Below are positions 1-64,000 of a stretch of 64,000 nucleotides of DNA, one piece after another. Origin of the DNA: Streptococcus merionis DSM 19192 (GTDB lineage Bacteria > Bacillota > Bacilli > Lactobacillales > Streptococcaceae); assembly GCF_000380085.1 (NCBI RefSeq), contig NZ_KB904538.1, positions 101,995 to 165,994 on the forward strand. Reading direction: 5' to 3'. The notes under the pieces are model-generated. The model did no database searches and was not told the origin of the DNA. It worked only from the letters and a program-made list of their open reading frames with translations. Each line of letters opens with the position of its first letter. Position 1 is the first letter of the stretch. The position numbers were made by a program, and so were the translations under genes.

Positions 1-1030
1 CAGAAAAATTGCCCAAGGCTGCGAAAATCAATACAACCAGATAGAGATGACAATAAAGTCCGATCATCATTAGACAAGCACAGGCTGTCAAAATCGCAAC
101 AAAGTCAACCAGCTTGCTATCTTTGACAAGAACTGTCGATAGGATATTTCCCAAAATACTAGCAATCAGCATAACACTGGTCATGGTCGCTAGCGTAGTT
201 GGCGGATTGATAAATATAAAGTCAGGATCAACCTTGATGACTAAGAGAATCAAAGTGGTTAAACCGCTAAAAATACCATTTAATAAAGGTATACTAATCA
301 AAATCGGTCTCACTTCCGACATGGCCATCAACTCTCTAAGAGCGATTTTAAGTGTGCACCACATATCAGTCACAAGGCTTCTCGTTGTTTTCTCATCAAC
401 TACTTCGACGGTTTTTTGTCTGACCACCGTTTTTTCCAGAAGAAGTCTTTCTAATTTCTGCCTTAGACTAAATATGACCAAGGCAGGAACGGCAAAGGTC
501 ATCGCATTGACCAACGCTAAGTTTGAATAGGACAAGACACCAACCAAAGCTGCGCCAATAGCTTGAAAAGCGATGTTAAAACCAGAAGTCGTTGCTTGTT
601 TAAATGACATGCTTAACTGACGAGAATCATCATCAACCAATCTCAGACTAATCGGGTAATAAAGGCCATTTTCATACTGTCCAGCGATGTCTGATAGGAA
701 ATTGACTGAAATACCAACAAGCACAATCCACAAGGCAGGGTTAAATCCCATGACAAACGCGAGCATCAGATATAATCCTGCCCTGAAAACTAAGGTCAGC
801 ATGATTGTATTGACTTTATGCTTTGTTTGGTCGGCAAAATGGCCCGTCACAAAGCCAGCCAAAATCGGTATCGTCTCAGACAAGGACACCATAGCGATAG
901 CAAATTTGGCCTCAGGTAGCAACAAAACATAGTTCATCAAGGCCAGATAGTACAAAACATCTCCAAAGTTTGACAGCAAGTCCATAGCAAATAGTGTCAT
1001 ATACAGTTTATTAGATAATAGTCGTTTCAT
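1..1030 (-). CDS. MFS transporter, C-terminus beyond window
   Basis: The frame stays open from an ATG at 1030 to the window edge, so about 343 N-terminal residues are seen and the stop lies outside. The protein begins MKRLLSNKLYMTLFAMD and runs through repeated hydrophobic segments. A GHFADQTKHK loop follows the second membrane segment; this is the major facilitator motif A region (G-x-x-x-D-R/Q-x-x-R/K-R/K), so a 12-TM MFS exporter of the drug or macrolide-efflux type is likely. The substrate cannot be told. An AAAGGGAG ribosome site precedes the ATG. A strong promoter and a perfect palindrome lie upstream, so the gene is probably controlled by a repressor encoded elsewhere. Confidence 0.8.
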   Translation of the reverse strand, partial: MKRLLSNKLYMTLFAMDLLSNFGDVLYYLALMNYVLLLPEAKFAIAMVSLSETIPILAGFVTGHFADQTKHKVNTIMLTLVFRAGLYLMLAFVMGFNPALWIVLVGISVNFLSDIAGQYENGLYYPISLRLVDDDSRQLSMSFKQATTSGFNIAFQAIGAALVGVLSYSNLALVNAMTFAVPALVIFSLRQKLERLLLEKTVVRQKTVEVVDEKTTRSLVTDMWCTLKIALRELMAMSEVRPILISIPLLNGIFSGLTTLILLVIKVDPDFIFINPPTTLATMTSVMLIASILGNILSTVLVKDSKLVDFVAILTACACLMMIGLYCHLYLVVLIFAALGNFS

Positions 1031-1063
1031 TGACAACACTCCCTTTAATAATTGTTTTATTAA

Positions 1064-1080
1064 AAATAAATCATTTATTT
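1064..1080. promoter_or_regulatory. 17-bp perfect palindrome, candidate operator of the MFS gene
   Basis: AAATAAAT-C-ATTTATTT is a perfect inverted repeat with one central base. It lies just downstream of the -10 of the MFS promoter, where a bound repressor would block transcription. The cognate regulator is not identified. Confidence 0.5.
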
Positions 1081-1085
1081 GTTTT

Positions 1086-1114
1086 ATTGTATGTGATAAA
1101 ACAGAGTATGTCAA
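1086..1114 (-). promoter_or_regulatory. Promoter of the MFS gene
   Basis: On the minus strand, TTGACA (1109-1114), a 17-base spacer and TACAAT (1086-1091). This is a near-consensus sigma-A promoter reading into the MFS gene. Confidence 0.7.
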
Positions 1115-1306
1115 GTAATTATTTGAAATAAAATAAAACAAAAATTAAAAAGAGGGCGAGACAGGAAGTCGTTCTAGCTTTGTCCACACCTTCAAAGTTT
1201 GATACTTATTTGTAAGCTTTATTTCAAACCTTCCTCGCTATTGCCTTCTTTGAAGGATTTGAAAATTTCTGTCTATCATATAGTATTTTTCAACTCTTGC
1301 CCATCA

Positions 1307-2062
1307 TTATTTTAATCCTATTCTACTAAGGACAACCTCAAAAAGAAGAGTCCCAACGAGGTTAAACATCAATCGTGACCTTAGCTTTTCACGCTTTTTG
1401 GGTGCATCGTAGATATAAATCACATTGTCGCTCACTTTTGATAAGAGATTGTTTCCTAACGTAGTGATTGAGAGAATAGTTGTACCATTATTTTTGGCCG
1501 CTAGAATGCTTTCGTTAACATCTTGGCTATTGCCACCTAGTGAAAAGACCAAAATAACATCCTCGTCTATCGAAATATCCTTGATTCGCTCGATACTATA
1601 TTGCTCAAAGTAATCATTTGACCAAACATTGATTAATTTGAGTTTTCGATTAAAGTCTGCCATGGCCATGTAGCTTGATCCAACGCCGATACAAAAAATG
1701 CGGCGGGCATTTAAAATACAGTCCGCAAATGTCACAAAGTCATCCTCCGATAAGATACCCATGGTTTGTTGAAACTCTACACTCAGTTGATTTTTGATTA
1801 TCTCAAAAGAATTCCGATCGCGTTTTGATAAATTTGCCTGTAACTCTTTTGACAGTCTTAAATCATACTTCAATTCATTATATGTTCTGTAACCAATCTT
1901 CTTACAGGCTCGCACTACCGTTGAACTGGATGTATAGAGATCTGCACAAATGGTCTTAATGGTAATATTTTCAATCTCTTCATGCCGCATCAAGTAATCA
2001 ACGACTTCTTGTTCGCCAACAGAGAGCTTCTCATAATTGGCTTTCAAATTGTTTAAAAACAT
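1307..2062 (-). CDS. MurR/RpiR-family transcriptional regulator (HTH + SIS)
   Basis: A 251-aa sugar-phosphate-sensing regulator. Residues 1-75 form the RpiR-type helix-turn-helix (TSSSTVVRACKKIGY near 45-59). Residues ~110-230 form a SIS phosphosugar-binding domain with CIGVGSSYMA (~124-133) and the loop FSLGGNSQD (~173-181). It is divergent from the PTS/HAD sugar locus that starts at 2238, so it most likely senses a phosphosugar and controls that locus and itself. Its direction of action (repressor or activator) is not visible. The start is the ATG at 2062, preceded by GAAAGGA. Downstream, 1140-1300 carries a GA-rich tract (near 1150-1165) of the kind common between streptococcal genes, but no clean terminator. 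Confidence 0.88.
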   Translation of the reverse strand: MFLNNLKANYEKLSVGEQEVVDYLMRHEEIENITIKTICADLYTSSSTVVRACKKIGYRTYNELKYDLRLSKELQANLSKRDRNSFEIIKNQLSVEFQQTMGILSEDDFVTFADCILNARRIFCIGVGSSYMAMADFNRKLKLINVWSNDYFEQYSIERIKDISIDEDVILVFSLGGNSQDVNESILAAKNNGTTILSITTLGNNLLSKVSDNVIYIYDAPKKREKLRSRLMFNLVGTLLFEVVLSRIGLK

Positions 2063-2120
2063 AACAATCCTTTCTATTTTTCGAACATTGGATGGTTTCT
2101 TTCGCTCTTATCTTTTTAGT

Positions 2121-2148
2121 AAAATTTTACCCTAAAAGTAAAAATTTT
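2121..2148. promoter_or_regulatory. Inverted repeat in the divergent RpiR/PTS region
   Basis: AAAATTTTAC (2121-2130) and GTAAAAATTTT (2138-2148) form an imperfect inverted repeat around CCTAAAA. It sits between the divergent regulator and PTS gene and is a candidate site for the RpiR protein. Confidence 0.4.
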
Positions 2149-2170
2149 TCAAGACCGGAAGTTTTTTCCA

Positions 2171-2184
2171 AAAAAACGTTTACT
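2171..2184 (+). promoter_or_regulatory. cre-like box before the PTS gene
   Basis: AAAAAACGTTTACT matches the CcpA cre consensus TGWAARCGYTWNCW at 12 of 14 positions; only the leading TG differs. It overlaps the promoter zone, with TACAAT at 2198-2203 as the likely -10. Carbon catabolite repression of this sugar locus is the natural reading. Confidence 0.55.
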
Positions 2185-2237
2185 TTTGCTTTTTTGTTAC
2201 AATAGTCTTATCAAATATATTTTCATAGGAGGATAAA

Positions 2238-3935
2238 ATGAAAGAGAAGAATAAATTAATCTCTGCATTTGAGCAATTTGGCCGCTCATTCCTACTACCT
2301 GTTTCAGTATTGCCAGGTGCAGGTATAATCAAAGGGATTGGTACAGCATTCACCAATGAGAACACCTTGGAAATGTTTCCAGCCCTTGGTAACGATATTT
2401 TCCAATTTATCATGAAGCTATTCATTGTTTTGGGAGATACAGCATTTAATAACTTGCCTATTATTTTCGCTGTCGGTGTAGCTGTTGGTCTTGCCAAACG
2501 CGAAAAAGGCTCTGCTGCTTTGTCTGGGCTTCTCGGATTTATTGTCTTGCATTATATCTTAAACTTCTTATTGACCACAACTGGTAGGCTAGTTGATACT
2601 GCTGGCTTGGACAAGGTTGAAGCCAAATTAGCACTAGCTGACGCCATGCAGACCAAGGTCCTAGGTATTCAGACTATGGACTTAAGTGTGTTCGGGGGCA
2701 TTATCGTTGGTATTACTGTTTACTTCGTTCATAAATGGGCAGTGAAACAAGAGTTGCCAACAGTCATAGGCTTCTTCAGCGGCCCTCGTTTCGTCCCAAT
2801 TGTCACCATGATTGTCATGACTTTTGTAGCAACAGCTGTATTTTTTGTCTGGCCTACTGTGCAAATGGGGATTAGCGCTTTGTCTCTTGTCATTCTAAAA
2901 TCAGGACCAATTGGAACTTTCCTATATGGATTAATTGAGCGTGCCTTGTTGCCGTTTGGCCTTCACCATGGCTTGAATTGGCCAGTACGGACAACAGAGC
3001 TCGGTGGCTCTTGGATTATTGATGGTCAGCATGTTGTAGGGACTGTCAATGCCTACATTGCTTCTCTTGCTGATTCATCTATCACATCAATTGACCCAGC
3101 TATTACCCGCTTCAATGGTGGTAAGTTTGTTTACTTCATGTTTGGTCTCTCAGGTGCTGCTTATGCGATGTATAAGACTGCAACCCCTGAAAAACGTAAA
3201 ATGGCTGGCTCACTCCTTTTCGCAGCAGCTGCTACTTCTTTCTTGACAGGGATTACAGAGCCAATCGAATTCACTTTCCTCTTCGTTGCACCAATGCTAT
3301 ATGCTGTTCACGCTGTATTGGCAGGTTCTGCACTCTTTGTAATGCACATGCTAGGGGCAGGTGTTGCTACACCTACTGGTCATGGCTTTATCAACTTAGT
3401 TATCTACGGTGTTTTACAAGGCCCTAAAACACATTGGTGGTTAGTATTCCTTGTCGGTATTCCCTATTTCTTTATCTACTACTTCGTCTTCAAGTTTATG
3501 ATTATCAAATTCAACTTTAAGACACCTGGTCGTGAAGACATTGACGAAGTACGTTTAGCAACAAAAGCGGAAGCTCGCAGAAAATATGGTCTTAAAGTTC
3601 AATCGGTAGGTAAGGAAGAACCTGCTAAAGAAATGGCGACGACTTCAGAGCCAACGTCTGATAAACCACTTAGCAAAAAAGAAAAAACACACCAACAAGC
3701 AATTGGTTTGATTGAAGCACATGGCGGACCGGAAAATATTGTCGATGTTAATGCTTGTATCACACGCTTGCGTATTGATGTCAAAGATAAAGCGTTAGTC
3801 GAAAAAGATACGATTATTAACAAATATGAAGCTATGGGATTTGCAGAAAACGGCATGCAGATGCAATCTATATATGGGGCATATGCTAATGTGCTGAAAA
3901 TGGAAATCCAAGATATTTTGGGTATTGGTGAATAA
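2238..3935 (+). CDS. PTS sugar transporter EIICB, glucose/alpha-glucoside family
   Basis: A 565-aa membrane permease that imports and phosphorylates a sugar. Residues 1-~430 are the EIIC domain, with FLLPVSVLPGAGIIKGIG near the start, the loop PFGLHHGLNWP, and the substrate-site signature TGITEPIEFTFLF. A charged linker (~440-490) leads to EIIB, whose phosphocysteine is Cys507 in DVNACITRLRIDV. No EIIA is fused. The EIIA gene of the locus is broken (4746-5260), so this permease must take phosphate from an EIIA encoded elsewhere or be idle. The family covers maltose, glucose and alpha-glucosides; the HAD and RpiR neighbours do not settle the sugar. The ATG at 2238 follows TAGGAGGATAAA. Confidence 0.9.
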   Translation: MKEKNKLISAFEQFGRSFLLPVSVLPGAGIIKGIGTAFTNENTLEMFPALGNDIFQFIMKLFIVLGDTAFNNLPIIFAVGVAVGLAKREKGSAALSGLLGFIVLHYILNFLLTTTGRLVDTAGLDKVEAKLALADAMQTKVLGIQTMDLSVFGGIIVGITVYFVHKWAVKQELPTVIGFFSGPRFVPIVTMIVMTFVATAVFFVWPTVQMGISALSLVILKSGPIGTFLYGLIERALLPFGLHHGLNWPVRTTELGGSWIIDGQHVVGTVNAYIASLADSSITSIDPAITRFNGGKFVYFMFGLSGAAYAMYKTATPEKRKMAGSLLFAAAATSFLTGITEPIEFTFLFVAPMLYAVHAVLAGSALFVMHMLGAGVATPTGHGFINLVIYGVLQGPKTHWWLVFLVGIPYFFIYYFVFKFMIIKFNFKTPGREDIDEVRLATKAEARRKYGLKVQSVGKEEPAKEMATTSEPTSDKPLSKKEKTHQQAIGLIEAHGGPENIVDVNACITRLRIDVKDKALVEKDTIINKYEAMGFAENGMQMQSIYGAYANVLKMEIQDILGIGE

Positions 3936-3936
3936 T

Positions 3937-4731
3937 ATGAAACGCCGTATTTTATGTATTACTGACTTAGACGGCACCTTTGTTAAAAATTCAGTGAATG
4001 TAAATAGCGATGATTTGCAGGCCTACCACCAATTATGCTCATTTAGCGATTTTTCTGTTGCCACAGGGCGTTCAGTAGAAGAAATTCACTATATTGCTCA
4101 AAAGAATAAGATTGACTTGACACACCTTATCGGATTTAACGGTGCCTTGGTCGAATCAAATGGAAATACAATTTTTTCTCAACCTCTTACTGGGAGAGAT
4201 GTTCATCGCATCCTCAATTACCTCAAGGAAGAACAACTTATCTTTGATGCTTTGGATGGTCAATCACGGATTGGAAATTTTGTTCACGAACATACCGATC
4301 ATCTTTGGAATATGGAACTAATTTGCTTGGATAACCCCTTTGAATCTCTTAAAGAAAAAACGATTTACAAATTCAATGTGAGGCCAACTAAAGAGGTGTC
4401 TGGGGCTTATTTCCAACAACTGAGAGTCACTTTCCCGCACTTAGAGATTTTTAAAGCAGGTGACACTCGCATTGAAATAACAGCTAAAGGTGTTTCAAAG
4501 GGACATGGTGTTGAATTGGTTAAAACGGATTACGACTTAGTGATTGCTTTTGGGGATTCTGGAAATGATATTTCCATGTTTCAAGAAACAGATATTTCCT
4601 ATTGTATATCCTCAGCCCCGAAATACGTGCAGGAAAAGGCGACTTACGTTTCAGATTCCTTCTACAAAGCCGTGCAACACCTCATTGGTATTTTGATACA
4701 AGAAAGAGATATATCTGAGTTTAAACATTGA
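3937..4731 (+). CDS. Cof-type HAD-IIB sugar phosphatase
   Basis: A 264-aa HAD-superfamily hydrolase that probably removes phosphate from a sugar phosphate delivered by the preceding PTS. Motif I is ITDLDGTF with the nucleophile Asp10 and acid/base Asp12. Motif II is VATGRS, a KGVSKGHGVE segment carries the motif III lysine, and motif IV is AFGDSGNDISMF. A type IIB cap lies between motifs II and III. I place the start at the ATG at 3937, one base after the PTS stop, not at an in-frame TTG at 3925 inside the PTS gene. The spacing shows co-transcription with the PTS gene. Cytosolic. Confidence 0.85.
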   Translation: MKRRILCITDLDGTFVKNSVNVNSDDLQAYHQLCSFSDFSVATGRSVEEIHYIAQKNKIDLTHLIGFNGALVESNGNTIFSQPLTGRDVHRILNYLKEEQLIFDALDGQSRIGNFVHEHTDHLWNMELICLDNPFESLKEKTIYKFNVRPTKEVSGAYFQQLRVTFPHLEIFKAGDTRIEITAKGVSKGHGVELVKTDYDLVIAFGDSGNDISMFQETDISYCISSAPKYVQEKATYVSDSFYKAVQHLIGILIQERDISEFKH

Positions 4732-4745
4732 TTATTCTACAAAGG

Positions 4746-5260
4746 ATGCTATACTTTTTATCACGTTTACTCTCTAAAAAATTGCAAGCAACTCCTCAGG
4801 AGACATCGCTTTCTCAAAACGAGGAAATCATATTTGCCTCTGTGTCGAGAGATCTAAGGTCAATGATCCTGTTTTTTCACAGGCATGATAATCCAAGGAA
4901 TCACTATTCAACCTAATGAGGATGTTATCTACTCACTTGCTGATGCAGAAGTGGCTATTGCATTTGAGGCAGGTCATACTTATGGCTTAAAAACGTCTCA
5001 AGGAACGGAGATTCTACTTTATATTGGGATTGATGCTGTTTTTACGAACGATGATAGTCTTGAGCAGTTGGTTAAACATGGGAAACATGTCAAAAGGGGG
5101 TGATAAACTTGGCACTTTTGATAGCGATAACATTAAAAATGTAGGACTAGAAATGACAACCATAGTTATCGTCACTAATTCTGCTGATTGCAGCAATGTG
5201 ATATCAAACCAAGAGATGACTATAAACAGTGGTGATGACCTACTGATGGTAAAACGATAG
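4746..5260 (+). pseudogene. PTS EIIA (glucose type), decayed by at least three frameshifts
   Basis: The three frames together spell one EIIA-Glc domain. Frame A (to ~4858) holds the N-terminus and NEEIIFASVS. A second frame (4859-4886) encodes VNDPVFSQA. A third (4885-5102) encodes IIQGITIQPNEDVIYSL and EILLYIGIDAV. The last (5093-5260) encodes GDKLGTFDSDNIKN and MTTIVIVTNSAD. Intact relatives run continuously through DPVFSxxMMGKGIAI, ILIHIGIDTV and VKKGDxL. The phosphorylated histidine of the IHIGID motif is here Tyr (LLYIGID), so the product would be dead even with the frames restored. It follows the HAD gene directly and would have powered the adjacent EIICB. The start is uncertain. Confidence 0.85.
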
Positions 5261-5296
5261 TCAAGTTTAGAAACATCAGTCAAAAAATATTATAGC

Positions 5297-5353
5297 AAAA
5301 AGCGATCAACAATCAGCTTTCTAACTTTCAGGAGCTAGTGTTGGTCGCTTTTT
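5297..5353 (+). terminator. Terminator of the PTS locus
   Basis: AAAAAGCGATCAACA (5297-5311) pairs with TGTTGGTCGCTTTTT (5339-5353), with one mismatch, and ends in a T-run. It closes the PTS-HAD-EIIA unit. From here to 5657 I see no gene or clear signal. Confidence 0.75.
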
Positions 5354-5657
5354 ATACGCTTTGAAAACAAAAGGATTGTATCCCTTAGATTTGATCGATT
5401 CATCGTAATATTAGTCACTTGAGTTTTAGTTAGAACATCGTTAACTCATGGGGAAGTTTTTTGTGACCTAGTTCTTATACTCTTTCTAGTTTATTCCCTA
5501 ATGCATCTCTTTTATTGATATATTGCTAGCGAATATCTATGAATTGCATGATATATTAGTGTTTAATTTATAAGTAGTATTACAATAGACAGCTGAGATG
5601 TTCCATCTGCAACTCGTTGCCTCACCAACTGATTTTGGAGTGAGTACAATTTTTCTT

Positions 5658-6284
5658 TCAAACATCAAAATTGTAAAGCTGTGGGTACTGGTCGCATTTT
5701 GGATTTTTGGGATGGCAGATGGCACGTCCAAAGTAAATCATAGCTTGATGGGCTGGGAGCCAAAGATCCTCTGGTAGAACTTCCATGATGCGCTTTTCGA
5801 TTTCGAGCGGTGTGGCAGATTGTTTGACAATCTGATGGTGTTTACAAATGCGCGACACATGTGTATCCACAGCAAAAGCTGGAATACCAAAGCCCACTGA
5901 CATGACCACATTAGCTGTTTTGCGACCGATGCCTGGCAAACTTTCCAATTCCGCACGTGTGTGTGGGACTTCTCCATCAAAACGCTCCAAAAGCTGAATG
6001 GATAATTCGTGCATGAACTTAGCCTTGTTGCGGTAGAGCCCAAGTCTAGCGATATAAGGTGCGATTTCGCTCGGAGTCGCTTCTGCCACTGCTTTAGGAG
6101 TCGGAAAGCGCTCAAACAGCGCTGGCGTTACCTTGTTGACCGCAGCGTCTGTTGTCTGAGCAGACAGCATAACTGCAATCAATAGTTCATAATGATTACG
6201 AAAATCCAGACTAGGTTTAGCATCTGGAAAGAGGGCTATAATTTCTTCAATCACATGTCTAGCTCGTTTTTTTGATAAAACCAT
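5658..6284 (-). CDS. nth: Endonuclease III (DNA glycosylase/AP lyase)
   Basis: A 208-aa base-excision repair glycosylase for oxidised pyrimidines. The helix-hairpin-helix LPGIGRKTANVV carries catalytic Lys122 and the GFGIPAFAVDTHVSR loop carries Asp140. The C-terminal iron-sulfur signature C-x6-C-x2-C-x5-C is only half kept: Cys190 and Cys197 remain, while the other two positions are Tyr200 and Phe206. The 4Fe-4S cluster is therefore probably absent, as I recall for other streptococcal Nth proteins. I use the ATG at 6284 because AGGAG sits just ahead of it; the frame extends 16 codons further without a ribosome site. An extended -10 (TGGTATAAT, core 6315-6320) lies upstream. Confidence 0.9.
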   Translation of the reverse strand: MVLSKKRARHVIEEIIALFPDAKPSLDFRNHYELLIAVMLSAQTTDAAVNKVTPALFERFPTPKAVAEATPSEIAPYIARLGLYRNKAKFMHELSIQLLERFDGEVPHTRAELESLPGIGRKTANVVMSVGFGIPAFAVDTHVSRICKHHQIVKQSATPLEIEKRIMEVLPEDLWLPAHQAMIYFGRAICHPKNPKCDQYPQLYNFDV

Positions 6285-6357
6285 ACTTTTCTCCTCATAC
6301 AGGTTATTTCTTAAATTATACCATAGAAGCACCAGCTGGGCAAAACACTAAAACAGT

Positions 6358-6409
6358 AAAACCTGCATGGAGACTTCGTTAAAAGAAACGTTGACCTCAT
6401 GCAGGTTTT
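6358..6409. terminator. Hairpin terminator, member of a repeat family
   Basis: AAAACCTGCATG (6358-6369) and CATGCAGGTTTT (6398-6409) form a perfect 12-bp stem that works in either direction. The loop contains CTTCGTTA and AAACGTTGA, which recur in the hairpin at 43564-43611. It lies upstream of nth and downstream of the ClC gene, so it most likely ends ClC transcription. The rest of 6410-6622 shows nothing clear. Confidence 0.7.
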
Positions 6410-6622
6410 AATAGTTTATCCTTCTAGAGCAGGTACACAGTCTCGTTTCTATTATAGTTTGAACAGATTGACGCACCATCGTTTTTTCAAACGAGTTTTA
6501 TATCTTGGAACTGAACACGCCCTAAAAAGCTCGATAAAATTCAAAAACTTCCTCAAGTCCTGAGACTTGTCGTCTGTTTTTTCATTTTTCATCGGATTTT
6601 TTAACGGTCTCATATCTTAATA

Positions 6623-8158
6623 TTAATCTAAAAGTTGTGCTTTGACGTGTTCGATTTGGTCAACTCGAACAGCGAGATGGAGTGTATTTCCAAGATAGAG
6701 CTTGGTCTGACCGTTGACAATTTCCGAGCGTCCATGATTGACCTGTCCAGTAATCAAGACACCTTCTGGCAAGGTCAAATCACATACTCTGAAACCTGCT
6801 ATCCGTTCAGACACTGGAATCTCGATTAGGGTTGTTTCGGAAGATTCCTCAGCGTGTTCTGGTAGCATTTTCTCCAACATGGCTTCATAAATAGGCGCAC
6901 CACCCAGTAGATCCATAACGATGTAGGCTACCAAAGTGACTAGCCCTAGAGGCATCAGTTGGTGCATATCGCCAACCATTTCTGTGACCAAGACGATACC
7001 TGTCAGCGGTGCTTTTGAAATAGCTCCAAAATAGCCTGCCATCCCAAGGACGATAAAGAGTGGGAGATCAGCTGCATCCACCAATCCCATTGCTACCAAA
7101 ACCTGTCCTACCATCATGCCAAGAACTGATCCCAAAGAAAGAATCGGCAGAAAAATGCCACCTGGAAGACCTGAGCCGTAGCTCAGCATACTCATGACAA
7201 AACGAATGATAAAAAAGAGTGCCAAGATACCGAAGCTGTAGTTTGCCATAGGTAGGTGCATAATCAGCTCATGCCCACCACCGAGTAGCTCAGGAAGCCA
7301 GTAACCAATCGGGAGAATAAGGATAAAAGGAAGGATAGGATAATAAGAAGCTCCTCGTCTTAGAAAATTTCCAATCTTACTGTAGAAAGTTGGCATGTTG
7401 AGAATAACTTTCTCGTAGAGATAACCCGATAGACCAAGGAAGGCACCTGTTAGGAGGAAAAGCCAGTATTGATGAAACGCCAAATCAGGCACTTCAATCG
7501 GCATCTGGAGAACAGGGGTCAGACCAAATATCCAGAGAGATACCGCATTGGCGACAAGACTAGCGGTCAAGGTCGTCACCCAGACTAAGCGTGAAAAATG
7601 GCGGTAGACCTCTTCCACGACAAAAAGAAGCCCTGCTATAGGAGCGTTAAAAGCGGCAGAAAGTCCAGCAGCAGATCCACTGGCAATCAAAACTCGCATT
7701 TCAAGGGGTGACAATTGGAGCTTACTCGCAATTCCTTTGGCAGTCATAGCACCCAGCTGAATCGAAGGTCCTTCTCGTCCAAGCATCAAACCGCTTGAAA
7801 TAGCTAACACACCTCCAACGAATTTTCGCCATAAAATGCTCCACCAATCAGAGTTCATGAGACCTTTTAATTCACCCTCGATTTGTGGGATACCTGAGCC
7901 ACGAACACCGCTTTCAGACTTGGCAAGTTGCCCAAGTAGCCAAGTTAGCAGGAGATATCCAACTATTATAGCAAAAAGCACGAGCGTGTTTTGCCGTGCT
8001 AATTGGTAAAGATGGACAAGCCACTCAAAACTGTAGCCAATCAGAAGTCGAAAGAGACTGACAACAAGGCCTGCCAATAGACCTACTAAAATCCCTCGAA
8101 AGACGGATACCATGATTGAGCTTGAAATGTAGTTGAATTCTTGTTGTTTTTGTTTCAT
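6623..8158 (-). CDS. ClC-family chloride/proton antiporter with C-terminal regulatory domain
   Basis: A 511-aa membrane protein that exchanges chloride (or fluoride) for protons. All three ClC selectivity motifs are present: GSGIP (87-91), GREGP (127-131, containing the gating glutamate Glu129) and GLPGGIFLP in the second half. The proton glutamate region FVVEEVYRHF is also kept, so an exchanger rather than a channel is expected. The last ~75 residues (from about IPVSERIAGFRV) look like a TrkA-C/RCK-C ligand-binding domain. It lies 17 bases downstream of potD on the same strand and may be read through from the pot operon. Confidence 0.9.
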   Translation of the reverse strand: MKQKQQEFNYISSSIMVSVFRGILVGLLAGLVVSLFRLLIGYSFEWLVHLYQLARQNTLVLFAIIVGYLLLTWLLGQLAKSESGVRGSGIPQIEGELKGLMNSDWWSILWRKFVGGVLAISSGLMLGREGPSIQLGAMTAKGIASKLQLSPLEMRVLIASGSAAGLSAAFNAPIAGLLFVVEEVYRHFSRLVWVTTLTASLVANAVSLWIFGLTPVLQMPIEVPDLAFHQYWLFLLTGAFLGLSGYLYEKVILNMPTFYSKIGNFLRRGASYYPILPFILILPIGYWLPELLGGGHELIMHLPMANYSFGILALFFIIRFVMSMLSYGSGLPGGIFLPILSLGSVLGMMVGQVLVAMGLVDAADLPLFIVLGMAGYFGAISKAPLTGIVLVTEMVGDMHQLMPLGLVTLVAYIVMDLLGGAPIYEAMLEKMLPEHAEESSETTLIEIPVSERIAGFRVCDLTLPEGVLITGQVNHGRSEIVNGQTKLYLGNTLHLAVRVDQIEHVKAQLLD

Positions 8159-8175
8159 CGTTATGTGTTTCGTTT

Positions 8176-9246
8176 CTATTTGCGATACATCTTAAACTGC
8201 AGGTAAAGGTCGTTATACTCACCTAGCAATTCTTTACCGAGGTTGTCATAAACTTCAAGATTATCAAGGGTTTCACCGCTTGGGTAGAAAGCTTGGTCTT
8301 CGCGTGTTTCTTTATCAAGCATAGCTTTAGCCACATTGTTTGGCGTTGAATAGCCGATGTACTCTGCATTGCGTAGAGCATTTTCAGGTCGGAGCATAAA
8401 GCTAATAAAAGCATGAGCACCCTCAATGTTTTTAGCTGTTTTTGGAATGACGATGTTGTCAAACCAGAGATTGCTACCTTTTGAAGGGACGACATAGACC
8501 AGATTTTCATTGCCATCTAGCATTTCGCTGGCTTCACCTGAAAAGCTGACCGCCACTGCCGCTTCTTCTTGGATCATGTACCCTTTGATCTCATCAGCAA
8601 CGATTGCCTTAATGTTCGGGGTCAGCTTATAGAGTTTATCAGCTGCTTCTAAAAGCTGGTCGCGCTTATCTGAGTTGAGGCTGTAACCAAGGGTCTGCAG
8701 ACCAATTCCCATTCCCTCACGGGCACCGTCAATCAGCATGATGTTGTTGCGGTATTCTTCTCTCCAAAGGTCTTCCCATTCCAATGGCGCTTTATCAACC
8801 ATGGTTTTATTATAAATAATGCCCAAAGTTCCCCAGAAATAAGGAACTGAATATTTGTTTTCAGGATCAAAGGACTGATTGACAAACTCCTCACCAAGAT
8901 TTTCCATCCCACTGATCTGACTGTGGTCTAGTGGCAAAAGCAAGTCTTCCTCAATCATCTTGGAAATCATATATTCGGACGGAACAGCAATATCGTAGGT
9001 TGTCCCGCCTTGATTAATTTTGGTGTACATGGATTCGTTGGAATCAAAGGTCTGGTAGTCAACCTGAATCCCTGTTTCAGCGGTAAAGTCTTCTAAAAGC
9101 TCTGGATCAATATAGTCGCCCCAGTTATAAATGACTAGTTTTCCCGTGCTGCCAGAATCTTTCTGCGCTGTCATGACTAGACTAGTTCCCCAGAATACGA
9201 TAATAATAGCAAGGATTCCAGCAAAAAATGATACAAATTTACGCAT
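8176..9246 (-). CDS. potD: Spermidine/putrescine ABC transporter, substrate-binding protein
   Basis: A 356-aa extracellular polyamine-binding protein. One hydrophobic N-terminal segment (~8-27) serves as signal or anchor. There is no lipobox cysteine, so it is probably tethered by an uncleaved helix or secreted. The mature domain opens with KLVIYNWGDYIDPELL, typical of PotD. It is the last gene of murB-potABCD. Its ATG overlaps the potC stop by one base (position 9246), so translation is coupled. Confidence 0.93.
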   Translation of the reverse strand: MRKFVSFFAGILAIIIVFWGTSLVMTAQKDSGSTGKLVIYNWGDYIDPELLEDFTAETGIQVDYQTFDSNESMYTKINQGGTTYDIAVPSEYMISKMIEEDLLLPLDHSQISGMENLGEEFVNQSFDPENKYSVPYFWGTLGIIYNKTMVDKAPLEWEDLWREEYRNNIMLIDGAREGMGIGLQTLGYSLNSDKRDQLLEAADKLYKLTPNIKAIVADEIKGYMIQEEAAVAVSFSGEASEMLDGNENLVYVVPSKGSNLWFDNIVIPKTAKNIEGAHAFISFMLRPENALRNAEYIGYSTPNNVAKAMLDKETREDQAFYPSGETLDNLEVYDNLGKELLGEYNDLYLQFKMYRK

Positions 9247-10016
9247 TAGGCTTCCTCCTTATCACGTGAAATAAAGTAATAGCCAATCACTAGAACGATT
9301 GAAAAGAGAAAGACCAGAGCTGACAAGGCATTGATTTCCAAAGAAATTCCCTGACGAGCTCGTGAATAAATCTCGACAGATAAGGTTGAGAAACCATTTC
9401 CTGTGACAAAGAAGGTCACTGCAAAGTCATCAAGCGAGTAGGTAAAAGCCATGAAATAACCTGCAATAATAGCTGGTGTCAAATAAGGCAACATAATTTC
9501 GCGGAACATCTGGCTGTGACTGGCTCCAAGGTCATAAGCTGCTGAAATCATATCGGCATTCATCTCTTTAAGCCTTGGCAAGACCATGAGCACCACAATG
9601 GGAATCGAAAAGGCAATATGGCTAAGTAAGACCGATACAAAGCCCAGCTGAAAGCCAATCGTGGTAAAGAGAATCAGAAAGGCTGCGCCAATCATCACAT
9701 CAGGTGCGACCATAAGAATGTTATTGGCAGACAGAAGACCATCTTGTAGTTTGCGGCGAACTTGATAGATATAAATAGCGCCAAAAGTTCCAATGATAGT
9801 TGCAATCAGCGAGCTTAAAAAGGCTAAAAGAAAGGTCTGTACCACAATCAACATCAGACGGTTGTCGCTAAAGACCGATTGGAAATGCTCCAACGTTACC
9901 CCTTGAAAGCTGTTCATATCCCCACCGCTATTAAAAGCATAGTAAATCAAATAGAAAATCGGCAGGTAAAGAACGATAAAGACAAGAGTCAGATAGAGGT
10001 TTGAGAATTTTTTCAT
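9246..10016 (-). CDS. potC: Spermidine/putrescine ABC transporter permease
   Basis: A 256-aa inner permease subunit with six predicted membrane helices. The EAA loop reads AAYDLGASHSQMFREIMLP, which contacts the PotA ATPase. The start overlaps the end of potB by four bases. It pairs with PotB as the heterodimeric channel of the polyamine importer. Confidence 0.93.
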   Translation of the reverse strand: MKKFSNLYLTLVFIVLYLPIFYLIYYAFNSGGDMNSFQGVTLEHFQSVFSDNRLMLIVVQTFLLAFLSSLIATIIGTFGAIYIYQVRRKLQDGLLSANNILMVAPDVMIGAAFLILFTTIGFQLGFVSVLLSHIAFSIPIVVLMVLPRLKEMNADMISAAYDLGASHSQMFREIMLPYLTPAIIAGYFMAFTYSLDDFAVTFFVTGNGFSTLSVEIYSRARQGISLEINALSALVFLFSIVLVIGYYFISRDKEEA

Positions 10017-10816
10017 CCGTCACTCCTCTCTTTCGTTGCCCACATAATCAAAAGCATGGTCATGATCAGCACGACCCCGATGGTTGAACCCATTCCCCAA
10101 TTCTGCGTCGTCAAGAAATGTTGCTCAATAGCTGTTCCTAGCGTAATCACTCGATTTCCCCCGATAAGACGCGTTAGCATGAACAAGCTGAGCGATGGGA
10201 TAAAAACTGCCTGAACCCCAGCGCGGACACCATTCATAGACAAAGGGAAAATGACCTTAGTAAAAGTCTGCCAGTTGCTGGCCCCCAAATCCTTGCTTGC
10301 CGCAATCAAGTTTGAATCTAAATCATCCAAGACATTAAAAATCGGTAAAATCATAAAGGGAATTTCGATGTAGCTGGCTACAAAGATAAAGGCAAAATCC
10401 GTAAAAAGAATTTGCTGTGGGGCAATTCCCATGAAACCCAGAAAACCATTGACTGCTCCGCTATTGCCAAAAATACCAATAAAAGCATAGGCTTTGAGCA
10501 AAAGATTGACCCAGGTTGGTAGGATAATGAGCATAAGCCAGAGTTGCTTGTGCTTGAGCTTGGTCAAGAGATAAGCAGTCGGATAGGACACCAAAAGCGT
10601 GACTAATGTGATAATCCCCGCATAAATCACAGAATTGAGGCTCATTTTAAGATAGGTCGCATTTGGCGAACTAAAGTAGGTCTTGTAATTGTCTAAGGTA
10701 AATTGGCCGTGAATGTCAAAAAAAGACTGCCAGACAATGAGGGTCAGCGGCACAAAAACAAAGAGCGCTAGCCAAAGCCAATAAGGAACGGAGAGCCAAT
10801 TAGAGGTTTTCTTCAT
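10013..10816 (-). CDS. potB: Spermidine/putrescine ABC transporter permease
   Basis: A 267-aa permease with an EAA loop of [17 protein letters not shown]. The frame is open from 10837, but the ATG at 10816 is chosen because AGGAGG (10823-10828) is ideally spaced before it. The gene starts inside the last codons of potA, a tight overlap that suggests coupled synthesis. Confidence 0.92.
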
Positions 10817-11954
10817 CGCGTTCCTCCTCAATGGCATTAATCAAGCCTTCTTCTGGCTCGTCAATCTCCACATATTCTTCAATACGAGCGTCAAATTCTT
10901 CCTCAGTTTCATTGAGACGCATGATATGGATGTCTTCGGGTTCAAAATCAAGCCCGATAACCTCACCAACAATGGCTTTACGGGTCGAGTGAATCATCCA
11001 TTCATTGCCCAAGTCATCATAGGCAATGATTTCATAGTGAACTCCTCGGAAGAGCTGGGTATCAACCTTAACTTGAAGCTTTCCTTCTTCTGGCAAAGTG
11101 ATCCGCAGGTCCTCTGGACGAATGACCACTTCGATCGGTTCGTTTGGCTTCATCCCACCATCAACTGCTTCAAAGCGATTGCCATTGAACTCTACCAAAT
11201 AGTCTTCAATCATAATCCCAGGCAGGATATTGGACTCACCGATAAAGGTCGCTACAAAATGATTGATCGGCTCGTCATAGATGTCTACAGGCGTTCCTGA
11301 TTGGACAATCTCTCCCTCATTCATAACAAAAATCCAGTCAGACATGGCCAAGGCTTCTTCTTGATCGTGCGTGACAAAAACAAACGTAATCCCTAAGTTT
11401 TGCTGAAGTTCACGGAGCTCATATTGCATCTCTGTCCGCAATTTTAAATCTAAGGCAGACAACGGCTCATCCAGCAGCACCACACGAGGACGATTGATGA
11501 TGGCGCGGGCAATAGCGACACGCTGGCGTTGGCCGCCAGAGAGCTTACGGATAGAACGCTTTTCATAGCCTTCCAAGCGAACCATCTTCAGCGCCTCAGT
11601 CACACGCTCTTTCATCTCTGTCTTATCTACCTTTTGCAGTTTGAGAGCGAAAGCCACGTTATCAAAGACATTCATGTGGGGGAAGAGGGCATATGATTGG
11701 AAAACAGTGTGAACATCCCGCTTGTTAGTTGGCACATCATTGATTCGTTTTCCATCAAGAAAGACATCTCCACTGGATGCCTCCAAAAGCCCTGCAATGA
11801 TATTCAAAATCGTTGATTTTCCAGAACCAGAAGCTCCTAAGAGTGTGTAAAATTTTCCTTCTTCCAGTTCAAAGTTAATGTTTTTAAGGACGACAGTACC
11901 GTTATCCTCATAAACCTTCGACACGTTTTTGAATTCAATAATGGGTTTTTTCAA
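10800..11954 (-). CDS. potA: Spermidine/putrescine ABC transporter ATPase
   Basis: A 384-aa cytosolic ATPase that powers PotBC. Walker A is GASGSGKST (40-48), the signature is LSGGQRQR (138-145), Walker B is VVLLDEP (158-164), and the switch histidine is in VTHDQEE. A C-terminal TOBE/OB regulatory domain starts near residue 240. An acidic tail rich in Glu closes the protein. It lies ~220 bases after murB on the same strand with no clear promoter or terminator between them, matching the conserved streptococcal murB-potABCD order. Confidence 0.93.
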
Positions 11955-12178
11955 TTCTCATAAAATCCTTTTTTAAAATAAATTACAGATTAAGGCTCTG
12001 TTAAGCCTTTTAAACCTCTCGGGCATCAACCATGCCCATCATACTGCCTGCTAAAATAGGCCTCACCCCCTTTTCTTAAAATTCAGCCTGATAGATTTAG
12101 CTCCTCTGAACCTTCCTCTTTTTCTTATTCAGTCATATAACAGTGCTTTGCTTATGTTCCAAGGGATTTCCTAACGCG

Positions 12179-13078
12179 CTATTCACCAATAATGCGTACT
12201 TCTCGCTCTAGACGAATACCTGAATTCTGCTCCACTGTCTCAATCACATGAGCAATCAATGCTTCGTAGTCAGAAGCTGTTCCATCAGCCACATTAATCA
12301 TAAAACCAGCGTGCTTTTCAGACACCTCAACACCGCCGATGCGACGCCCTTTTAGACCAGCTTCCATGATGAGTTGTCCTGCAAAATGTCCTACAGGACG
12401 TTTGAAAACAGAACCACAGGATGGGTATTCTAAGGGCTGTTTCAACTCGCGCAGGTGGGTCAAGCGGTCCATTTCCTGCTTGATAATCTCATAAGTTCCT
12501 GGTTTCAAGGCAAATTTGGCCGAAATAACGATTGCTCCGGTATCTTGAACCATAGAATGCCGGTAACCAAACTTCATGTCCCGTCCTTCAACAGTGATAA
12601 CCTCGCCTTCCTTGGTCAATAATTGCGCTGAAACCAGAATATTTGACACCTCACCGCCATAAGCGCCAGCATTCATATAAACTGCTCCACCGATTGATCC
12701 TGGAATCCCGCAAGCAAACTCAAACCCTGTCAAAGAATGGTAAAGCGCCACACGTGTCGTCTGAATCAGGTTAGCCCCCGCCTCTGCTTCTATGGTATAA
12801 CCGTTGACCGTCACCGCATTAAGCTTATCAAACATGATGACAAATCCACGTATTCCCTTGTCACGGACAATGATATTACTGGCATTGCCCAGAACCATCC
12901 AAGGAATATCCTGCTTATTAGCGTAATGGACGATTTTTGCCAACTCAAATTTATTTTTAGGAAAGAAGAGGACATCTGCCGGTCCCCCTACTTTTGTATA
13001 AGTATAGCCTTTTAGCGGCTCATTTAATTTATAGTCTATTTCCTCAAAAACAGACTGTATCTGATCTAAATGTAACAT
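12179..13078 (-). CDS. murB: UDP-N-acetylenolpyruvoylglucosamine reductase
   Basis: A 299-aa FAD enzyme that makes UDP-MurNAc in the second committed step of peptidoglycan synthesis. FAD-binding elements include [12 protein letters not shown] and the stretch [17 protein letters not shown]. The catalytic serine lies in SCGSVFKRP, and ERE-type residues near the C-terminus complete a type II MurB. An extended -10 (TGGTATAAT, core 13118-13123) lies ~40 bases upstream. It is the first gene of the polyamine-uptake operon; the link between wall synthesis and polyamine import is conserved but unexplained. Confidence 0.95.
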
Positions 13079-13289
13079 TAGTATTCTTTCATCGAAAATT
13101 TGGCAGAAGCCTTCTCTATTATACCATGGATAGGCTCATTTGACGACCACTAAAAGTCAAAAATATCACGTCAAACGTAGGAACGATTTCTTTCTCTCTT
13201 TTTGTCAGTTAAACATTTTTTAGAAATAATGATCGTTGAAATTTAAGCTATGAACACAGGTCTAAAAAGATTTCATGCACCCGGCAGTC

Positions 13290-13339
13290 AAAAAACTCAA
13301 AGATCAGTCATCACAGTGATTAGAATGACCTTTGAGTTT
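13290..13339 (-). terminator. Terminator after hom-thrB
   Basis: On the minus strand, AAACTCAAAG pairs with CTTTGAGTTT, followed by a T-run. It lies between thrB and murB. The rest of 13124-13441 shows no gene. Confidence 0.7.
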
Positions 13340-13441
13340 GAGCGTTATCTAGTTTAAAATTGACCAGCTTACGCCTCAACAATGTTTAAAAACTTTAGAG
13401 CAAATGGAGGCATTGTTTAGCAATTGAGACGCTGTAAAAGC

Positions 13442-14311
13442 CTAATTTGACACAAGAACCCCTTCTTTATCAACAGTCAAACAAGTTAACTCTCCTTCAA
13501 AACTAAGCTCACTGATAGCTCTTTGCAGCGTTTCAACCTTCTCATGAGGTGCCAAGACCATCACCGTAGGTCCAGCTCCAGATAGGTAGGTAGCATAAGC
13601 ACCGTGCTCATGACCAATTTGCTTGATACTGTAGAATTCACGCACCAACTTTTGTCGAAACTGCTCGTGAAACATATCTGACTCGATGACTCGACCAGCT
13701 GTGGTGAGATCTCCATTTAACAATGCTGCTACTGCCACATTGGCAATTGACGAGGCTGCTACTGCCTTTTTATGAGACATTTGGTTAGGCAAGACGTTGC
13801 GGCTGTCAGATGTGCGTAGTTCATAGTCTGGGATAAAGGCTAAAAAGGCGCAATCTGGAAATTCAGAAACAATGGCAGTCACTTTTTTATTGACATAACT
13901 AGCAATCACTAAATTTCCGTAAATAGCTGGCGCAACGTTGTCAGGATGACCTTCAATACCTGTTGCAATCTGCAGCTTCTCATCATTGGTCAGATTGAGT
14001 TCACCGAGTTGGTTGGCCAACTCAATTCCTGCTACAATCACAGAACTTGATGAGCCGAGACCTCGTGCCAACGGAATATCGCTGGTCATCTTAAGGCGAT
14101 GCGGTTGCAGATCTGGCTTAATCTTAAGAGCTGTTTTTATCAGCAAGTTGTGCTCATCATCAGGCACAAAGGGCAAATCATGCTCAATGAACCACTCATT
14201 ATCTGAAGCTTGCTCCAAAATCTCAATCGTTAAGTATTTGTTAAGAGCAACGCCCATAGAATCAAACCCTGGACCAATATTAGCTGAAGTTGCTGGAACT
14301 CTAATTTGCAT
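13442..14311 (-). CDS. thrB: Homoserine kinase
   Basis: A 289-aa GHMP kinase that phosphorylates homoserine on the way to threonine. The N-terminus [16 protein letters not shown] and the ATP loop [11 protein letters not shown] are diagnostic, and [10 protein letters not shown] is the third GHMP motif. The start lies one base after the hom stop, so the two genes form an operon. Cytosolic. Confidence 0.95.
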
Positions 14312-14312
14312 C

Positions 14313-15599
14313 TTATTCTCCTAAAACACGCAGAATATTATTGACTTTAAAATCATTGACAGCTTCTAATTGTTCAGTAACATTTTTCAGCTGTGTTTTG
14401 TTGAGGGTGCGAGTCACAATGACGACACGTACTGCATCTTTACCAGATTGACGCTGCAAAACTTGCTTAAGGAAAATCTTTTCTGCCTCAAAAATCTCCA
14501 TCAAGCGCAAGATTTGATCCGGTTGATCAGGTGTTTGAATAGAGAAATAATAAGCACTCTTGATGTCTTCAGCTTTAGCTAATTGGGCAGGACGGCTGTA
14601 TTCATTGAAAGATTTTCCAACAGTTTTATCATGGAGACGGCGGGTAATTCGGATAATGTCTGCCACAACAGATGCTGCTGTTGGTTTTTGACCAGCCCCT
14701 GGGCCGTAAAACATTGACTCACCGACACCGATCGACTCTACAAAAACGGCATTCATCACACCGGTAACAACAGCTAATGGGTGGTCTTTTGGCAAGAAAG
14801 TTGGCGAAACTTCTGCGGCCAAGCCAGATGACGTCTCCTCAATCGAAGCCACTAGCTTAATCACATAACCCAAATCTTGGGCCAAGGAGACATCAGCAGG
14901 TGTAATGTCACGAATCCCCTTATGGATTACATCCTCAAAATCAATGGTCATGCCAAACGCAAATTGGCTGAGAATAACAGCTTTATAAGCTGCGTCAACA
15001 CCGTCAACATCATTAGTCGGATCAGACTCTGCATAGCCTAATTCCTGAGCCTTAGCAAGAGCTGCCTCATAAGACCAACCTTCTTCGACCATTTTGGTCA
15101 TCATAAAATTCGAGGTTCCGTTCAATACCCCCAAGATACGTGTGATTTTATCTGATGTAAAGGAATTGGCCAAAGTACGCAAAATAGGAATGCCGCCAGC
15201 CACAGCCGCTTCATAATAGAGAGCAACATTGTTTTTGTTAGCAATCTCAAACAATTCTGAGCCATAGACAGCCAGCAAGTCTTTATTGGCAGTGACAACA
15301 TGCTTACCAGACTCAAGTGCGCGCGTGATAAATGTCTTGGCAGGTTCGATACGGCCCATCAATTCTACCACAATAGCAATCTCGGAATCGTTGATGATGT
15401 CGTCAATATCTGTAACAAAAGCGTGATGGTGCCCTTTTGCCAACAAAGCTTTCTTCTCGTCTTCATCTCTGACGAGAACTTTTACAATTTCAATCTCTGA
15501 TTTAGCCGCTTGCTGAATTTTTTCACTACTTTCTTTTAACAGAAAAGGAACACCGCTAGCCACCGTACCAAATCCAAGCAGGGCAATTTTTACTGACAT
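14313..15599 (-). CDS. hom: Homoserine dehydrogenase
   Basis: A 428-aa enzyme that reduces aspartate semialdehyde to homoserine. The nucleotide-binding loop is [11 protein letters not shown]. The catalytic domain includes [13 protein letters not shown] and the acidic stretch [12 protein letters not shown]-terminal ACT domain (~350-428) suggests feedback control by threonine. An extended -10 (TGATATAAT, core 15628-15633) lies just upstream. From 15634 to 15840 I see nothing else clear. Confidence 0.95.
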
Positions 15600-15840
15600 A
15601 GAAACTCCTTAAGAAACATTTTAACCCATTATATCAGATTTTTCAGAAAACTTGTAGTGGTGCTGCCTTTTAATTCTGTTACAGTCGTTTAAACTAGATC
15701 TAAAGTTAAACCGAGACTTAACTTATCATCTAGCTGGTAGTAAATTGGAAACAGCCTTTTAGACAGCTTAAATACGATAACTTCGATGCTTTAGAAATCT
15801 GATTTTAAAGATAGGTATTTAAAAATTTTTGTAAAAACTC

Positions 15841-15869
15841 TTGACAAAAGTTAAATATAAAATTATAAT
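15841..15869 (+). promoter_or_regulatory. Strong promoter of the peptide/exporter module
   Basis: TTGACA (15841-15846), exactly 17 bases, then TATAAT (15864-15869). It is full consensus at both hexamers, one of the strongest promoters in the window, and drives the short ORF, exporter and HTH gene. Confidence 0.85.
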
Positions 15870-15949
15870 GTAAGCATATATTTAATTTTTGTCGCTTACC
15901 TTTATTTATTCTATTTCAATTTTTCATAAATTTTTAAAGGAGAATTTTT

Positions 15950-16033
15950 ATGGCTACTAAACAAGAAAATGTCATTGTTATGAACTGCTACCCCACTTTC
16001 AAAGCAGGAGTAAAAATTCTGCTTCATATTTGA
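15950..16033 (+). CDS. 27-aa peptide ORF at the head of an ABC-exporter module
   Basis: The consensus promoter at 15841 is followed by AAAGGAG (15936-15942), an A/T spacer and ATG at 15950. The ORF encodes MATKQENVIVMNC followed by YPTFKAGVKILLHI, then TGA and TAG in tandem. It has no double-glycine motif, no signal peptide and one Cys. The next reading frame (-1) stays open from the middle of the ORF to 16161, just before the exporter, and also encodes N-C-Y-P-T. The present ORF may therefore be the front of a longer precursor (~70 aa) broken at an A-run near 16012-16016, or one read by -1 slippage. Position and promoter suggest an exported peptide; no known family is recognised. Confidence 0.5.
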   Translation: MATKQENVIVMNCYPTFKAGVKILLHI

Positions 16034-16161
16034 TAGAACCGTTTGGCACTATCACTTACTGGCTAAGTCAACATAGTCTCTTGTACGGGGTTTGTTTCAA
16101 CAGTCCAGTGGATAATTGCTACCCGACCCTTATTCTATTTTCTCCCACTTCTATTTTTTGA
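16034..16161 (+). pseudogene. Open -1 frame continuing the short peptide ORF
   Basis: In the frame one base back from the peptide ORF, translation is open from 15961 to TGA at 16159-16161. It reads ...LIEPFGTITYWLSQHS, then LLYGVCFNSPVDNCYPT, then LILFSPTSIF. It has no ATG of its own; a TTG at 16030 lacks a spaced ribosome site. The stop falls 13 bases before the exporter ATG, the spacing expected of an intact upstream gene. The DNA around NCYPT (AACTGCTACCCCAC at 15983-15996, AATTGCTACCCGAC at 16114-16127) is repeated. I read it as the displaced C-terminus of the precursor, or as a decayed second peptide. Confidence 0.4.
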
Positions 16162-16174
16162 AAGCAGGTCTCCC

Positions 16175-17767
16175 ATGAAACTTTATCAATATAAACATAT
16201 TCCTATGGCCATTTTCTCAACTATAACATTTTCCTTGTTGAGTGTCTTGTTATCGTACTCCATGTCACTTTTGATTGCTCAAAATCAAAATGAACTTTTA
16301 AAAAGATTCTTTAGTGTTTTCGTGATTTATTTGCTACATTCAATCGCTCTTTTTTGGAATCTCAGGTCTATAGCAAAAGCAGAAACCTCTTTACAATCCA
16401 TCTTAGCTCAACAAACGGACATCCATTTTGCAAAGATGAATTTTGAGCAATACCATCAAAAAGATCACGGTGAACATTTATCAATGTATATCAATGATAT
16501 TCCAAAAGTGATTGAATTAACCCTTGATAAATACCTTTCTCGCATAAAAATGGCTACAACAGCTATTGGTAGCTTCGTAGCCTTGATAAAAATCCATTAT
16601 TCGCTAGGTCTAGTGGCCATTGTAGCATTTACTTTCATGTCTTTTGTTCCTAAATTTTTTCAACAAAAACTAAGGCATTATATTTCTGGATTGCAAACTG
16701 AAAAAGCAAGCTATACCAGTAAGGTAAGGGAGCTTTTACAGGGTTATATAACGTTTTTTGAAAACATGGCATTTTCAGTATTCTTTCACAAATCATCAGC
16801 TGCTACAAAAAAATACACGGACTACCAGCTGAAAACACAGACTTTCACTGCTACAATGAGCTCCTGCCTTACTTTTGTAAATGGCTTTGTATCAGTGGTT
16901 GCTGTGGCCTACGTTTCATATCTGGTCATCAGAAATCAAGTAGAAGCTGGTGCACTCCTCGCCGTTCTGTCACTCATTCCAAGTTTTGGAAGTTCTGTGA
17001 TTCAATTTCTATCCGAAGGCGAATTTTATAAATCAGGCCTTGCATTATTTGATGAGAAACTTGCTTTTGCTAAGGATTCTGTTACTCTACAAGAACCTTC
17101 AACCATACAGATTGACGAGAGCAATCAATCTGAGTACACTCATCCCTATTCACTATCGTTGAAAAACATTAAGATTCCATTTAAAAACCAACTGTCCTTT
17201 CCTGATATGACATTTCTCCCTCATCAGAAATATGCTATAATGGGAGAAAGTGGATCAGGGAAGTCCAGCTTAGTTAAAGTGTTAATTGGAGAAATTGAAA
17301 AATATTCTGGAGAAGTTCTTGTCAACAACAAGAAAAAGAACCCGAGTCAGCATTTGTTTAACATTATCAGTTACATGAATCAGGAAACTTTTTTATTTAA
17401 CGATAGTATCAAGAATAATATTGACTTGCTTGGTCAGATGTCAGATGATGACGTTCAGCAGTTGTTAAACGCTGTTGGCTTAGAATCCTTTTCACCCGAA
17501 TTAGTTATCCATGATAATGGCAAAAACTTATCTGGTGGTCAGCGGCAAAGGTTGGCTTTTGCACGCGCGATAGCTCGTAAAAAAGAGATTTTAATCTTAG
17601 ACGAAGCAACTGCTAATTTGGATACACAATCTGCACAAATACTTGAAGGGCTTGCTATCCAATCTGCTAAAACAGTTATCATGATTACCCATCATATGAG
17701 TGACACCCTTAGGCCGCATCTTGATGATGTCATTACTATCAGGAGTTTAAATGAATCCAGAAGATAA
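16175..17767 (+). CDS. ABC exporter (fused membrane and ATPase domains)
   Basis: A 530-aa half-transporter. Membrane helices occupy roughly residues 1-290. The ATPase follows, with Walker A GESGSGKSS (~357-365), Q-loop SYMNQETFLF, signature LSGGQRQR, Walker B ILILDEATANLD with an intact catalytic Glu, and H-loop MITHHM. There is no N-terminal C39 peptidase, so it would export but not cleave a leader. It resembles peptide and lantibiotic exporters in layout. It sits 13 bases after the displaced peptide frame and overlaps the next gene by 17 bases. The region is visibly richer in A/T and in Lys/Asn codons than the flanking housekeeping genes, which may signal transfer. Substrate unknown. Confidence 0.8.
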   Translation: MKLYQYKHIPMAIFSTITFSLLSVLLSYSMSLLIAQNQNELLKRFFSVFVIYLLHSIALFWNLRSIAKAETSLQSILAQQTDIHFAKMNFEQYHQKDHGEHLSMYINDIPKVIELTLDKYLSRIKMATTAIGSFVALIKIHYSLGLVAIVAFTFMSFVPKFFQQKLRHYISGLQTEKASYTSKVRELLQGYITFFENMAFSVFFHKSSAATKKYTDYQLKTQTFTATMSSCLTFVNGFVSVVAVAYVSYLVIRNQVEAGALLAVLSLIPSFGSSVIQFLSEGEFYKSGLALFDEKLAFAKDSVTLQEPSTIQIDESNQSEYTHPYSLSLKNIKIPFKNQLSFPDMTFLPHQKYAIMGESGSGKSSLVKVLIGEIEKYSGEVLVNNKKKNPSQHLFNIISYMNQETFLFNDSIKNNIDLLGQMSDDDVQQLLNAVGLESFSPELVIHDNGKNLSGGQRQRLAFARAIARKKEILILDEATANLDTQSAQILEGLAIQSAKTVIMITHHMSDTLRPHLDDVITIRSLNESRR

Positions 17768-18740
17768 AGTTATCGATTTTTGTCTATCCTTGATTTATGC
17801 AGGGAAAAATCTTGAAGAATACAAAGAGTATAAAGACTTATTGAAAGCAATTGATACAAGCTATCTTAAAGCAATTAAGGAGTATCAATTAATTTTACAA
17901 GAACAGTGTCACCTTATCGACTATTTTGTCAATGAGGAGTACAATGTATTATCCTACATCCTAATCCTACAGCATATCCCTGACTTTGAAGCGTTGAGGT
18001 CTTATCTTACCAATGTTTCAAAAGAGGATTTCTTTCAGGTCATTTCTACCCACATCCTTGAGAAAAAGACCCCATTTTCTACTCAAGACTTATTGGAAGT
18101 TTCGCTAGAGGAAAAAAATAAGTGGAAATTGACGGAATTATTTTATAAATATACCGAAATCAAAGACGAATTTTTAGAGGTGATTGAAAACTCTTGGCAA
18201 CAGTATTCTAGCTTAGTGACGTCCTTAGAACACCATTTTCAATCTAAAATCGCACAGGAAAAAAGGCGTTTAGCAGAAAAGTCTGACAACCTCTATTCAG
18301 TGGTCTATAGAGATTACATTACAAAAGAGGATTACGAAGCTTCCGAAAATAACCATCTGCTACTAGCTTCCTTTCAGAAAATCATGTTCACAAAGATGAC
18401 AAGCTCAGGAAGTTTAGGTTTGGGGCTGTTTGCTTATGACTATTTAAGATTTGTCAAATCCACCAACAATTATAACCAAGAAAGTCGAGAAAAGATTTTA
18501 AAAATCTTAGCCGATCCAACCAGATTTGGGATTCTAAAGTTTATTATTGAAGGAGTATCTTCTAACAAAATTATAGCCAATAAATTCGGAATTTCTTCTG
18601 CTGCTGTCAGTTACCAATTAAAGAACCTTCTTGATAACAAAATCATACTGATAGACCCTAATAGCAGAAAATATACTTTAAATAAGGAATTGCTGAAACA
18701 TACCTTGATTGGCATCGAAAAAGAATTATCCCTAGACTAG
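17751..18740 (+). CDS. Protein of unknown function with C-terminal winged helix
   Basis: A 329-aa protein. Residues 1-~240 are mostly helical and charged, and I do not recognise them. Residues 245-325 form an ArsR/MarR-like winged helix: ILKILADPTRFGILKFI, then recognition helix SSAAVSYQLKNLL and a wing at NSRKYTLNKE. It overlaps the exporter gene by 17 bases, so the two are translated together. The unusual order (large sensor first, DNA-binding domain last) suggests that the N-terminal part senses the exported peptide or its precursor and the winged helix controls the module. This role is inferred from context only. No cysteine-rich metal site typical of ArsR is seen. Confidence 0.7.
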   Translation: MNPEDKVIDFCLSLIYAGKNLEEYKEYKDLLKAIDTSYLKAIKEYQLILQEQCHLIDYFVNEEYNVLSYILILQHIPDFEALRSYLTNVSKEDFFQVISTHILEKKTPFSTQDLLEVSLEEKNKWKLTELFYKYTEIKDEFLEVIENSWQQYSSLVTSLEHHFQSKIAQEKRRLAEKSDNLYSVVYRDYITKEDYEASENNHLLLASFQKIMFTKMTSSGSLGLGLFAYDYLRFVKSTNNYNQESREKILKILADPTRFGILKFIIEGVSSNKIIANKFGISSAAVSYQLKNLLDNKIILIDPNSRKYTLNKELLKHTLIGIEKELSLD

Positions 18741-18966
18741 TGAACACTAAGGTCAACTCTGACTAAGCAGGATTAGTATTTTTGATCTCTGACTGATTAG
18801 GCTTGAAGTAGCTGGATGAAAAATCAGACATCTACTGCCGATTATGTTAGCTCGTGTTCAACTACAAAATACAAGATTGAGAGGCTTTTCCCCAGTCTCA
18901 CTTCTCCATATTCCTTGCCTTTACTTCTCAAAATCCATTGACTGGCAAAATCTAGAAAGATACCAA

Positions 18967-19678
18967 ATGCGTTTAGATAAATTGCTATGGAAAAACGGCC
19001 TAGCCTCCAAGAAAAAAATAAAACAGGTATTTCAAACTAATCAGGTCACAATTGATGGTCAACCGGCCAAGTATCTCGGACAAAATGTGGATCCATCTCT
19101 CCAAAAGATTTTGATGAATGGGAAACAGATTCATGATAATAGCCAAGTTTATTTCATGCTAAATAAGCCCAAAGGCTATGTGACTGCTGTTTCAGATGAC
19201 ACAAACCCAACTGTCCTTGACTTGCTTAAACCAGAAGACCAACGAGAAGGAATCTACCATATTGGACGCTAACACCGAAGGCCTGCTCCTTTTGACTAAT
19301 AATGGGCCTTTAGGTCTACGCATGCTTCACCCTGATCAACATGTTGAAAAAACCTATCTAGCAGAGGTCAATGCAAGCCTTGACTGGCGAGCTGTTGTCC
19401 GCTTTGATCAAGGAATTCGATTTCATGATGGTACAAGGTGTCGACCTGCTCAGTTGCAAATCCTAGAGACTCGCATCGGCTATAGTCTAGTTAAGATCAC
19501 GATCTCCGAAGGCAAATTTCATCAGGTTAAGAAAATGTTTCTGGCTGTTGGAGCCAAAGTAACCTCTCTAAAGCGTCTAACGTTTGGTCCGTTTAAGCTA
19601 GATGAGAATTTGCAGCTGGGACAGTATCGACCACTAACTCCTTCTGAATTAGAAAGCTTAAAACAGTTTTTGGATTAA
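18967..19678 (+). pseudogene. rsuA: 16S rRNA pseudouridine synthase RsuA, frameshifted by an 8-bp deletion
   Basis: Two frames join to give one RsuA of about 236 aa. The first (18967-19272) has the S4 RNA-binding start MRLDKLLWKNGLASKKK and runs through LNKPKGYVTAVSDD to YHIGR and a stop. The second frame continues with DANTEGLLLLTNNG to KQFLD at 19678. The family motif is GRLDxxTxGLLL, whose Asp is the catalytic nucleophile. The DNA reads ATTGGACGCTAAC where two tandem copies of TTGGACGC followed by TAAC would keep the frame. Loss of one 8-bp copy explains the break exactly, at the active site. A second rRNA pseudouridine synthase elsewhere might compensate. The sequence 18741-18966 before it holds only a weak hairpin (ACTAA/TTAGT then T-run near 18765-18785). 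Confidence 0.85.
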
Positions 19679-19693
19679 AAGAAAGCTGTTTTT

Positions 19694-19702
19694 TGGTATA
19701 AT
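19694..19702 (+). promoter_or_regulatory. Extended -10 promoter giving a leaderless mRNA
   Basis: TGG-TATAAT (19694-19702) is an extended -10. The ATG of the deacetylase gene begins at 19709, seven bases after it, where transcription should start. No ribosome-binding site fits between them. Confidence 0.6.
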
Positions 19703-19708
19703 AGACTC

Positions 19709-20623
19709 ATGAAAACAAGACAAGATATTCGAAAACAAAAAAAGAATCAACAAAAACGTTTGAGTGCTCTGCTGGCTATTTTGGGACTGGGTGCGCTATT
19801 GCTGTTCACCTATTTCTGGTCTCAGCCTTCACAGCATTCGGTCAAGCAGCCGACTGAAACAATCACAAGCCAAAGCGATTCTAGCTCTTCTTCAAGTGAA
19901 TCAACAAAAACGGAGAAGGTTAACTGGGTTAAGCAAGACACACCAGTAAAGCTTCCTATCTTGATGTACCACGCTATCCATGACATGGCTCCTGAGGAAG
20001 CTGCCAGCGCTAATAATATCATCTCTCCTGAGGTATTTAACGCTCAAATGCAGGCCCTATCTGAGGCTGGTTATTACACCCTGACACCTGAGGAAGCTTA
20101 CAAAGTGCTTACCGAGAACGTCCTTCCTGACAACAAAAAGGTTGTCTGGTTGACCTTTGACGACAGTATTTGGGATTTTTACAGCCACGCTTATCCCATT
20201 CTGACCAAGTATCAGATGACCGCGACCAACAATGTTATCACCGGCCTTGTCCAAAACGAAGCTGCAGGCAGTCTAACGCTTCCTCAAATCTTGGAAATGC
20301 AGGCTGGGGGCATGACTTTCCAAGGTCATACGGTTAATCACCCCAGCCTTGCTGATGCAACAATTGATACCCAACTCTCTGAACTCTCTGAGTCCAAAAC
20401 ATATCTAGATACTCACTTGCAACAAAAAACCATTGCCGTTGCCTATCCCTCTGGTCGTTACACTCCAGATACACTTGCTATAGCTGAGGAGCTTGGCTAT
20501 AAGCTTGGAGTCACTACCAATAATGGGCTGGCTTCGCTCAGTGATGGACTTCTAAGTCTCAACCGTGTCCGCGTGTTCCCAACGACAACACCTGAGATGT
20601 TGCTACAAGAGATAACTCCTTAA
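19709..20623 (+). CDS. Membrane-anchored polysaccharide deacetylase (NodB/CE4 family)
   Basis: A 304-aa envelope enzyme. A basic N-terminus and one membrane helix (~19-37) anchor it, followed by a Ser-rich linker (~50-68). The catalytic domain has LPILMYHAIHDM, the base motif WLTFDDS (Asp151-Asp152) and the metal motif GHTVNHPS (His207, His211), then AVAYPSGRY. These are the CE4 elements that remove N-acetyl groups from peptidoglycan or other wall glycans, often giving lysozyme resistance. The exact substrate is not shown. The gene probably has a leaderless transcript. Confidence 0.85.
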   Translation: MKTRQDIRKQKKNQQKRLSALLAILGLGALLLFTYFWSQPSQHSVKQPTETITSQSDSSSSSSESTKTEKVNWVKQDTPVKLPILMYHAIHDMAPEEAASANNIISPEVFNAQMQALSEAGYYTLTPEEAYKVLTENVLPDNKKVVWLTFDDSIWDFYSHAYPILTKYQMTATNNVITGLVQNEAAGSLTLPQILEMQAGGMTFQGHTVNHPSLADATIDTQLSELSESKTYLDTHLQQKTIAVAYPSGRYTPDTLAIAEELGYKLGVTTNNGLASLSDGLLSLNRVRVFPTTTPEMLLQEITP

Positions 20624-20627
20624 AGAC

Positions 20628-20677
20628 AAAAACACAGCTAACTTCCTAAGTTTTTAGGAAAGTTAGCTGTGTTTTTT
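20628..20677. terminator. Bidirectional terminator between the deacetylase and gtrB-like genes
   Basis: AAAAACACAGCTAAC pairs with GTTAGCTGTGTTTTTT around a short inner stem (TTCCTAA/TTAGGAA). Both sides end in A/T runs, so it can serve the convergent genes. Confidence 0.85.
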
Positions 20678-20683
20678 ACTTGT

Positions 20684-21625
20684 TTATTTACGAGGTTGGC
20701 TACGCTCTTTAATAATGTAAACAGGGCGTTTTTTAGTCTCCATAAAGACCTTGCCCAGGTATTTACCAATAATCCCTAGAGACAAGAGCTGTAGACCACC
20801 GAGGAAAAGCATAATAACCGTCATTGATGGCCAACCAGCAACAGGGTCACCAAAGACAAGCGTCTTGAAGATGATGAAAGCTCCGCCTGCAAAAGCAAGC
20901 AGACAAAAGAGAATCCCTGCAAAAGTTGCTATACTAAGTGGTACCTCTGAAAAATTGACAATCCCTTCAATCGAGTATTTGAAAAGGCTCCAGAAACTCC
21001 AGCTGGTCTCCCCAGCAACACGCTCAACGTTTTTATAGGTCAAATACTCTGTCTTGAAGCCAACCCAAGCAAATATCCCTTTAGAAAAGCGATTATACTC
21101 GGTCACATCTAGAATGGCAGTTACCATGGGACGACGCATCAGACGGAAATCACGCGCTCCATCCACCATCTCAACATCAGAAATCTTGTTAATAAGACTG
21201 TAAAATTGCTTGGCAAAAAAAGACCGAATCGGCGGTTCACCATCACGACTAACCCGACGGCAGCCAACACAATCAAGGTCAGCATTGTTTTCTAGGAGCT
21301 GCGCCATTTCAAGTAAAAGCTCTGGCGGATCTTGGAGATCAACGTCCATGACGGTCACCCAGTCACCTTGCGCTTCACGAAGCCCAGCATAGAGAGCCGC
21401 TTCCTTACCAAAATTACGAGAAAAAGAGAAATACTGAACGGTAGGATGACTAGCACTGAGCTCACGTAAAACGTCAAGCGTTCGGTCGTTTGAGCCATCA
21501 TTGACAAAAATATACTCAAACTGATGACGACCAGCAAACTGGCCTTTTACCTTTTCCATTTCTTGGAAAAAGAGCGGAATAGACTCTTCCTCATTATAAC
21601 AAGGAACAATAACAGAAATTAACAT
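20684..21625 (-). CDS. GtrB-like family 2 glycosyltransferase
   Basis: A 313-aa enzyme that moves a sugar from a nucleotide donor to undecaprenyl phosphate. The GT-A start is SVIVPCYNEEESIPLF. The D-x-D-type site is VTVMDVDLQDPPE, and FSRNFGKEAALYAGL is also typical of the DPM1/GtrB family. Two C-terminal membrane helices (~225-290) anchor it. The frame extends to 21667, but the ATG at 21625 has GAGGTG correctly spaced. Together with the GT-C gene upstream it forms a lipid-linked sugar donor system that decorates a wall polymer. No GtrA flippase gene is next to it. Confidence 0.85.
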   Translation of the reverse strand: MLISVIVPCYNEEESIPLFFQEMEKVKGQFAGRHQFEYIFVNDGSNDRTLDVLRELSASHPTVQYFSFSRNFGKEAALYAGLREAQGDWVTVMDVDLQDPPELLLEMAQLLENNADLDCVGCRRVSRDGEPPIRSFFAKQFYSLINKISDVEMVDGARDFRLMRRPMVTAILDVTEYNRFSKGIFAWVGFKTEYLTYKNVERVAGETSWSFWSLFKYSIEGIVNFSEVPLSIATFAGILFCLLAFAGGAFIIFKTLVFGDPVAGWPSMTVIMLFLGGLQLLSLGIIGKYLGKVFMETKKRPVYIIKERSQPRK

Positions 21626-21717
21626 AGACACCTCATAATTTTTCAATTGTCTTTTTAGAATTAGCACTCATAGTAAAAATAATTATTTTCGCTACTTATT
21701 ACTAGAAAACTCAAGCA

Positions 21718-23256
21718 TTACTTGTGGTGTAATCTTTTGACTGTGCATGTCCAGTTGCTCCAGCCTATCGCTGCTATAAAAAGGATTTGTGGCAAGAACT
21801 GGATTAGATAGCGAGATTTTCCTCCCTCGAAGATTTGTAGGAATAGCAACCCTCCAAAGAGAGACAAACTCAGCAGCCTTTCACTGTCTGTCTGGGTGTT
21901 TCTACAGAAAAAGAGAAAGAGACCTAGACTTAGCAGAACCCAAACGAACTGGATAGTATAATCATAAAACTGGTATTTGGGCTGATCGGTATAGATGAGA
22001 TAATCACGTATCCATTGTGCTAATTGGGAGTCCTTATTCTTATTCGACAAGGGGCTCATATAGGTAGATTTCTCACCGTCTTTTGATTTATAAATCCAGT
22101 TAAGATTGCCTTGGCCGGTGGTTTTATACTGCTTATAGAGGACATGTTCCGTAAATGTTAGGACGTTATAGTCCTGCAACCTACGTTTGATTTCAGCGAT
22201 TTGATACTCATTTTTGAAAAGCCCATTATTATACTTGTTTCGCTCCGATTTAGGAATATATTGTAACAAGCCCTTTTTCATGTCTACTTGATCCGTCCCG
22301 CTGTATGTTAACCCTAAATTAATAAAGGTCAGCATATTCTTAGATAACCCATCCTCAGTCATAATTACCACTTCTTCTTGACGAGTTTTGTAAAAATTTA
22401 AGCTACCATAACTTGCACCAAATCCTAAGATGAAGAGACTTAGGCAAGTCACTGTTTTTTTCCAGCTGTGACTCATCCAATAAACAGTAAAAAAGGCAAT
22501 AACAATGATAGCGACAGTCGGCCTAAAAGCTAAGCCAAGTCCAGTCAGTAACCCTAATAATACGTATTTCCACTTCTCATGCTTCTGAGATTTGCGATTA
22601 AGTAGATCTAAGAGCACATAAATCTGAATCGCCAGAATAGGTAAAACCATGACATCCGTGTACATGGCCATGAATTTTGGCGTCAGGAGAATAAGTAAAT
22701 AGTAAAATATAAAAGTACGATCTGCAACCGCCTGACTAAAGTAACGCTGACCAACTTTATAAAGGAAGTAACCAGCTAAATGCGTGTAACCTATATTTAG
22801 GATTTGTAAAATCCAAACGGTAGCGCCAGCAAAAATCTTGTAGAAAAATCGCTCATACAGAAAGAGCATGAGATTATTGGGATTTCGTGAAAGATAGCTA
22901 GAAATAGCTAACTCAGGAAGCTGTCTAATAGCGCCATTAAACACAACAGCAGCGTCTGACCGAATCATCATATCAGCAGATAGCAATAAGAGGACTTGGA
23001 CAACCAAGGCCGCGGTGACAAGTATTATCTTGTGTCTCATGAACCAACGATACCAAACTTGGCAGCGTTTTGGAAATTTATAACATAAAAACAGTCCGCT
23101 AAAGGTTAGCAGAAGGGCAATGAATAAGCCCAAGACCGATTGGTACTTTTCAAAGATTGTCCAAAACCAAATGACGCTTGAGATGAGCCACAAGCCACTG
23201 ATTCCTAGCATTAAGCCGCCTAAAATAGAAAAGACGGCACTCATTAGTTTTTGCAT
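21718..23256 (-). CDS. GT-C type membrane glycosyltransferase (putative)
   Basis: A 512-aa protein with at least ten hydrophobic helices. An extracellular loop after the first helices (MIRSDAAVVFNGAIRQLPE, ~95-115) contains acidic residues. In GT-C enzymes such a loop holds the catalytic Asp. It probably takes a sugar from the lipid carrier made by the GtrB-like enzyme downstream and adds it to an envelope glycan or lipoteichoic acid. The acceptor is unknown. The gene lies 92 bases before the GtrB-like gene on the same strand. The 325 bases upstream (23257-23581) contain only a weak possible promoter (TACACT near 23300) and no gene. Confidence 0.65.
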   Translation of the reverse strand: MQKLMSAVFSILGGLMLGISGLWLISSVIWFWTIFEKYQSVLGLFIALLLTFSGLFLCYKFPKRCQVWYRWFMRHKIILVTAALVVQVLLLLSADMMIRSDAAVVFNGAIRQLPELAISSYLSRNPNNLMLFLYERFFYKIFAGATVWILQILNIGYTHLAGYFLYKVGQRYFSQAVADRTFIFYYLLILLTPKFMAMYTDVMVLPILAIQIYVLLDLLNRKSQKHEKWKYVLLGLLTGLGLAFRPTVAIIVIAFFTVYWMSHSWKKTVTCLSLFILGFGASYGSLNFYKTRQEEVVIMTEDGLSKNMLTFINLGLTYSGTDQVDMKKGLLQYIPKSERNKYNNGLFKNEYQIAEIKRRLQDYNVLTFTEHVLYKQYKTTGQGNLNWIYKSKDGEKSTYMSPLSNKNKDSQLAQWIRDYLIYTDQPKYQFYDYTIQFVWVLLSLGLFLFFCRNTQTDSERLLSLSLFGGLLFLQIFEGGKSRYLIQFLPQILFIAAIGWSNWTCTVKRLHHK

Positions 23257-23581
23257 AACATAAAAGGATAACTTTCTTTTTAGTAACCCTTATAGTGTAA
23301 CAAAAAATCGGCAATTTGACAGGTTTTAAGGGATAGATGGGGATACTTTCATGATAACTGTAAACAAAAAGTATTGTTTGAAACTACTTTGAAAACAGCA
23401 AATAAATAGATTTGATCGTTGATGATCTTATTTTTTTCGCTAAAAAGCCCTAAAAACAAGCTGAATAATTCAAGGCTCTCTAAGAAAACCAATTTTAGAA
23501 TAGCTCTGCTAGAAATTCTTACTGAAAAGATGATGTTGCGTCTATGAACATTTTTTCAGAAATTGAAATCTGCTCCCTGTA

Positions 23582-24199
23582 TCAAATCTCTCTTTCTGCT
23601 AGCATTCCTTCAATTTCAGATATACCTCGGTTATCTCCTGCTTCCTTAAAGGCCTTCATGGCCTTGTCCAGATAAGCCCTATCGCCAGTTATTTCACCCA
23701 TTCCCCGATAGGCACACGCCTGAGCAACCAGATCATCCGTTTTCAGACTGTAGGCTAAAGATTGTGCCATGACTTTCTCGGCAACCTCAGCATTTCTCAT
23801 TAAATAAAGCAAGTAACCTTCCTCATAGAGATTGACCGCTAAGCGCAGAGCGTCTTCGGGAAAATTCTGCGCAATGATGGAGTGTTCTTCCTTAATAGCA
23901 GCTATAGCCTTATCATAGCAGCCTGCTAAGCGTTCAGTCATGCCCAATTGATGATAAGCCACATGAAGCTTATCCATATCCTGCATCCTCTGAGCTACTG
24001 CAACCAAATCGTGATAAATTTGCCGTGCTTTCTCAAATTGTTTCAACTCACAGTAGCAATATCCTCTGGTATTTTGAAAAAAAGAATAGTCTGGATGATC
24101 TGGTGTCAGCTCACCGTTCAAGCTGTCTAACACATCTAAGGCGTCTTGAGCATATCCAGCATCCATCAACTCGAATGCTTGCATGATGTCTTGATTCAT
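23582..24199 (-). CDS. Tetratricopeptide-repeat protein
   Basis: A 205-aa soluble helical protein of TPR-like repeats, for example YSFFQNTRGYCYCELKQFEKA, split by Ala/Tyr/Gly spacing, and LHVAYHQLGMTERLAGCYDKA. It has no catalytic motif and is likely a protein-interaction scaffold. It ends with KEAGDNRGISEIEGMLAE. It stands alone between pyrE and the glycosyltransferases, and its function is unknown. Confidence 0.7.
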   Translation of the reverse strand: MNQDIMQAFELMDAGYAQDALDVLDSLNGELTPDHPDYSFFQNTRGYCYCELKQFEKARQIYHDLVAVAQRMQDMDKLHVAYHQLGMTERLAGCYDKAIAAIKEEHSIIAQNFPEDALRLAVNLYEEGYLLYLMRNAEVAEKVMAQSLAYSLKTDDLVAQACAYRGMGEITGDRAYLDKAMKAFKEAGDNRGISEIEGMLAEREI

Positions 24200-24284
24200 C
24201 TGGGCGAACTCCTTTCTTTTCTATAAAACGATCTGCGCGTTCATTATGCAGACGGCTGACTTGTGATTAACTGACACATAGCAA

Positions 24285-24322
24285 AAAAAGCGAGAGAAAA
24301 GATGTCAACTTAGTCTCTCCTA
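24285..24322 (-). terminator. Possible terminator after pyrE
   Basis: On the minus strand, GAGAGACTAAG pairs loosely with CTTTTCTCTC, followed by GCTTTTTTT. It lies between pyrE and the TPR gene. Confidence 0.45.
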
Positions 24323-24352
24323 AAGCTCTCTTCAAAAGGCGTAAAAGGCACT

Positions 24353-24982
24353 TTAATTCTGCCAGTTTTCTTGGTCTTCTTTGAAGCGTTCCAGCAAGCC
24401 TAGGTCTTGCTCGGTGATAACACCTCTTTCTTTTGCAGTGGTGATCAATTGAGTGTAGCTTGATAGTGTCTCTAGCTGAACGCCTGCTTCTGTGAAATTC
24501 TTGTCAGCCTTTGGAAGTTCATAGGTGAAAATGGCAACTACACCAAGGACAACTGCTCCCTCACGTTTAGCAGCTGCAACAGCATCTAAAACGGATCCGC
24601 CAGTAGAAATCAAATCCTCTACAATCACCATTTTTTGACCAGCTGTGATACGTCCTTCCACTTGATTACCAGCACCATGCGCTTTGGGTTTGCTACGAAT
24701 GTAAGCAAAAGGTAAACGCATCTTGTCTGCGACGATCGCTCCATGAGGAATGCCCGCTGTTGCAGTACCTGCAATCACTTCTACCTCAGGGAATTTTTTT
24801 TGAATAGTTGCCACAAACCCATCTTCAATGCGGGTTCGAACATCTGGATAGGCAAGCGTCACACGGTTATCCGTATAGATAGGCGACTTGATGCCTGATG
24901 CCCAGGTAAATGGAGTATTTGGTTTCAAATAAACCGCTTGAATATCAAGCAAATCTGCTGCAATTTGTGATGCTAAAGTCAT
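24353..24982 (-). CDS. pyrE: Orotate phosphoribosyltransferase
   Basis: A 209-aa enzyme joining orotate to PRPP in UMP synthesis. The PRPP-binding motif is [14 protein letters not shown], and [21 protein letters not shown] is the N-terminal PyrE signature. It follows the pyrophosphatase-like gene by 14 bases and shares the pyrF attenuator. Confidence 0.95.
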
Positions 24983-24996
24983 AACATTCCTCTTTT

Positions 24997-25326
24997 CTAT
25001 AATAATTCAATGGTGGCTGTAAAATATTGTTCTAAAAAATGGGTTGCTTGTTTTATTTGGTCATAAATAACTGTTTCACCAGCGGTTGTTAAAACCCATT
25101 TAGTCTCTACGTCATCAGCTCGGTAAATAATAGCTGCTAATTCTCCCTCAAATTCCTCTAGAGGTGTCGAGACTTTTTCTGAAACAACATAGACGTCCTG
25201 CCACTCACCATCTCCACCAAGTAGATTTGGAATATAGCCATAATTGATAGGATAGATGTTTCCATAACTGTCTTGATAACCGATCGGTCTATCAATAACC
25301 GCTCTGTATTGTTTTCTCGCTGTCAT
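24997..25326 (-). CDS. Short inorganic-pyrophosphatase-like protein
   Basis: A 109-aa protein. [25 protein letters not shown] and [13 protein letters not shown] are read as two blocks of a family I pyrophosphatase core, where DRPxG, YPxNYGYIP and DGxxxDVYV hold metal and phosphate. It is much shorter than a full family I enzyme (~175 aa), so activity is uncertain. Its place between pyrF and pyrE suggests removal of the pyrophosphate that PyrE releases. I use the ATG at 25326, because the upstream GTG at 25338 lies inside its AAAAGGTG ribosome site. Confidence 0.65.
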
Positions 25327-25431
25327 CGCTATTTTCACCTTTTCATCTAAGAAGCTGTAGTTACATATTCGAGGCTGCTTTTTCTGATACTCATCATTGT
25401 CTGCCTTAGCCTCGTCTCAATAATCGAAAAG

Positions 25432-26145
25432 CTAGCTCCTTTTATTTGTGAGGTCTAAATTCCATTCGGTCTTGATTTGTCTATAGATTTGAACGGGGTC
25501 TTCCGCCTGTGTGATAGGACGTCCCACGACAATGTAGTTGCTCCCAATTTCCTGAGCAGTCTCTGGTGTTACAACACGTTGCTGATCGCCAAGATTAGCC
25601 CCTTTAGGTCGAATGCCTGGTGTCAAGCAAATAAAATCGTCTGAAGTGGCTGCCTTAATCGCTCGAACTTCTTGAGCAGAACAAACCACGCCATCGAGAC
25701 CTGCTTCAGCAGTTCGAGCGGCGTAGTGAACGACCGACTCGACCAGACTAGATCGGATATTTTGGTCCATCTGCATGGCCTCTTCTGTCGTTGATGTTAA
25801 CTGGGTCACGGCAATCAATTTAGCCTTGTTTCCAAGACCCCGACGAGCAGCTTTCATCATCTCCACACCCCCAGCTGCATGGACATTGGTCATATCCACT
25901 TCAAGTTTCGACAAGACCCGCATGGCAGACTCGACCGTATTTGGAATATCGTGGAGTTTCAAATCAAGAAAAATAGAATGCCCTAAAGACTTGATGTAAC
26001 GCACGATTTCAGGACCAACACTGTAATACAATTCCATTCCAATCTTGACAAAGAGCTTTTCCTGGGCTGGAAAAAGGTTGAGAAAGTCTTTGACAGATTC
26101 AAAATCTGGAAAATCTAAGGCAATAATGGGACGCAGTTCACGCAT
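25432..26145 (-). CDS. pyrF: Orotidine 5'-phosphate decarboxylase
   Basis: A 237-aa enzyme making UMP from OMP. The catalytic D-x-K-x-x-D array is [13 protein letters not shown]. The phosphate loop at the C-terminus is [11 protein letters not shown]. It leads the pyrF-ppase-like-pyrE operon behind a PyrR attenuator. Confidence 0.95.
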
Positions 26146-26175
26146 GACGGTTCCTTTCTAGCTGGCAACAAGTTA

Positions 26176-26204
26176 TAAAAATAACCCCACCACAGAGGCA
26201 GGGT
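26176..26204 (-). terminator. Attenuator terminator of the pyr operon
   Basis: On the minus strand, ACCCTGCC pairs with GGTGGGGT around a short loop, followed by TATTTTT. It is placed between the PyrR site and pyrF, where premature termination would occur when UMP is plentiful. Confidence 0.75.
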
Positions 26205-26285
26205 ACAGAAAAAGGCAGAGATTACCCGAGTAACCAATTTCAAAACCTGAGAAATTAGCTACTACTTATTTTTCCGATCCTTGAA

Positions 26286-26299
26286 AGCCTCTCTGGACT
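26286..26299 (-). promoter_or_regulatory. PyrR-binding loop in the pyr leader
   Basis: The minus strand reads AGTCCAGAGAGGCT, which matches the PyrR anti-antiterminator consensus ARUCCNGNGAGGYU. PyrR with UMP binds here and lets the downstream terminator form. Confidence 0.9.
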
Positions 26300-26319
26300 T
26301 TGTTAAAGGTACTAACTAC

Positions 26320-26348
26320 ACTTTAGCATTGATAGAGTCATTTGTCAA
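26320..26348 (-). promoter_or_regulatory. Promoter of the pyr operon
   Basis: On the minus strand, TTGACA (26343-26348), 17 bases and TAAAGT (26320-26325), about 20 bases before the PyrR loop. Confidence 0.65.
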
Positions 26349-26387
26349 GTGAAACTCAGCCAGTTCAGACCAACGAATGGTGAAACA

Positions 26388-26537
26388 ATTAGACTTGCTT
26401 GGAAGAAGCTGATTTGGAAAATTATTCTCTTTCATAAATCACCATTCTAAGTTTTCAAATTACCGCTACAATCAACTCTCTTAGACCATAGATAAGTCTG
26501 GCATTTGAAAGCTTTTCGATTTCCGAACAAGTCTAAT
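26388..26537. repeat. MITE-like element, copy A
   Basis: A ~150-bp element bounded by ATTAGACTTGCTTGGAA and TTCCGAACAAGTCTAAT, which are inverted copies of each other (15 of 17). The inner parts (GTTTTCAAAT, ATAAGTCTGGC, TTTGAAAGCTTTT) match copies B and C. It has no coding capacity. Confidence 0.75.
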
Positions 26538-26630
26538 GATAAGAACCCATCAACATTATCCCATACTATTTCTAGCTCTACACAAATTTGCTATAGTCTG
26601 AGCCTATAACACGCTCTCTCCTAGGAAATG

Positions 26631-26639
26631 TGATACAAT
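26631..26639 (+). promoter_or_regulatory. Extended -10 of the LysR gene, leaderless
   Basis: TGA-TACAAT (26631-26639) is an extended -10. The ATG follows at 26646 with no ribosome site in between, so the mRNA probably starts at or next to the start codon. Confidence 0.55.
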
Positions 26640-26645
26640 AATCCT

Positions 26646-27566
26646 ATGAGAATACAGCAACTACAATACATCATCAAGATCGTCGAGACAGGCTCGATGA
26701 ATGAAGCCTCTAAACAACTCTTTATCACTCAACCCAGCTTGTCAAATGCTGTGAAAGATTTAGAAAACGAGATGGGAATTGAGATTTTTCACCGTAATCC
26801 CAAGGGAATCACCTTAACCAAGGATGGGATGGAATTTCTCTCCTACGCGCGTCAGGTTATCGAGCAGACGGATCTTCTTCTTGAGCGCTACAAGAGTCCT
26901 AGTGGCCAGCGCGAGCTTTTTAGCGTCAGTTCCCAACACTATGCCTTTGTGGTCAATGCCTTTGTTAGCCTGCTCAAGCAAAGTGACATGACTCAATATG
27001 AGCTTTTCTTGCGTGAAACTCGAACTTGGGAAATCATTGACGATGTCAAAAATTTCCGTAGCGAGGTAGGGGTACTCTTTCTCAACTCCTACAACCGTGA
27101 TGTTTTGACTAAAATGTTTGACGATAATCACCTGACCTACACCACTCTTTTTACGACAAAACCGCACATTTTTGTCAGCAAAACCAATCCTCTTGCTAAG
27201 CAAGATAAGGTTTCTATGGAGGATTTGGAGGAGTTTCCGTATCTTAGTTATGATCAAGGCACACACAATTCTTTCTACTTTTCAGAAGAAATCCTCTCGA
27301 CTGAACATCACACGAAATCCATTGTCGTGTCTGATCGTGCAACGCTTTTCAACCTCTTAATTGGTCTTGATGGCTACACGATTGCCACAGGGATTCTCAA
27401 TAGCAATCTCAACGGTGATAATATCGTCTCAATCCCTCTTGAAGTAAATGATACTATCGAACTCGTCTATATCAAGCACCAGAAAGCCAATCTCTCTAAG
27501 ATGGGAGAACGCTTCATTGACTACCTGCTGGAAGAAGTCCAATTTGATAAAAATGATACGATCTAA
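26646..27566 (+). CDS. cpsY: LysR-family regulator, CpsY/MtaR type
   Basis: A 306-aa regulator. The N-terminal winged helix-turn-helix is MRIQQLQYIIKIVETGSMN followed by EASKQLFITQPSLSNAVKDL. The effector-binding domain spans ~90-300. From memory the whole chain closely follows streptococcal CpsY/MtaR, which controls methionine transport and envelope functions. No target gene is adjacent. It probably has a leaderless transcript. A hairpin terminator follows. Confidence 0.8.
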   Translation: MRIQQLQYIIKIVETGSMNEASKQLFITQPSLSNAVKDLENEMGIEIFHRNPKGITLTKDGMEFLSYARQVIEQTDLLLERYKSPSGQRELFSVSSQHYAFVVNAFVSLLKQSDMTQYELFLRETRTWEIIDDVKNFRSEVGVLFLNSYNRDVLTKMFDDNHLTYTTLFTTKPHIFVSKTNPLAKQDKVSMEDLEEFPYLSYDQGTHNSFYFSEEILSTEHHTKSIVVSDRATLFNLLIGLDGYTIATGILNSNLNGDNIVSIPLEVNDTIELVYIKHQKANLSKMGERFIDYLLEEVQFDKNDTI

Positions 27567-27570
27567 AACA

Positions 27571-27630
27571 GGAGCGAAACAAAATCTAAAGCTTTATGCT
27601 TATCGATTTTGTTTTGCTCCCTTTCTTTTA
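27571..27630 (+). terminator. Terminator of the LysR gene
   Basis: GGAGCGAAACAAAATC (27571-27586) pairs with GATTTTGTTTTGCTCC (27605-27620), followed by CTTTCTTTT. It is a perfect 16-bp stem with one wobble. Confidence 0.85.
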
Positions 27631-27687
27631 CATTTAGTATTATTGTTAGGACAAACGATGACGCTGTTTATAAGTTAAAACATTCTG

Positions 27688-28266
27688 TCAATGACGCTTA
27701 TCTGTTAGGAAGAAATTCATCAAGGGCTGCGCTAGCCAAACCACTAAGATACAGGCTAGTGTCTCTCCTAACCACGAGAGACCGTTGACTGAGAAAGAAT
27801 AAAAGACCGCGTTTTGCCCTTTTGGTGCATATTGTCCCCAGAAAACGAAACCTGCAATAAAGTGGATTATGTAGCGAGCTGTGGTACCAATCACTACACC
27901 AAGCAAACTATAAGCAAGTATTTGACTTGTCTTTTTTTGCTGACGATTGCTATCAATGAGGGGTTTGACTATACCAGCTAGGCCAATCAGCGTAAAGGCT
28001 ACAAAATATTCTAAAAAACCTTGGAAAAGACTGAGAATACCTCCAGCCGCTTCACCAGTAACAACCTGCAAGATGCCCCAGAGAAAGCCAGCAGCCATCC
28101 CAGAACCTACTCCCCAACGGTAGGCAACAACAAAAATAGGAACCATCTTAAACGAAAAAGAAATCCAAGGTCCAATCTGCATCGGCTCCGTGAAGACATC
28201 CAAAATCATAGCTAATGTGGCAAAGATAGCAATCTCCGTCAACATCTGAATACGTGTTCTTTTCAT
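27688..28266 (-). CDS. thiT: ECF thiamine transporter substrate subunit
   Basis: A 192-aa, six-helix S-component that binds thiamine and works with the shared ECF ATPases and EcfT encoded elsewhere. The ThiT signature FTEPMQIGPWISFSFKMVP, then YRWGVGSGMAAGFLWG and Trp/Glu-rich loop residues, fits the family. The ATG at 28266 has AGGAGG eight bases ahead. The upstream TPP riboswitch confirms control by thiamine pyrophosphate. Confidence 0.9.
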   Translation of the reverse strand: MKRTRIQMLTEIAIFATLAMILDVFTEPMQIGPWISFSFKMVPIFVVAYRWGVGSGMAAGFLWGILQVVTGEAAGGILSLFQGFLEYFVAFTLIGLAGIVKPLIDSNRQQKKTSQILAYSLLGVVIGTTARYIIHFIAGFVFWGQYAPKGQNAVFYSFSVNGLSWLGETLACILVVWLAQPLMNFFLTDKRH

Positions 28267-28400
28267 CAAAAAAACCTCCTGTAAAACCTCTCTAGCCTAG
28301 CATAGACTAGTGAAACACAGTGATTGTGAGCTGTGTTTCGCCAACAACTGCCACAATCAAAACTGCAGAAGGTTTTCAGAAGGTGAACTTCAATCTTCTG

Positions 28401-28484
28401 CCACATCCCTACGCAAGTTCTAACTTGATCAGGTGATAAGAGTTTAGGCATTAAGCCAATCTCAGCAAATCGCTCCTCTTGTGA
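28401..28484 (-). promoter_or_regulatory. TPP riboswitch (THI box) before thiT
   Basis: On the minus strand the conserved aptamer blocks appear in order: GCTGAGAT, then ACCTGATCAAGTTAGAAC, then TTGCGTAGGGATGTGG. Downstream are two alternative pairings: CAGAAG with CTTCTG (28361-28400) and GAAACACAG with CTGTGTTTC (28311-28338). Neither ends in a clear T-run, so the switch may act on translation or through a weak terminator. A protein-like ORF across this region (28266-28520) is a shadow. Confidence 0.88.
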
Positions 28485-28491
28485 CATTTTC

Positions 28492-28520
28492 ATTATACTA
28501 TTTACCACTTTATTTTTCAA
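28492..28520 (-). promoter_or_regulatory. Promoter of the thiT riboswitch
   Basis: On the minus strand, TTGAAA (28515-28520), 17 bases and TATAAT (28492-28497), directly upstream of the TPP aptamer. Confidence 0.75.
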
Positions 28521-28553
28521 TAGATTTGCCCAAGCGCTTACAACGAGGATTAC

Positions 28554-28605
28554 AAAAAGAAGTGAGATAGACAGCCATCGTGTTTGCTTATCTCACTTCC
28601 TTTTT
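28554..28605. terminator. Hairpin terminator of the M20 gene, repeat family member
   Basis: AAAAAGAAGTGAGATA pairs with TATCTCACTTCCTTTTT, and both flanks are A/T runs. The loop contains GATGGCTGTCT on the minus strand, shared with the lepA terminator at 38613-38660. Confidence 0.8.
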
Positions 28606-28617
28606 AGAATGTAAGCC

Positions 28618-29949
28618 TTATTTGACTGCCAAGCGGTAAACAGCTTCAGCATAGATTTCCATAGCTTCATAGATATTCGACAATAACATGTGCTCATTTT
28701 CCATGTGTTCTGTTGAAGGGCTTTCTGGCAATACCGCACCAAATGCCACACAATTTGGCATGGTTCGAGCAAAAGTGGCGCCACCTGAGGACATCGGTTC
28801 ACTCATATCGCCTGTTTTTTCACGGTAAACGGTCATCAGTGTGCTGACCAATTCACTATCCAAAGGCACATAAAGTGGCGCTAGGTAATCATGTTCTTGA
28901 TAGGTCAGGCCGTACTTTTGCGCAGCATGACTGAGCTTTTCGACCAAAAGTCCCTTATCTGCCAAAACTGGAATACGAATATCCAAGCGGACTTGGCTTT
29001 TCTCTGGTGTCAGTGTTAAGCCAGCAATATTAAAAGCTAAATCCCCACTCGCTTCATCAGAAATGTCACCAATCAAGTCTTTAGCTGTGGCATCATGTCC
29101 AATTTCATTGACAATAAAGTTGAGTGCAGGCACATCTACAAACTCTTGCAAGGCTTCGCTAAGTCTTACTAAAGCATTGACACCTAGAGCTGCATCTTTG
29201 GCATGCTTGGCCAAACCTAAAACCGTGAGACACTCTCCGTCTACTTCATAGTGATAGCCAAGTGCATCCAATTTTTCTTTCACTTGGTTCAACCAAGGAC
29301 CTTTATAATCCGCACGAGCAGGGACAACATTATAGGCTTTACCAACTTCAAGACTTAGACCATCATGACCTGAGCCTTCAAGGTTAGCTTGCAATAGGCC
29401 TTTTTCTGCAAAAGTCAATGGAAAACTACTATCTGGTGCAAATCCCATCGTAGCAACCTCTTCTAACTCACCATAACGAGCAAGACAGCGCCACAAAGTT
29501 TCCTCATCTGTTCCAAAAATAAAGCGAATCCGCTTGTTAAAGTGGTAACCGGCATCCATCAGAGCCTTGACAGCATAAAGCGCTGCCATACTTGGACCTT
29601 TATCGTCCTGTGTCCCCCGACCATAAATCGCGCCATCTCTAACAACTGCTTCAAAAGGAGGTGTTTCCCAAAGTGAAAGATCTCCCTCTGGCACAACGTC
29701 CAAATGGCACAGAATTGCCAAGGATTCTTGCCCCTCACCAATCTCAGCGTAACCGTAGTAACCTTCTGGATCAAGATAGGTTGAAAAACCTAAAGATTGA
29801 CACCGTTCTAACGTCGCTTCTAAAACATCCTGAATCGCTTGACCAAAAGGTGTGCCATTTTCACCTTCATTGAGCACAGATGGATAAGCAACAATCTCTT
29901 GAATGGCTTTGATACAAGCCTCTCTATGACTTAATTTAACAATTGACAT
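28618..29949 (-). CDS. M20-family dipeptidase (ArcT/PepV-like)
   Basis: A 443-aa zinc peptidase of the PepV/Sapep type. Metal ligands are seen in LAILCHLDVVPEG, YGRGTQDDKGPS and the GTDEE pair (catalytic base and ligand). The tail motif SGGATFARTMPNCVAFG is also typical. The frame reaches 29958, but that GTG lies in the AAAGGTG ribosome site, so the ATG at 29949 is used. It follows the ArcD-like antiporter gene in the same orientation. In other streptococci such a peptidase (arcT) accompanies arcD in the arginine deiminase operon. Here arcABC is missing next to it. Confidence 0.85.
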   Translation of the reverse strand: MSIVKLSHREACIKAIQEIVAYPSVLNEGENGTPFGQAIQDVLEATLERCQSLGFSTYLDPEGYYGYAEIGEGQESLAILCHLDVVPEGDLSLWETPPFEAVVRDGAIYGRGTQDDKGPSMAALYAVKALMDAGYHFNKRIRFIFGTDEETLWRCLARYGELEEVATMGFAPDSSFPLTFAEKGLLQANLEGSGHDGLSLEVGKAYNVVPARADYKGPWLNQVKEKLDALGYHYEVDGECLTVLGLAKHAKDAALGVNALVRLSEALQEFVDVPALNFIVNEIGHDATAKDLIGDISDEASGDLAFNIAGLTLTPEKSQVRLDIRIPVLADKGLLVEKLSHAAQKYGLTYQEHDYLAPLYVPLDSELVSTLMTVYREKTGDMSEPMSSGGATFARTMPNCVAFGAVLPESPSTEHMENEHMLLSNIYEAMEIYAEAVYRLAVK

Positions 29950-29978
29950 CGTACACACCTTTCTGGTTAATTAGTTAA

Positions 29979-31490
29979 TTAGCTGAACAAAGAAGCAAAG
30001 ACTAAGAGAGCTAAAGAAGTAAGGAAAATCACAACAATCAATTTTGCCATGTATTTCCACCAAGTTCCCAACTCAATGCGTCCAATCGCCAAAGCCCCCA
30101 TCACAACACCAGAGGTCGGTGTAATAAGATTGAGCAAGCCAGAAGCTGACTGGAAGGCTGTAACAACCAAGTGGGCTGGAACACCTGCAAATTCACCCAT
30201 AGGTCCCATAATTCCCATGGTTGCTCCAGCGAGACCAGATGTTGAAGGAATCAGGAAGGACATTGGCAGATAGAAAATATAGGTTAAAGCGATAAAGAGT
30301 TGAGACGAAAGACCAGCTAATCCTTTTTCACCCCAGTTAAGGATAGTTGCTGTAATCATACCATCATTCATGATGACCTGAATACCACGAGCTACCGCAC
30401 AAATCAAGGCAACGCTCATCAAGTCCGCTACACCATTGATAAAGACCTTGATAAAGCGAGATTCTTCCATTCGAGTCATAATCCCAATGAGAATAGCCAT
30501 CATCACAAAGAGCATGGTAATTTCTTGGAAATACCAAGTACCAAGTGGTTCCATATGTCCAAAAATAGTTCCAAGAATAGGTAGGCCAGTCAAGAAATTA
30601 TTCAGATTTTCAAACAGGGTAAAGTTTTTATTGAGATCTGTCCAAGGAATCAAACTGAGAACCATGATGATAAAGGTCAAGGCAAACAGCCAAATAACTG
30701 ACTTTTGAGACTTGCTCAGTGTCAATTCACCTTCATTTTTCAATCTGAAGTGTTCAATATCAGCTTCACGTGTCGCAAAAACGTAAGATTTTTCAGGAGA
30801 TTTTTCGACCTTGCTAGCGTAGCTATAAACATAGAAGGTTGAAATGGCATACATAACAATGAAGAAAAGGAAACGCCAGATAATTCCATCACCAATACTA
30901 ATCCCCGCAGCGTCAGAGGCAACACCAGTTGCAAATGGATTCACAGTAGAAGCCAAGCACCCAACCTGAGAGCCGATCAAAACAATGGAAACTGCTGTGA
31001 TGGTATCAAAACCTACAGCTACCATAACCGGAATGATCAAAGGATAAAAAGCCATCGTTTCCTCAGCCATACCGTAGGTTGATCCACCCAAGCAGAATAA
31101 GAACATAAGGAACGGGATTAACATTTTTTCTTTGCCTTTAAAACGATTGATAACAGCCCCGAGACCTGCATCCAAGGCTCCTGTCTCAGTAACAACACCT
31201 AGGAAACCGCCAACCATCAAAATGAAGAAGGACACTTCAATTGCTCCAGGAGTTGGGTTCGCACCCTTGGTGCCAATCATTCCTCGAATAGGCGCCATAA
31301 AAACTTCATACAAGCCTTGCTTGTTTGCCTCTACTTGCTGGTATGTCCCAGCAAGTAAGTTTCCAGCATCATCAACTTTATATTGACCAGCTGGAACAAT
31401 CCAGGTCAAAATAGCCATTAAAATGATGATTAAATAGAGAACTGTAAAAGAGGAAGGCATTTTAAAGCCTTTTTTCACTTTTTCAGTCAT
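29979..31490 (-). CDS. YfcC/ArcD-family amino-acid antiporter
   Basis: A 503-aa membrane protein with 12 or more helices. It begins with FTVLYLIIILMAILTWIVPAG and contains SQVGCLASTVNPFATGVAS and MSFLIPSTSGLAGATMGIM, conserved in the YfcC family. Streptococcal members act as arginine/ornithine antiporters. A cre box at 31534-31547 and an AT-rich, palindrome-bearing upstream region suggest catabolite and possibly oxygen or arginine control. It forms a pair with the M20 peptidase. Whether arcABC lies elsewhere cannot be seen. Confidence 0.8.
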   Translation of the reverse strand: MTEKVKKGFKMPSSFTVLYLIIILMAILTWIVPAGQYKVDDAGNLLAGTYQQVEANKQGLYEVFMAPIRGMIGTKGANPTPGAIEVSFFILMVGGFLGVVTETGALDAGLGAVINRFKGKEKMLIPFLMFLFCLGGSTYGMAEETMAFYPLIIPVMVAVGFDTITAVSIVLIGSQVGCLASTVNPFATGVASDAAGISIGDGIIWRFLFFIVMYAISTFYVYSYASKVEKSPEKSYVFATREADIEHFRLKNEGELTLSKSQKSVIWLFALTFIIMVLSLIPWTDLNKNFTLFENLNNFLTGLPILGTIFGHMEPLGTWYFQEITMLFVMMAILIGIMTRMEESRFIKVFINGVADLMSVALICAVARGIQVIMNDGMITATILNWGEKGLAGLSSQLFIALTYIFYLPMSFLIPSTSGLAGATMGIMGPMGEFAGVPAHLVVTAFQSASGLLNLITPTSGVVMGALAIGRIELGTWWKYMAKLIVVIFLTSLALLVFASLFS

Positions 31491-31533
31491 ATTACTACCT
31501 CCTTAAAAGTTAATGAATGATTTTTCAAAACAA

Positions 31534-31547
31534 TGATAGCGCTTTCT
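31534..31547 (-). promoter_or_regulatory. cre box before the ArcD-like gene
   Basis: TGATAGCGCTTTCT matches the consensus TGWAARCGYTWNCW at 13 of 14 positions. It lies 44 bases upstream of the start codon, where CcpA would block transcription. Confidence 0.75.
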
Positions 31548-31571
31548 GCCTGAAAATATTAGACAAAAATC

Positions 31572-31584
31572 ACACTTTAAGTGT
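31572..31584. promoter_or_regulatory. Palindrome ACACTT-T-AAGTGT, candidate regulator site
   Basis: A perfect 6+1+6 inverted repeat, in the wider context TCACACTTTAAGTGTTA, in the long AT-rich region (31491-31885) before the ArcD-like gene. It could serve a CRP/FNR-type or other dimeric regulator. The remainder of this region is AT-rich and without genes. Confidence 0.4.
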
Positions 31585-31885
31585 TAAGAAACTCACATTA
31601 AAAAAGAATTTACTTATAATTATAACATATATAATCAAATGTGTATATATATGCCGCAAAATGGATATAAAACTTATAATAAGACAAGCTTATATTTCTA
31701 CTATTTCTTTCAAAAAAATGAAAAAAAGTAGAAAATTGAAATATAGATGGCAGTAAATGACCTAAAAAGCTGAAAAAAAGTGTTAATGCTAGCAATAATG
31801 AGTTCTGGAACTGTTAAGGTTGTAAAATGGTTAGTTATTAGCGTTTTACAAAGCTGATAGCTGCTACATCAAACTGGTCAATCTA

Positions 31886-31925
31886 TAAAAAAACAAGACT
31901 GAGCACCTTTGCGCCCAGCCTCTCT
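31886..31925 (-). terminator. Terminator of yitT
   Basis: On the minus strand, GGCTGGGC pairs with GCTCAGTC (with wobbles) around CAAAGG, followed by TTGTTTTTTT. Confidence 0.7.
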
Positions 31926-31928
31926 AAC

Positions 31929-32837
31929 TTATGAATTAGTGAGTTTCTTGATTTTTCGTTTTTTGTCCGCGTAACTATAAAGCGAGAAACCTTGTCCAAG
32001 AACTTGGTGAACATCTGACACCGTCACAAAAGCGATGGGATCAATATCATTGATAAGCTTTTGAAGATGGATAATTTGGTGATTATTCACAACCACATAA
32101 AGCACCTGCTTCTCCAATTGAGAATAGTAGCCATGGGCATGAAAGACCGTAATACCGCGATCGATTGTTGTTGCGATTTCCTGGGCAATTTTTTCGTGCT
32201 GATTGGAGATAATCATCACCGACTTACGCGGATTAAGCCCTTCTGTCATGTACGCAAGCATACGCCCCAAAACAAAGGTCAAAATCATGGTGACAATCAA
32301 TTTTTCAAGACCGATAATATAAACCGAGGCCGAAAGAATGACGAAGTCGCAGATCATGACACCCGCAGAAAAACTGATTCCCAAATACTTCCGCATCATC
32401 ATGGCAATGATGTCCGTTCCCGCAGAGCTACCATTTCCCCGAAGCATCAACCCCAGAGCCACACCAATCAAACACCCTGCTGCAATCGCTGTCAGCAAGC
32501 TATTATCTGAGTGAAAAGCAGGTAATCTCAAATGGTTGATAAAAATGCTGAGCATGGTCATAGCATAAGCTGTAAAAATGAGCGTCTTTTTCTCCAAAAA
32601 ACGCCAGCCTAGCAGCAATAAAATGCTATTGATGATGAAGTTCATCGTTCCGATTTCAATCTTAAACACATAGTACAGCAAGATGGAAATCCCTGTCACA
32701 CCGCCACTACCAAAATCGTTTGGGACGACAAAGCTATTGACAGCAATCGCATAGAGTGCTGCTCCTGCTGTGATATAGCCTACAGAAATTAGGACATCCC
32801 AAAAAGTCATATCTAAATCTTCTCGAATTTTTTTCAA
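31929..32837 (-). CDS. YitT-family membrane protein
   Basis: A 302-aa protein with five or six membrane helices (~20-200) and a C-terminal soluble DUF2179 domain. VPNDFGSGGVTGISILLYY and GLMLRGNGSSAGTDIIAMM are the YitT blocks. Function is unknown in the family. The frame begins at an ATG (32852), but AGGAGG lies inside its first codons. An extended -10 (TGGTATAAT, core 32861-32866) would start the mRNA next to that ATG. I therefore prefer the TTG at 32837, spaced six bases after AGGAGG. Confidence 0.8.
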   Translation of the reverse strand: MKKIREDLDMTFWDVLISVGYITAGAALYAIAVNSFVVPNDFGSGGVTGISILLYYVFKIEIGTMNFIINSILLLLGWRFLEKKTLIFTAYAMTMLSIFINHLRLPAFHSDNSLLTAIAAGCLIGVALGLMLRGNGSSAGTDIIAMMMRKYLGISFSAGVMICDFVILSASVYIIGLEKLIVTMILTFVLGRMLAYMTEGLNPRKSVMIISNQHEKIAQEIATTIDRGITVFHAHGYYSQLEKQVLYVVVNNHQIIHLQKLINDIDPIAFVTVSDVHQVLGQGFSLYSYADKKRKIKKLTNS

Positions 32838-32874
32838 AATAGTCCTCCTCATAGAGCTTCATTATACCACAAAA

Positions 32875-33121
32875 GAGGCTGGGCAAAAAGTCCAACCTCA
32901 CATAGTTTGCGTAAACATTTCAGCGCAGTGGTTGGGAGCAAGACTTGTTGGCTATGCCAACTTAGTCTTACCCCTGCACAGGTCATTAGGCGCCTTAGCG
33001 CCAATGAACCACTGCTGATTGGCAGATTTGTTCGTGTTTTACACTCCAAATCCGGCCTAATCAACTGTGCGGGGGTGGGAAAACGAACTCTTTTTGATTG
33101 ATCGAGTTCTTTCCCACTCCC
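32875..33121. repeat. Structured repeat region with several nested hairpins
   Basis: Non-coding DNA between the purine operon and yitT. Hairpin 1 is GAGGCTGGGC/GTCCAACCTC (32875-32899). Then comes a cloverleaf-like unit: outer stem GCAGTGGTT (32925-32933)/AACCACTGC (33007-33015), arm AAGACT..TTGGC/GCCAA..AGTCTT (32940-32969), and arm GGCGC/GCGCC (32989-33002). Hairpin 3 (33071-33121) has GGGGTGGGAAA and GAACTC paired with GAGTTC and TTTCCCACTCC, and recurs at 43656-43707. It is likely a dispersed streptococcal repeat and may also end the purine operon. Confidence 0.7.
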
Positions 33122-33146
33122 TAAATTTTCAAATGATTTTACATCA

Positions 33147-33884
33147 TCATTTGACTTGCTTTAGGCTAAATTGCTGGATAATCTGAGCATTAACGGTATC
33201 AAAGTAAAAAGCGTTATCGTAGTGAACTCCAGTCCTACGAGATAAATCAATTAAGATTTCCATGAATTTCTGTGATGAGAAGTGAGTTGTCCGCTTTAAT
33301 TCCTGTTCGTCAAAGGGCTTAATCAGGTGAGCTAATGGATTACGCACTGAGCGCTCAAGCTTACGCAAGTGAATGACCTGCTGCTTAATCGTATCAGGAT
33401 AATCCAGCTCCAAAATGAGATTAGCAAGACTATTAGAAGTGACATTGCGCTCTGGCTTGAAATGCCGTAACACTTTCAAATCAGAACCCATCAACTCATC
33501 TCGCAACCAAATATCATAACGCTCATCCTTAGTGTCATGGATATAGTCTGTGATATGAGGGATTTTGGCAGTCACAAGGCGCAGGAATAAACGGTAAATA
33601 AGCGGTGAAACAGCTCTGACAAAATCAATGATTTGAGCTTTTTTGAGCTTGGTCTCCAAATCCAACAGGTAATTAGCAATCTGCTCATCTTCCCTGTTCT
33701 GATTCATGACCATATCAAGTTTAAATGCTGGCTCAATATGCAATTCGCGACGTTCGCGCAACATCTCAAGGAGAACGACAAGCTCAGGCGAGACATTAGC
33801 GATTTTTCTCACAAACTGATAGGCCGTATCATACTCATAGAGCTCTAGCAAAAGCACTAAAGTGTTTTTTTCGATAGTATTCAT
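33147..33884 (-). CDS. Helical protein with HEPN-like R-x4-H motif, purine operon
   Basis: A 245-aa all-helical protein I cannot assign to a characterised family. Near the C-terminus, KLERSVRNPLAHLIKP contains R181-N-P-L-A-H186, the R-x4-6-H catalytic signature of HEPN ribonucleases. It is flanked by long helices (from ~165 and ~205) as in Csm6/Csx1-type HEPN domains. No CARF/Rossmann sensor is evident in residues 1-150, and there is no CRISPR array in the window. Its ATG overlaps the deoD stop by one base (TAATG), so it is co-translated with purine salvage enzymes. A nuclease role is inferred from the motif alone. Confidence 0.6.
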   Translation of the reverse strand: MNTIEKNTLVLLLELYEYDTAYQFVRKIANVSPELVVLLEMLRERRELHIEPAFKLDMVMNQNREDEQIANYLLDLETKLKKAQIIDFVRAVSPLIYRLFLRLVTAKIPHITDYIHDTKDERYDIWLRDELMGSDLKVLRHFKPERNVTSNSLANLILELDYPDTIKQQVIHLRKLERSVRNPLAHLIKPFDEQELKRTTHFSSQKFMEILIDLSRRTGVHYDNAFYFDTVNAQIIQQFSLKQVK

Positions 33885-34591
33885 TAAGAAATTAGGGTTT
33901 CTAGTCCCACCTTCATCATGTCAGTGAACGTATTTTGACGTTCTTCAGCGGTGGTATCTTCTTCTGGATTGACCAAACTATCAGAAATGGTCATAATTCC
34001 CAGCGCCTGCACCTTGTGTTGGGCTGCCAGATAGTACAAAGCAGCTGCTTCCATCTCAATGGCTTTGACACCGAGTGTGCCTAACTTCATATTGCGCTCT
34101 GGCATATTTGAATAGAAGACATCTGATGATAATACAGAGCCGACATGAGTTGTCATACCCAAATCTTTGGCGATGTGATAAGCCTTGTCCAACAAATCAA
34201 AATCTGCGATTTGCGGGAAATCGAACTCTGGGAAATCATTGCGAATGATGTTAGAGTTTGTTGCAGCAGCTTGTGCTAAGACCAATTCACGAACATGCAC
34301 ATCTGGGTCAATCGAACCCGCTGTTCCGACACGGATCAGCTTTTTCACGCCATAGTCTACAATAAGTTCACGGGCATAGATAGAGATAGATGGCATCCCC
34401 ATTCCTGTTCCCATAACGGAAACGCGGTGTCCCTTATAGGTTCCAGTGTAGCCGAACATATTACGAACTTCGTTGAAGCAGACTGCGTCTTCTAGGAAAT
34501 TTTCTGCGATAAATTTCGCACGCAAAGGATCTCCTGGAAGTAAAATTTTATCGGCGATTTCGCCTTGTTTTGCTGAAATATGAATACTCAT
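33884..34591 (-). CDS. deoD: Purine nucleoside phosphorylase, DeoD type
   Basis: A 235-aa hexameric phosphorylase splitting (deoxy)purine nucleosides into base and ribose-1-phosphate. [25 protein letters not shown] is its N-terminal phosphate site (GDPLRA). [12 protein letters not shown] and TISDSL bind ribose and base (Asp of SDS). It follows a 51-aa ORF in the purine operon. A 9-bp hairpin (34604-34627) lies in the gap before its ATG. Confidence 0.94.
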
Positions 34592-34603
34592 TTGCTTATT
34601 TTT

Positions 34604-34627
34604 GAGCGTTGAGAAAAATCAACGCTC
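34604..34627 (-). other. Hairpin between the 51-aa ORF and deoD
   Basis: GAGCGTTGA (34604-34612) and TCAACGCTC (34619-34627) form a perfect 9-bp stem with a 6-base loop, 12 bases before the deoD start. No T-run follows on the operon strand, so it is not a normal terminator. It may mark mRNA processing or tune deoD translation. Confidence 0.5.
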
Positions 34628-34636
34628 GTTCCTTTC

Positions 34637-34792
34637 TTATTTTTTCTTATCCATGCTAGAGAGTGCCAAAAAGGTTGTTCCTGAACATACGAAAACAATA
34701 CCAAGGGTTTTATCGGCACTTAGTAAATATGTAATACCAACCAGAAACATCATCAAAGCAATAATAAGATAACTAATCTGTTCTTTATTCAT
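34637..34792 (-). CDS. 51-aa small membrane protein in the purine operon
   Basis: The ORF starts at the ATG at 34792, six bases after the punA stop, and ends at 34637. It encodes MNKEQISYLIIALMMF, then LVGITYLLSADKTLG, then IVFVCSGTTFLALSSMDKKK. Two hydrophobic helices are joined by a short polar turn, with a Lys-rich tail, a typical two-TM small membrane protein. GGAG of the punA end lies upstream, so translation is probably coupled. It may assist a nucleoside transporter, but nothing in the sequence proves a role. Confidence 0.7.
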   Translation of the reverse strand: MNKEQISYLIIALMMFLVGITYLLSADKTLGIVFVCSGTTFLALSSMDKKK

Positions 34793-34797
34793 TCGCT

Positions 34798-35607
34798 TTA
34801 CAACTCCGCTAAAATCGCCTTTATCAAGCCCTTGAAGTCCTCTTTAATACGGGTTGTTACTTCTACGACTTCCTCGTGATTGAGTTCTTCTTGGAAGCCC
34901 GCCGCATGGTTAGTGATAGCTGAGATCCCCAACACTTTCATGCCTGAGTGAGCTGCAACGATGACTTCTGGCACGGTTGACATCCCAACAGCATCAGCAC
35001 CTAAGGTTTTAAAGGCACGGATTTCAGCTGGTGTTTCATAAGTTGGACCTGAACAGCCAAGATAGACACCTTCACTCAATGTAATACCAAGTTTATCAGC
35101 GACTTGATAGGCGACCTGACGATATTCTGGCGTATAGGCTTTTGACATATCTGGGAAACGTGGGCCAAATTCGTCTAAGTTTTCACCAATCAATGGATTT
35201 GCTCCAGTCATGTTAATGTGGTCATTGATCAGCATCAGTGTCCCCGGTCCAAAACCGATACCACCTGCGGCATTGGTAACCACCACACTGTGACATCCCA
35301 AAGCTTTCATAACACGCACTGGAAAAGTCACGACTTCCATCGGATTACCTTCATAAAAATGGAAACGCCCTTGAAGCGCCAATACCTTGCGGCCAGATAG
35401 GTCTCCATAGATGAGTTTTCCAGCATGGCCAACAACTGTTGATTGTCCCCAGTTTGGAATATCCGCATAGTCCAAGACAATGGCATTTTCGACTTCTTCA
35501 GCTAACTCTCCCAAACCTGACCCTAAAATCAAGCCAAATTCAGGAGCTGCAATCCCCTTATCTTGCAAGAAATCACGTGTTTCATAAATTTTTTCTAGTA
35601 GTGTCAT
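34798..35607 (-). CDS. punA: Purine-nucleoside phosphorylase, trimeric type
   Basis: A 269-aa phosphorylase for guanosine and inosine. GLILGSGLGELAEEV is the phosphate loop, GRFHFYEGNPM and VVTNAAGGIG are PNP blocks, and AVGMSTVPEVIVAAHSGM and SAITNHAAG include the base-binding Asn and Glu. It works with DeoD and phosphopentomutase to feed ribose into central metabolism. It lies 25 bases after the RelA/SpoT-like gene. Confidence 0.93.
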   Translation of the reverse strand: MTLLEKIYETRDFLQDKGIAAPEFGLILGSGLGELAEEVENAIVLDYADIPNWGQSTVVGHAGKLIYGDLSGRKVLALQGRFHFYEGNPMEVVTFPVRVMKALGCHSVVVTNAAGGIGFGPGTLMLINDHINMTGANPLIGENLDEFGPRFPDMSKAYTPEYRQVAYQVADKLGITLSEGVYLGCSGPTYETPAEIRAFKTLGADAVGMSTVPEVIVAAHSGMKVLGISAITNHAAGFQEELNHEEVVEVTTRIKEDFKGLIKAILAEL

Positions 35608-35632
35608 AAAAAATGTACCTTCTTTAATCTTT

Positions 35633-36202
35633 TTATTTTACAAAAGAGCGTTTAAAATTTTGGTGGCTTTTAATATTGGCCTCGGCATCTTTTTCATCCC
35701 AAATTTGCAACTCCCAAGGATAGTAGAAATTGCTGGCATTTTTGAAGTAGATATGAACACCGACATAACCGTCAACATCCCGCAAGTACCAGTTTTTTAA
35801 GCCAAACTTCTCTTTCCATTCGTCTAAAGCGTTCATCACTTCTACCACTTGGTCAGAACTTAAAATCATACGAGCACCAAAAATATCATTTAAGATATTA
35901 TTGACAGGGTACTTGGTGTCTCGTTTTTGATAACGATCAATTTTATCCAAGATTGATTCCGCTGTTTTCACACGATAGTAAAAGTGAATATCCTTGACAT
36001 CTGCCCGATAGAGATAATCATTGATGGACTCATGCAAATTTAAACGATAAGACAGGATATGCTCGGTTGGAACTTTTGAAAGGGTATGAGAGAGGTTGAC
36101 TTTCTCAACTTTTCCAGTTTCAAAGTAATCTTTTGAATAAGCTAGATGCAATTTGTTGATTTGGTCAATCAATCGCTCTACTTTTTCTATTGCTTTTGAC
36201 AT
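35633..36202 (-). CDS. RelA/SpoT-domain protein (small alarmone-synthetase-like)
   Basis: A 189-aa protein with the RelA/SpoT nucleotidyltransferase blocks: NDIFGARMIL (D-x-x-G-x-R), VDGYVGVHIYF (GY-x3-H) and PWELQIWDEKDAEAN (the E-x-Q-I core, with IW in place of IRT). There is no HD hydrolase and no ACT/TGS domain. It is distinct in context from RelP and RelQ. It sits between deoB and punA, so a product made from or sensing purine nucleotides is plausible. Whether it makes (p)ppGpp, pyrophosphorylates tRNA as some relatives do, or is inactive cannot be told. GGGGAGG precedes the ATG. Confidence 0.7.
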   Translation of the reverse strand: MSKAIEKVERLIDQINKLHLAYSKDYFETGKVEKVNLSHTLSKVPTEHILSYRLNLHESINDYLYRADVKDIHFYYRVKTAESILDKIDRYQKRDTKYPVNNILNDIFGARMILSSDQVVEVMNALDEWKEKFGLKNWYLRDVDGYVGVHIYFKNASNFYYPWELQIWDEKDAEANIKSHQNFKRSFVK

Positions 36203-36237
36203 TTTATCAACCTCCCCTCATTTTGGTAAATCTAATA

Positions 36238-36385
36238 TTTAGACTTGTTCGGAAACTCATTGAAAAGCTATTTTCCTTTAATAGATTATCGTTCTCAGTT
36301 TTCAAATTGCTGCTGCAACCAGCTCCCTCAGGCAATAGAAAAGCCTGGCCTCTGAAACCTTTTTTCGTTTCCAAACAAGTCTATT
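36238..36385. repeat. MITE-like element, copy B (best preserved)
   Basis: Bounded by TTTAGACTTGTTCGGAAAC (36238-36256) and GTTTCCAAACAAGTCTATT (36367-36385), inverted with only a few mismatches. The inner sequence matches copies A and C. It separates deoB from the RelA-like gene and leaves the operon interrupted by ~200 non-coding bases. Confidence 0.8.
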
Positions 36386-36410
36386 ATTTCTTAATAATAT
36401 CAGTTACCCC

Positions 36411-37622
36411 TCACACCAACTGATCCAAGAAGCTTTCGCCAATCATAGCTGTATCAACACCGAAGTTTTCAGCAACGGTTGCTGAGATGTCTGCGAAGTG
36501 TCCAACTGGAAGGACACCGTGACCCTTGAAGGCTGGGCTGTAAGCTAGAAGAGGGATATATTCACGCGTATGGTCGGTACCTGCATAGGTTGGGTCATTT
36601 CCGTGGTCGGCAGTAATCAAGAGTAAATCATTCTCACGCATGGCAGCAATAATTTCTGGCAATTGGCTATCAAATTCATGTAGGCAATCGCGATAACCAT
36701 GGGCATTTCGGCGGTGACCGTAGAGAGCGTCGAAGTCCACCAAGTTAGTGAATGAGAACCCTTTTTCAAATTCAGGCAAGCCCATGGTTTTAATCAAGGT
36801 ATCCATACCGTGGCTGTTTGATTTATTGTGGCCCATATCATGATTAACGCCAGAACCGTTAAAGATGTCACTGATTTTTCCGACTGAGTAGACATCAATG
36901 CCCGCTTGATCTAGTTTGTTCATGACGGTATCTTGGAATGGTGATACAGCATAGTCATGACGGTTGGCTGTTCGAGTGAAGTTGCCTGGTGTACCCACGT
37001 AAGGACGAGCAATAATCCGACCGAGCAAAGCTGGTCGTTCCAAGGTAATCGAACGTGCGTATTCACAGATACGATAAAGTTCATCCAGTGGAATAATGTC
37101 TTCGTGCGCTGCAATTTGCAAGACTGGGTCAGCTGATGTGTAGATAATCAACTCGCCCGTTTCCATTTGGCGTGGTCCAAAATCATCAATAACAGCTGTA
37201 CCTGAGTACGGCTTGTTGGCTTCGCGAATGACCTTGCGACCTGAAAATTCTTCAATCTTCGTCAGAATTTCTTCAGGGAAGCCATTCCAGAAAGTATCAA
37301 ATGGTTCTGTAATGTTCAATCCCATGATTTCCCAGTGGCCAGTCATGGTATCTTTCCCAAGAGAAACCTCTTCTAGCTTGGTCACATAACCTGTTGGGTT
37401 GCTCGCAGCAGGTACCGTTTTGAGGGCTTGTGGACGAGGAATATTTCCCAGACCAATTTTAGCCATATTGGGCACATTAAGACCAACTGTCTTGGAAATA
37501 TGACCTAGCGTATCTGACGCACCATCTGGCACGCCAGCATTGACAAAATTATTGGCATCGGGTGCAGCACCAATACCGACTGAATCTAAAACAACGAGGT
37601 GAATACGATCAAACTTTGGCAT
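36411..37622 (-). CDS. deoB: Phosphopentomutase
   Basis: A 403-aa alkaline-phosphatase-superfamily enzyme moving phosphate between C1 and C5 of (deoxy)ribose. [19 protein letters not shown] carries the first metal Asp, [13 protein letters not shown] carries the phospho-Thr, and [10 protein letters not shown] and [11 protein letters not shown] carry the remaining metal ligands. It follows rpiA by 12 bases and links nucleoside breakdown to the pentose phosphate pathway. Confidence 0.95.
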
Positions 37623-37634
37623 GATAACTCCAAT

Positions 37635-38309
37635 CTATTTTTTATCTAAAACGGTGACACCGTTAGCACCGCCAACGATGACTTTGTCAACCATATGGTT
37701 AAATAAACCATGTTCAACCACACCAACTGTGGTATCTAACTCTTGCGCTAGACGATCTGGATCATCAATCTTTTTCAAATCTAAATCAATGATGAAATTC
37801 TGCATGTCCGTCGTAAAACGCTGGCCATCCTTTTCACGAAAAGACGGAGAGTAACCTTTGGCTTCAAAATGACGGAAAAGGCTTTCTGCACCGTACTGAA
37901 CGACCTCAACAGGAAGTTTAAAAGCTCCTAGATGAGCAACCATCTTGCTCTCGTCAACAATCCAGATATACTGTTTGGTGTAAGTTGCCACAACCTTCTC
38001 CATGAGAAGCGCACCACCACCACCCTTGATCCCATTGAAGGCTGGATCAACTTCGTCAGCCCCGTCAACCGTTAGATCAACGCTGGTCACATCATCAATA
38101 TTTTTGAGCGGAATACCAAGACTAATGGCCTGCTTACTTGTCACGCTTGAGGTTGTCACCGCCGTGATTTGCAAGCCTTCTTCTTTGATACGGCGCCCAA
38201 TTTCAGCCACAAAATAATAGGCTGTCGAACCCGTTCCCAATCCGACTGTCATACCATCCGTGACATACTTGGCGGCTTCTCTTCCAACCAATTCTTTTAA
38301 CTGACTCAT
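37635..38309 (-). CDS. rpiA: Ribose-5-phosphate isomerase A
   Basis: A 224-aa isomerase of ribose-5-P and ribulose-5-[21 protein letters not shown] and [11 protein letters not shown] are the RpiA active-site loops. The frame extends to 38351, but family length and the [15 protein letters not shown] start favour the ATG at 38309. It is the first gene of the salvage operon. Confidence 0.93.
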
Positions 38310-38349
38310 GTTTTTGACTAACCTTCTTCCTAAATAACATCTTTCTTTC

Positions 38350-38387
38350 ATTATATCAAGTTTCTTATCATTTTGGTAGCGCTAACC
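38350..38387 (-). promoter_or_regulatory. Promoter and cre box of the rpiA-deoB operon
   Basis: On the minus strand, TGATATAAT is an extended -10 (core 38350-38355). GGTTAGCGCTACCA (38374-38387) matches the cre consensus at 12 of 14 positions and covers the -35 zone, so CcpA repression is likely. From 38388 to 38612 no gene or other signal is seen. Confidence 0.55.
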
Positions 38388-38612
38388 GTTAAAAGAATCC
38401 CTTGAAAATTTCTTAATACAAATTGGAAAATCCGTAACCCTCGAAAGGAACTCGAACGACTATAGCCTACAAGCTGTACCCTCATTTTCGACAGTTCAAA
38501 CAGAGTTGTAAAGTCAAAAGCGAATTGATGAGCGATGCTTTTGATTTGCAAAAAGTGTCACTCTAGTTGATTTTCTAACTCCTTTACTCGTTTGTTCATC
38601 AAAAAAGCATGT

Positions 38613-38660
38613 AAAAATAGAGCAGACAGCCATCATGACTAGCTGAGCCTACTCTATTTT
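38613..38660 (-). terminator. Terminator of lepA, repeat family member
   Basis: AAAAATAGAG (38613-38622) pairs with CTCTATTTT (38652-38660). On the minus strand the loop contains CATGATGGCTGTCT, as in the hairpin at 28554-28605. The 180 bases from here to lepA show no gene. Confidence 0.7.
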
Positions 38661-38839
38661 ATCATCTATTCTTCCTAGCAAGCCGCTCTGCAAGCATGAC
38701 CACCAACTCCAAACTGACCGAACCGTAGGAAAACGGATAGCTGGCTTGTCTGTTTGGCAAAATGATCTTTGCTGGTGATGGGCAATCGGTGTTGATGTTC
38801 AATCAAATTATGACCGACATAACGTTTCGCTAATCAAAC

Positions 38840-40663
38840 CTAGTCCTCGTCCATACTTAGCACGCTGAGAAAGGCCTCTTGAGGAACTTCGACACTTCCG
38901 ATGGCTTTCATACGTTTTTTACCAGCTTTTTGTTTTTCGAGGAGTTTGCGCTTCCGAGAAACATCTCCCCCATAACATTTAGCCAAGACGTTTTTACGGA
39001 GAGCCTTGATGTCAGAGCGCGCCACGATTTTTTGGCCGATTGCCGCTTGGATTGGCACTTCAAATTGCTGACGTGGAATGATTTTCTTGAGCTTGTCCAC
39101 TATCAATTTTCCACGTTCATAGGCAAATTCTTTGTGGACGATAAAACTGAGAGCATCAACCTTGTCGCCATTCAAGAGAATATCCATTTTCACCAATTTC
39201 GACGGACGGTATTCTGAAATTTCATAGTCAAAACTTGCATAACCACGGGTGGAGGATTTCAATTTGTCAAAGAAATCAAAAACAATTTCAGCTAGCGGAA
39301 TTTGATAAATGACATTGACACGATTGTCATCGATATAATCCATGGTCACAAAATCGCCACGTTTGCGCTGGGCCAATTCCATGACAGCTCCGACGTATTC
39401 CTGCGGTACCATGATTTGGGCCTTGACATAGGGCTCTTCGATATTATCGATTTTGGTTGGATCTGGAAATTCAGATGGGTTGGACACTTCAATCATCTCA
39501 CCATCTGTCATATTGACATGGTAGACTACCGACGGCGCTGTCATGATCAAGTCAATATTAAACTCCCGTTCAATCCGCTCCTGGATGACATCCATATGAA
39601 GCAAACCTAAAAATCCACAACGGAAACCAAAGCCAAGTGCCTGAGAAGTTTCTGGCTCGAATTGCAAGCTAGCGTCGTTAAGCTGCAATTTCTCAAGCGC
39701 TTCACGCAGGTCATTGTACTTGTTGGAATCAATCGGATAAATCCCTGCAAAGACCATTGGGTTCATCTGCTTGTAGCCCTCAAGCGGAGCATCTGCTGGA
39801 TTCTCAGCCAAGGTTACAGTATCACCGACACGGGTATCTGCAACGGTCTTAATGGACGCCGCAATGTAGCCAACATCACCTGTCGCAAGATAATCACGAC
39901 CGACAGCTTTTGGAGTGAAAATCCCGACTTCTGTCACATCAAAGGTCTTGCCATTGCTCATCATCTGAATAGTGTCGCCAGACTTAACCACACCGTCCAT
40001 GACACGCACTTGCAAAATCACACCGCGGTAAGCATCATAAACGGAATCAAAAATCAGAGCTTTGAGCGGTGCGGTCACATCTCCTGCTGGAGCAGGCACC
40101 TTCTCAACGATTTGCTCTAGAATTTCTTCAATTCCAATGCCAGCTTTGGCAGAAGTTGGCACGGCCTCGCTCGCGTCAAGCCCAATCACATCTTCGATTT
40201 CTTGGCGCACCCGCTCTGGATCTGCCGCAGGTAGGTCAATCTTATTGATAATAGGTAAGATTTCTAGGTCATTATCGAGGGCAAGATAGACATTGGCAAG
40301 GGTCTGGGCTTCGATTCCCTGCGCAGCATCTACGACCAAAATCGCTCCCTCGCAGGCAGCAAGCGAGCGCGATACCTCATAGGTAAAATCGACGTGTCCA
40401 GGCGTGTCGATCAAGTGGAAAATATAGGTTTCTCCGTCTTTCGCCTTATAATTCAATTCAATGGCATTTAGCTTAATGGTAATCCCACGCTCGCGCTCCA
40501 AATCCATAGAGTCCAAGAGCTGGGCCTGCATTTCACGGCTTGAAACGGTCTCTGTCTTTTCCAAAATGCGGTCTGCCAAGGTTGACTTTCCATGGTCAAT
40601 GTGGGCAATAATGGAGAAATTTCGAATTTTTTCCTGACGGTGTTTGAGTTCTTCTAAATTCAT
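38840..40663 (-). CDS. lepA: Elongation factor 4 (LepA)
   Basis: A 607-aa translational GTPase acting on stalled or early ribosomes. G motifs: [26 protein letters not shown] and SAK. The LepA-specific C-terminal domain is seen in [25 protein letters not shown], split here by its Cys-Tyr-Gly core. It is a full-length housekeeping gene. An extended -10 (TGATATAAT, core 40692-40697) lies just upstream. Confidence 0.96.
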
Positions 40664-40750
40664 GCGTCTTCCTTTAACTGTAATCCTAACTATTATATCA
40701 AAAATTCTGCCTGCTTCCTAAAGTTTTTTCCATTTTTTATGTATAAATGC

Positions 40751-40779
40751 TTGCATAATTTGATTTTAAATTGTATTAT
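40751..40779 (+). promoter_or_regulatory. Promoter of the GntR/ABC operon
   Basis: TTGCAT (40751-40756), 17 bases, TATTAT (40774-40779), about 34 bases before the GntR start. Confidence 0.6.
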
Positions 40780-40812
40780 AAAATTAGAACAAATAAACAG
40801 AAAGGAATTGCC

Positions 40813-41199
40813 ATGTCTTGGAAATTTGATAACAATCAGCCCATCTATCTTCAGATATGTAATATCATCAAGCTACAGATCGTGACTGGCCAGCTTAAAA
40901 TCGGTGAACGTCTCCCATCCGTTCGTGATTTAGCCGAAATTGCTGGAGTAAACCCCAATACCATTCAGCGGGCCTTGTCTGATTTGGAAAACCAGGGATT
41001 TGTCTACTCAAAGAGGACATCTGGTCGCTTTGTGACAGATAATCAAGAGCTTATCACTGTCACGCGGCACACCCTAGCCCATCAAGAATTGCAAAACTTT
41101 GTCACTAATATGCAGAACCTTGGTTTCAAAAATGACGAAATTGTTCCAGAATTAGAGATTTTTTTAGGAGGAAATTCGAATGACTCAGCCACTCGTTGA
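40813..41199 (+). CDS. GntR-family regulator, YtrA type
   Basis: A 128-aa repressor. The winged helix is in residues 10-75 (LKIGERLPSVRDLAEIAGV, then NPNTIQRALSDLENQGFVYS), and a short C-terminal helix for dimerisation follows, as in the YtrA subfamily. The ATG at 40813 has AAAGGAATTGCC ahead; the 14 upstream codons are ignored. It leads an operon with the ABC transporter it presumably controls, often induced by cell-envelope stress. Confidence 0.9.
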   Translation: MSWKFDNNQPIYLQICNIIKLQIVTGQLKIGERLPSVRDLAEIAGVNPNTIQRALSDLENQGFVYSKRTSGRFVTDNQELITVTRHTLAHQELQNFVTNMQNLGFKNDEIVPELEIFLGGNSNDSATR

Positions 41200-41881
41200 G
41201 ATTAAAAACGTCACTAAACGTTACAGCAACAATCTCGCCTTAGACAATGTCAGCCTAACACTCATGCCAGGTAGTATTATCGGTCTTTTAGGCCCAAATG
41301 GCTCAGGAAAAACAACCCTCATCAAGTTGCTTAATGGCCTTTTGCAACCCAATGAAGGAGAAATTCTCATCAAGGGCATGCATCCATCACCAGAAACCAA
41401 GAAAATCGTTTCCTACCTACCAGATACTACTTATTTAGATGATAACATGAAGGTGGTTGATGCTCTTGATTTCTTCAAAACATTTTACGATGATTTTGAT
41501 ACCGAAACTGCAATGAATTTGCTCAAGGATCTCAATATTAATTTGGATATTCAGCTCAAAAAATTATCAAAAGGGAATAAGGAAAAGGTCCAATTAATTC
41601 TTGTGATGAGCCGACAAGCTAAGCTTTATATCCTAGATGAGCCTATCGGTGGCGTTGACCCCGCGGCTAGAGACTATATCCTGAGAACGATTATTAATAA
41701 CTACTCACCTGATGCTTCGGTTTTGATCTCAACTCATTTGATTTCTGACATTGAAAGCATTTTAGATCAGGTTATCTTTATCAATCGTGGGCATGTTGTG
41801 CGTCAGGGCAATGTCGATGATCTTCGCGTTGAGCACGGTGAGTCTATTGACGAGCTTTTCCGTGACGATTTTAGAGCTTAG
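41180..41881 (+). CDS. ABC transporter ATPase (YtrB/BcrA-like)
   Basis: A 233-aa ATPase. Walker A is LLGPNGSGKTT, the signature region is the atypical KLSKGNKEKVQL, Walker B is LYILDEPIGGVDP and the H-loop is ISTHLIS. It overlaps the GntR gene by 20 bases and drives the two permeases that follow. Likely role: export or removal of an envelope-active compound. Confidence 0.9.
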   Translation: MTQPLVEIKNVTKRYSNNLALDNVSLTLMPGSIIGLLGPNGSGKTTLIKLLNGLLQPNEGEILIKGMHPSPETKKIVSYLPDTTYLDDNMKVVDALDFFKTFYDDFDTETAMNLLKDLNINLDIQLKKLSKGNKEKVQLILVMSRQAKLYILDEPIGGVDPAARDYILRTIINNYSPDASVLISTHLISDIESILDQVIFINRGHVVRQGNVDDLRVEHGESIDELFRDDFRA

Positions 41882-41898
41882 TTAGAAGGGAGACAAAG

Positions 41899-42687
41899 AT
41901 GTTTGGAAAACTTCTAAAACAGGAATTTAAATCTGTCGGCAAATGGTATCTAAGCCTTTATGCCATGACCATGTCCTTTGCGGTCATTCTTGGCTTTTGG
42001 TTAAAACACATGAATCAAGCTAATATTGATGAAAGCAATTCTCTCTGGCCAATGATGTTGACAATGATTATTTTTTTAGGGTTCGGTGCCATCATTGCCG
42101 CACTTGCTCTATCAACACTGGTTCTCATCATTCGCCGTTTTAAAAACAATATCTATGGACGCCAAGGATACTTGACCATGACCTTGCCCGCCACAACTCA
42201 TCAGATACTATTAAGCAAATTAGTTGCAGCTGTGATTTGGTACGTGCTATCCTTTCTCACTGTGATCCTTGCTATCTTCACGATTATTCTAATCACCATT
42301 GGATACGCTGAACTCCGAGAAGGCTTTAGACAACTGTTGACAGATCAGACATTTATTGACGTTATGAAGCAAATTTGGGGACAACTTGGAGGTTTGAACA
42401 TTGTTGCTTACTGCGTGAGCGCTACGATTGGCACTATCAACAATATCATTATGCTCTATTTGGCTATTGCTCTGGGACATCTGGCCGAAAGCCATCGGAT
42501 ACTTCTTTCTTTTGTAGCGTTCTTTGTCCTTGACATGTTCTTAATGGTTGTCATTATGATTGTCCTTAATAATACCGGTATCAGTTCGCATTACTACTGG
42601 TTCACTGCTGGTTTCGATCTTGTATTGAGTCTGCTCATGTACTTCTCCACTCATTACCTCATTAAGCATAAACTTAATATTCAGTAA
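41899..42687 (+). CDS. ABC-2 type permease, first of a tandem pair
   Basis: A 262-aa membrane protein with about six helices. It begins MFGKLLKQEFKSVGKWYLSLY and contains RFKNNIYGRQGYLTMTLPA. Both blocks recur in the next gene, showing a tandem duplication. It probably forms the channel with that paralogue and the upstream ATPase. Confidence 0.85.
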   Translation: MFGKLLKQEFKSVGKWYLSLYAMTMSFAVILGFWLKHMNQANIDESNSLWPMMLTMIIFLGFGAIIAALALSTLVLIIRRFKNNIYGRQGYLTMTLPATTHQILLSKLVAAVIWYVLSFLTVILAIFTIILITIGYAELREGFRQLLTDQTFIDVMKQIWGQLGGLNIVAYCVSATIGTINNIIMLYLAIALGHLAESHRILLSFVAFFVLDMFLMVVIMIVLNNTGISSHYYWFTAGFDLVLSLLMYFSTHYLIKHKLNIQ

Positions 42688-42698
42688 GAGGTATTCCT

Positions 42699-43526
42699 AT
42701 GTTTTTCAAATTAGTCAAACACGAACTCAAATCCGTCAGCAAATGGTACCTCACCCTGTACTTAATGTGCTTATTTCTTGCTATTAGCTTAGGTGCTTTC
42801 CTTCGTGAACACTATTCTGTAGCAAACTCAAGCTATGGCATGAGCTATCACTTAGGACTAACTTTCCGAGAAAACTTTTCATCAGGCTTTTCAGGGATTT
42901 TACTGCTACTAGTCCTCATGAGTTTTGCTATCGTTGTCTCAGCAATAGCAATTTCGACCTTATCGCTGATCATTAAACGCTTTAAGGACAATATATACGG
43001 CAAACAAGGCTATCTCACCATGACACTCCCCGTTTCTGTTCACCAATTATTGGTAAGCAAGCTACTGGTAAGCTTAGTTTGGGTAGGACTATCTCTTCTG
43101 GCCTTGATTGTCAGTGTCGCAGTCATGGGGATGGTTATAACTACTGAAAATCTTGCGGCCATCTTCCATGGCCTAGCTGAAATTTTTCAAACATGGCTCA
43201 GCGATCCCCTTTTTCATCTCTTCCAGTTTATGACAACAACGGTTCAAATCGCATCCTATATTACCCTCATTTTTCTCTCTATTGCTATCGGGCACAGCTT
43301 TGAAAATCATCGCATCATCACTTCTTTTCTAGCTTTCTTTGGATTGATGGTCTTGGTCACAGTTCTGCATGAAGTACTCCTGCCAGCCTACACAGACTAC
43401 TACGCTTACGATAAGCAGGGTAGACTCATCTATGATCTACTGAACACAGCTTTTGACTTTATTCTTATGATTTCTAGCTATTTTGGTAGTCATTACCTCA
43501 TCAAAAATAAATTGAACCTCGAATAG
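42699..43526 (+). CDS. ABC-2 type permease, second of a tandem pair
   Basis: A 275-aa paralogue of the preceding permease, with shared blocks KHELKSVSKWYLTLY, RFKDNIYGKQGYLTMTLPV and a HYLIKNKLN tail. It is last in the GntR-ABC operon, 11 bases after its partner. The two have diverged in the outer loops, which suggests a heterodimeric channel. Confidence 0.85.
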   Translation: MFFKLVKHELKSVSKWYLTLYLMCLFLAISLGAFLREHYSVANSSYGMSYHLGLTFRENFSSGFSGILLLLVLMSFAIVVSAIAISTLSLIIKRFKDNIYGKQGYLTMTLPVSVHQLLVSKLLVSLVWVGLSLLALIVSVAVMGMVITTENLAAIFHGLAEIFQTWLSDPLFHLFQFMTTTVQIASYITLIFLSIAIGHSFENHRIITSFLAFFGLMVLVTVLHEVLLPAYTDYYAYDKQGRLIYDLLNTAFDFILMISSYFGSHYLIKNKLNLE

Positions 43527-43563
43527 TCAGACGAATCAAGTAAAAACTCTAAAACATTAAAAC

Positions 43564-43611
43564 AAAACTGCACGAAGTCTTCGTTAGCAAACGTTGATTT
43601 TGTGCAGTTTT
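43564..43611 (+). terminator. Terminator of the GntR-ABC operon, repeat family member
   Basis: AAAACTGCAC (43564-43573) pairs with GTGCAGTTTT (43602-43611), followed by TTT. The loop holds CTTCGTTA and AAACGTTGA, as in the hairpin at 6358-6409. Confidence 0.8.
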
Positions 43612-43655
43612 TTAATAGTCTTTAAGTATGTTGTACTATTTTCTACAGACATTTT

Positions 43656-43707
43656 CGGGTGGGAGAACGAACTCTTTTTTGATTGATAGAGTTCCTTCCT
43701 ACTCCCG
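43656..43707. repeat. Dispersed hairpin, second copy
   Basis: CGGGTGGGAGAACGAACTC pairs with GAGTTCCTTCCTACTCCCG. It is near-identical to 33071-33121, including the loop TTTTTTGATTGATA. Confidence 0.75.
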
Positions 43708-43708
43708 T

Positions 43709-43960
43709 CCGAAGATTTGAGTTCAGGCTAAAAGTTTGGTAAGAAAGAAAACCTACCTCGAAATCAGAATCTCGAGTAGGTTCTTATCCTATCTTAACTG
43801 AGTTCGAGCTAAAGGTCTGGCAAAAAAGATAGTTCGCTTTGAATTTATGATTTCAAGAACAAAAAAGAGACTCTTCCGAGTCTTCTTTATCCGAAGATTT
43901 GAGTTCAGGCTAAAACTCTAGTAAAAAAGATAAAATCTCCTAGGAGCACGGCTCCTTCGT
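43709..43960 (-). repeat. Tandem array of linker-plus-hairpin units downstream of rplS
   Basis: Three imperfect copies of a ~30-base linker (plus strand CCGAAGATTTGAGTTCAGGC, then TAAA) lie at 43709-43740, 43798-43820 and 43891-43920. Between them are hairpins ACCTAC..GTAGGT (43751-43781), GTTCGCTTTGAA..TTTCAAGAAC (43832-43860), AGACTC-TTCC-GAGTCT (43868-43883) and GGAGC-ACG-GCTCC (43943-43955). On the rplS strand most are followed by T-rich runs, so this looks like serial terminators after rplS. No ORF is credible here. Confidence 0.65.
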
Positions 43961-44007
43961 CGCTTTTCCTATTTTTACTGGAGTTTTTTAACGCCTTCAC
44001 ATCATGA

Positions 44008-44355
44008 TTAACGACGGATTTCTTTGATACGCGCTGCTTTACCTTGCAATGCACGCAAGTAGTAAAGCTTCGCACGACGTACTTTACCGTAACGAACAAC
44101 TTCAATCTTATCTACACGTGGTGTGTGGATTGGGAAAGTACGCTCAACACCGATACCACTTGAGATTTTGCGAACAGTGTACATTTCTGAAATTCCTTGG
44201 CCTTTGCGGGAAATAACCACACCTTCAAAGACCTGAATACGTTCACGTGAACCTTCGACAACTTTCGCATGAACGCGAACAGTGTCACCAGGACGGAACT
44301 CAGGGATATCAGTACGAAGTTGACCTTCAGTCAAGCTTTGGATTAATGGATTCAT
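44008..44355 (-). CDS. rplS: 50S ribosomal protein L19
   Basis: A 115-aa ribosomal protein. [20 protein letters not shown] and the block [20 protein letters not shown] are L19 hallmarks. It is a stand-alone gene with its own promoter and leader, followed by the hairpin array. Confidence 0.97.
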
Positions 44356-44470
44356 TTTTTTCTCCTATCTTTGTCAATCATAGGTGCTTTTAAACCCAGC
44401 GGATAAACTGTATTTTTGTGCGTCCATTACACACGAATACTATCATACCATACTTATACCAAAATGACAA
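44356..44470 (-). promoter_or_regulatory. rplS promoter and structured leader
   Basis: On the minus strand, TTGTCA (44465-44470), 17 bases, TATGAT (44442-44447, with extended TGG). The ~80-base leader contains CCGCTGGGTTTAAAAGCACC and may be the Firmicutes L19 leader used for feedback control; I recognise it only in part. Confidence 0.5.
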
Positions 44471-44505
44471 CTCCTAAACCTGCTATTTTCCTGATTTTCT
44501 CACAC

Positions 44506-45474
44506 TTATTTCGCATAGTCTTTAACATCATCAATCATCAATTGTGTCGATTCAAGACCACCACCGCTGAGGTACCAGAGATCAGAGGTCAAATTCACAA
44601 TACCGTTGTTTTGACCAGCGTTTGTGCCTTTTACCAATTCATTTTCTAAAAGGGACTTGTCACGTGAAGTATCGCCACCGATAGCCAGTGTACGATTAAG
44701 GACAAAGATCAGGTCAGGATTGATTTCACGAACCCCTTCAAAACTGATGTCTTGTCCGTGACGTGACTCTTCTATCTTAGCGTCTGTCGGATGGAAACCA
44801 AGTGTGCTGTATAGGAAAGCAAAGCGTGATTTTGGACCATTGATGGCCATATTCCCTTCATTAAGAATCATAGCAAGCGCTTTTTTATCTGATTTTTTAT
44901 TGGCAGCTGCAATATCAGCAATTTGGCTGTCAAGGGTTGCTAATTGCTTCTTCGCATCTACAACTGCATCTTCTCCGTAAATGCTTGCTAGCGTCGTAAT
45001 ATTTGATTTCACAGAATTCCAATAATCCGCATGGTCTGTCTCAAAAAGGATGGTAGGCGCGATTTTCTGGAATTGCTCGATGTAATCTGCTGTACGCCCT
45101 GATGCAATAATCAAGTCGGGTTGCAGCGCATCAATAGCCTCCAAATCAGGCTCCTTCATACTCCCAACGCTTTTGCGATCTGAAAGTCCAGAAAGATAGT
45201 CCGGCAAATTTTTAGTTGGTAACCCAACAATGCTATCTTCAAATCCAAGGGCACGAATGGTATCAGCTACACCGAGGTCAAACGTCACCACTTTTTTAGG
45301 ATTGACAGGTACTGTCACACCTTTGATAGACACTTCTGCTGCTTGCGAAGCCTTTGACGTTGAAGAAGAGCTATCGCTTGATGTATTAGAGGATTGACTT
45401 GAGCAGGCAATCAACAAAAAGGTGGCAACAAAGGCAAGCAAAGCTAGGCCTGAGCGTTTAAGAACTGTTTTCAT
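44506..45474 (-). CDS. Iron-siderophore ABC transporter, substrate-binding lipoprotein
   Basis: A 322-aa lipoprotein. The signal peptide ends in the lipobox LLIAC with Cys24, followed by a Ser-rich linker. The periplasmic-binding fold (TroA/FepB class III) begins at VTVPVNPKKVVTFDLG and includes KEPDLEAIDALQPDLIIASGR. It resembles the FatB/CeuE/YclQ group that binds catecholate siderophores. It is the last gene of the importer operon; its permeases upstream are damaged. Confidence 0.88.
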   Translation of the reverse strand: MKTVLKRSGLALLAFVATFLLIACSSQSSNTSSDSSSSTSKASQAAEVSIKGVTVPVNPKKVVTFDLGVADTIRALGFEDSIVGLPTKNLPDYLSGLSDRKSVGSMKEPDLEAIDALQPDLIIASGRTADYIEQFQKIAPTILFETDHADYWNSVKSNITTLASIYGEDAVVDAKKQLATLDSQIADIAAANKKSDKKALAMILNEGNMAINGPKSRFAFLYSTLGFHPTDAKIEESRHGQDISFEGVREINPDLIFVLNRTLAIGGDTSRDKSLLENELVKGTNAGQNNGIVNLTSDLWYLSGGGLESTQLMIDDVKDYAK

Positions 45475-45502
45475 AAAAAACTCCTTTTTAAAAATTTAAT
45501 GA

Positions 45503-46255
45503 CTAATGATAAATACAAATAGGATTTCCAGCCACATCAATAAGCGTGACTGACATGTCATAGAGCGCATCCAGGATCTCCTTGGTCATCACATCTTTCA
45601 CTTTCCCACTATGAAAGACTTTGCCCTCTTTAAAGGCGACCATATTGTCAACAAACTGGCTGGCAATATTGATGTCATGAATGACAATGATAACTGTCTT
45701 GCCCAACTCATCTACAAGATTACGCAAGATTTTCATCATGGCAATGCTCTGCTTGATATCCAAATTATTAAGCGGCTCATCTAAAAGAATAAGATCGGTG
45801 TCCTGCACTAGCACCATCGCAATGTAGACACGCTGAAGCTGGCCACCTGACAAGGTGTCAATGTAGCGCTCTCGGAAACTCTCCAGCTCCATGTAAGCAA
45901 TGGCTTCATCAATTTTGACCTGATCATCTGGCGTCAAGCGATTGCCACTATAGGGAAAGCGGCCAAAGGCGACTAACTCAGCCACAGTCAACTTGACCTG
46001 ATATTGCTGGGTTTGCTTGAGCAAGGAAAGTTCCTTGGCAAGCTCGCGATTGTCCCATGCCTCAATTTCCTGACCTTTGATGTAGAGACACCCCTCATCC
46101 TTTGGCAACAGGCGACTCATAATGCTGATCAGAGTTGACTTTCCTGCACCGTTTGGCCCAATAAAAGCTGTAAAAGCCCCTCGTTCAATCTCAAGATCAA
46201 TACCCTGCAGATTAAAGTTATCCGCGTATTTTTTATGAATGTGTTCAAGTTTCAT
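45503..46255 (-). CDS. Iron-siderophore ABC transporter ATPase
   Basis: A 250-aa FepC-type ATPase: Walker A FIGPNGAGKST, signature LSGGQLQRV, Walker B LILLDEPLNNLD, H-loop IVIHDINIA. Its ATG overlaps the original stop of the permease gene upstream (ATGA). The ORF is intact. Confidence 0.92.
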   Translation of the reverse strand: MKLEHIHKKYADNFNLQGIDLEIERGAFTAFIGPNGAGKSTLISIMSRLLPKDEGCLYIKGQEIEAWDNRELAKELSLLKQTQQYQVKLTVAELVAFGRFPYSGNRLTPDDQVKIDEAIAYMELESFRERYIDTLSGGQLQRVYIAMVLVQDTDLILLDEPLNNLDIKQSIAMMKILRNLVDELGKTVIIVIHDINIASQFVDNMVAFKEGKVFHSGKVKDVMTKEILDALYDMSVTLIDVAGNPICIYH

Positions 46256-47220
46256 GCCTTTTTACGCTCCCGATAGATGAGGTAGAAAAAGAGACTGCCA
46301 CCAATCAGCTCAATGATCATGCTGATATTGAGATTATAACCTAGCAGGCGCTCAATGATAAATTACCCACTAACTAGGATAAGCAAGCCCATCAAACTCC
46401 CCACTGTAAATAATTCCCGATGACGATAAGTCTTGGTCAGCTCATAGGTCAAGTTGGAGACAAGAAATCCCAGATAGGCTAAAGGTCCAATGAGAGCCGT
46501 AATAGCCGATACGGTAAGCACGATTAGCCAAAGAATATGCCTTTTTTCACGCTCAACCTGAACACCAAGAACCGTCGCGGTATCTCGCCCTAGATGCAAA
46601 ACATCTAAAATGGCAGTTTTACGCCAATAAAAGATAACCAGCCCGACACTAAACATCAAAAGCAATCCTAGAATTTCCAGATTCATGCGTTGAAAACTTG
46701 GAAAGAGCCTAGCCTGCAGCTGGTCATACTCATTCGGGTCCATGCTCACCTGAATAAAGGTCGAAAGACTTCGAAACAAAGTCCCCAAAGCCATACAAAT
46801 CAGCAAAATCAACATTAAGCCCTGCTTGAGCAAGATCTGAATCATCGGCTGTAAGACCATGAAAAATAAGGCTTGGATTCCTATCAAGACTAAACATTCT
46901 ACGACAGGATCAAAAGCTAGGTCTCCAACTAATTTCCAAGAAAACCAGTAGAATATCGTCTGAATTAAAACGTAAAGATTCTCAAGTCCCAGTATGTTCG
47001 GTGTTAAAAAGCGACTGCCCGATAGAGTTTGAAAACTAATCGATGACAAGCTAGTACCAATAGCAACTAAAAGATAGGCTAATAATTTCTGAGAGCGTGC
47101 TTTTAGGGCATAGGCAGTCAGTGGACGACCAATCGGCCAAAAATAGAGAATTATTGCTACTATGGATAGAAAACTGAGCCCAAGTATTATCTGTTGAATG
47201 GACGTTTTTCGTTTACGCAT
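46252..47220 (-). pseudogene. FecCD-family siderophore permease, nonsense mutation near the C-terminus
   Basis: The gene starts at the ATG at 47220 (MRKRKTSIQQIILGLS), overlapping the previous permease by 8 bases. A TAA at 46363-46365 stops it after 285 aa (GLLILVSG). The same frame then continues open for 36 more residues, FIIERLLGYNLNISMI and on to YRERKKA, to the TGA that overlaps the ATPase start. CAA to TAA (Gln to stop) would explain this with one base. The lost part is the last membrane helix and tail, so a working channel is doubtful unless the stop is suppressed. Confidence 0.85.
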
Positions 47221-48173
47221 GCACACGCCCTTTCCATAGCAAGTAGATAAAACTAGCGCTACCCAAAATACCAAGAATTAAACTCACCGAAACTTCGTAA
47301 GGCCTGATAACCAGACGGGCTATCATATCGCAAGCTAAAACCAATACAGCTCCAACTGTAGCAACTTTCCCGATGTTTCGCGATAAGTGATCTCCAGAGT
47401 ACAGACGCACCACATTTGGAACAATGACCCCAATAAATGGGAGAGCACCTACAGTAATAACAGTGACACTGGTCGTCAGTGAAATCAGGATGAGTGCTAG
47501 CTTTTCAATAGCTTGGTAATCAAGCCCCAAGGTTTGACTGGTATCACGCCCTAGAGACAGCAGAGTAAAACTTGATGACAATCTCCAAGCTACCAGCAAA
47601 ATAAGCAGGTTGAGAAGGAGCCACTCATACTGATGTGTCTGTATCATGGCAAAAGACCCTTGTAACCACGACGATAGTGATTGAACAAGATTGAAGCGAT
47701 AAGCTAGGATTTGAGCCAATGAACCAATAATACCACTGTAAACAATTCCTATCAAAGGCAAGTACCAGTTCTCAGTCACCTTCAAACTCCTAAAGACTCT
47801 CAAAAAAAGCACTGTGAAGATCATTGATGTCACAAAAGCACTGATCATTTTTTGAAATAAGCTGGGATTGGGAAATAGAAAGAGACTGAGCAGGAGGCCA
47901 AGTTGGGCAGCTTCTACCGTCCCAACCGTGGACGGTGCTGCAAAATGATTCTGGGTCATGGTCTGCATGAGCAAGCCAGCCACAGCCATACTTGAACCTG
48001 CTAATAGAATACTGATAGTCCTTGGAAAGCGTGACGCCATAAAAACTAACTGCGCTGACTCATCTCCCTGAAAAAAGGCGCTCCAAGAAAAATCACTTGC
48101 ACCAATCGAAAGGGATATCAAAATCAAGCCGATCAAGCCTAGCCATATCAGATTATTAATTTTTATAAACCAT
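47213..48173 (-). pseudogene. FecCD-family siderophore permease, frameshift at the start
   Basis: The body from 48136 to 47213 is a normal ~307-aa FecCD permease (SRFPRTISILLAGSSMAVAG; LGRDTSQTLGLD; GALPFIGVIVPNVVRL). In frame it has only a TTG start without a ribosome site. The ATG with AAAGGGG ahead is at 48173 and gives M-V-Y-K-N-stop. Removing one T from the TTTTT run at 48160-48164 joins them as MVYKINNLIWLGLIGL, which restores the first helix. It is likely a homopolymer frameshift; slippage could still give some product. Confidence 0.7.
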
Positions 48174-48237
48174 CAACCCCTTTACTAAAATGTGTCTCTC
48201 TAAACGAGGACTTACTCATGAGAATCATCAACTCGTC

Positions 48238-48256
48238 TTTCCGAACAGGTCTATTA
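48238..48256. repeat. Partial MITE-like terminal repeat, copy D
   Basis: TTTCCGAACAGGTCTATTA matches the right end of copies A and B. No left end is found. It overlaps the -10 of the siderophore operon promoter. Confidence 0.5.
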
Positions 48257-48281
48257 TAGCAAAGATTAATCTGTATCTCAA
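48253..48281 (-). promoter_or_regulatory. Promoter of the siderophore operon
   Basis: On the minus strand, TTGAGA (48276-48281), 17 bases, TATAAT (48253-48258). A 35-bp palindrome lies immediately upstream. Confidence 0.75.
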
Positions 48282-48283
48282 GT

Positions 48284-48318
48284 TTTTTATTAAAATTATC
48301 TGATAATTTTAATAAAAA
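48284..48318. promoter_or_regulatory. 35-bp perfect palindrome upstream of the siderophore promoter
   Basis: TTTTTATTAAAATTATC-T-GATAATTTTAATAAAAA is a perfect inverted repeat. The AATTATCTGATAATT core resembles iron/metal-repressor operators (Fur or DtxR family), which fits the operon. It also gives the T-run of the galT terminator. Confidence 0.6.
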
Positions 48319-48349
48319 CTAATCTGACCTCAATTAATGAAGTCAGATT
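48313..48349 (-). terminator. Terminator of galKT
   Basis: On the minus strand, AATCTGAC (from 48349) pairs with GTCAGATT (to 48321), followed by AGTTTTTATT. It overlaps the edge of the palindrome. The stretch 48350-48472 before galT has no other signal. Confidence 0.65.
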
Positions 48350-48472
48350 GTCTGTTTAGGGAACTTTATACAGTTTTACCAGTCATAAACTAGAATCTTT
48401 TATGATTCGTCATGAATCATTTCTCACCATACTGTATGCAGCAGGCTTAGATATATAGCTTCCTTTGTTTTC

Positions 48473-49948
48473 CTAGACTAGCCCTACTGCCTCAGCAAAC
48501 CGAATAAAGCCTGCCTGTCCTTCTTCTGTTCGTTTATAGACACCCGCATCTTCCAAAACACGACTAAAGACGAGACCGATCTCTAGATTGATAATATCGG
48601 TAATATTAGCTTCTGTCAATTCCTGATAGTTAGCTTTGATTTGATCAGCCCAATCTTGGTGATAAGCAGCAACCTTATCACTCTTTCCGAGCAGATAGTC
48701 TGCTACCACTTCCATTTCTGTCTTGAGACGCGGTGGCAAAATCGCTAGTCCCATAACCTCAATCAGGCCAATATTTTCCTTTTTAATGTGCTGCACATCT
48801 GGGTGCGGATGGTAAATGCCATCTGGAAATTCGTCAGAAGTTTGGTTATCACGAAGGACTAAATCCAGCTCAAAGATCCCTTCTACCCTGCGAGCAATCG
48901 GTGTGATGGTATGGTGCGGTGTCCCATCTGTTTCCGCCTTAATTTGCAAGTCTAAATCTGAATAACTCCGCCATGTGGTCAAGATTTTCTCAGCAAGTTG
49001 AATCAGATTATGCTTGTTTTTAGAACGCAAGCGAATGACAGACATGGGCCACTTAACAATCCCAGCTTCAACAGTCTCAAATCCCTCAAATCTCAAAGCT
49101 GTCTCAATCGGTGCCTTTTCCATGGCAAAAGTATGGCGACCACCTTGGTAATGGTCATGTGTTAGGATAGAACCACCAACAATCGGTAAATCAGCATTTG
49201 ACCCAGCAAAATAACCTGGAAATTGCTCAACGATGTCCAACAAACGCCCGAAGGTCTCAGGTGTGATGCTCATGGGAACATGCTGACCATGTAGAAAGAT
49301 ACAGTGCTCATTAAAATAAGCATAGGGCGAGTACTGAAAGCCCCAAGTTGTACCCTGCAAGTCGAATTGAATGATACGATGATTTGTTCTGGCAGGATAA
49401 CCAATACGCCCTAGATAACCTTCGTTTTCAGGACAAAGCATACATTTTGGATAACTGGAAGCAGGCATCGCCTTTGCAGCCGCAATCGCCTTGGGGTCTT
49501 TTTCTGGCTTGGACAGGTTGATGGTAATTTCTAGATTACCGTAGTCCGTTACAGTTTCAAAGCCGATGTTTTGAGCGATAGCCCTTGTCTTGATATAATC
49601 ATTCGCCTTGCTGAGTTGGTAAAAATCAGCAATAGCCCGTTCAGGAGAATCCTTATAGGTCTTCCAGAAGACCTGATTGACCTGACTAGGAGGAGGCGTC
49701 ATCAAATCCATGAGCTGAGCTCCTAAAATATCCTGATCATCTGCTAAATCTGAAATTTTTCCATTAGCAATCGCTAGAGATACTAGCTCATCTTTCATAT
49801 CAATGATTTGCGTCAAATCTAGCTTGGCAGTTGCTTGTGTCTCACCAACTAGCGCGAAGACGCGATTGACCAGATAATGATAATCCTGTTCTTCATAAGC
49901 ACCTTCTTCAATCACTTTTTGGACAAATTGTTGGACTAAGTTTACCAT
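48473..49948 (-). CDS. galT: UDP-glucose-hexose-1-phosphate uridylyltransferase, class II
   Basis: A 491-aa Leloir enzyme exchanging UMP between UDP-glucose and galactose-1-P. Length and NVVQ-type start match the Lactobacillales class II form rather than the short HIT form. YPKCMLCPENEGYLG and the histidine block LTHDHYQGGRHTFAM form the active site. It follows galK by 13 bases. galE and galM are not next to it. Confidence 0.93.
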   Translation of the reverse strand: MVNLVQQFVQKVIEEGAYEEQDYHYLVNRVFALVGETQATAKLDLTQIIDMKDELVSLAIANGKISDLADDQDILGAQLMDLMTPPPSQVNQVFWKTYKDSPERAIADFYQLSKANDYIKTRAIAQNIGFETVTDYGNLEITINLSKPEKDPKAIAAAKAMPASSYPKCMLCPENEGYLGRIGYPARTNHRIIQFDLQGTTWGFQYSPYAYFNEHCIFLHGQHVPMSITPETFGRLLDIVEQFPGYFAGSNADLPIVGGSILTHDHYQGGRHTFAMEKAPIETALRFEGFETVEAGIVKWPMSVIRLRSKNKHNLIQLAEKILTTWRSYSDLDLQIKAETDGTPHHTITPIARRVEGIFELDLVLRDNQTSDEFPDGIYHPHPDVQHIKKENIGLIEVMGLAILPPRLKTEMEVVADYLLGKSDKVAAYHQDWADQIKANYQELTEANITDIINLEIGLVFSRVLEDAGVYKRTEEGQAGFIRFAEAVGLV

Positions 49949-49961
49949 TTACTCCCCTTCC

Positions 49962-51140
49962 TTAATCCTTGCGGGATAAGACCTTGGCACCATCTGCGAT
50001 TTCGGCTACATAGAATTCAGCATCATAACCAACTACGTCACGATAATGTTGGCCGACATTGGTGATGAAGTCCTCAACCTTGTCCTTATTGACGATAGCG
50101 ATAGCGCAGCCACCAAAACCAGCACCTGTCATACGAGCACCGACAACACCATCTTGTTCCCAAGCTGTATGAACAAGCGTATCCAACTCTAGGCCTGTGA
50201 CTTCGTAATCATGCTCCAAAGAGACATGGGAAGCGTTCATAAGGCGACCAAACTCTGGAATGTTTTCAGCCTGAAGGGCTTCGTAAGCCTGCATGGTACG
50301 CCCATTTTCCAAAACGGCATGGCGAGCACGCTTGATGCGGTTAGCATCCTTAATCAAGTAGGTATATTGATCAAAGGATTGGCTGTCCAGTTCTCCGAGG
50401 GTTTCGATCGCCACCCCTCCTACCTGCAATTCTCGCACAGCCTCTTCACATTCTGCCCTGCGCTCATTGTACTTAGAATCAACTAATTCCCGGCGTTTCT
50501 TGGTATTCATGATAACGACCACATTGTCACCTAAATCAAGCGGAGCTAATTCGTAGTCAAGTGTATTAGTATCTAGCAATATCGCTTGATTTTCTGCTCC
50601 CATACCGACCGCAAACTGATCCATAATGCCTGAATTGACCCCGATAAAGTCATTTTCAGTCTGCTTGCCAATTTTGACCAAATCAAGGCGTTCTAGGATA
50701 AGTCCATAAAGCTCTTCAGCAACAATCCCCGTTAACAATTCCAGTGACGCTGAAGACGATAGACCAGATCCATTAGGAATATTACCATAAACATAAAGAT
50801 CCATCCCAGTGTCAATCGTATAACCCGCTTCCTTCAAAAACTTAAGAACTCCTTTAGGATAATTAGCCCAGTCATGAGCAGGATCGTTGACTAATTCATC
50901 CAAATTCGCCTCGATGATACCCTTGTCTTCAAAGTTAGCTGAGTAAAAACGCAAAAGTTGGTCGTCACGCTTACGAGCGGCACCGAATGTTCCCAAGGTA
51001 ATCGCACATGGGAAAACATAACCACCATTATAATCAGTGTGTTCTCCGATCAGATTAATTCGACCAGGTGAAAAGAAGGTTGCATCTGCTTCTTGATTAA
51101 AAATATCTAAAAAAGCTTGTTGTAATTCTGCTGTGTTCAT
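49962..51140 (-). CDS. galK: Galactokinase
   Basis: A 392-aa GHMP kinase making galactose-1-phosphate. The galactose signature is [19 protein letters not shown], the ATP loop is [10 protein letters not shown], and [11 protein letters not shown] is the third motif. It is the first gene of galKT, with promoter and operator shared with galR. Confidence 0.96.
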
Positions 51141-51175
51141 GAGTTTTCTCCTTTGAAACCGTTTTTTCTAGTCTT

Positions 51176-51258
51176 AGTATAACACATTTAGTAAATAAAT
51201 CAATTGTTTTACTAAATTTTATGTTTTATTTACCTAATAAGCCATTTAATGGTATAAT
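51176..51258. promoter_or_regulatory. Divergent galK/galR promoters and GalR operator
   Basis: galK: TTGATT (51198-51203) and TATACT (51176-51181) on the minus strand. galR: TGG-TATAAT (core 51253-51258) on the plus strand. An inverted repeat ATTTAGTAAA (51186-51195)/TTTACTAAAT (51208-51217) wraps the galK -35 and is the likely GalR operator. A related half site lies near 51225-51235 (TTTTATTTACC). Confidence 0.7.
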
Positions 51259-51275
51259 GAAACAAATACTTATAG

Positions 51276-52295
<1,020 letters not shown>

Positions 52296-52351
52296 CTTTT
52301 TCAAAAAAGCTGAACTCAAATGAACACTGGAAAAGTCAACCTTCCAAAAAT

Positions 52352-52480
52352 AATAGACTGGTTCGGAAACTCATTGAGAAGCCATTCCTTTGTCGTTCTC
52401 AATTTTCAAATGGTTACAACTCACTTAGGTGATAAAGAAGTCTGACTTTCTGAAATATTTTGGGGTTTTTCGAATATTGT
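52352..52480. repeat. MITE-like element, copy C (right end decayed)
   Basis: The left end AATAGACTGGTTCGGAAAC and inner blocks (TCATTGAGAAGC, TTTTCAAATGG, AAGTCTGAC, TCTGAAA) match copy B. The right terminal repeat is degraded (GTTTTTCGAATATTG). Confidence 0.7.
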
Positions 52481-52502
52481 TTTAAAACGAGAATTAGCTA
52501 TA

Positions 52503-52558
52503 AAAAGACGAATGATCGGCAATCTCTGTGTTTTAGAGAGTTGTCATCATTCGTTTTT
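52503..52558. terminator. Bidirectional terminator between galR and whiA
   Basis: AAAAAGACGAATGAT...CAATCTC pairs with GAGAGTTG.CATCATTCGTTTTT around TGTGTTTTA. Both flanks are A/T-rich. The rest of 52559-52696 shows no gene. Confidence 0.75.
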
Positions 52559-52696
52559 GGTTTGTTAACTTTTATAGTTGATTGAAACAAAAGCGATCTC
52601 AAAATCAGAGTATTACCTAGTATGTTTTTCTGAGAACCACAGTTGTAGCGTTCTTGATTCGATCGACTATACTTTTCCCAGCTTCATCCAGTCAAA

Positions 52697-53608
52697 TTAT
52701 AAGTCATCGGCCATCTTATTTAGTTTACGCAGACGATGATTGACACCGCTTTTGGTGATGGGCGTTGTGAGACTATCTGCCAGTTGCTGGATAGAATAGT
52801 CTGGGTGCGCCAAACGCAGAACTGCGACCTCTTGCAGATCAGCAGGCAAGTTATCCAGTCCAATGACACCGTCTAGCTTGACCAGATTATTGATCGTGCG
52901 AACGCTAGCAGATACAGTTCTGGCAATATTGGCCATCTCGACATTATTGGCACGATTAAGGTCGTTTCGTGTTTCGCGAAGCATTTTGACCTCTTCAAAA
53001 CCATCACGCGCCCCCATAGCTCCAATCACGATAAAAAAATCCATAATATCCTCGGCCCGTTGCAGATAGGTAATGGTCCCCTTTTTACGCTCAATAACCT
53101 TAGCATCTAGCAAGAAGCCCTGCATAAGCTGGGCTAAGTCCTGAGCATGATCGCTGTAAATAGAGGCAATTTCCAGCTGATACTTGCCTTTCTCAGGATC
53201 TTTAACCGTTCCGCTGGCTAGAAATGCTCCTCGGAGGTAAGCCCGACTCGCTTCTTCCTGAGAGAGAATCTCAGGATTGATTCCTGTTTCCAGACCAAAA
53301 AAGCTATCCGCCAGATGAAGGTCATTCAGAATCACTTCGACATCTCTCTCTAAAAAAACCTGATAAACACGATTTTTCTTGAGATTAGTCTTCTGGTGAT
53401 AGCGGATATCAGCTTTAACAGCATAGTTGGTCAATACCAGCTCATATACATGGCGAGCTACCTTGGCATTTTCTGTGGACAGGGATAGGGTCAATCCCTG
53501 ATGGCCTATGCCTAAATTCCCAGATAGCTTAATCATAGCAGATAACTCCGCCTTGTCGTGGGTAGATAAAGCAATCAGCTCTTCTTTAACATTGACCGTA
53601 AAACTCAT
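52697..53608 (-). CDS. whiA: DNA-binding protein WhiA
   Basis: A 303-aa conserved protein with a LAGLIDADG-type N-terminal fold ([20 protein letters not shown]) and a C-terminal helix-turn-helix ([20 protein letters not shown]). In Gram-positives it affects cell division and chromosome segregation. It is the last gene of rapZ-yvcK-whiA and overlaps yvcK by four bases. Confidence 0.95.
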
Positions 53609-54579
53609 GGCTTCACCCGTATGATATTCATCAGTTCAGCCACGACCAAATCCCCATCGTGGAACGCTCCGCCATTTTTTAGTTCGACAAAATGCGAAGA
53701 AATCACGCGTGGAGTCTGGGCCTGTAAACCTCGAAAATCATGCGACACCTGCACCAAATACTCATCAAATTTGTGGAGATCCATATAATCCTGAGGGACC
53801 TCATCAATATTGACCAAAACAGTATCAATAAAAGGCTCGCCCAGATGACGATTCAAGACAGCGACATGATCGGCATCCGTAAAATGCTCGGTCTCGCCGC
53901 GCTGGGTCATGATGTTGCAGACATAGACGACTTCTGCTGAGGTTTCAAGCAAGGCTTGAGCAATTTCTGGAATGACAAGGTTGGGCAAAATCGATGTGAA
54001 AAGCGAGCCCGGTCCAAGGACAATCATATCTGCCTCCATGATAGCTGATACAACCTTGCGACTAGCTGTTGGCGCTTCATCATTATAGGTGTTTGTCACA
54101 TAAACGCGGTCAATCAAGCCTTCGTGCTTGGCCAATTGGCTTTCACCCACAACTTCAGTCCCATCTTGAAAGACAGCGTGCAGGGTAAGAGCGTTGTCGC
54201 TTGAAGGATAAATTTTGCCAGTCACATGGAAAAATTTGGTCAATAGCTGCATGGCATTGTAGAGAGAACCTTTCATCTCAGAAATACCTGCAATGATAAG
54301 ATTTCCTAGCGGATGTCCGGCCCAAGCCCCATCGTCCTCGTGGAAGCGATATTGAAAAATCTCCTCATAGATCTTGGGCATATCTGACATGGCAACCAAG
54401 ACATTGCGCAGATCACCTGGAGGTGCCATCTTCATGGTTTCACGTAGCTTGCCAGACGATCCTCCATCATCTGCGACCGTTACAATCGCTGTGATATTGA
54501 CCGGATACTTACGTAGGCTATTGAGAATGACGGGAATGCCTGTTCCTCCACCAATAACCACTATTCTTGGTTTTCTCAT
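53605..54579 (-). CDS. yvcK: Gluconeogenesis factor YvcK (CofD-like)
   Basis: A 324-aa protein of the CofD/YvcK family that binds UDP-sugars and helps wall synthesis and cell shape. [19 protein letters not shown] is the nucleotide loop, and [15 protein letters not shown] and [14 protein letters not shown] are further family blocks. It overlaps rapZ by four bases. Confidence 0.95.
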
Positions 54580-55466
54580 GAACGGTTCACCGTCTCTTTC
54601 CGTCGATCTTTATCACGATGGCTTAAATTCACCGACCAATCACGTGTCAAATCCTCTGCTAAACGTTTGGCAAAAGCAACAGAACGATGCTGACCACCAG
54701 TACAGCCAATAGCAATGGTCAAAACAGACTTGCCTTCCTTTTGGTAGCCTGGCAAGATTGGTTTGATTAGTCCTGACAAATGCGCGTAAAATTCTTCAGA
54801 TGCGCCATGCCCCATGACATAATCGTAAACGGGTTGATCAAGGCCTGTCTGCGGTCGCAATTCTGGCACATAGTGAGGATTTGGTAAAAAACGCACATCA
54901 AAAACAAGATCGGCATCTAATGGTAAACCATACTTAAAGCCAAAGCTGACCACCTCAATCCGAAAGGCAGCCTGCACCCTCTCATCTGAAAAGGAATCAA
55001 TGATAGCCTGTCGAAGCTTACGCGGAGTGAGCTCTGTGGTGTCAATCACATGCTGACTGGTGCTCTTGAGAGGAGCTAGAAGCTCTCTCTCCTTAATAAT
55101 GCCATCTAAAACACGACCATCTGTCGCCATGGGATGGCTACGACGTGTTTCCTTGTAACGGGCCACCAATTCATTATCTGTCGCATCTAGAAAAAGGACC
55201 TTAACATCAACAGATTGATCGCTATCTAGTTGGTCAATGATGGAGTCACCGTCCGCAAAAAAGGAGCGACTGCGCATATCAACCACAACAGCTACCTTAT
55301 CATTGTCCTGACTGGCTTTAAGCAGCTCAATGAACTTAGGTAGAAGCGTTGGCGGCATATTATCAATGGTAAAATAGCCCATATCCTCAAAAGACTGTAT
55401 GGCTACGGTTTTCCCCGCACCACTCATCCCTGTGATGACCACGAGCTGTAACGGTTTATCTGCCAT
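54576..55466 (-). CDS. rapZ: RNase adapter/P-loop nucleotide-binding protein RapZ
   Basis: A 296-aa protein. Walker A is [16 protein letters not shown], and the C-terminal domain has the family signature [18 protein letters not shown]. It is known as YvcJ in Bacillus, linked there to competence, and as RapZ in enterobacteria. It leads the three-gene operon. Confidence 0.95.
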
Positions 55467-55635
55467 CTTTTAGTCCTCTCTTTCTTAAACTATTCTTTAA
55501 AATCTCATTTCACAGCAAAAGACTACTCTCTTAATGCCTATTTTTCGCTCCATCAGTCGTTTCTCTCAAAAGACGGTCATGATGTTTGAAAACTATATCT
55601 CACAATGCAAGCATTTTACTGGTGAATGTAGAAAC

Positions 55636-56403
55636 TTAAATAAATTCTTTCTGGTAAAGCCAATCCCTAATAACAGCTAAAGTCTGATTTTGAAATTTCC
55701 CTGATTCATACATGTGATCCGCACCTGTGATGGAGACAAGTAGCGAACCTGGGTAATTTTTAGCTGTTTTTCTAGCGATAGGTGACACTGTCATCTTGTC
55801 CTCGCTCCCTGTGATCACCAAGACGGGACCTGCGATTTTAGAAAAATCGACATAGCCTGCTCTGCTTTTGTCTGCAAAAGGAAAGGCTAGCTGGGTGTAA
55901 ACCTTGCCCGACTCAGGAACTAGGTCTTTGAAAATCTCCTCCTTAAGCGCCGAGTCTTGAACGTTCATACAGTATTTGAAAAATTCCTCTTTATAAGGTG
56001 GCATCGGCTTTTGCCAGAAACCCCAGCGCAAAAAATGCCGGATAAAACTGCGAATCATGCTCGGATAAAGAGCAAAGATATCTGCCGTTGGAGCTGGTCC
56101 CATAAGAATCATCCCTTTAACTTCTGTCCGCTCTGCCACCATCTGCGCCAAGAGACAGCCCAGTGAATGCCCCAAAAGTAAGGGTTTCTCAGGTAAACTT
56201 TCAACTAAAGCTACCAAGTCATCTGCATAGTCCGTCAAGCTAACCTCTCCGACCTTGGCTGCCACTTCCTCATAAGGCAAGTCGTGGTAACGCAGGCTTG
56301 GCGCGTGTACCGTTAAACCCATAGCAGCCAACTTGGTCGCAAAATCACCCCAGACCTTACCGTGACACCAAGTTCCGTGAATAAGCACAATATGTTTAGT
56401 CAT
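55636..56403 (-). CDS. Alpha/beta-fold hydrolase
   Basis: A 255-aa serine hydrolase. The oxyanion segment is IVLIHGTWCHGKVWG, the nucleophile elbow LLGHSLGCLLAQM, the acid probably Asp in VITGSEDKMTVS, and the histidine SITGADHMYESG. No signal peptide, so cytosolic. The substrate is unknown; esterase or thioesterase-like activity is possible. The ATG at 56403 is preferred over a TTG at 56406. It lies 15 bases after ridA on the same strand. Confidence 0.82.
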   Translation of the reverse strand: MTKHIVLIHGTWCHGKVWGDFATKLAAMGLTVHAPSLRYHDLPYEEVAAKVGEVSLTDYADDLVALVESLPEKPLLLGHSLGCLLAQMVAERTEVKGMILMGPAPTADIFALYPSMIRSFIRHFLRWGFWQKPMPPYKEEFFKYCMNVQDSALKEEIFKDLVPESGKVYTQLAFPFADKSRAGYVDFSKIAGPVLVITGSEDKMTVSPIARKTAKNYPGSLLVSITGADHMYESGKFQNQTLAVIRDWLYQKEFI

Positions 56404-56418
56404 CAACTTTACCCCAAT

Positions 56419-56796
56419 TTAGACAATCTCAGCAATGACTTCAATCTCAACCTTAACATCGCGTGGCAAACGCGCCACCTCAACGGCTGAACGAGCAGGA
56501 AAATCAACTTTAAAGGCTGTTGCATAGACATCATTGAAAGTGGCAAAATCATTCATATCTTTAAGGAAGCAAGTTGTTTTGACCACATGATCAAAATCTG
56601 TTCCAGCAGCTTCCAAAATCGCAGCAATATTCTTCAAGACTTGTTCCGTCTGCTCCTCAATAGTTTCACCTACAACTTCCCCTGTCTCAGGACAAAGCGG
56701 CACTTGACCGCTCATAAACAAGAGATTTCCCACCACTTTTCCTTGGACATAAGGGCCGATTGCGCTTGGTGCTTTATCTGTGCTAATGGTTGTCAT
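56419..56796 (-). CDS. ridA: RidA-family enamine/imine deaminase
   Basis: A 125-aa trimeric protein that hydrolyses reactive 2-aminoacrylate-type enamines. APSAIGPYVQGKVVGNLLFMSGQ (in two parts, APSAIGPYVQG and NLLFMSGQVPL) and the active-site block FPARSAVEVARLPRDVKVEIE, whose Arg binds the substrate, are diagnostic. It forms a two-gene unit with the hydrolase. Confidence 0.95.
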   Translation of the reverse strand: MTTISTDKAPSAIGPYVQGKVVGNLLFMSGQVPLCPETGEVVGETIEEQTEQVLKNIAAILEAAGTDFDHVVKTTCFLKDMNDFATFNDVYATAFKVDFPARSAVEVARLPRDVKVEIEVIAEIV

Positions 56797-56914
56797 AAAA
56801 ACTCCTTTTCAATCACTGTTTGTTCATATTATAGCACATTTGACAGCTTTAAGTTTCACTAACACTGCCCTTTCTGATAAAATAAGGTGAACACAACATT
56901 TTAAGGAAAGAAAT

Positions 56915-57326
56915 ATGCTCTATTCTGTAACAGCTCATAATACTCAAGGGATTGACGGCACCGTCCAGCTCTCTAATGGCAAGCAGGTCACCACCAGCCA
57001 TCCCCTCAACAACCAGTCAGGCTTTAATCCCGAAGAGATGATTGCTCTTGCTTGGTCCACTTGTTTCAAAGCGACACTTGATACCATTTTGAAAGAGAAG
57101 GGCTTGAATCATTTGTCCTACATTGATGTCACAGTTGACCTTCACAAAGAGCCGGAAATACCAGGCTATTATTTCGCTGTTAAGGGGGCAGGCTGCTATC
57201 GACAATATGTCGCTAGACGCAGCCAATGCCCTAGTCCAAGAAGCTCATGCCCGCTGCCCCGTTTCCAAGCTCATCGGTGCCGCTCACTCAGTCAGTCTAA
57301 AAACGGTGCCCTATAAACTAAGTTAA
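56915..57326 (+). pseudogene. OsmC/Ohr-family peroxide reductase, frameshifted in a G-run
   Basis: Two frames make one OsmC-like protein of ~137 aa. Frame 1 (56915 on) encodes MLYSVTAHNTQGIDGTV, then ALAWSTCFKATLD with the peroxidatic Cys, to GYYFAVKG. Frame 2 (from ~57185 to 57326) gives QAAIDNMSLDAANALVQEAH and ARCPVSKLIGAAHSVSL with the resolving Cys. The break is at GGGGG (57184-57188); four Gs would give VKGQAAIDN. Both catalytic cysteines survive in the DNA but not in one chain. Frame 1 instead runs off to an unrelated tail ending at 57316. Confidence 0.82.
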
Positions 57327-57335
57327 GGAGAGTCC

Positions 57336-57977
57336 ATGTCCATACAATTTCTCAAAGACTATTTTACACCTGAAACCAGAGATTTATATAGCCAGATGAT
57401 TCCTGCCTACCAGCAGGGTTACGCCGACTATGTCTTTCAAACCGACAAGCCAGATGTTCAGCAACGGCGTCTGAAAAATTTGGAAAAATCCTTTCAAAAA
57501 TTACTAAGAGAACCGTCTTTTTACATTCTTCCTCTAGGACAAACAGAGGCCGAAGAAATCGCCAACGACTGGCTTTACGAGCCTCCTTACGATTTTTACA
57601 ATCTAACCAATGACCCAGAGGATTATGAGGAACTGCTCAATCCCTCAAAACGTGAGGGGCACTATTTTCAAGTTCTGCGTAACGGAGCCTTTCTAGGATT
57701 TTGCGGCTTCTTTCCACAAGGACATACCATCGAACTTGGTCTAGGCATGAATCCCAATTATACCGGTCAAGGGCTGGGTGAGAGTTTCTACTGCGCGATT
57801 GAAACCTATATCCGTGAGCATTACGAATGTCAAACCATCACACTTAGCGTTGCCTGTTTTAACAAACGTGCTCAAACTCTCTACCAAAACCAAGGGTTCA
57901 TCTTTGGAGAGAACTACCAACAAAAAACCAACGGTGGTGTTTATGAGTTTGTAAAGATGAAAAAGACCTTAAAATAA
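57336..57977 (+). CDS. GNAT-family N-acetyltransferase
   Basis: A 213-aa acetyl-CoA-dependent transferase. The GNAT core is in the C-terminal half: FLGFCGFFPQGHTIELGLGM (motif beta strands), NYTGQGLGESFYCAIE (acetyl-CoA loop Q-G-L-G) and NKRAQTLYQNQGFIFG (motif B). The N-terminal ~90 residues are helical and of unknown role. The substrate is unknown. It lies 9 bases after the osmC remnant and is closed by a terminator at 58193-58240. Confidence 0.85.
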   Translation: MSIQFLKDYFTPETRDLYSQMIPAYQQGYADYVFQTDKPDVQQRRLKNLEKSFQKLLREPSFYILPLGQTEAEEIANDWLYEPPYDFYNLTNDPEDYEELLNPSKREGHYFQVLRNGAFLGFCGFFPQGHTIELGLGMNPNYTGQGLGESFYCAIETYIREHYECQTITLSVACFNKRAQTLYQNQGFIFGENYQQKTNGGVYEFVKMKKTLK

Positions 57978-58059
57978 CATTACTTTAGCTCAATAACATG
58001 GCGTTAAAAGCCATAGTTCATCGTTCCAAACTGTCATTCTAGACTACGTTTCCCTACTC

Positions 58060-58115
58060 ATTCAGACAGAAAAGAGAGTAAGACTTCGTCAAATTGATTT
58101 TGCTCTACTCCTAAA
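58060..58115. repeat. Degenerate hairpin repeat
   Basis: GAGAGTAAGACTTCGTCAA, then ATTGATTTTGCTCTACTC, resembles the hairpin family seen at 6358-6409 and 43564-43611 (shared CTTCGT and TTGATTTTG). The rest of 57978-58192 shows nothing else. Confidence 0.4.
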
Positions 58116-58192
58116 ACACCTGCTTCAATTATAAAAAAACAATCTTCTGAATCAACTTGTGACTACAGATCCCTTGATCTTGCCAAACAGCA

Positions 58193-58240
58193 AAAAACGC
58201 ATGAAACCAGTATTAATAAGGATTTCATGCGTTTTCTTTT
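58193..58240 (+). terminator. Terminator of the GNAT gene
   Basis: AAAAACGCATGAAA pairs with TTTCATGCGTTTTC across CCAGTATTAATAAGGA, then CTTTT. Confidence 0.75.
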
Positions 58241-58343
58241 GTTAAGTCAGATCAATTTTGAATTGTTGCCAGCCTCTAACAATAGTTTTATCAAAATCGG
58301 AAGACAATGATGAATTGATAGGTCTGATTTCTCAAATGTTCTC

Positions 58344-58871
58344 CTAAGATTTTATCCCATTTGGAATAATAATGTCTCTGATCAGGCGTTCTTCTTCTTT
58401 GATACGGCGGTACAACACTACGAGATAGAAAGGACAAAGTGCTAAAAAGGTCCATTTAGCATGACAAAGCAAGGCTAGGCCAAGCAGCTCTGGAATGACA
58501 TTCAGATAATAATTCGGGTGCTTGATCGTCCGAAATAGCCAATGGTCCACAAACTTGTGATCTTTTAAAATCATGAGCTTGACTGTCCAAATATCTCCCA
58601 GCAGGTGGATGACCGTACATAGTGCGACCATAGAAGCCACTAAGAGCGCTAAACCAAACATACTCAAGAAATCCATTGATGTCTGATGAACAAGAGCTTC
58701 ACTAAAACACCCCAAATAAAATAGAATGTGCAAAATAGTAATATACTTCGTATTCTGCGCACCGTATTCTCGTCCGCCATTTTGCAATATCCTTTTTTCA
58801 TTCCGAATGGACCGCTTTAAGAAAAATAAGCGCAAACCAAAAACAAGTAGAACAATAGCAATAATCATCAT
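58344..58871 (-). CDS. Isoprenylcysteine carboxyl methyltransferase-family membrane protein
   Basis: A 175-aa protein with four or five helices. The C-terminal ICMT signature is seen in RTIKHPNYYLNVIPELLG (His-Pro-Asn-Tyr) and YRRIKEEERLI (Arg and Glu pair that bind SAM in relatives). Bacterial members have no prenylated proteins to modify and most are uncharacterised. The frame extends to 58904, but AAGGAG lies just before the ATG at 58871 (or the adjacent one at 58868). It stands alone; 58872-59099 upstream shows no other gene. Confidence 0.72.
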   Translation of the reverse strand: MMIIAIVLLVFGLRLFFLKRSIRNEKRILQNGGREYGAQNTKYITILHILFYLGCFSEALVHQTSMDFLSMFGLALLVASMVALCTVIHLLGDIWTVKLMILKDHKFVDHWLFRTIKHPNYYLNVIPELLGLALLCHAKWTFLALCPFYLVVLYRRIKEEERLIRDIIIPNGIKS

Positions 58872-59099
58872 AAACTCCTTCGTTACCTCTTCGGGAATCC
58901 CCACTTCTTTATCTTACCAAACACGTGTAACAAAATCGTACTATCCATCTACTTTTTATCTGTTTTTTTGATCACTCAACTAAATTTAAGGTCTTTCCAG
59001 CAAAACAACAGTAGGATTTTGTGAAGAAAACCTTGAAAGAACTGATTTTTAGCGACTCTTCCCAGTTGGATGTCTACTCTGAGTTTCATCGGAAATAGA

Positions 59100-59146
59100 A
59101 AAAACGAATGGATCGTCTTAAATCAAAAGAGGATATCATTCGTTTC
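59100..59146 (-). terminator. Terminator after the rhodanese gene
   Basis: On the minus strand, AAACGAATGATATCC pairs with GGATC-type bases and CATTCGTTTTTT (outer stem AAACGAATG/CATTCGTTT), ending in a T-run. Confidence 0.65.
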
Positions 59147-59156
59147 TATTTTGCGA

Positions 59157-59477
59157 CTATGACAAATTATGAGACTGCTCAAGCTTGCCATTCCACTTAA
59201 TGGTACCGCCGTCAATGTTTGTGACGTCAAATCCCTTTGAGCTAAGAAATGCTGTGGCTTGGACTGATTTTATCCCTCGTTGGCAAATGATATGATAGGC
59301 GTTTTCACGACTAAGCTCTTCAAGGCGCTTGTCCAATTCATCCAAGGGAATATTAACAGCTCCCGGTAAGTGTCCCTGAGCATAGAGATCTGCGCCACGC
59401 ACATCAATAATGGTGGTTTCAAGATTGTCAAACTGCTCTTGAAAATCTCTCATAGAAATAGATTTCATGGTTAGCAT
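59157..59477 (-). CDS. Single-domain rhodanese-like protein
   Basis: A 106-aa sulfurtransferase domain. TTIIDVRGADLYAQGHLPGAVNIP is the CH2A region (split as IDVRGADLY and HLPGAVNIP), and the active loop is YHIICQRGIKSVQA with the catalytic Cys in a six-residue loop. It probably carries persulfide sulfur in the cytosol. AAAGGA precedes the ATG at 59477. It follows the ABC exporter genes by 23 bases and may share their transcript. Confidence 0.88.
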   Translation of the reverse strand: MLTMKSISMRDFQEQFDNLETTIIDVRGADLYAQGHLPGAVNIPLDELDKRLEELSRENAYHIICQRGIKSVQATAFLSSKGFDVTNIDGGTIKWNGKLEQSHNLS

Positions 59478-59500
59478 GCTTTCCTTTCATTGTATTTTAA

Positions 59501-61243
59501 TCAGGCCAGTGTTTCCTGCGCTGTTTGCATTTGATGATAAACACCTTTAAGTGCCATCAATTGGGCATGATTTCCAGATTCTACAATATCGCCATCCACC
59601 ATGACCAAGATCATATCTGCATCTTCAATCGTCGATAAGCGGTGGGCAATAACAAAGCTAGTTCTACCTGTCATTAATTTCTGAAAGGCTTTTTGAATCA
59701 ACATCTCTGTCCGTGTGTCAATTGAGGAGGTCGCCTCATCTAAAATCAGAATTTTAGGCTGTTTTAGAAAAACTCGTGCTATTGATAGAAGCTGCGCCTG
59801 CCCTTGAGAGAGGCTAGCTCCTGCGTCTTCTAGATAAGTGTCGTAGCCTTGTGGCAATTGACGAATAAAGAAGTCCGCATTAGCAGCTTTGGCAGCTTCA
59901 ATCACTGCTTTTCTTGACGCATTTGGAAGGCCATAGGCAATGTTATCATGAATGGTTGCTGCCTTCAGCCACGTTTCTTGAAGAACCATCCCGATTTGCT
60001 GGCGGAAATCTTCACGGCTATATTGCGTTATCGGAATACCATCGAGCAAGATTTGTCCCTGATTGACCTCGTAAAATCGCATGAGCAAATTAATCATGGT
60101 CGATTTTCCAGCACCTGTCGGTCCTACAATACCCACTTTGCTTCCTGCTGGAATGGACAAGTTGAGGTTCTTAATCAAGATGCGATTTGGAACATAGCCA
60201 AATTGAACATTTTCAAAGTCAATCGCTCCCTGAACAGCATGGCTGTCGAGTATCTGGGAGTGATCTTCTGATAAAGCCTGCTCATCTAAGACAGCAAATA
60301 ACCGCTCCGCGCAAGCTAAAGCGCTCTGCAATTCAGCAAAAACGGACGAAATATCGTTAAATGGCTTGGTGTACTGTGTCGCATAGTTCAAAAACGTTGT
60401 TAGCTGGCCAACAGTAAACTGTCCTTTCATGATACGAAGCGCTCCAACACCTGCTAAAAGAGCGTAAATCAAGGCATTGACAAAGCGAGTCGTTGGGAAA
60501 ATGGTCGATGAGTAAAAAATAGCATCTTGAGTCGCATCGCTGTACTGAGCATTCCTATTTCGGAAAATGTCAATCTTCTGAGCTTGGGCATTAAACTGCT
60601 GCACCAAGGCCTGCTGGCCAATCACTTCTTCTAACAGCTCTGTCTGCTGACCACGTGCTCTCGTTTGCTCCTGATAGAGGCGATAGCTTTTTTGGGAAAT
60701 AAAGCGAGCGATCAACAAGGACAAAGGCGTCAATCCAATCACCAACAGCAACATCAGCATATCCAGACGTCCCATACTAAAGATGGTTAAAAGAATCGTT
60801 AAAATACCTAAGAAAAATTGATTAAAAATCATCAGAAGGCCGTTTGTCAATTGCTCACTATCAGTTGTGACGCGACTGACCAAGTCACCAATTGACTGTC
60901 TATCGATATAAGAAAGGGGTAAATGGTGCAGTTTAAAGAGGACGTCTTCTCGCAGCTTGGCCACTACTTGATAGATAAGACGGTTAAAAAGGATAGGATT
61001 AAGCCATTGGATAGCTGTATTGAGTCCAATGACCAAAACCATGCGCACAAGGATTGAGCTTAAGAGTTGATTGCTATTTGGCCTAACAACAGTATCGATT
61101 GCTTGGCCAATCAGGACTGGAAGATAGACGGTTAAGGAAACTTGAACGACTGTGCCTATCAACGCCAACATCAGCAAAGCACCTTGGCCTCGAAAACGCT
61201 GACTTAACCTTGCAAGACTAGAAGAGGGGGTTTTAGTTTTCAT
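59501..61243 (-). CDS. ABC exporter subunit with canonical ATPase (PatB/LmrD-like)
   Basis: A 580-aa half-transporter: six helices (~20-310) then the ATPase with Walker A GIVGPTGAGKST, signature ASLSQGQAQLL, Walker B ILILDEATSSIDT with catalytic Glu, and H-loop FVIAHRLST. The active-site residues are intact, in contrast to its partner. The two overlap by 11 bases and should form a heterodimer like LmrCD or PatAB, exporting drugs or lipids. Confidence 0.9.
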   Translation of the reverse strand: MKTKTPSSSLARLSQRFRGQGALLMLALIGTVVQVSLTVYLPVLIGQAIDTVVRPNSNQLLSSILVRMVLVIGLNTAIQWLNPILFNRLIYQVVAKLREDVLFKLHHLPLSYIDRQSIGDLVSRVTTDSEQLTNGLLMIFNQFFLGILTILLTIFSMGRLDMLMLLLVIGLTPLSLLIARFISQKSYRLYQEQTRARGQQTELLEEVIGQQALVQQFNAQAQKIDIFRNRNAQYSDATQDAIFYSSTIFPTTRFVNALIYALLAGVGALRIMKGQFTVGQLTTFLNYATQYTKPFNDISSVFAELQSALACAERLFAVLDEQALSEDHSQILDSHAVQGAIDFENVQFGYVPNRILIKNLNLSIPAGSKVGIVGPTGAGKSTMINLLMRFYEVNQGQILLDGIPITQYSREDFRQQIGMVLQETWLKAATIHDNIAYGLPNASRKAVIEAAKAANADFFIRQLPQGYDTYLEDAGASLSQGQAQLLSIARVFLKQPKILILDEATSSIDTRTEMLIQKAFQKLMTGRTSFVIAHRLSTIEDADMILVMVDGDIVESGNHAQLMALKGVYHQMQTAQETLA

Positions 61244-62969
61244 CGCTAACCTCCTCCTGATTCTGAGAAAGATGAATATCTCGATAAATCGGACAGTTGT
61301 CTAAAAGTTCGTCATGTCTGCCCAGTCCGACCTGTCTTCCCTTATCAAGCACCAAAATCTTGTCTGCAATAGCCAAACTGCGTGTCCGTTGCGACACTAA
61401 TACTAAAGTAACATCCTGATATTCCTCAGTAATAGTCTTAAACAACTTGGCCTCTGTCAAATAATCCAGGGCTGAGGTTGCATCATCTAAAATCAGAAAC
61501 GGAGATTGTTTAAGAAGCGCTCTAGCCATGGTTAAGCGTTGCCGTTGACCACCTGAGAAGTTACGCCCAAAACTATCAACTGCCGCATTCAGCCCCCCTT
61601 CCTTAGCATGGACAAAATCTGCTGCTTGAGCATGTTCTAACGCAAGCCAAAGTTCGTCATCCGAGACCTCTCTAGTCATGCCTAATAATAAATTCTCGCG
61701 CACAGTCCCTCTGAAAAGTTGAGCCTTTTGGGGCACAACGGCCGTCCATTCTCGCCAAGTAGTTAGATTTTCTGGACTTCGCCCCTCACAAAAGAGCGCT
61801 ATCCTTCCAGCAGAAATTTGACGTAATCCAGATAAGAGCTGAACTAGAGTGGATTTCCCAGAGCCAGTTCCACCAATCACACCCAAAATTTGTCCGCTTT
61901 CCAGAGAAAGCGTCACATCTGAAAGGGCTGGCTCGCTAGCGCTTGGGTATTGAAAGGTAGCATGGTCTAGCAAAATAGCCTTATTAGCAGCAGCTGTCAC
62001 TTGTGGCAATGATGCCAAAATGTCTTCTTCCGGTGCTTCAAAAACAGCTAGAACGCGCTGAGCTGAGATAAACGATTGGTTGAGATTAGTCGTTAACATA
62101 GCCACTTTTAGTAGCTCCGTCAAGATTTGCAAAAGGTAATTGACCAAAGCGATGAGCGATCCTTGACTGAGCAGGCTCATTGAGACGAGCTGATTTCCAC
62201 GCCACAAAAGAACAAGAAGGCTGAGATTAACGACCAGATAGGTCAAAGGTGTCAGAAAGGCAGCCCAGTGGCCAACGGTGATTTGTTTTTTCTGATACCT
62301 TTTGTTTTCCGCAGCAAAAGCTGACGCTTCACGCTCTGTTTGGGAAAACGCTCTGACAACGCGCATGCCCGATAACTGCTCCTGAGTTAGGGCGACGATT
62401 CGATCCAATTGCTGACGTAAGCCCTGATAAGCTGGTGCAGTGATTCTAGCAACTCCAAAGACTAGCGCAAATAAGATCCCTACCATAATGACGAAAATCA
62501 AACTGACTTGTGGGTTCAGCACATAGGCCATGACAATGACCCCAACAATAATAATCGGTGCCCGTAAAAAGAGGCGCAAAAACATATTGATACCTGTTTG
62601 AATTTGAAAGGTATCTGAAGAAAGACGAGTAACAAGCGACGAATGCCCCAGACGATCCCGTTCGTCTTGCGGCAGACGCATGACTTTGGCAAAAAGATCA
62701 TCTGTCAAACCTTGTGTGTAGCGAACCGCTGCCTTAGCCGAGAAATATTGGGCCGTAATCGCCACTAAAACACCCAAACAAGCTAGAATAAAGAGCCAGA
62801 CTATAACAAAAACCAAGTCGCCTTGGTTCTTGCTAGGGATAATCTGGTCTACAATTCTTGCGATCAACAAGGGAACTAAAAGCTCGAACAAAGCTTCGAG
62901 GAGTTTGAACAAGGGACCTAAAAAAGCTTCCTTGACATAATCCTTGAAATAGACCAACAATGCTTTCAT
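61233..62969 (-). CDS. ABC exporter subunit with degenerate ATPase site (PatA/LmrC-like)
   Basis: A 578-aa half-transporter. Walker A is VIGGTGSGKST and the signature NFSGGQRQRL, but Walker B reads FLILDDATSALD (Asp for the catalytic Glu) and the switch is LVLVSQRTRS (Gln for His). This is the pattern of the non-hydrolysing site in heterodimeric exporters. Its ATG overlaps the pta stop by one base (TAATG), so the exporter genes are probably expressed with pta. Confidence 0.9.
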   Translation of the reverse strand: MKALLVYFKDYVKEAFLGPLFKLLEALFELLVPLLIARIVDQIIPSKNQGDLVFVIVWLFILACLGVLVAITAQYFSAKAAVRYTQGLTDDLFAKVMRLPQDERDRLGHSSLVTRLSSDTFQIQTGINMFLRLFLRAPIIIVGVIVMAYVLNPQVSLIFVIMVGILFALVFGVARITAPAYQGLRQQLDRIVALTQEQLSGMRVVRAFSQTEREASAFAAENKRYQKKQITVGHWAAFLTPLTYLVVNLSLLVLLWRGNQLVSMSLLSQGSLIALVNYLLQILTELLKVAMLTTNLNQSFISAQRVLAVFEAPEEDILASLPQVTAAANKAILLDHATFQYPSASEPALSDVTLSLESGQILGVIGGTGSGKSTLVQLLSGLRQISAGRIALFCEGRSPENLTTWREWTAVVPQKAQLFRGTVRENLLLGMTREVSDDELWLALEHAQAADFVHAKEGGLNAAVDSFGRNFSGGQRQRLTMARALLKQSPFLILDDATSALDYLTEAKLFKTITEEYQDVTLVLVSQRTRSLAIADKILVLDKGRQVGLGRHDELLDNCPIYRDIHLSQNQEEVSDEN

Positions 62970-63949
62970 TAGTTGACAGTATCCAATGCTTGGGTTGCTG
63001 TGATAATGGTCAATTTATACACATCATCTGCGTTACAGCCGCGAGACAGGTCATTTACTGGGCTGTTAAGACCTTGAAGGATCGGTCCAACAGCTGAGAA
63101 GCCACCTAAACGTTCCGCAATCTTGTATCCAATGTTACCAGATTGAATTTCTGGGAAGATAAAGACAGTCGCTTTACCAGCAACTGGGCTGTTTGGTGCC
63201 TTAATATCAGCTACAGCCATATCAATAGCAGAATCAAACTGCAACTCACCGTCCAAAGCTAAGTCAGGACGCAAGGTTTTAGCGATGTTAGTCGCTTCTG
63301 CAACACGGTCAACGTCTGGACTAGCCCCACTCCCTTTAGTCGAGAAGCTCAGCATAGCCACACGTGGGTCAATGCCAAAAAGATTTGCAGTGTTGGCTGT
63401 TTCAACAGCGATTTCTGCCAGAGTTTGAGCATCTGGATGAATGTTAATGGCACAATCCCCAAACATATAACGGGTATGATCTGACTCACGCACCATCAAG
63501 AAAGCACCAGATGTCCGAGAAACGCCTGGTTTAGTTTTGATGATTTGAAGGGCTGGGCGCACAGTATCTGCGGTTGAGTGAATCGCACCAGAAACCATTC
63601 CCTTAGCGTAGCCCATATAGACCAACATCACACCAAAATAGTTCACATCTTTCAGTAACTCACGCGCCTGCGCTTCATCAACCTTACCTTGACGACGAGC
63701 TACCAAGGCCGCTACCATTTCGTCAATATTATAAGTTGTTGGGTCAATGATTTCAAAACCTGAGGTCACACCTTCGATTTCAAGATAAGCTGAGATCTTG
63801 TTTTCATTTCCAAGGATAACTGGAACAACCAATTTTTCCTTGACCAAGTTTTTAACAGCTTGGAGAATGCGTGGTTCTTCCCCTTCAGGAAAAACAATTT
63901 TCACATCTTGATTGATCAAACGTGACTTCATGTTATTAAAAATTTGCAT
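62969..63949 (-). CDS. pta: Phosphate acetyltransferase
   Basis: A 326-aa enzyme that converts acetyl-CoA to acetyl phosphate for ATP production by acetate kinase. IVFPEGEEPRILQAV is the N-terminal block. MVSGAIHSTADTVRPALQII, split around its HSTADT core, binds phosphate. FPEIQSGNIGYKIAERL is the C-terminal block. Cytosolic, full-length. Confidence 0.95.
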   Translation of the reverse strand: MQIFNNMKSRLINQDVKIVFPEGEEPRILQAVKNLVKEKLVVPVILGNENKISAYLEIEGVTSGFEIIDPTTYNIDEMVAALVARRQGKVDEAQARELLKDVNYFGVMLVYMGYAKGMVSGAIHSTADTVRPALQIIKTKPGVSRTSGAFLMVRESDHTRYMFGDCAINIHPDAQTLAEIAVETANTANLFGIDPRVAMLSFSTKGSGASPDVDRVAEATNIAKTLRPDLALDGELQFDSAIDMAVADIKAPNSPVAGKATVFIFPEIQSGNIGYKIAERLGGFSAVGPILQGLNSPVNDLSRGCNADDVYKLTIITATQALDTVN

Positions 63950-63981
63950 GAGAAACTCCTTTTAAAAATTACTGATACTTT

Positions 63982-63987
63982 ATTATA
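63982..63987 (-). promoter_or_regulatory. -10 element of the pta operon
   Basis: The minus strand reads TATAAT about 33 bases before the pta ATG; AAAGGAG is the ribosome site. The -35 would lie at or beyond the window edge. Confidence 0.6.
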
Positions 63988-64000
63988 CTCTTTTTTTCTC

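Follow-up and report, generated by a model that had tools for sequence, protein, structure and literature searches.

The block at positions 15841-18740 of the Streptococcus merionis DSM 19192 window (the whole stretch of 64,000 nucleotides that was analyzed) raises the question of whether a short open reading frame (sORF), an exporter gene, and a regulator gene that follow one another form a unit that secretes a peptide and responds to it. The order is promoter, 27-codon sORF, fused ABC exporter, and 329-amino-acid regulator, and the exporter (end 17767) and regulator (start 17751) genes share 17 nucleotides. The block holds no further gene, and a gene for import or processing is absent from it. 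This 3-kb block is the AT-richest part of the window, with a GC content of 34% versus a mean of 41.6%, and none of the 244 sliding windows was lower. Regarding a possible repeated insertion, a search of the strain's own genome with the sORF region returned only that region. The following features were identified.

15841..15869, + strand: sigma-70 promoter, TTGACA-17-TATAAT (12/12 consensus)
15843..15856, + strand: putative operator, left arm GACAAAAGTTAAAT, overlapping the -35 box (own-genome pattern search)
15880..15893, - strand: putative operator, right arm GACAAAAATTAAAT, 3' of the -10 box (own-genome pattern search)
15936..15942, + strand: ribosome-binding site AAAGGAG, 7 nt before the start of the sORF (sequence)
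15950..16033, + strand: sORF of 27 codons, MATKQENVIVMNCYPTFKAGVKILLHI; corresponds in position to the peptides of 15-16 amino acids in L038, L039, and L040 (sequence and locus comparison)
16002..16024, + strand: weak terminator-like hairpin that overlaps the sORF at its 3' end; scan count of 1, not above the shuffle mean of 1.8 (terminator scan)
16087..16130, + strand: second hairpin, in the gap from sORF to exporter; marginal, with -12.3 kcal/mol (folding and shuffles)
16175..17767, + strand: fused ABC exporter (TMD-NBD) of 530 amino acids without C39 peptidase domain (Pfam, NCBIfam)
17751..18740, + strand: regulator of 329 amino acids, with an N-terminal domain (~1-235) and an ArsR/SmtB-type winged helix (~245-320) (Pfam, NCBIfam, PDB profile)

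The description of the block in the earlier note was thus accurate in its essentials, namely, the full-consensus promoter, the sORF with a good ribosome site ahead of its ATG at 15950, the fused exporter without a C39 peptidase, the 329-amino-acid protein with a large N-terminal part and a C-terminal winged helix, the gene overlap, and the AT richness. The block looks like a peptide-secretion or signalling module that is so far undescribed; searches of open-access literature yielded no description of the operon. Of the 26 promoter-like sites in the region 15600-18980, only this promoter matches the consensus in full. It is bracketed by an inverted repeat, the arms of which are identical at 13 of 14 bases. 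The pattern GACAAAARTTAAAT has two exact matches in the 2.36-Mb genome, both at the operon promoter and in inverted orientation, and we regard this repeat as a putative operator-like element that occurs at no other promoter of the genome.

The exporter contains the Pfam domains ABC_membrane (11-271) and ABC_tran (344-480) as well as Walker A, signature, and Walker B (ILDEAT) motifs, and thus is a fused TMD-NBD ABC exporter; the Pfam analysis revealed no C39 peptidase domain, which sets it apart from the PCATs. All NCBIfam exporter models were below their cut-offs among the best 25 of 193, and the score with the model of the streptosactin exporter GggC (NF050039) was 118.4 bits versus a cut-off of 750. 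No characterised drug exporter reached its cut-off among these models; the earlier note had named a clear match to such an exporter and its regulator as a finding that would speak against its reading. Many of the nearest PDB matches are general ABCB-type pumps, and the matches also include 7qkr, the a-factor transporter, which exports a peptide. The PADLOC match to mad3 (E 5.6e-24) is an ABC-type match and was taken as general ABC similarity. The subfamily is rare: seven loci were found (the window, L038, L039, L040, L041, L069, and L070), and the regulator follows the exporter in six of them. In plasmid records, the exporter had no relative at E<=1e-60, and its 99 matches at 1e-20 were distant (23-28% identity among the best 25 of 99). 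No relatives of exporter or regulator were found in viral contigs, and no DNA match was obtained with phages.

The Pfam and NCBIfam matches of note on the regulator are confined to the winged helix, which reaches 23.7 bits with HTH_5 (cut-off 22) and is thus of the ArsR type, and 34.8 bits with HTH_metalloreg, below the cut-off of 55. The winged-helix domain has no cysteine metal site, the only cysteines of the protein being at residues 11 and 53. The N-terminal part corresponds to no Pfam family. A PDB search with a profile of 26 regulators retrieved winged-helix chains only, CadC and CzrA among them, apart from YflH (3d0w), a weak match to profile positions 24-117 (E 0.023). The N-terminal domain appears mostly helical in a low-confidence, single-sequence AlphaFold2 model (pLDDT 40, pTM 0.24). 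PADLOC assigned residues 164-317 to Csa3 (E 1.2e-8), which was taken as general HTH similarity. A search of the genome contigs with the regulator gave a single match, at the level of the wHTH only (L032), and plasmid records contained no relative at 1e-5. Related long regulators are present in 44 of 147 genomes of the genus (own genome included), and at the loci read they mostly adjoin MFS-type exporters. The N-terminal part without Pfam family supports the one-component sensor of new architecture suggested by the earlier note, but the architecture is not confined to this operon, as it also occurs beside MFS-type exporters.

The earlier note had taken the order precursor-exporter-regulator to suggest a secreted peptide and had named homologues without a conserved short ORF upstream as a finding against this reading. 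The reading is partly supported. An sORF with a ribosome site is present between promoter and exporter at four of the seven exporter loci (the window, L038, L039, and L040), which are distributed over the two exporter clades, but it is absent from the other three (L041, L069, and L070), so that it is not obligatory. In each of the four sORF-bearing intergenic regions, an SD-preceded ORF of 12-60 codons arose by chance in 3.5-5.2% of 2,000 dinucleotide shuffles. Its presence in both clades does not by itself point to an ancestral ORF, since parsimony on the small exporter tree requires about the same number of steps for an ancestral ORF with losses as for repeated gain.

The peptides are MATKQENVIVM... 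in the window (27 amino acids) and MVTKQDDVIIIIIVKK, MKTLGWKIKIIIEKD, and MVNPLKKVIIIVVVVE at the other loci (15-16 amino acids). By inspection, residue 8 marks the beginning of a hydrophobic stretch in each of these peptides, and neither a signal peptide nor a double-glycine leader is recognisable. The Ile/Val runs of 7 in L038 and 8 in L040 were each reached by none of 5,000 nucleotide shuffles. The other two peptides are closer to chance: the run of 3 in the window was reached by 4.7% of shuffles and its Ile/Val count of 6 by 11%, and the run of 3 in L039 was reached by 5.6% and its count of 4 by 23%. The window peptide, the only one with a cysteine, is the least typical of the four. In the six carrier genomes, the peptide-gene pattern (<=3 mismatches) retrieved its source loci in the window and L038 plus 19 other places, and among 20 of the 36 open-access papers retrieved for the motif NCYPT, none was relevant. 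The exporter gene of L038 is frameshifted in its assembly, so that this locus, as one of the four with a peptide, may be inactive.

In the relatives, the sORF is followed by a hairpin. Equally good hairpins with a T tail occurred in 0 of 100 shuffles for L038 and 2 of 100 for L040; for L039, the stem alone was matched by 0 of 100, although the hairpin lacks a good T tail and was equaled by 8 of 100 on that measure. These three hairpins begin 28-53 nt past the stop codon of the sORF and form at 0.91-0.97 in equilibrium folding whatever the ribosome position, which is how a fixed partial terminator should behave. In the window, the hairpin at 16087-16130 was matched in 5 of 100 shuffles with and 28 of 100 without a T tail and competes poorly with other pairings. 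An Rfam search gave a single match, to a plant snoRNA, which was rejected for being below the gathering score.

Our preferred reading, to which we assign a probability of about 0.43, is an autoregulated peptide-export operon, the most plausible use of its peptide being that of an SHP/LCP-like signal. The regulator would repress the promoter via the inverted repeat. Once the operon is on, a part of the transcripts would end at the hairpin that follows the sORF, and peptide mRNA would thus exceed exporter mRNA; this excess is deduced from the layout in the relatives and is weak in the window. The peptide, consisting of a seven-residue head and, in the relatives, a short Ile/Val core, would be pumped out whole or trimmed by the dedicated ABC exporter, and the N-terminal domain of the regulator would respond to accumulated or re-imported peptide, thereby relieving repression. 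Self-regulated export is probably the general role of the exporter-regulator pair, with the peptide perhaps serving its ABC branch as cargo or signal. On the side of this reading are the recurrent sORF, the residue-8 register, the Ile/Val runs, the resemblance to SHPs, the hairpins of the relatives, the unique repeat, and the regulator at six of seven loci. On the other side are the three loci without sORF, the atypical window peptide, the weak L039 peptide, the marginal window hairpins, the L038 frameshift, and the MFS-linked regulators without sORF.

The resemblance is to the Rgg/SHP systems (SHP2/SHP3), in which a very short hydrophobic peptide gene with an Ile/Val-rich stretch lies near the presumed regulator; PMC13361665 and PMC5167397 give the pheromones as DI[I/L]IIVGG and PptAB as their exporter, respectively. 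This character is mainly visible in the relatives rather than in the window peptide. Differences are evident in that three of the operon peptides have 15-16 residues instead of 22-23 and lack the long hydrophobic leader of SHP precursors, the operon encodes its own fused exporter, the exporter gene separates sORF and regulator, and the regulator combines an N-terminal domain with a C-terminal ArsR-type winged helix, unlike the N-terminal HTH and C-terminal TPR of Rgg/RRNPP proteins. Rgg/SHP systems further rely on Eep for maturation of the peptide and on Opp for its re-import. Tiny, hydrophobic, and leaderless peptides are also found in the LCP/SIP systems with RopB, and PMC10518010 states the LCP export route as unknown. 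However, LCPs mostly have 8-10 residues and RopB is of the RRNPP type and usually divergently transcribed, whereas the operon peptides have 15-27 residues, are co-oriented with exporter and ArsR-type regulator, and are accompanied by no RopB-like regulator in the block.

Alternatively, the operon may, like the MFS pairs of this regulator family, encode a ligand-induced efflux pump with its repressor, the N-terminal domain sensing a harmful compound and the sORF being a dispensable accessory or decaying remnant. We consider this rather unlikely; in its favor are the related long regulators beside MFS-type exporters. At 18 scored MFS loci, the 260 nt upstream of the MFS gene contained no Ile/Val-rich short ORF passing the SD filter, and L069 and L070 combine exporter and regulator without sORF. 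Since the same regulator architecture thus occurs next to MFS-type exporters without sORF, sensing of a peptide is not to be assumed. These MFS pairs, from the same genus and order, share regulator architecture and exporter neighborhood with the operon, but differ from it in the exporter type, the missing sORF, and the regulator, which is 14-20% identical to that of the window. The general ABCB-type pumps among the PDB matches also fit a pump, as opposed to 7qkr and to the NCBIfam models, among the best 25 of which no characterised drug exporter reached its cut-off. Also against this reading are the presence of the sORF in both exporter clades above shuffle rates, the conserved register, and the strong Ile/Val core at two loci.

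Slightly less probable is a leader-peptide attenuator, in which an antibiotic or a shortage of Ile/Val would stall ribosomes in the sORF and thereby permit read-through of the hairpin and switch on the exporter, the peptide not being a product. In the attenuators bmrB-bmrCD of B. subtilis and streptococcal mefA/msrD, described in PMC4191407 and PMC10314930, an sORF and a hairpin likewise precede a gene for a transporter or for resistance. By inspection, the distance between start codon and hydrophobic stretch is constant in all four peptides, even in the window, where the C terminus differs, and the window hairpin at 16002-16024 overlaps the sORF, as in bmrB. The folding data argue against this mechanism, with less weight for the window, where the weak hairpin overlaps the sORF. 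The equilibrium-folding test gave a less clear result with E. coli thrL as control; it was followed by an arm-occupancy test, which measures upstream RNA on the 5' arm of the terminator against 60 shuffles, the latter sampled every second codon. In this test, thrL reached an occupancy of 0.98-1.0 for ribosome positions at codons 1-14 (0/60 shuffles), whereas the occupancies of the two window hairpins, L038, L039, and L040 were reached or passed by 44, 7, 27, 27, and 16 of 60 shuffles, respectively; a competing antiterminator was thus found at none of the four loci. The upstream:arm duplex test resulted in P values of 0.05 (window), 0.12 (L038), 0.58 (L039), and 0.37 (L040). The hairpins of three of the four leaders, at 28-53 nt past the stop codon, lie outside the usual footprint of a stalled ribosome, and their formation did not depend on ribosome position. 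The open-access literature on macrolide-stalling motifs provided no match.

A bacteriocin or modified-peptide precursor with exporter and self-regulation, as also suggested earlier, is very improbable and found no support: the gene order precursor-hairpin-exporter-regulator and the distant similarity to GggC, a fused ABC exporter of similar length, would suit it, but the block, as it holds no further gene, has no modification enzyme (such as a radical-SAM enzyme) or immunity gene, C39 domain and, by inspection, double-glycine leader are missing, and peptides of 15-16 residues with an Ile/Val core, cysteine being confined to the window peptide, offer few modifiable residues.

Returning to the autoregulated peptide-export operon, a bolder and doubtful extension is that it represents a new class of Gram-positive peptide communication, comprising a leaderless SHP-like peptide (15-16 amino acids in the relatives), an ABC exporter dedicated to it, and a cytoplasmic receptor whose domain order is reversed, with the sensor domain ahead of the ArsR-type winged helix; the receptor would have derived from exporter-linked regulators by taking a peptide as ligand. 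The exit route of short hydrophobic or leaderless signal peptides is only partly known. If this reading is true, the operon, with its peptide, its own exporter, and a regulator that is not of the RRNPP type, would offer a compact system for the study of export, sensing, and feedback, and it could account for the N-terminal domain in this family of regulators, which adjoin exporters in many genomes of the genus.

We read the module between hom and an rsuA-type gene, both named here from their protein sequences, as an operon for peptide export, most likely used for signalling, at a probability of roughly 0.43. The following features were located in the window:

14313-15599, minus strand: hom, one flank of the low-GC block
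15841-15869: perfect sigma-70 promoter (promoter scan)
15843-15856 and 15880-15893: inverted candidate operator arms, bracketing the promoter (genome pattern search)
15950-16033: short ORF of 27 codons behind AAAGGAG
16175-17767: fused ABC exporter, 530 aa
17751-18740: regulator, 329 aa, overlapping the exporter by 17 nt

The block between hom and the rsuA-type gene has the lowest GC content in the window (34% versus a mean of 41.6%), and none of the 244 sliding 3-kb windows scanned fell below it. The rsuA-type gene downstream (18844-19678) falls into two reading frames, one at 18844-19272 and the other at 19196-19678, and thus looks frameshifted in the S. merionis assembly.

The earlier note had described the exporter as free of a C39 peptidase; the Pfam scan bore this out, with matches to ABC_membrane and ABC_tran and none to C39. 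Nor did any exporter model score above its cut-off among the best 25 of 193 NCBIfam matches, GggC reaching 118 bits against a cut-off of 750. The exporter subfamily was present in 4 of 284 genus genomes (E<=1e-60) and 5 of 335 family genomes (E<=1e-70), the latter at six sites in all, as G192 has two. An additional carrier, G638, came to light when 395 genomes sampled from the order were searched with the regulator, and was the only one of 105 genomes of its family with the exporter at E<=1e-110. At the same threshold, G638 stood alone in an order sample of 315 genomes and the window's genome in a class sample of 398, the class and order samples sharing genomes. The exporter loci hence total seven: the window, L038 and L039 (both G192), L040 (G272), L041 (G250), L069 (G287), and L070 (G638). 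The regulator follows the exporter in six; L041:7805-9442 is a solitary exporter with neither regulator nor short ORF. Flanking genes vary from locus to locus, which together with the low GC content suggests that the module spread by transfer. In L069 (4305-6367), genes for a kinase resembling AgrC and a response regulator resembling AgrA come directly before the pair, named after their best-scoring NCBIfam models, which stay below cut-off. No SD-preceded ORF of 8-50 aa lies within 385 nt upstream of these two genes. The L038 exporter (8101-9760) is frameshifted in the G192 assembly between codons 50 and 51, while the regulator and the short ORF of this copy remain intact. The same genome holds a second, complete module, L039.

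The earlier note proposed listing short ORFs upstream of each exporter homologue. One was present in the window, L038, L039, and L040, and none lay upstream of the exporter in L041, L069, and L070. The upstream DNA encodes MVTKQDDVIIIIIVKK in L038, MKTLGWKIKIIIEKD in L039, and MVNPLKKVIIIVVVVE in L040, in the same place as in the window; each of these ORFs is preceded by a TTGACA promoter and has a good ribosome site ahead of its start. The 11 flanking stretches tested around the seven loci contained no SD-filtered short ORF. In dinucleotide shuffles of each intergenic region, a comparable ORF arose by chance in 3.55% (window), 3.5% (L038), 5.2% (L039), and 3.55% (L040) of cases, and in 0.75% (L069), 0.15% (L070), and 6.2% (L041) at the negative loci. 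An efflux pump to which the peptide is incidental is a less likely reading of the module. The I/V runs of 7 (L038) and 8 (L040) were reached in 0 of 5,000 shuffles each, and the runs of 3 in 4.7% (window) and 5.6% (L039); the I/V count was matched in 11% (window), 0.1% (L038), 23% (L039), and 0.04% (L040). On inspection, the hydrophobic stretch begins at residue 8 in all four peptides, a small set that includes one from the locus with a frameshifted exporter. The window's peptide, unlike the other three, has a C-terminal extension with Cys and lacks a long I/V run, and may be a variant or decaying. Its interval to the exporter (15980-16170) exceeds that of the three ORF-bearing relatives and contains two copies each of TGCTACCC and AAAGCAGG, with no repeat elsewhere in the genome.

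As the window and L038 are closely related (67% identity for the regulator, 74% for the exporter), about three positives are independent. The exporter tree (midpoint root, one fork open) has the clades {window, L038, L070, L040} and {L039, L041, L069}, both with the short ORF; because an ancestral ORF that was later lost costs about as many steps as repeated gain, it does not by itself choose between them.

That the ORF is a leader-peptide attenuator is unlikely. Hairpins between ORF and exporter have energies of -12.3 (window), -9.6 (L038), -19.0 (L039), and -14.0 (L040) kcal/mol; of 100 shuffles of each interval, 5, 0, 8, and 2, respectively, were as stable with a T tail, and 28, 4, 0, and 2 ignoring the tail. 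With few shuffles matching their folds, the L038 and L040 hairpins are likely terminators; that of L039 has a strong stem and a poor T tail, and those of the window are marginal. A consensus scan of the window gave one terminator-like site, inside the ORF (16002-16024), not exceeding the shuffle mean of 1.8. In L038, L039, and L040, stems begin 30, 28, and 53 nt past the stop codon and form at 0.91-0.97 for every ribosome position in the ORF. The window hairpin at 16002-16024 forms at 0.42 without a ribosome; a ribosome at codons 1-13 raises this to 0.90-0.93, and from positions further on it covers the hairpin; the second competes weakly against other pairings. To detect an antiterminator, we also scored occupancy of the terminator 5' arm by upstream RNA, moving the ribosome codon by codon. 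For the control, E. coli thrL, occupancy was 0.98-1.0 over codons 1-14 (0/60 shuffles as high), and shuffles equalled or exceeded the window's two hairpins in 44/60 and 7/60 cases, L038 and L039 in 27/60 each, and L040 in 16/60. Ribosome position and arm occupancy thus disfavour ribosome-mediated attenuation of the bmrB-bmrCD (PMC4191407) or mefA/msrD (PMC10314930) kind in L038-L040 and do not support it in the window, where it may still apply. A bacteriocin or modified peptide is very improbable.

For the proposed peptide-export operon, the comparison is with SHP pheromones (PMC13361665, PMC5167397), which have the mature part DI[I/L]IIVGG from 22-23 aa precursors and are exported by PptAB; the L038 and L040 peptides are close in kind to that part, those of L039 and the window less so. 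The module's peptides also recall the leaderless communication peptides (LCPs), whose export route is stated in PMC10518010 to be unknown. The module instead encodes a fused exporter of its own, and its regulator is not of the RRNPP type, which rules out membership in either family. By analogy, it may work like Rgg/SHP or LCP systems.

GACAAAARTTAAAT has exactly two exact matches in the 2.36-Mb genome, both at the module promoter. One mismatch yielded 7 sites versus 11 for the reversed control, so exact matches alone are informative. In L038, AAAGTTAAAT is kept in both arms on inspection, arm length differing by one base (10/14 by comparison); the repeat is not clearly kept in the other exporter loci. 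Its natural reading would be the site of a local autorepressor.

The regulator has ArsR-type winged-helix matches at ~245-320 (Pfam, NCBIfam) and a PADLOC Csa3 match at 164-317. Against the PDB, a 26-homologue profile matched winged-helix chains, the N-terminal part giving just a weak YflH match (E 0.023); in Pfam and NCBIfam, most of the 26 had HTH families, with otherwise scattered single-member matches. The fold model is of low confidence (pLDDT 40). Matches to the regulator at E<=0.001 occurred in 50 of 147 genus genomes. In 44 (own included) the matching open frame was 300 aa or longer; in the other six only short frames (97-103 aa) matched, which are other ArsR-type proteins. At the loci read, long regulators mostly adjoin an MFS-type exporter, so labelled from two weak TIGR00900 matches below cut-off and resemblance by eye. 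Regulators of ~340-370 aa at L003-L031 and L071-L090, mostly beside such exporters, have an N-terminal domain in no Pfam family, then an ArsR-type winged helix, with invariant W125, K251, D255, R258, K273, and I275 (window numbering). A 357-aa paralogue (~20% identity; L042:6685-9136, own genome C1:100684-103135) lies 0.24 kb before the window start, ~16 kb from the module; its neighbouring MFS-type exporter extends into the window to ~1141 on the minus strand.

Of 20 MFS regions, 18 passed a length filter that removed L073 and L085 (interrupted MFS frames), and none had an I/V-rich SD-filtered short ORF within 260 nt upstream of the MFS gene. Other ORFs passed in L077 (22 aa, 232 nt upstream), L088 (8 aa, 153 nt upstream), and L078 (two, both inside the preceding gene); those in L071, L072, and L090 were artefacts of a truncated SD window. 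ABC-linked regulators share 27-67% mutual identity, and MFS-linked regulators and the paralogue 14-20% with the window's. Regulators of this type thus probably serve in general to control the adjoining exporter, the peptide gene being a trait of the ABC branch of the family.
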